Assembly: GCA_017451145.1 (NCBI GenBank)
Contig: JAFSSG010000032.1
Coordinates: 1 to 14,777 of the forward strand
Source of the DNA: Clostridia bacterium
GTDB lineage: Bacteria > Bacillota_A > Clostridia > UBA1381
DNA length: 14,777 bases
Direction: 5' to 3'
Shown piece after piece: positions 1 to 14,777 of the stretch (its first letter is position 1; every line of letters begins with the position of its first letter). The notes beneath the pieces are model-generated. The model had not been told where the DNA came from. It saw nothing but the letters and a program-made list of their open reading frames with translations, and searched no databases. Both the position numbers and the translations under genes were made by a program.

Positions 1-1
1 A

Positions 2-316
2 CTTTATGTTATCGGCATAGTGGCAACGGGGCTACTTGTTATCACACAGGTGATTCTGCATAAGAACTATAAAATTTTGCATATGCCGAGCGAGGAAATT
101 ATGACGGCGACTATAACCGACAGCGAAGAAGCTATGGATTTTCTTAACAATATGCTTGAAAAATATAATATATCGGTTGGCGGTATGAAATGCAGAAAAA
201 AAGATGACGGCTATATTGAAGTCGAGATGGACGTTTCTATTGACGCGGATATAGATTATAATGATATTTTAAGGACTTTTAAGGACGCACCGTATGTACA
301 TTCAATTACTATATAA
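2..316 (+). CDS. C-terminal part of a membrane protein, probably MgtC/SapB family (5' truncated)
   Basis: The reading frame is open from base 2, so the gene enters from the left; a GTG at 20 is only an internal codon. The visible 104 residues begin with a hydrophobic stretch (LYVIGIVATGLLVITQVIL) that reads as the end of a last transmembrane helix. A soluble tail of about 80 residues follows, with an alternating beta/alpha pattern and an acidic, ACT-like look, ending in SITI. A final helix of the 'IGIVAT.LLVI' type followed by a small ACT-like domain fits MgtC/SapB proteins, which are linked to magnesium homeostasis in some bacteria. That assignment is an inference from a fragment: the diagnostic N-terminal membrane region lies outside the window. 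An intrinsic terminator starts at the stop codon, so this is the last gene of its transcription unit. Confidence 0.6.
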   Translation, partial: LYVIGIVATGLLVITQVILHKNYKILHMPSEEIMTATITDSEEAMDFLNNMLEKYNISVGGMKCRKKDDGYIEVEMDVSIDADIDYNDILRTFKDAPYVHSITI

Positions 317-342
317 AAATCCGCTTTGAAAGCGGATTTTTT
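315..342 (+). terminator. Intrinsic terminator after the MgtC-like gene
   Basis: An inverted repeat centred on base 328 pairs AAATCCGCTT with its complement AAGCGGATTT, about 11 bp around a three-base loop, and runs into six T residues at 337-342. The matching A run on the left side means it could also work on the opposite strand. It overlaps the stop codon of the preceding gene and ends two bases before the Shine-Dalgarno sequence of the next gene. Confidence 0.85.
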
Positions 343-355
343 GAAAGGGAATTTT

Positions 356-1729
356 ATGAAAACCTTATTAGAAATGCTTAAAAAAAATAAAAAAATCCCT
401 ATGCATATGCCCGGTCATAAGCGGAACGGGAAAGCTTTCCCGTATCTTCGAAACTTTGCCGATATAGACATAACCGAAATTGACGGATTTGACAATCTGC
501 ATAATGCGTCGGGAATTTTAAAAGAGTCTATGGAAAATGCCGCAAAGCAAAGAGGTGCGGACAGCTGTTTTTATCTTGTAAACGGCTCAACTTGCGGAAT
601 TTTGGCGGTTATTTGTGCCGTTTTGAAAACGGGCGATAAGGTCATAGTGGCACGGAACTGTCACAAATCGGTATATAACGGAATAGAGCTTTCGGGTGCA
701 AAGCCTGTTTTTGTCTATCCCGAAAAGGATAATAAATACGGAATTTCAGGCTCGATAAATGCCTTGGAGATAGAGAAAAAAATCAAAGAAAATCCCGACG
801 CCAAGCTTGTAATTTTAACAAGCCCCACATACGAGGGCGTAATAAGCGACATTGAGGCGATATGCAGGATTTCGCATAAAAATAATATTCCCGTTTTGGT
901 TGATGCGGCACACGGTGCACATTTAGGCTTTGGCGGATTTCCGAAAGACGCATTAAGCCTTGGTGCTGATGCGACGGTAGAGAGTCTGCACAAGACGCTT
1001 ATGAGCCTTACACAGACGGCAGTATGCTATCTTTCAGGAAAGCTGATTGATGAAACGGAAGTTTTAAAAAAACTTGCCGTTTTTGAAACGAGCAGTCCGT
1101 CATATATTTTGCTCTCGTCAATAGATGGGTGCATAAACGCCTTAAAAACGCGTGAAAACAAGATTTTTGATGCTTGGGAAAATAATCTTGAAAGGTTTTA
1201 TAATAAAATCTCCGCACTTGAAAATATCAAGTTTTTAAAAAATGACGCAAAAGAATTTTTCGACCTTGATAAAAGCAAAATTGTTCTTTTTCCCAAAAAC
1301 AAAAACGGGGCATTTCTTTCAGAGAACTTGCGAAAATGCGGAATTGAGCCGGAAATGACAGCACCGCACTATGTGATTTGTATGACAGGTGCGGGAGATA
1401 GCCCAAAGAATTTAAAAAAACTTGCAAAAGCACTTATTAAAATCGACAAAATAATCAAATCTGCACCGAATCCGCCTAAACCTGCAGTTTCAGATCCTTC
1501 CGGAAGGGTTCGGATTTTGGAAGATGCGGAATTTTGCGACATAAAAAATCTATGCGGAAGAATTTCCGCAGGGTATGTTTTTGCCTATCCGCCCGAAGTT
1601 CCGATTTTAGTGCCGGATGAAAAAATCACAGAAGAAACGGTAAAAAAAATATGTGAATACCGCAAAGGCGGTTTGTCACTTTTGGGCGACATAGACGGTG
1701 ATAAAATACTTGTTATGAAAATCACTTGA
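356..1729 (+). CDS. PLP-dependent Orn/Lys/Arg decarboxylase-family protein (fold type I)
   Basis: This 457-residue protein has the hallmarks of the small Firmicute members of the Orn/Lys/Arg decarboxylase family (SpeA/YaaO type). It carries MPGHK at residues 18-22, a cofactor phosphate region around LVNGSTCG, the DAAHGAH motif with Asp183 and His186, and the probable Schiff-base lysine Lys213 in SLHKT. A C-terminal domain follows, with the YPPEVPILVP segment typical of the family. Family members decarboxylate basic amino acids (often arginine to agmatine) for polyamine synthesis, but substrate cannot be read from this sequence. The ATG at 356 is chosen because AAAGGGA lies five bases upstream; the in-frame TTG at 326 would begin inside the terminator hairpin. 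The gene has no obvious promoter of its own between the terminator and the start. Its stop codon overlaps the -35 box of the next promoter. Confidence 0.88.
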   Translation: MKTLLEMLKKNKKIPMHMPGHKRNGKAFPYLRNFADIDITEIDGFDNLHNASGILKESMENAAKQRGADSCFYLVNGSTCGILAVICAVLKTGDKVIVARNCHKSVYNGIELSGAKPVFVYPEKDNKYGISGSINALEIEKKIKENPDAKLVILTSPTYEGVISDIEAICRISHKNNIPVLVDAAHGAHLGFGGFPKDALSLGADATVESLHKTLMSLTQTAVCYLSGKLIDETEVLKKLAVFETSSPSYILLSSIDGCINALKTRENKIFDAWENNLERFYNKISALENIKFLKNDAKEFFDLDKSKIVLFPKNKNGAFLSENLRKCGIEPEMTAPHYVICMTGAGDSPKNLKKLAKALIKIDKIIKSAPNPPKPAVSDPSGRVRILEDAEFCDIKNLCGRISAGYVFAYPPEVPILVPDEKITEETVKKICEYRKGGLSLLGDIDGDKILVMKIT

Positions 1730-1754
1730 CAACGGCAAAAAAAGACTATATAAT
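1726..1754 (+). promoter_or_regulatory. Consensus sigma-A promoter for the SCIFF precursor
   Basis: TTGACA at 1726-1731 and TATAAT at 1749-1754 are both perfect consensus hexamers, separated by exactly 17 bases. The -35 box overlaps the TGA stop (1727-1729) of the decarboxylase-family gene. The expected start point near 1761 gives a leader of roughly 27 bases, too short for a riboswitch, with AAGGAG at 1775-1780 seven bases before the ATG. Such a strong promoter and ribosome site predict high, probably constitutive expression of the precursor peptide. Confidence 0.9.
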
Positions 1755-1787
1755 AGCGGTAGTGAGAATTTTGTAAGGAGAATAAAA

Positions 1788-2051
1788 ATGAACAGAATTA
1801 AAACATTGATAACGAGAGATTTAGTAAACTGCGAGGGCGGATGCGGAGAATGTCAGACGTCATGCCAATCTGCATGTAAGACCTCATGCGGAGTTGCGAA
1901 TCAGCCCTGCGAAAACACGTCAAGGATAAAGACGCTTGTAACAAGAAATCTTATAAACTGCGAGGGCGGATGCGGAGAATGTCAGACGTCATGCCAATCT
2001 GCATGTAAGACCTCATGCGGAGTTGCAAATCAGCCCTGTGAAAGAAAATAA
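1788..2051 (+). CDS. scfA: SCIFF ranthipeptide precursor with two tandem leader-core units in one ORF
   Basis: This is a RiPP precursor of the SCIFF family (six cysteines in forty-five residues). It is recognised by the near-invariant CGECQTSCQSACKTSC core and by the adjacent dedicated maturase. SCIFF precursors are normally one unit of about 45 residues. This ORF has 87 residues and contains two complete units, residues 2-44 and 45-87, period 43. Each has a basic leader of the RIKTL.TR.L type followed by a cysteine-rich core. Cysteines are at 15, 19, 22, 26, 30, 34, 41 and again at 58, 62, 65, 69, 73, 77, 84: seven per unit, one more than the family name implies (extra Cys in NCEGGC). The residue after each TSC is Gly (35 and 78). 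There is no stop, ribosome site or ATG between the units, so this is a single polypeptide. The start is fixed by AAGGAG seven bases upstream. The mature product's function is unknown for the whole family; quorum-type signalling has been proposed. Confidence 0.95.
   Translation: MNRIKTLITRDLVNCEGGCGECQTSCQSACKTSCGVANQPCENTSRIKTLVTRNLINCEGGCGECQTSCQSACKTSCGVANQPCERK
1791..1919 (+). repeat. SCIFF tandem repeat, unit 1 (129 bp)
   Basis: This is the first of two in-frame direct repeats with a 129-base period. Bases 1825-1897 are identical to 1954-2026, a run of 73 bases covering almost the whole core. The leader-coding part (1794-1826) differs from its partner at 12 of 33 positions, mostly at silent sites. 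Confidence 0.95.
1920..2048 (+). repeat. SCIFF tandem repeat, unit 2 (129 bp)
   Basis: This is the second unit, encoding residues 45-87. After the 73-base identical run it differs from unit 1 at base 2027 (third position of an Ala codon) and base 2039 (third position of a Cys codon), both silent. Leader residues differ conservatively: Ile/Val, Asp/Asn and Val/Ile. Confidence 0.95.
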
Positions 2052-2060
2052 TGATAAATA

Positions 2061-2094
2061 TGCCGGCTGAATGTTTCAGTCGGCAATTTTATTA
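2061..2094 (+). terminator. Hairpin between SCIFF precursor and maturase, probable partial terminator
   Basis: TGCCGGCTGAA at 2061-2071 pairs with TTCAGTCGGCA at 2075-2085 (11 pairs, one of them G-U) around a three-base loop. The T-rich stretch ATTTTATT follows. The T run is interrupted, so termination is likely incomplete. The maturase lies only 30 bases downstream with no promoter visible in between, so it would be transcribed by readthrough. This fits a need for much more precursor than enzyme. Confidence 0.65.
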
Positions 2095-2114
2095 AACCGG
2101 AAGGAAACAAAAAA

Positions 2115-3491
2115 ATGATACACCAATATAAGCTGAACGGATATAACATTGTTTTGGACATTGCAAGTGGCTCTGTCCATGCCGTTGACGAGGTGGCATA
2201 TGACATAATCGGTATGTACGGAAAAACCGAAACCGACGAAATCGTAAAACAAATCACTGAAAAATACGGCATAACGGAAAAAGATGTTTTGTCCTGCATA
2301 GACGATATCGAAAAACTAAGAAATTCAAAACAGCTTTTCTGCGAGGATATTTATGCCGATAAAGCGGATATGTTAAAGAATAAAAATAACGTCATAAAGG
2401 CACTTTGTCTGCACGTTTCGCATACCTGCAACCTAAATTGCAGCTACTGTTTTGCGGGGCAGGGAAAATACAGCGGTGATAGAGCTGTTATGAGCTTGGA
2501 AGTAGGTAAAAGGGCGATAGATTTCCTTATCGAAAATTCAGGCGACAGAAAAAATCTTGAGGTGGATTTTTTCGGCGGTGAACCGCTTATGAATTTTGAA
2601 ACAGTAAAGGAAATTGTAAAATATGCGAGAAGCATAGAAAAGAAACACGGCAAGAATTTCCGATTTACCCTTACCACAAACGGCGTGTTGCTTGACGATG
2701 AAGTGACCGATTTTTGCAACAAGGAAATGAATAATGTTGTACTCAGCTTAGACGGACGCCGTGAGGTGCATGACCGTTTCCGAAAGGATTACAGCGGAAA
2801 GGGAAGCTATGATGTAATTGTTCCGAAATTTTTGGAGTTTGTCAAAAAGCGTGGCGATAAGAGTTATTACATAAGAGGCACTTATACGCATAAAAACACC
2901 GATTTTCTAAACGATATTCTGCATATGGCGGATTTAGGATTTAAGGAACTCAGTATGGAGCCTGTTGTCTGTTCGCCGGAGGATGAATGTGCCTTGACGG
3001 AGGCAGATTTGCCGATTTTGTTCAATCAATACGAGCTTTTGGCAAAGGAAATGCTAAAGCGTGACAAAGAGGGACGCGGGTTTACATTTTATCACTATAT
3101 GATAGATTTGGAAAACGGACCTTGCATATATAAACGCATATCGGGTTGCGGTTCGGGCACGGAATATTTGGCGGTCACGCCTTGGGGTGAGCTTTACCCA
3201 TGTCATCAGTTTGTCGGTGACGAAAAATACAGTATGGGCAATATCCGGGACGGCGTAACGAATACTACACTCCGCGAAAAATTCAGAAAATGCAATGCCT
3301 ATTCACGCAGTGAATGTCAGGATTGCTGGGCAAAACTCTACTGTTCGGGCGGTTGTGCCGCAAATGCGTATCATGCGTCGGGCGATATAGGAAAAGTGTA
3401 TGAATACGGGTGCAAACTTTTTAAAAAGCGTATGGAATGTGCGATTATGATGCAGGTAGATAAGGCGTTATCGGGTGAAAAAAATGATTAA
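2115..3491 (+). CDS. scfB: Radical SAM SCIFF peptide maturase (thioether-forming, SPASM type)
   Basis: This 458-residue radical SAM enzyme installs thioether cross-links in the SCIFF precursor; the characterised homologue is CteB. Residues 1 to about 95 form the N-terminal peptide-recognition (PqqD/RRE-like) region. The SAM-cleaving [4Fe-4S] cluster motif is Cys105-x3-Cys109-x2-Cys112 (CNLNCSYC). The SAM-binding GGEP motif is at 154-157. The C-terminal SPASM/twitch region supplies auxiliary cluster ligands, with candidate cysteines at 337, 345, 363, 393, 401, 404, 410, 414 and 433, including the ECQDCW and CSGGC segments. All expected cysteines appear present and the length is normal, so the enzyme looks intact. 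AAGGA lies nine bases before the ATG. It sits 63 bases behind the precursor, separated by a hairpin, and its last eight bases overlap the next gene, suggesting translational coupling to alaX. Confidence 0.96.
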   Translation: MIHQYKLNGYNIVLDIASGSVHAVDEVAYDIIGMYGKTETDEIVKQITEKYGITEKDVLSCIDDIEKLRNSKQLFCEDIYADKADMLKNKNNVIKALCLHVSHTCNLNCSYCFAGQGKYSGDRAVMSLEVGKRAIDFLIENSGDRKNLEVDFFGGEPLMNFETVKEIVKYARSIEKKHGKNFRFTLTTNGVLLDDEVTDFCNKEMNNVVLSLDGRREVHDRFRKDYSGKGSYDVIVPKFLEFVKKRGDKSYYIRGTYTHKNTDFLNDILHMADLGFKELSMEPVVCSPEDECALTEADLPILFNQYELLAKEMLKRDKEGRGFTFYHYMIDLENGPCIYKRISGCGSGTEYLAVTPWGELYPCHQFVGDEKYSMGNIRDGVTNTTLREKFRKCNAYSRSECQDCWAKLYCSGGCAANAYHASGDIGKVYEYGCKLFKKRMECAIMMQVDKALSGEKND

Positions 3492-4635
3492 GCTGTATTA
3501 TGAGGATAGCTATATAAAGGATTTTACGGCAGAGGTTAAAAAATGTATCCCACGTGAAAACGGATATGCGGTTTTGCTCAGCAAAACGGCATTTTTCCCG
3601 ACGGCAGGAGGACAGGAATGTGACAGCGGAACGCTTGACGGACAGGCGGTTTTGTCGGTTTTTACCCAAAATGACGAGGTCTATCATATTGTCGAAAATC
3701 CGATTGAAATAGGCAAAACGGTGTCGGGAAAACTTGATTTTGACGGGCGTTTCCGCAAAATGCAACATCACAGTGCGGAGCATATCGTTTCAGGACTCGC
3801 ATTTTCTGAATTCGGACTGAATAATGTCGGGTTTCATCTTGACGGTAGCGGAGTCACCGTTGATTATGATGCGGAAATCGGCGAAAAAGAGCTTTCCAAG
3901 CTGGAACTACTTGCAAATGAAGCCGTTTGGAAAAATCTGCCGATAACGGCAAGTTATCCTACGGAGGAAGAGCTTGAAAAGATAAGCTACCGCAGTAAAA
4001 TCGATATTTTGGGAAAAATAAGAATAATCGAGATAGAGGGCATAGACATATGTGCCTGTTGCGTACCGCACCTTAAAAGAACGGGCGAAATAGGAGTAAT
4101 AAAATTTACCGATATGATACGTCACAGAGGCGGTGTGCGGATAAGGATGATATGCGGAAAAGACGCACTTTCGGATTATTCCGAAAAGCAAACAAGCGTT
4201 TCCGCCATATCAACTATGCTGTCCGTACCGCAAGTCGATGCGGAAAAGGCGGTTATAAAGCTCAAGAATGATTTTGATTCTTTGAAAAGGGAATGGGCAG
4301 AGGAAATAAAAAAACTTGCAATAATACAAGCCGAAAATATCCCGCAAACAGACGGGAACTATTATGTTTTTGCCGATATTACGGACAAAAATGCCCTAAG
4401 GATACTTGCCAATGAGGGCAAAAATCGGGTTGGCGGAATATTTGCCGTTTTTTCGGGTAACGATAAAGACGGGTACAGCTATATATTAGCAGCAAAAAGC
4501 GGTCTCAAGGATTTTGTAAAAATGCTCAATTCCGACCTTTTGGGAAAGGGCGGAGGCAGTGATATTATGGCGGAGGGACACGTTTTATCGGCAAAAGAGC
4601 GGATAGAAACGGTGTTAAAGTCCTATAAATTCTGA
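3484..4635 (+). CDS. alaX: Alanyl-tRNA editing protein, AlaX-L type with DHHA1 domain
   Basis: This 383-residue stand-alone homologue of the alanyl-tRNA synthetase editing region hydrolyses Ser-tRNA(Ala) or Gly-tRNA(Ala) in the cytoplasm. The N-terminal beta-barrel contains FFPTAGGQ. The zinc-binding editing site has His96-x3-His100 (in HHSAEH) and Cys192-x3-His196 (in CACCVPH), followed by RTGEIG. A basic helical stretch around 245-285 leads to a C-terminal DHHA1-like domain ending in the glycine-rich GKGGGSDIMAEG. This domain order and length match the long AlaX-L class. I choose the ATG at 3484, which overlaps the maturase stop by eight bases; the GTG at 3475 in the same frame would add three residues. 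No strong Shine-Dalgarno is visible, so translation probably depends on ribosomes finishing the maturase. Its 3' end overlaps the convergent pseudouridine synthase gene. Confidence 0.93.
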   Translation: MIKLYYEDSYIKDFTAEVKKCIPRENGYAVLLSKTAFFPTAGGQECDSGTLDGQAVLSVFTQNDEVYHIVENPIEIGKTVSGKLDFDGRFRKMQHHSAEHIVSGLAFSEFGLNNVGFHLDGSGVTVDYDAEIGEKELSKLELLANEAVWKNLPITASYPTEEELEKISYRSKIDILGKIRIIEIEGIDICACCVPHLKRTGEIGVIKFTDMIRHRGGVRIRMICGKDALSDYSEKQTSVSAISTMLSVPQVDAEKAVIKLKNDFDSLKREWAEEIKKLAIIQAENIPQTDGNYYVFADITDKNALRILANEGKNRVGGIFAVFSGNDKDGYSYILAAKSGLKDFVKMLNSDLLGKGGGSDIMAEGHVLSAKERIETVLKSYKF

Positions 4636-5504
4636 GAAATCGCTAAAAGCTCCATATCTTTCGGTATGGGAGCGGTTATTTTCATATACTTTTTGGTTAC
4701 AGGGTGCGGAAAACTTACGCTGTGGCAGTGCAGACGTATTCTTTCGCCCGTAACGTCGGTGCCGTACAAAAAATCAGCATAAATCGGAACGCCGATATAG
4801 GCAAGATGTAAGCGGATTTGATGCGTTCTGCCTGTTTTCGGGTGCAGTTTTATCAGGCTCAAACCGTTTAATTCTTCAATCACTTCATAATCGGTCACGG
4901 CAGGTTTGCCGTCACCTGCAATCATTCTTTTTATGATTCCCTCTTTTTCACGCTTGATAGGTGCGGTAATTGTGCCGTTTTTTTCTGCCAATGTACCGAC
5001 GCAGACGGCAATATACTCCTTTTCAAATTCGCCGTTTTTTATGGCACGACAGATGCAGTCACTACTCCACGCATTTTTTGCGATAATCAAAACGCCGGAG
5101 GTGTCGCGGTCAAGACGTGACGGTGCACGGAAGGTGAATGGGCGGTCCTTGAAGTAATATAAAACAGCGTTTGCGACCGTTCCGCTCGTGTGGTAAACAG
5201 ATGTATGCGTGGGCATCTTCGGAGGCTTATTTATGATAAGCAAATCCTCGTCCTCAAATAGAATTTCCAAGGGCAAATTCTCAGGCAGTATGTTTTCCGA
5301 AGCCTTGTCAAAAAGCGTGATTTTCAAAATATCGCCAAAAACAACGGTTTTATTTACAAATTCCTTTTTACCGTTTAAGGTTATGCCGTTGCCCTCTTTT
5401 AACGAGGTAATTAACCTGCCCGAAAAGGCAAAACGGTTTTTCAGAATGTATTTTATATCTTTTCCCGAAAGCTCTTCCGGGACTGTCAGCAAAAATTCAC
5501 GCAT
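4623..5504 (-). CDS. RluA-family pseudouridine synthase
   Basis: This 293-residue enzyme isomerises uridine to pseudouridine in rRNA or tRNA. The N-terminal ~60 residues look like the S4-type RNA-binding domain (SGRLI..LKEGNGITLNGK). The catalytic domain contains LLIINKP.KMPTH, then SRLDRDTSG with the catalytic Asp132, and the GRTHQIRLHL motif, all family signatures. Target specificity (RluC, RluD or a Firmicute paralogue such as YjbO/YlyB) cannot be decided from sequence alone. A GAGGTGG ribosome site lies just upstream of the ATG on this strand. It is the only minus-strand gene in the window. It is transcribed convergently to alaX (13-base overlap) and divergently from the ECF S component gene. 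Confidence 0.94.
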   Translation of the reverse strand: MREFLLTVPEELSGKDIKYILKNRFAFSGRLITSLKEGNGITLNGKKEFVNKTVVFGDILKITLFDKASENILPENLPLEILFEDEDLLIINKPPKMPTHTSVYHTSGTVANAVLYYFKDRPFTFRAPSRLDRDTSGVLIIAKNAWSSDCICRAIKNGEFEKEYIAVCVGTLAEKNGTITAPIKREKEGIIKRMIAGDGKPAVTDYEVIEELNGLSLIKLHPKTGRTHQIRLHLAYIGVPIYADFLYGTDVTGERIRLHCHSVSFPHPVTKKYMKITAPIPKDMELLAISQNL

Positions 5505-5522
5505 AAAACCACCTCTTTTTCC

Positions 5523-5551
5523 ATTATACTACATATTTTATGGGATTTCAA
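5523..5551 (-). promoter_or_regulatory. Sigma-A promoter for the pseudouridine synthase gene
   Basis: On the minus strand, TTGAAA (5551-5546) and TATAAT (5528-5523) are spaced by 17 bases. They lie about 20 bases upstream of the start codon, so the leader is very short. A ribosome site GAGGTGG follows at about 5514-5508. Confidence 0.8.
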
Positions 5552-5576
5552 ATATATTACAAAGGCTTATAAACTA

Positions 5577-5605
5577 TTGACCGAAACGGCAATTTGTGGT
5601 AAAAT
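5577..5605 (+). promoter_or_regulatory. Extended -10 sigma-A promoter for the ECF/truA/rho gene run
   Basis: TTGACC at 5577-5582 and TAAAAT at 5600-5605 are spaced by 17 bases, with a TGG just before the -10 box (extended -10). The leader to the ATG at 5641 is about 30 bases and carries AAGGAG at 5626-5631, so there is no room for a vitamin riboswitch. It is arranged back-to-back with the minus-strand promoter, with 25 bases between the two -35 boxes. I see no other clear promoter until the end of the window, so it may feed up to ten genes. Confidence 0.82.
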
Positions 5606-5640
5606 TTCGATATCTATGAATTGTTAAGGAGCGAATTTCA

Positions 5641-6216
5641 ATGAAAACTAAAATGACTACAAGAGAACTGACTTTGGCATCAATACTTACGGCAATAGTT
5701 TTTGTTTTGCAATATTTTGGCTGTGTTATAAAATTTGGCACTTTTTCCATATCGACAGTCCTTATTCCGATAGTTATAGGAGCGGCTGTGTGCGGTACGT
5801 GGGTTGCGGCATGGCTCGGGTTTGTTTTCGGAATAGCGGTTTTGGTAAGCGGTGACGCGGCGATATTTTTGGCAGTCAGCGTTTGGGGTACGGTGCTTAC
5901 GGTGCTGTTAAAGGGCATAGGCTGCGGGTTTGCTTCGGGACTTACTTATAAAGCTATGCGTAAAATCGGCGGCGTATATCTTTCGGTGATGGTATCGGCA
6001 ATAGTTTGCCCAATTGTGAATACGGGCATTTTCCTTTTAGGCTGTCGGCTGTTCTTTATGGACACGGTATCGCAGATTGCCCTATCGGCAGGTTGGGAGG
6101 GAAGCATTGCACAGTTTATGATAATAGCCTTTGTAGGAGTGAATTTCTTAGTCGAAATGGGCATAAACATCTTTTTATCGCCCATTGTTGTACGACTTTT
6201 GCAAATAAAAAAATAA
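5641..6216 (+). CDS. ECF transporter S component (substrate-binding membrane protein, substrate unknown)
   Basis: This 191-residue, very hydrophobic protein has five or six predicted transmembrane segments at roughly 9-27, 35-55, 57-75, 78-100, 108-135 and 155-188. The N-terminal RELTLASILTAIVFVLQ segment and the overall size are typical of S components of energy-coupling-factor importers, which bind a vitamin or metal and dock on EcfT. The complete energizing module (EcfA1, EcfA2, EcfT) lies in the same gene run 0.9 kb downstream, supporting the call. There is no riboswitch in the short leader, so the ligand cannot be inferred that way. It has a strong AAGGAG site nine bases from its ATG and ends 12 bases before the methyltransferase start. 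A different small membrane protein remains possible but less likely. Confidence 0.82.
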   Translation: MKTKMTTRELTLASILTAIVFVLQYFGCVIKFGTFSISTVLIPIVIGAAVCGTWVAAWLGFVFGIAVLVSGDAAIFLAVSVWGTVLTVLLKGIGCGFASGLTYKAMRKIGGVYLSVMVSAIVCPIVNTGIFLLGCRLFFMDTVSQIALSAGWEGSIAQFMIIAFVGVNFLVEMGINIFLSPIVVRLLQIKK

Positions 6217-6228
6217 CGGGAGAACGCT

Positions 6229-7098
6229 ATGTGGTGTGCAGATGAATGGCAGGACTACATCTTAATAGATGCGGCAGAGGGGGAAAAACTTGAATATTGG
6301 AAAAATGTCCTTTTGAGGCGTCCTGAGCCACAGGCGGTCTGGACGGAAAAGTCCAAAACGGCTCTTTGGAATAAGACAGATGCGACATATAAAAGGAGTA
6401 ATACGGGGGGCGGACATTGGGACATTTTCAATAAAAAAATCCCTGACAGGTGGACGGTGAACTACAAAAATCTGACCTTTAATATAAAGCCTATGGGGTT
6501 TAAGCATACAGGTCTTTTTCCCGAACAAGCGGTTAATTGGGATTGGTTTACAAGGCTTATAAAAAATGCCGAAAGACCGATAAAGGTTTTAAATCTTTTC
6601 GCATACACAGGCGGTGCAACGGTTTCGGCACTGTCGGCAGGTGCTGAAGTGTGCCACGTTGACGCATCAAAAGGCATGGTGTCCTGGGCAAAGGAAAACG
6701 TTGACGCGTCGGGACTTTCCGATAAGCCTGTACGATACATTGTAGATGATGTCAAAAAATTTGTAGCAAGGGAAATACGGCGTGGCAAAAAGTACGACGC
6801 AATCATTATGGACCCGCCGTCTTACGGCAGAGGTCCAAAGGGCGAACTTTGGAAAATAGAGGACGAGCTTTACCCGCTCGTTTGCGACTGCGTAAAAATC
6901 CTTTCGGATAAACCGCTCTTTTTCCTGATAAACGCCTATACAACGGGACTTTCAAAAACAATTCTGGAAAATGTTATGACGCTTACTCTGAAGAAAAAAT
7001 TCGGAGGGGAAATAAGCTGTGACGAAATCGGGCTTATGATGCAGGATAAACAAATGGTTTTGCCCTGTGGAATAAGCTGTCGGTGGAATGGAAACTGA
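6229..7098 (+). CDS. Class I SAM-dependent methyltransferase, RlmI/RlmK-like
   Basis: This 289-residue Rossmann-fold methyltransferase has the SAM-binding motif LNLFAYTGGA (residues 121-130) and the acidic motif II region VCHVDASKG. The catalytic-loop motif DPPSYGRGPKGELWK begins at Asp195. The DPPSYGRGPKG.LW form is characteristic of the RlmI/RlmK group of 23S rRNA methyltransferases and their Firmicute relatives. The protein is shorter than E. coli RlmI and lacks a recognisable PUA domain; instead it has about 100 N-terminal residues rich in Trp and basic residues (WDIFNKKIPDRW). RNA methylation is the likely role, but site and base are unknown. It is placed between the S component and ecfA1 with gaps of 12 and 5 bases, so it is co-transcribed with them. 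The ATG at 6229 has GGGAGA upstream. Confidence 0.88.
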   Translation: MWCADEWQDYILIDAAEGEKLEYWKNVLLRRPEPQAVWTEKSKTALWNKTDATYKRSNTGGGHWDIFNKKIPDRWTVNYKNLTFNIKPMGFKHTGLFPEQAVNWDWFTRLIKNAERPIKVLNLFAYTGGATVSALSAGAEVCHVDASKGMVSWAKENVDASGLSDKPVRYIVDDVKKFVAREIRRGKKYDAIIMDPPSYGRGPKGELWKIEDELYPLVCDCVKILSDKPLFFLINAYTTGLSKTILENVMTLTLKKKFGGEISCDEIGLMMQDKQMVLPCGISCRWNGN

Positions 7099-7103
7099 TT
7101 ATT

Positions 7104-7949
7104 ATGATTGATGCTAAAAACATTACATTTACATATGATGAAGAAGAGCCTAAAACCTATGTGCTCAAAGGTCTTGACCTGCACATAGAAAAGGGTAGTT
7201 TTGTTGCGGTTTTGGGACATAACGGCTCAGGTAAATCCACACTTGCCAAAACCTTTAACGGAATTTTGCTTCCCTCAGGCGGCACCGTTTATGTAGCGGG
7301 AATGGACACGAGGGACGAAACGAAGGTTTTTGATATACGAAGTACGGCGGGTATGGTTTTTCAGAATCCGGACAATCAAATGGTTGCGGCGATTGTCGAG
7401 GACGAAGTCGCATTTGCACCTGAAAATTTAGGTGTACCACCTGCCGAAATAAGACGCCGTGTTGACGAATGTCTTGAAACCGTAAATATGTCCGAGTTTG
7501 CAAAAAGCTCACCGTCACGCCTCTCGGGAGGGCAAAAACAGCGTATCGCAATAGCTGCGGTTTTGGCAATGGAGCCTGAATGTATAATTTTAGATGAGCC
7601 GACGGCAATGCTCGACCCAAAGGGTAGGAGCGAGGTTATCAAAACCATAAAGAATCTCAATAAAACACGGAATATGACAGTTGTTTTGATCACACATTTT
7701 ATGGAGGAGGCGGCAATCGCTGACCGTGTTGTTGTTATGAATCACGGGGTAATTGCCTTAGATGACACGCCGTCAAAGATATTCTCACAGGTGGAGAAAA
7801 TAAAGGAATTAGGGCTTGATGTACCGCAGGTGACAGAGCTTGTTTTTGAACTTAAAAAGCAGGGTATCGACCTGCCCGGAGATATAATTACCATTGACGA
7901 ATGCCACAGGGCAATTCTTGAAAAGCTGAAAAAAGGGGACAAAAAATGA
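7104..7949 (+). CDS. ecfA1: Energy-coupling factor transporter ATPase EcfA1
   Basis: This 281-residue cytoplasmic ABC ATPase is the first of a pair that powers ECF vitamin/metal import. It has Walker A GHNGSGKST at 38-46, Q-loop QNPDNQ, signature LSGGQKQR, Walker B IILDEPTAMLDP, and the switch histidine in ITHFMEEA. The C-terminal tail contains the GLDVPQVTEL segment typical of EcfA proteins, which contacts EcfT. The QNPDNQ form and first position in the pair fit EcfA1. I choose the ATG at 7104 (N-terminus MIDAKNITFTY); an upstream GTG at 7083 would overlap the methyltransferase end and add seven non-family residues. The stop overlaps the start of ecfA2 in an ATGA arrangement, implying translational coupling and equal amounts of the two ATPases. 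Confidence 0.95.
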   Translation: MIDAKNITFTYDEEEPKTYVLKGLDLHIEKGSFVAVLGHNGSGKSTLAKTFNGILLPSGGTVYVAGMDTRDETKVFDIRSTAGMVFQNPDNQMVAAIVEDEVAFAPENLGVPPAEIRRRVDECLETVNMSEFAKSSPSRLSGGQKQRIAIAAVLAMEPECIILDEPTAMLDPKGRSEVIKTIKNLNKTRNMTVVLITHFMEEAAIADRVVVMNHGVIALDDTPSKIFSQVEKIKELGLDVPQVTELVFELKKQGIDLPGDIITIDECHRAILEKLKKGDKK

Positions 7950-8806
7950 TTAAGGTTACGGGGCTGACATATATATATCAGCAAGGTATGCCATTTGAAA
8001 AAAAAGCAGTTGACAATGTCAGTTTTGAAATACCGACGGGCGATTTTTTGGCGATAATCGGGCATACGGGCTCGGGAAAATCCACACTTATCCAGCACTT
8101 TAATGCACTTTTAAAGCCAACCCAAGGTAAAATAGAAATAGACGGCATTGATGTTACCGACCCTAAAACGAATCTTATGGAGATAAGGAAAAATGTAGGG
8201 CTTGTTTTTCAGTACCCGGAGCATCAGCTTTTTGAAGAAACGGTTTATAAGGATATTGCATTCGGGCCTAAAAATATGGGCTTTTCCGAGTCGGAAATAG
8301 ATGAACGTGTAGTAAAATCGGCACTTGCGGTAGGACTTACGGAGGAGCTTTTGCAAAAATCGCCCTTTGAACTTTCGGGCGGACAAAAACGCCGTGCGGC
8401 TATTGCGGGAGTGCTTTCAATGAGCCCGAAGGTCATTATTTTGGACGAGCCTACAGCGGGACTTGACCCAAAGGGCAGAGATGAAATTTTGGGAGAACTT
8501 TCCATGCTCCATAAACAAAACCCCGATATGACGATTTTGTTTGTTTCACATTCTATGGAGGACGTGGCAAAACTTGCCGAACACGTGCTTGTCATGGACC
8601 ACGGGCATATTGCTATGCACGGCTCTACGTCGGAGGTTTTTGAGAAAAGCTACGAGCTTAAAAAAATCGGTCTTGATGTACCGCAGATAACCGAGCTTAC
8701 GCATAGGCTCATAAAGGACGGAATAGATATCCGCCCCGATATTTATACGGTAAAATTTGCTTCCGAGATATATAAAAATCTCATAAAGGAGGCGGAAAAT
8801 GTTTAA
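7946..8806 (+). CDS. ecfA2: Energy-coupling factor transporter ATPase EcfA2
   Basis: This 286-residue second ABC ATPase forms a heterodimer with EcfA1. Walker A is GHTGSGKST at 39-47. The Q-loop region QYPEHQLFEETV is the form usual in EcfA2. The signature is LSGGQKRR, the Walker B IILDEPTAGLDPKGRDE, and the switch histidine lies in VSHSMEDVA. The C-terminal GLDVPQITELTHRL segment mirrors the EcfA1 tail. The gene overlaps ecfA1 by four bases and ecfT by eight, so the three subunits are translationally coupled. Nothing is missing compared with the family. Confidence 0.96.
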   Translation: MIKVTGLTYIYQQGMPFEKKAVDNVSFEIPTGDFLAIIGHTGSGKSTLIQHFNALLKPTQGKIEIDGIDVTDPKTNLMEIRKNVGLVFQYPEHQLFEETVYKDIAFGPKNMGFSESEIDERVVKSALAVGLTEELLQKSPFELSGGQKRRAAIAGVLSMSPKVIILDEPTAGLDPKGRDEILGELSMLHKQNPDMTILFVSHSMEDVAKLAEHVLVMDHGHIAMHGSTSEVFEKSYELKKIGLDVPQITELTHRLIKDGIDIRPDIYTVKFASEIYKNLIKEAENV

Positions 8807-9608
8807 GGATATTACAATCGGACAGTATGTTGACGGAAATTCCGTAATACACAGAATGGACGCAAGAGTAAAAATTCTTTTGTCGATCCTTTATATCGTA
8901 CTCCTTTTTCTCATAAATTCTATCGAAATTTATGCCATTTTCGGCGTATTTACGGCGGTTTTGGTGATAATTTCAAAAGTCCCTTTTAAATATATCATAA
9001 AAGGCTTAAAGCCCATGCTCTACATTTTGATTTTTACTGCTATAATCAACATTTTTGTAACGGGCGGAGAAACTGTTTTGTGGCAATCGTCATTGTGGAA
9101 GGGACTGAAAATCACAAAAGAGGGCTTAACTATTGCCGGACAGATGGTTTTAAGGCTTGTATTTTTGGTTATAGGGACATCACTTTTGACGCTTACTACG
9201 ACGCCGATCATGCTGACAGACGGCATAGAAAAGCTGTTAAAACCGCTTGATGCGGTAAAAGTCCCGTCGCACGAAATAGCGATGATGATGACTATTGCGA
9301 TACGCTTTATTCCGACGCTTTCGGAGGAAACGGAAAAGATTATAAAGGCACAGAAGGCAAGAGGGGCGGACTTTGAAAGCGGAAATATACTAAAACGCAC
9401 AAAGGCAATGGTGCCGATTTTAGTACCGCTCTTTATAAGTGCATTTAAACGGGCGGACGACTTGGCAATCGCTATGGATTCACGCTGTTATAACAGCGGA
9501 AAAAAGCGTACACGCATGAAACAAATGAAAATGACTTGGATTGATGCGGTGGCGTCGGGCGTTATGATAGCATTTTCCGCAATAATTATAATAATTCAGA
9601 GATTTTAG
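8799..9608 (+). CDS. ecfT: Energy-coupling factor transporter transmembrane protein EcfT
   Basis: This 269-residue membrane scaffold links the ATPase pair to S components. It starts with the typical ITIGQYVDGNSVIHRMDAR segment (compare 'GQY.P..S.iHrLDPR' in the family). Several transmembrane helices follow (about 25-45, 46-64, 70-90, 110-135), and a helix near the C-terminus (about 248-266). The cytoplasmic coupling helices carry the two arginine signatures that bind the ATPases: A-R-G in QKARGADFE and the AMDSRCYNSG motif, where many homologues have ARGY or ARCY. A GGAGG ribosome site lies inside the ecfA2 end. With EcfA1 and EcfA2 it makes a complete group II (shared) energizing module that can serve several S components encoded elsewhere. 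Confidence 0.95.
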   Translation: MFKDITIGQYVDGNSVIHRMDARVKILLSILYIVLLFLINSIEIYAIFGVFTAVLVIISKVPFKYIIKGLKPMLYILIFTAIINIFVTGGETVLWQSSLWKGLKITKEGLTIAGQMVLRLVFLVIGTSLLTLTTTPIMLTDGIEKLLKPLDAVKVPSHEIAMMMTIAIRFIPTLSEETEKIIKAQKARGADFESGNILKRTKAMVPILVPLFISAFKRADDLAIAMDSRCYNSGKKRTRMKQMKMTWIDAVASGVMIAFSAIIIIIQRF

Positions 9609-9627
9609 CCTTAACGGAGGTTAGAAT

Positions 9628-10362
9628 ATGCGTAATATAAAGCTGACACTGCAATTTGACGGCACAGCCTATCACGGTTGGCAGATGCAGAAAAATGCAC
9701 CTACCGTACAGGAAACTTTAAGCTGTGCCATAGAAAAAATAACGGGCAATAAACCGCAACTTGTCGGTTCGAGCAGAACGGATGCGGGAGTACACGCAAA
9801 AAAGTTTGTCTGCAACTTCAAAACGGACGCGTCGATTCCGTCCGAGCGGATACCTACGGCACTTAACACATATCTGCCAAAGGATATCGTTTGCCTTACG
9901 GCAGAGGACGAAAAGTCCGATTTTAATTCACGTTTTTCAGCAAAGAAGAAGTGTTATACCTACTACATTTTGAACTCAAAACAGCCTGACGCATTTTTAT
10001 GCGACTATTCTTGGCATTTCCCATATGAACTTGACATATCAAAAATGAAAAAAGCGGCGGAGGCGTTTTTGGGGAAACACGATTTTGTAGGCTTTGCCGC
10101 AAGTGGATTTACCGTAAAAACAACAATTCGCGAGATTTATTCTTTAGACATAGATAAAGAGGGCAGCTTAATTAAAATCACCGTAACGGGCGACGGATTT
10201 TTGTCTAATATGGTGCGGATAATGGCGGGGACACTCGCTTTTGTCGGGTGTGGCAAGATAGACGAAGGAGAAATTGCGGAAATAATAGCATCAAAGGACA
10301 GAAAAAGGGCAGGAGTGACAGCTCCGCCACAAGGTTTATTTTTGACGGAGGTGTATTACTGA
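9628..10362 (+). CDS. truA: tRNA pseudouridine(38-40) synthase TruA
   Basis: This 244-residue enzyme makes pseudouridine in the tRNA anticodon stem-loop at positions 38-40. Motifs in order: LQFDGTAYHGWQ.Q near the N-terminus, the catalytic SSRTDAGVHA with Asp52, the FNSRFSAKKKCYTYYI strand, HDFVGFAA, and the C-terminal GDGFLSNMVRIMAGTL and APPQGLFL segments. Length and all motifs are normal. The ATG at 9628 has GGAGG seven bases upstream and lies 19 bases after ecfT; ecfA1-ecfA2-ecfT-truA is the usual order in Firmicutes. In many Firmicutes rplM-rpsI follow. Here the next gene is instead a membrane-anchored protein whose ATG overlaps the truA TGA by one base. Confidence 0.97.
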   Translation: MRNIKLTLQFDGTAYHGWQMQKNAPTVQETLSCAIEKITGNKPQLVGSSRTDAGVHAKKFVCNFKTDASIPSERIPTALNTYLPKDIVCLTAEDEKSDFNSRFSAKKKCYTYYILNSKQPDAFLCDYSWHFPYELDISKMKKAAEAFLGKHDFVGFAASGFTVKTTIREIYSLDIDKEGSLIKITVTGDGFLSNMVRIMAGTLAFVGCGKIDEGEIAEIIASKDRKRAGVTAPPQGLFLTEVYY

Positions 10363-11711
10363 TGAATAAAAAGAGTGGATTTTGGAAGATCTTTTTTGTT
10401 GTGGTCTGCTTGTGCATTGCATCAGTTTTTGCACTTATCGAATCAGGCAAAACGCCGAGCTTTGTGGTAAATTACAAGAACAATTTCAAACGTAATATAA
10501 GCGGAATATGTGCATATTTGGGAATTGAACTGCCGATAGAAACTCAGCTTTACCTTGACGATATGTCCGAGCCGGAGCCGAAACCGCAGATGATTCCGGC
10601 ATCGGAGGACGAGCAGAAAAAAGTTGATCTTCCCGACTATGAGGAGGATATTGTGCAGCCCAAAGAAGGCGATGCCGACTTCACGGTACAGGAAACGGCA
10701 AAGATGCAGAAAAATCTGCCGACAGCGTTTGCGGCTGCAGAAAATACGAAATTTGCCAATTACGGAAACGGGATAGTTTGTGCAAATGAAACGGAATACT
10801 CACGCTACAAAAGCGCTACAAAACTATTGTTCACTGAAAAAATTCAGATGCAGGAGCCTATATTGAAGGTTTCTGATGAATATGTGTTAATCAGCGAAAC
10901 AGGCGGTAAAAAAATAAGCCTTTTTAAAGGCAAAAAACTGATGTTTTCAGCCGAAACAGAAGGGAACATTTTAACGGCAGACCTTTCTGCAAAGGGCGAC
11001 GTAGTAGCGGTAACGCAAAAGGAATATTACAAAGGACAAGTCGTTGTATTCAATAAAAAGGGTAAGAAAATTTTTGTATGGGATTCAGGCTCGTACAGCA
11101 TTTTAGACGCGTCGATATCCAAACAAAGAAAGGTAGCTATTTCGCTTTTGAGCACAGACGAAGGGGCAAGTAGCATAATACAGATTTTTGATGTTAAGGG
11201 CAGAGAAATCTGCAAAACAGACGCTTTTACGAATACGGTTTTCTTTGATTCGGCTTTTTGCGGTGAAAACTTGTTGCTGATTTCCGAGGGCAAGTGCGTT
11301 TCAATGACGGAAAAGGGCAAAATCAAATGGGAATATGCCTTTGATGGACGGAAAATAAAAAAGAGCGTTCTTTTTGCAAACGGCAACAGAGCAATTCTTT
11401 TCGATAATGAAGGCATAGGCGAAATCGTTGTTTTAAAGGCAAACGGGAAGGCATACACACCGATAAAAACCGAAAATATGCCTGATACAATTAACATCAA
11501 TTCGAGATATGTCGCATATAATAACGGCAGAAATGCAGTTTTAACAAATTACAAAGGAAAAAGGGTGCTTTCCGCAGAATGTAGCGGTGATATAAAGCAA
11601 ATTTATATAACCGCATCGGACAAGGTGTTCTGCGTTTACGGCACAAGTATTCAGGAAAAGACGCTGAAAAAACTGCCGAAAGTCAAGGAAGTCAAGGAAA
11701 ACGTTGAGTAA
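10362..11711 (+). CDS. Membrane-anchored beta-propeller-like protein, DUF5711-type
   Basis: This protein has 449 residues. A short basic N-terminus is followed by one transmembrane helix at about 8-26 (WKIFFVVVCLCIASVFALI), so the bulk is probably extracytoplasmic. Residues 65-100 are an acidic, proline-rich linker. From about 150 onward the protein consists of repeated short beta-strand blocks (ISETGGKKISLFKGKKLMF, VVVFNKKGKKIFVWD, IIQIFDVKGREICKTD), the rhythm of a PQQ-like or WD-like propeller. This architecture and its clostridial setting resemble DUF5711 proteins; I recall the family but cannot confirm membership here. The ATG at 10362 is chosen because GGAGG lies ten bases upstream and it overlaps the truA stop by one base. 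The longer open frame starting at 10248 would overlap truA. Function is unknown; the neighbouring CvpA-family gene suggests an envelope role. Confidence 0.7.
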   Translation: MNKKSGFWKIFFVVVCLCIASVFALIESGKTPSFVVNYKNNFKRNISGICAYLGIELPIETQLYLDDMSEPEPKPQMIPASEDEQKKVDLPDYEEDIVQPKEGDADFTVQETAKMQKNLPTAFAAAENTKFANYGNGIVCANETEYSRYKSATKLLFTEKIQMQEPILKVSDEYVLISETGGKKISLFKGKKLMFSAETEGNILTADLSAKGDVVAVTQKEYYKGQVVVFNKKGKKIFVWDSGSYSILDASISKQRKVAISLLSTDEGASSIIQIFDVKGREICKTDAFTNTVFFDSAFCGENLLLISEGKCVSMTEKGKIKWEYAFDGRKIKKSVLFANGNRAILFDNEGIGEIVVLKANGKAYTPIKTENMPDTININSRYVAYNNGRNAVLTNYKGKRVLSAECSGDIKQIYITASDKVFCVYGTSIQEKTLKKLPKVKEVKENVE

Positions 11712-11726
11712 AGAAGGGAATAAGTT

Positions 11727-12419
11727 ATGAGCTATATATGTGACGGCATACTTATTTTAGCATCGGCACTATGCATAGGAATTTCCATGAAAAAAGGGTT
11801 TATAAGTGCGTCAAAAAAGATACTTGCACTTATTCTGACGGCTATACTGCTCTCATCTGTGCAACCGCATATGCTTAACTTATTGCAAAGTACGCCCGTA
11901 AGCGACGCAGTAAGGACTATGGTGGCAAAAAACGTTTCATCATCTTACGATAGGGAAAAACTCGCAGAGGATACCGATACGACAAATACCGAAGAAACAC
12001 AGGTTATAGTTTCATCTTTGGGATTTCCGAAATTTATGCAAAACAGCATAAATAAAACCGTTTCGGGTATGACCGAAATCAAAAATAATGTTATGGAAGT
12101 CGTAACAGACGCAGTAACGCTTATGATTTTAAAGCTTTTATCGGTACTGTTGCTGTTTTTGATTATCAAAATTGTTGTATTTTTGTTGCTTAAAATATTG
12201 GAAGGCTTGTTTAAACTTCCTGCTCTTAAAACAATTAACCGTTTGCTCGGAGCGGTGCTTGGTGTAATAAACGCACTTTTGCTGATTTACTTGATTTGCG
12301 GAGCGGTGAGCCTTTTTGCACCGTCGGAAAAGCTTGAAATCATTGAGGCGACGGTTAAAAATACATATATTTTGAAGTATTTCTATGAAAACAACTTGCT
12401 TATGTCATTGTTCATTTAA
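11727..12419 (+). CDS. CvpA-family integral membrane protein
   Basis: This 230-residue protein has an N-terminal hydrophobic pair (about 4-20 and 30-50) with a GISMKKGFI-type loop. A hydrophilic, Thr/Glu-rich extracytoplasmic segment (65-110) follows, then two long helices (about 130-160 and 172-197), the second with the NRLLGAVLGVINALLLIYLI pattern characteristic of CvpA-family proteins. The family is named after colicin V production and has been linked to envelope homeostasis and division in various bacteria; the biochemical activity is unknown. The acidic insert between the two halves is longer than in the smallest homologues. It sits 15 bases after the DUF5711-like gene and 17 bases before rho, so it is co-transcribed. 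AAGGGA precedes the ATG at 11727. Confidence 0.8.
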   Translation: MSYICDGILILASALCIGISMKKGFISASKKILALILTAILLSSVQPHMLNLLQSTPVSDAVRTMVAKNVSSSYDREKLAEDTDTTNTEETQVIVSSLGFPKFMQNSINKTVSGMTEIKNNVMEVVTDAVTLMILKLLSVLLLFLIIKIVVFLLLKILEGLFKLPALKTINRLLGAVLGVINALLLIYLICGAVSLFAPSEKLEIIEATVKNTYILKYFYENNLLMSLFI

Positions 12420-12423
12420 AAAA

Positions 12424-12430
12424 AGAGGTG
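12424..12430 (+). promoter_or_regulatory. Ribosome binding site that fixes the rho start at TTG 12437
   Basis: AGAGGTG at 12424-12430 lies six bases before TTG 12437. The in-frame GTG at 12428 is part of this Shine-Dalgarno sequence, and no other ribosome site lies upstream of it, so GTG is very unlikely to be the start. Confidence 0.8.
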
Positions 12431-12436
12431 AAAAAT

Positions 12437-13726
12437 TTGCAGGGAAGAACCGATTTAAAGGATAAAACAAAAGAGGAGCTTAAAGAGATTGCCAAAGGGC
12501 TCGGCATAGAAAAAATATCGGCGTTAAAAAAGGACGAGCTTGTATCGGCAATAACCGAAGCCGTAAGTGATGTTGACGCAAAACCCAAAAAACGCCAAAG
12601 ACCGCAGGAGGCAATAGAGGTGTGCGGTGTTTTGGACGTTATGGCGGACGGATTCGGCTTTTTGCGTCTTGACGGATACAAACCGAGCGAGAATGATGTG
12701 TATGTATCGCCTACGCAGATAAGGCGGTTTAATCTGAAAACGGGTGACGAAATAACGGGCGACGCCCGTCCGTCACAGGAGGAGGACAAATATTCGCCTC
12801 TTTTGTTTGTTAAAAAAATCAACGGCGATAGCCTTGATATAGCGTTAAAACGCAAGAATTTTGAAAAGCTGACGCCGATTTACCCGAAAGAAAAGCTAAA
12901 GCTTGATACGGGCGAACAGGATAAGTATGCTTCACGCCTTTTGGATGTTATCGCACCGATAGGAAAGGGACAAAGGGGTATGATTGTCGCACCGCCGAAA
13001 GCGGGTAAAACAACGCTAATCAAGCAGATTGCACAGTCGGTATCGAAAAATTATTCAAAGGCAAAACTGATAGTTTTACTGATTGATGAACGCCCTGAGG
13101 AAGTAACCGATATGTGCCGTTCAATCGACGGCGAGGTGGTGGCGTCAACCTTTGACCAGACACCGCAAAATCATACGAGATGTGCGGAAATGGTTTTGGA
13201 ACGGGCAATGAGGCTTGTTGAACAGAAAAACGACGTCGTTATACTTTTGGACTCGATAACAAGACTTGCAAGAGCGTATAACCTGACGGTAACGCCGACG
13301 GGCAGAACGCTGTCCGGCGGACTGGACCCTGACGCACTTTTAAAACCTAAAAAATTCTTCGGTGCGGCAAGAAACATTGAGGAAGGCGGAAGCCTTACCA
13401 TACTTGCGACGGCACTTGTGGAAACAGGCTCCCGTATGGACGACGTGATTTTTGAAGAATTTAAGGGAACGGGAAATATGGAGCTAAAGCTTGACCGAGG
13501 ACTGCAAGAACGCAGGATTTTCCCGGCAATAGACATTTTAAAATCCGGCACAAGAAGAGAAGAAGAGCTTTTGACAGAACGTGAGACGGAGGCGGTTTGG
13601 AGCATAAGAAGAAGCCTTAACGCACAAAACACATATGACACAATGGCGAAGCTGTTACAGCTTTTAAAGAGCACAAAAACAAACAGTGAGTTTGTGGATA
13701 TGGTTTTAAAATACTACAAAAAATAA
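12437..13726 (+). CDS. rho: Transcription termination factor Rho
   Basis: This 429-residue hexameric RNA helicase/translocase ends untranslated transcripts. Residues 5-40 form the SAP-like Rho N domain (LKEIAKGLGI..ISALKKDELV), followed by a short basic linker (KPKKRQRPQ). The cold-shock RNA-binding domain starts at about residue 60 (CGVLDVMADGFGFLR...NDVYVS). The ATPase core has P-loop APPKAGKT at 185-192, the DERPEEVTDM segment, Walker B VVILLDSITRLARA, and the SGGLDPDALLKPKKFFGAARN loop. It also carries the ATALVETGSRMDDVIFEEFKGTGN and DRGLQERRIFPAID segments typical of every Rho. There is no large insertion between the N domain and the RNA-binding domain, unlike some actinobacterial and other Rho proteins. 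The start is TTG 12437, positioned by AGAGGTG six bases upstream. No hairpin terminator is visible after the stop. Confidence 0.97.
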   Translation: MQGRTDLKDKTKEELKEIAKGLGIEKISALKKDELVSAITEAVSDVDAKPKKRQRPQEAIEVCGVLDVMADGFGFLRLDGYKPSENDVYVSPTQIRRFNLKTGDEITGDARPSQEEDKYSPLLFVKKINGDSLDIALKRKNFEKLTPIYPKEKLKLDTGEQDKYASRLLDVIAPIGKGQRGMIVAPPKAGKTTLIKQIAQSVSKNYSKAKLIVLLIDERPEEVTDMCRSIDGEVVASTFDQTPQNHTRCAEMVLERAMRLVEQKNDVVILLDSITRLARAYNLTVTPTGRTLSGGLDPDALLKPKKFFGAARNIEEGGSLTILATALVETGSRMDDVIFEEFKGTGNMELKLDRGLQERRIFPAIDILKSGTRREEELLTERETEAVWSIRRSLNAQNTYDTMAKLLQLLKSTKTNSEFVDMVLKYYKK

Positions 13727-13766
13727 TGATAACATAAAGCAGGGACTTGCCACATAGTATGTATAA

Positions 13767-13774
13767 AAGGGGAG
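13767..13774 (+). promoter_or_regulatory. Ribosome binding site that fixes the carboxypeptidase start at TTG 13783
   Basis: AAGGGGAG at 13767-13774 lies eight bases before TTG 13783. The ATG at 13775 is out of frame and stops after three codons, so the TTG that opens directly into a signal peptide is the start. Confidence 0.8.
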
Positions 13775-13782
13775 ATGCAGAA

Positions 13783-14777
13783 TTGAAAAAAATCGCATTG
13801 TTACTTAGTGTACTTTTGATTTTTACAGGATTATCGGGCAGTGCCTATGCAGAGGACATAGTGCCTGATGTAAAATCCGCATACCTTTTAGAGCCGTCAA
13901 CAGGCACGGTTATGTACGAAAAAAATCCCGACGAGCATTTGCAGATTGCAAGTGTGACTAAAATTATGACAGCACTGATTATATTGGAAAAGGTCGATAG
14001 CGGGGAGCTAAAGCTTACAGATATGGTCACGGCAAGTGCAAATGCACAGAGCTATGGCGGAACGACTATGTTTTTGGAGGCAGGTGAGCAGTTTTCCGTA
14101 AGCGATATGCTAAAAGGGATAGTGGTCGCAAGTGCAAATGACGGCTGTGTTGCAATGGCGGAGCATATAAGCGGAAACGAAGAAGAATTTGTAAAGCTTA
14201 TGAACAAACGTGCCGAAGAGCTCGGCATGGAAAATACGCATTTTGTAAACTGCAACGGTCTTGATGATGACGTTGAAGTGACTGAGGCATATTCGTCGGC
14301 AAAAGATGTTGCTACAATGTCAAAAGAACTTATAAAGCATAAAAAAATATTCGATTACAGTACGATTTGGATGGACTCGTTAAGGGACGGCAAGTTTATG
14401 TTAGCCAATACCAACAAATTGTTACGCAATTATCAGGGTGCAACAGGCTTAAAAACGGGCTCAACAACAAAAGCGGGTTGTTGCCTGTCTGCTACGGCGG
14501 AAAAGAACGGTATGGAGCTTATTGCGGTAGTTTTGGGAGCTCAGACGACAGAGATGCGTTTTGCGTCGGCAAGTAAGCTTTTGGATTATGGTTATGCCAA
14601 CTATTCCATTTCCAAAATGGCGGAAAAGGGAGAGCCTATGGGTACGGTAAATGTTTCGTGGGGGCTTGAAAGCGTGGTTTTGGCAGAGGCATCAGAGACC
14701 TATAGCGTTTTAAATAAAAAGTCCGAGTCACAGGAAATAGAAAAAACGGTAAAGATGAAAAATAAGGTTTTAGCACC
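13783..14777 (+). CDS. Serine-type D-alanyl-D-alanine carboxypeptidase, DacF/PBP5-like (3' truncated)
   Basis: The frame stays open to the right edge; 331 complete codons are visible and the C-terminus is missing. The protein starts with a signal peptide (KKIALLLSVLLIFTG...), probable cleavage after SAYA at residue 23, so it is exported. The three active-site motifs of low-molecular-weight penicillin-binding proteins are intact: Ser57-Val-Thr-Lys60, Ser117-Ala-Asn119, and Lys224-Thr-Gly226. Spacing is normal for the family. The enzyme trims the terminal D-Ala from peptidoglycan stem peptides at the outer face of the membrane. The visible end (after about 290) is the start of the beta-rich C-terminal domain (GEPMGTVNVSWG), and a membrane-anchoring tail is expected beyond the window. 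The start codon is TTG 13783 with AAGGGGAG upstream. The gap after rho is 56 bases and has no convincing promoter. Confidence 0.93.
   Translation, partial: MKKIALLLSVLLIFTGLSGSAYAEDIVPDVKSAYLLEPSTGTVMYEKNPDEHLQIASVTKIMTALIILEKVDSGELKLTDMVTASANAQSYGGTTMFLEAGEQFSVSDMLKGIVVASANDGCVAMAEHISGNEEEFVKLMNKRAEELGMENTHFVNCNGLDDDVEVTEAYSSAKDVATMSKELIKHKKIFDYSTIWMDSLRDGKFMLANTNKLLRNYQGATGLKTGSTTKAGCCLSATAEKNGMELIAVVLGAQTTEMRFASASKLLDYGYANYSISKMAEKGEPMGTVNVSWGLESVVLAEASETYSVLNKKSESQEIEKTVKMKNKVLA

Follow-up and report, generated by a model that had tools for sequence, protein, structure and literature searches.

SCIFF peptides are widespread in Clostridia. The described systems (CteA/CteB and Tte1186a; TIGR03973/TIGR03974) combine a leader, a six-Cys core and an adjacent maturase, and PMC5300114 treats SCIFF as a system of one precursor and one maturase. 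In CteB, the recognition domain takes up the CteA leader as a beta strand, and a substrate cysteine is located on cluster Aux I (PMC6231123). The mapped SCIFF link joins Cys32, which is the fourth Cys, to Thr34 (given earlier as Thr37), and the same reports leave the active form of SCIFF open (PMC8326336, PMC8172795). In Clostridium beijerinckii, disruption of a ranthipeptide gene affects sporulation genes and the agr locus (PMC8102284). By analogy, possible roles of the double form described below would follow such reports on single SCIFF.

Cyanobactin and cyclotide precursors involve other chemistry and dedicated proteases, and in some cyclotide precursors each core comes with its own copy of an N-terminal region. 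Both carry repeated cores on one chain, and in the microviridin pair AMdnA/AMdnC one enzyme, an ATP-grasp ligase with ester chemistry, serves three cores per chain; multi-core precursors are known, and they are termed rare (PMC5934393). For graspetide precursors, tandem gene duplication has been an evolutionary route, seen as separate genes or short intragenic pieces (PMC8939145).

Here, we analyzed a window of 14,777 nt, the whole stretch of DNA examined, from a Clostridia bacterium (GCA_017451145.1, contig JAFSSG010000032.1). The scfA gene in this window shares the leader, the six-Cys core and the adjacent maturase with SCIFF, and the mapped Cys and Thr are present in both of its units. It differs in having two leader-core units and a seventh Cys in each leader. 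Unlike AMdnA, it repeats the leader with each core, and in contrast to cyanobactin and cyclotide precursors it has exactly two units. Whole leader-core units are fused in frame, whereas graspetides show separate genes or short pieces. Within the open-licence literature, double-unit SCIFF is apparently an undescribed variant of the known SCIFF ranthipeptides.

Two SCIFF units in one reading frame

The features of the locus, all on the forward (+) strand, were as follows.

1726 to 1754, +: sigma-70-like promoter ahead of scfA, TTGACA-17-TATAAT, 12/12 consensus
1775 to 1780, +: ribosome-binding site AAGGAG, 7 nt before the ATG, read from the sequence
1788 to 2051, +: scfA, double SCIFF precursor, 87 aa (ORF with TIGR03973 and PF13165 matches)
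1788 to 1841, +: leader 1, residues 1-18, RIKTL type (core boundary set by the first CxxC)
1842 to 1910, +: core 1, Cys19 to Cys41, with Cys30/Thr32 as the mapped CteA crosslink pair by position
1911 to 1922, +: junction Glu-Asn-Thr-Ser
1923 to 1970, +: leader 2, residues 46-61
1971 to 2039, +: core 2, Cys62 to Cys84, with Cys73 and Thr75
2061 to 2085, +: terminator-like hairpin in the scfA-scfB gap (one found; expectation from shuffles 0.5)
2115 to 3491, +: scfB, SCIFF maturase with PqqD-like, radical SAM and SPASM parts (TIGR03974, PDB 5wgg)

The preliminary description had read scfA as one uninterrupted 87-codon ORF with two leader-core units, and this was confirmed. The frame has an ATG start and zero internal stops, and both units are complete. 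TIGR03973 matched the whole ORF in two stretches (123.7 bits, E 1.9e-36) and the separate halves with 68.5 and 67.8 bits, each above the curated cut-off of 50 bits. PF13165 also matched in two stretches (E 6.7e-37). At the nucleotide level, there is one direct repeat of 121 nt with 88% identity and a spacing of 129 nt, or 43 codons. The cores differ at 2 of 72 nt (70 are the same) and are identical in protein, and the leaders have 33 of 45 nt in common, with 12 differences. The gene encodes 14 cysteines, six per core and one per leader, so that the six core cysteines of SCIFF are found in both cores. Since the precursor has 87 residues with two leaders and two cores, and not the roughly 45 residues with one of each that are canonical, it is a double SCIFF. 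With two complete cores in a single ORF, it is also a multi-core RiPP precursor. Both units contain the residues predicted for a Cys-to-Thr non-alpha-carbon thioether; those matching Cys32-Thr34 by motif position are Cys30-Thr32 and Cys73-Thr75. In a PDB search no chain matched the precursor, and the leader alone gave only a weak unrelated match (E 0.63).

Two variations in cysteine content were seen. The extra Cys of each leader lies in an NCEGG motif (1830-1832 and 1959-1961) and is common to most of the window's clade; L162 and P0001 instead have Gly at this position, and the sister double clade has Ala. Many single and double precursors (P0127, P0129, P0134, P0160-P0174 and others; L005, L147) carry Ser in place of the fourth core Cys. 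As this Cys is the only thioether donor that has been mapped, their crosslink must differ from that of CteA. Loss of this Cys was considered as a mark of the double form and rejected, as Ser occurs in 15 of 25 matched units of double proteins and also in 55 of 216 matched one-CxEC cores, a set biased by the query and including partial doubles.

The further claim of no stop, ribosome site or start codon between the units held for stop codons and in-frame starts and needs a small correction for the ribosome site, as a Shine-Dalgarno-like AAGGA is present at 1922-1926 within the Ser-Arg-Ile codons. No in-frame ATG, GTG or TTG was found at the window junction or in leader 2. The TTG that follows at 1936-1938 is out of frame; therefore, no restart at unit 2 was seen despite the AAGGA, and internal restart was rejected for the window. 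These three codons were absent from the junction and leader 2 in 13 of 17 double genes checked, and GTG or TTG codons occur there in the other four (L002, L006, L144, L145). Two separate neighbouring scfA genes were also rejected, since each adjacent pair with coordinates is one open frame. SCIFF matches lying apart (G333, G511, G404 and an extra copy in G301) are on different contigs.

A cleavage site at the junction had been proposed. The junction is ENTS in the window and EAGS, ESTG, ENTTG, ESVS, ESGKSG, ESKVS and others in relatives; it is short, polar and variable and reads as a linker. Comparison of the window with other double loci revealed no evident cleavage or protease motif. With this variability, a specific cleavage site received no positive support.

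Maturase and gene neighborhood

The scfB gene begins 63 nt downstream of scfA and matched TIGR03974 with 756.2 bits (cut-off 425), placing the family's own maturase next to the precursor. Its radical SAM and SPASM domains were matched, and its PqqD-like domain scored 23.2 bits, slightly below the 23.4 cut-off. It matched PDB 5wgg, which is CteB (PMC6231123), with 563.5 bits. Five promoter-like sites were found in the region compared to 1.6 expected, and only that at 1726-1754 has the 12/12 consensus. The intergenic hairpin could keep precursor levels high relative to the enzyme. By loose criteria and with no control, such a hairpin was seen in 28 of 30 loci, single and double; L005 and L147 have none, and their intergenic gap is 1 nt.

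An Orn/Lys/Arg-decarboxylase-like gene (PF01276) lies at 353-1729 of the window, and many lineages have such a gene directly beside scfA-scfB. Some have it upstream; in others it follows directly and often overlaps scfB. A specific tie to the double form was rejected: 15 of 20 double loci have the gene upstream, yet it is common at single loci (among 119, upstream in 17, downstream in 34 and without it in 68, many of which are short loci). A possible link of SCIFF to this PLP enzyme may deserve attention.

Distribution of the double form

Twenty further loci with two adjacent units were found. With the window this makes 21, of which 20 were fully read and one, L074, is gapped by Ns inside the repeat. 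Searched against proteins, the 87-mer had 6918 matches; the 120 listed are 47-123 aa long, and proteins of up to about 152 aa could have been matched. Among these 120, 13 are two-unit proteins (P0001-P0010, P0012-P0014), with 8 core residues missing from unit 1 of P0013, and P0011 and P0015-P0019 look partial or broken. The second unit is broken in P0015, P0016, P0018 and P0019, which is either real or an assembly error. No three-unit SCIFF was present among the 120 listed of 6918 matches; judging from the scores, higher unit numbers would have ranked within them.

In named genomes, the best 80 of at least 593 relatives (at least 596 stretches) include six doubles (L001-L006) and L074 with its Ns. 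Four families were picked because each holds a double form. Around L001, 8 of 61 SCIFF-positive genomes are double (70 searched), around L005 3 of 117 (130 searched), around L003 3 of 238 (297 searched; G003, G446, G301) and around L074 2 of 151 (196 searched; G609 and, with Ns, G007). An even class-wide sample had 322 SCIFF-positive genomes out of 391, and with the query genome excluded 3 of 321 were double (G072, G700, G849). Double SCIFF is rare. The preliminary description would have been overturned if double-length precursors were already common and described; these counts show rarity, and no description was found in the open-licence literature. A rumen isolate survey reports 224 (table) or 254 (text) ranthipeptide clusters, and the terms 'two core', 'duplicat' and 'repeat' are absent from its main text (PMC13289728). 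A scan of IMG/VR gave seven pattern-matching stretches and zero relatives, and the plasmid collection gave one record only, of 2.6 Mb from Acetoanaerobium noterae, covering 26% of the 1801-nt query.

Within genera, the form can be consistent. In the genus of G072, the closest to the window's ScfB, scfB is present in 8 of 9 genomes, and the same 8 all have double scfA. Only 2 of 6 genomes in the Parvimonas genus of L005 have any SCIFF, and both are double. In the genus of G003, 5 of 11 genomes have the double form. This genus also has another SCIFF, divergent and lacking some of the usual core features, beside its own ScfB (L097, L098, L140, L184), and the genomes with it (G004, G003, G446, G497) mostly have the double form as well. 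A divergent resident SCIFF occurs in 4 of the 5 double genomes compared to 2 of the 6 others, which is no more than suggestive of replacement of the resident SCIFF by the double form.

Origins of the double form

ScfB trees were used to follow the double form. The window's ScfB shares 96% identity with the L001 protein and falls inside a starred clade of nine double forms. In the larger tree, which took in 105 of 133 rows, the remaining doubles form a starred clade of five and a starred Peptoniphilaceae clade of three, with G609 alone, and 4 changes are required. In a 48-row tree, the clades of nine and five join (support 95), and 3 changes are required. Constraining all 18 doubles together in this tree was rejected with a p-AU of 0.0056, a value that rests on a quick and possibly non-optimal tree search. 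After G700 and G849 were added, 16 double rows formed one clade (support 98). Holding all doubles except G609 (L148) together was not rejected, with a p-AU of 0.75 and a tree 15.5 log units better than the free tree; therefore, the quick free search was not optimal. The 48-row and extended trees contain 30 hand-picked single forms, and long-branch rows (L011, L017, L040, L043, L062, L071, L072) were left out of the smaller trees.

The proposed check of whether double forms make up a clade thus gave a divided answer, with most in one ScfB clade and G609 apart. The separate position of G609 suggests at least two origins or a transfer for the double form, possibly only two. Both G609 units carry GIANQ and LC, as do its single-unit neighbours L007 and L057, as expected of a duplication in its own lineage.

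Exchange and selection between units

Unit statistics were calculated for 11 genomes of the window's clade; L074 (Ns), L183 (found later), clade b, the Peptoniphilaceae and the G609 rows were excluded from the pooled pS and pN. Between species, core pS was 0.760 for unit 1 and 0.725 for unit 2, with pN of 0.003 and 0.000. Within a gene, core 1 and core 2 differed with a pS of 0.227 and a pN of 0.002. Synonymous divergence of 73-76% between species compared to 23% within a gene indicates that the cores of the two units exchange sequence. The core was closest to its own partner in 9 of 11 genomes, the exceptions being L142 and L145, and this closeness was matched in 0 of 20,000 shuffles, which ignore relatedness among the 11 genomes.

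Leaders 1 and 2 had pN of 0.171 and 0.153 compared to pS of 0.620 and 0.676. The low pN relative to pS in the leaders and cores of both units shows purifying selection on all four. In L142 and L006, the fraction of synonymous sites that differs between the two cores is 0.69 and 0.63, respectively, with zero amino-acid change, so both cores are held by selection and not merely by recent copying. Given exchange between units, one would expect a fall to a single unit or an expansion to three if selection were not acting; neither was seen in the searched genomes of the window's closest genus.

Discussion

We propose, with a probability of about 65%, that scfA encodes a functional double precursor that docks leader by leader on ScfB and has both cores matured. 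An in-frame duplication of a SCIFF coding sequence, minus its stop and start codons, would have given a leader-core-leader-core chain. The RIxTLxTRxL leaders would bind one after the other to the PqqD-like domain of the neighbouring ScfB. By analogy with CteA, this enzyme would install a ranthipeptide thioether in each core, at Cys30-Thr32 and Cys73-Thr75. Gene conversion or unequal crossing-over would keep both cores alike within each species, and selection would maintain both leaders and both cores. Sequence data in favor are the two full units in one frame next to the maturase, the twenty further double loci, the constancy in the genus of G072, the exchange between units, the selection on both of them and the own-lineage double of G609. 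The strand binding of the CteA leader to CteB (PMC6231123) favors docking of both units, which we infer from analogy. The preliminary interpretation thereby received partial support, in two leader-core units on one chain next to a SCIFF-family maturase and in the constraint on both leaders. Counted against this reading are the damaged proteins (P0013, P0015, P0016, P0018, P0019), the cores of L142 and L145, which are no closer to their own partner than to the nearest foreign unit, and the 4 of 6 Parvimonas-genus genomes without SCIFF.

Two alternatives are special cases of this explanation. The first is that the fusion acts on dosage only, doubling the yield per translation start, with proteases freeing two identical monomers. 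The identical or nearly identical core proteins of both units fit this, as does the distributive processing of multi-core microviridin precursors (PMC5934393). However, dosage would allow three or more units, and the listed protein matches contain none even though near-identical 72-nt repeats should recombine. A conserved cut site at the junction was not found either, and a domain search covering seven of the window's proteins recognised no protease or transporter gene adjoining scfB. We regard a pure dosage effect as quite plausible, at somewhat less than even odds.

Another possible explanation is that the active product is an uncut, two-headed peptide, with selection fixing exactly two units and each leader used in turn along the chain. 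Each fully read locus (20 in all, with G609 as a separate origin) has exactly two units, the units exchange sequence with no change in number, and the linker is short and variable. On the other hand, the mature form of even single SCIFF is unsettled (PMC8326336). The independent origins are also few, so the constancy at two is a small sample. We know of no description of a covalently joined double architecture for ranthipeptides, and we consider this alternative rather doubtful.

It is improbable that only one unit matters, with the other drifting neutrally or decaying as a duplicate, or with leader 2 as a mere linker. The broken second units of a few metagenome proteins would fit, but pN is far below pS in both leaders and cores, and the anciently diverged pairs in L142 and L006 keep an identical core protein. 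Assembly duplication, which the near-identity of the window cores over 72 nt and the Ns in the L074 repeat might suggest and which the preliminary description had named as fatal to its claim, is refuted for the clade by the leader differences in the window, by the recurrence across the genus of residues specific to one unit, for example RIV in leader 2, and by the double unit in many independent assemblies and in a Parvimonas parva isolate with about 204-fold coverage.

Returning to the functional double precursor, this rare form is real and common to related species, and it appears to have arisen more than once; it looks like a working design and not an accident. It also illustrates that repetition of the leader along with its core is a route open to RiPP precursor evolution, here with the unit number apparently kept at two. 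The natural double precursor provides a built-in test, as thioethers and cuts can be counted on one chain. Such counts would reveal processivity of the enzyme, guidance of each core by its own leader, and removal of the leaders, if these occur.
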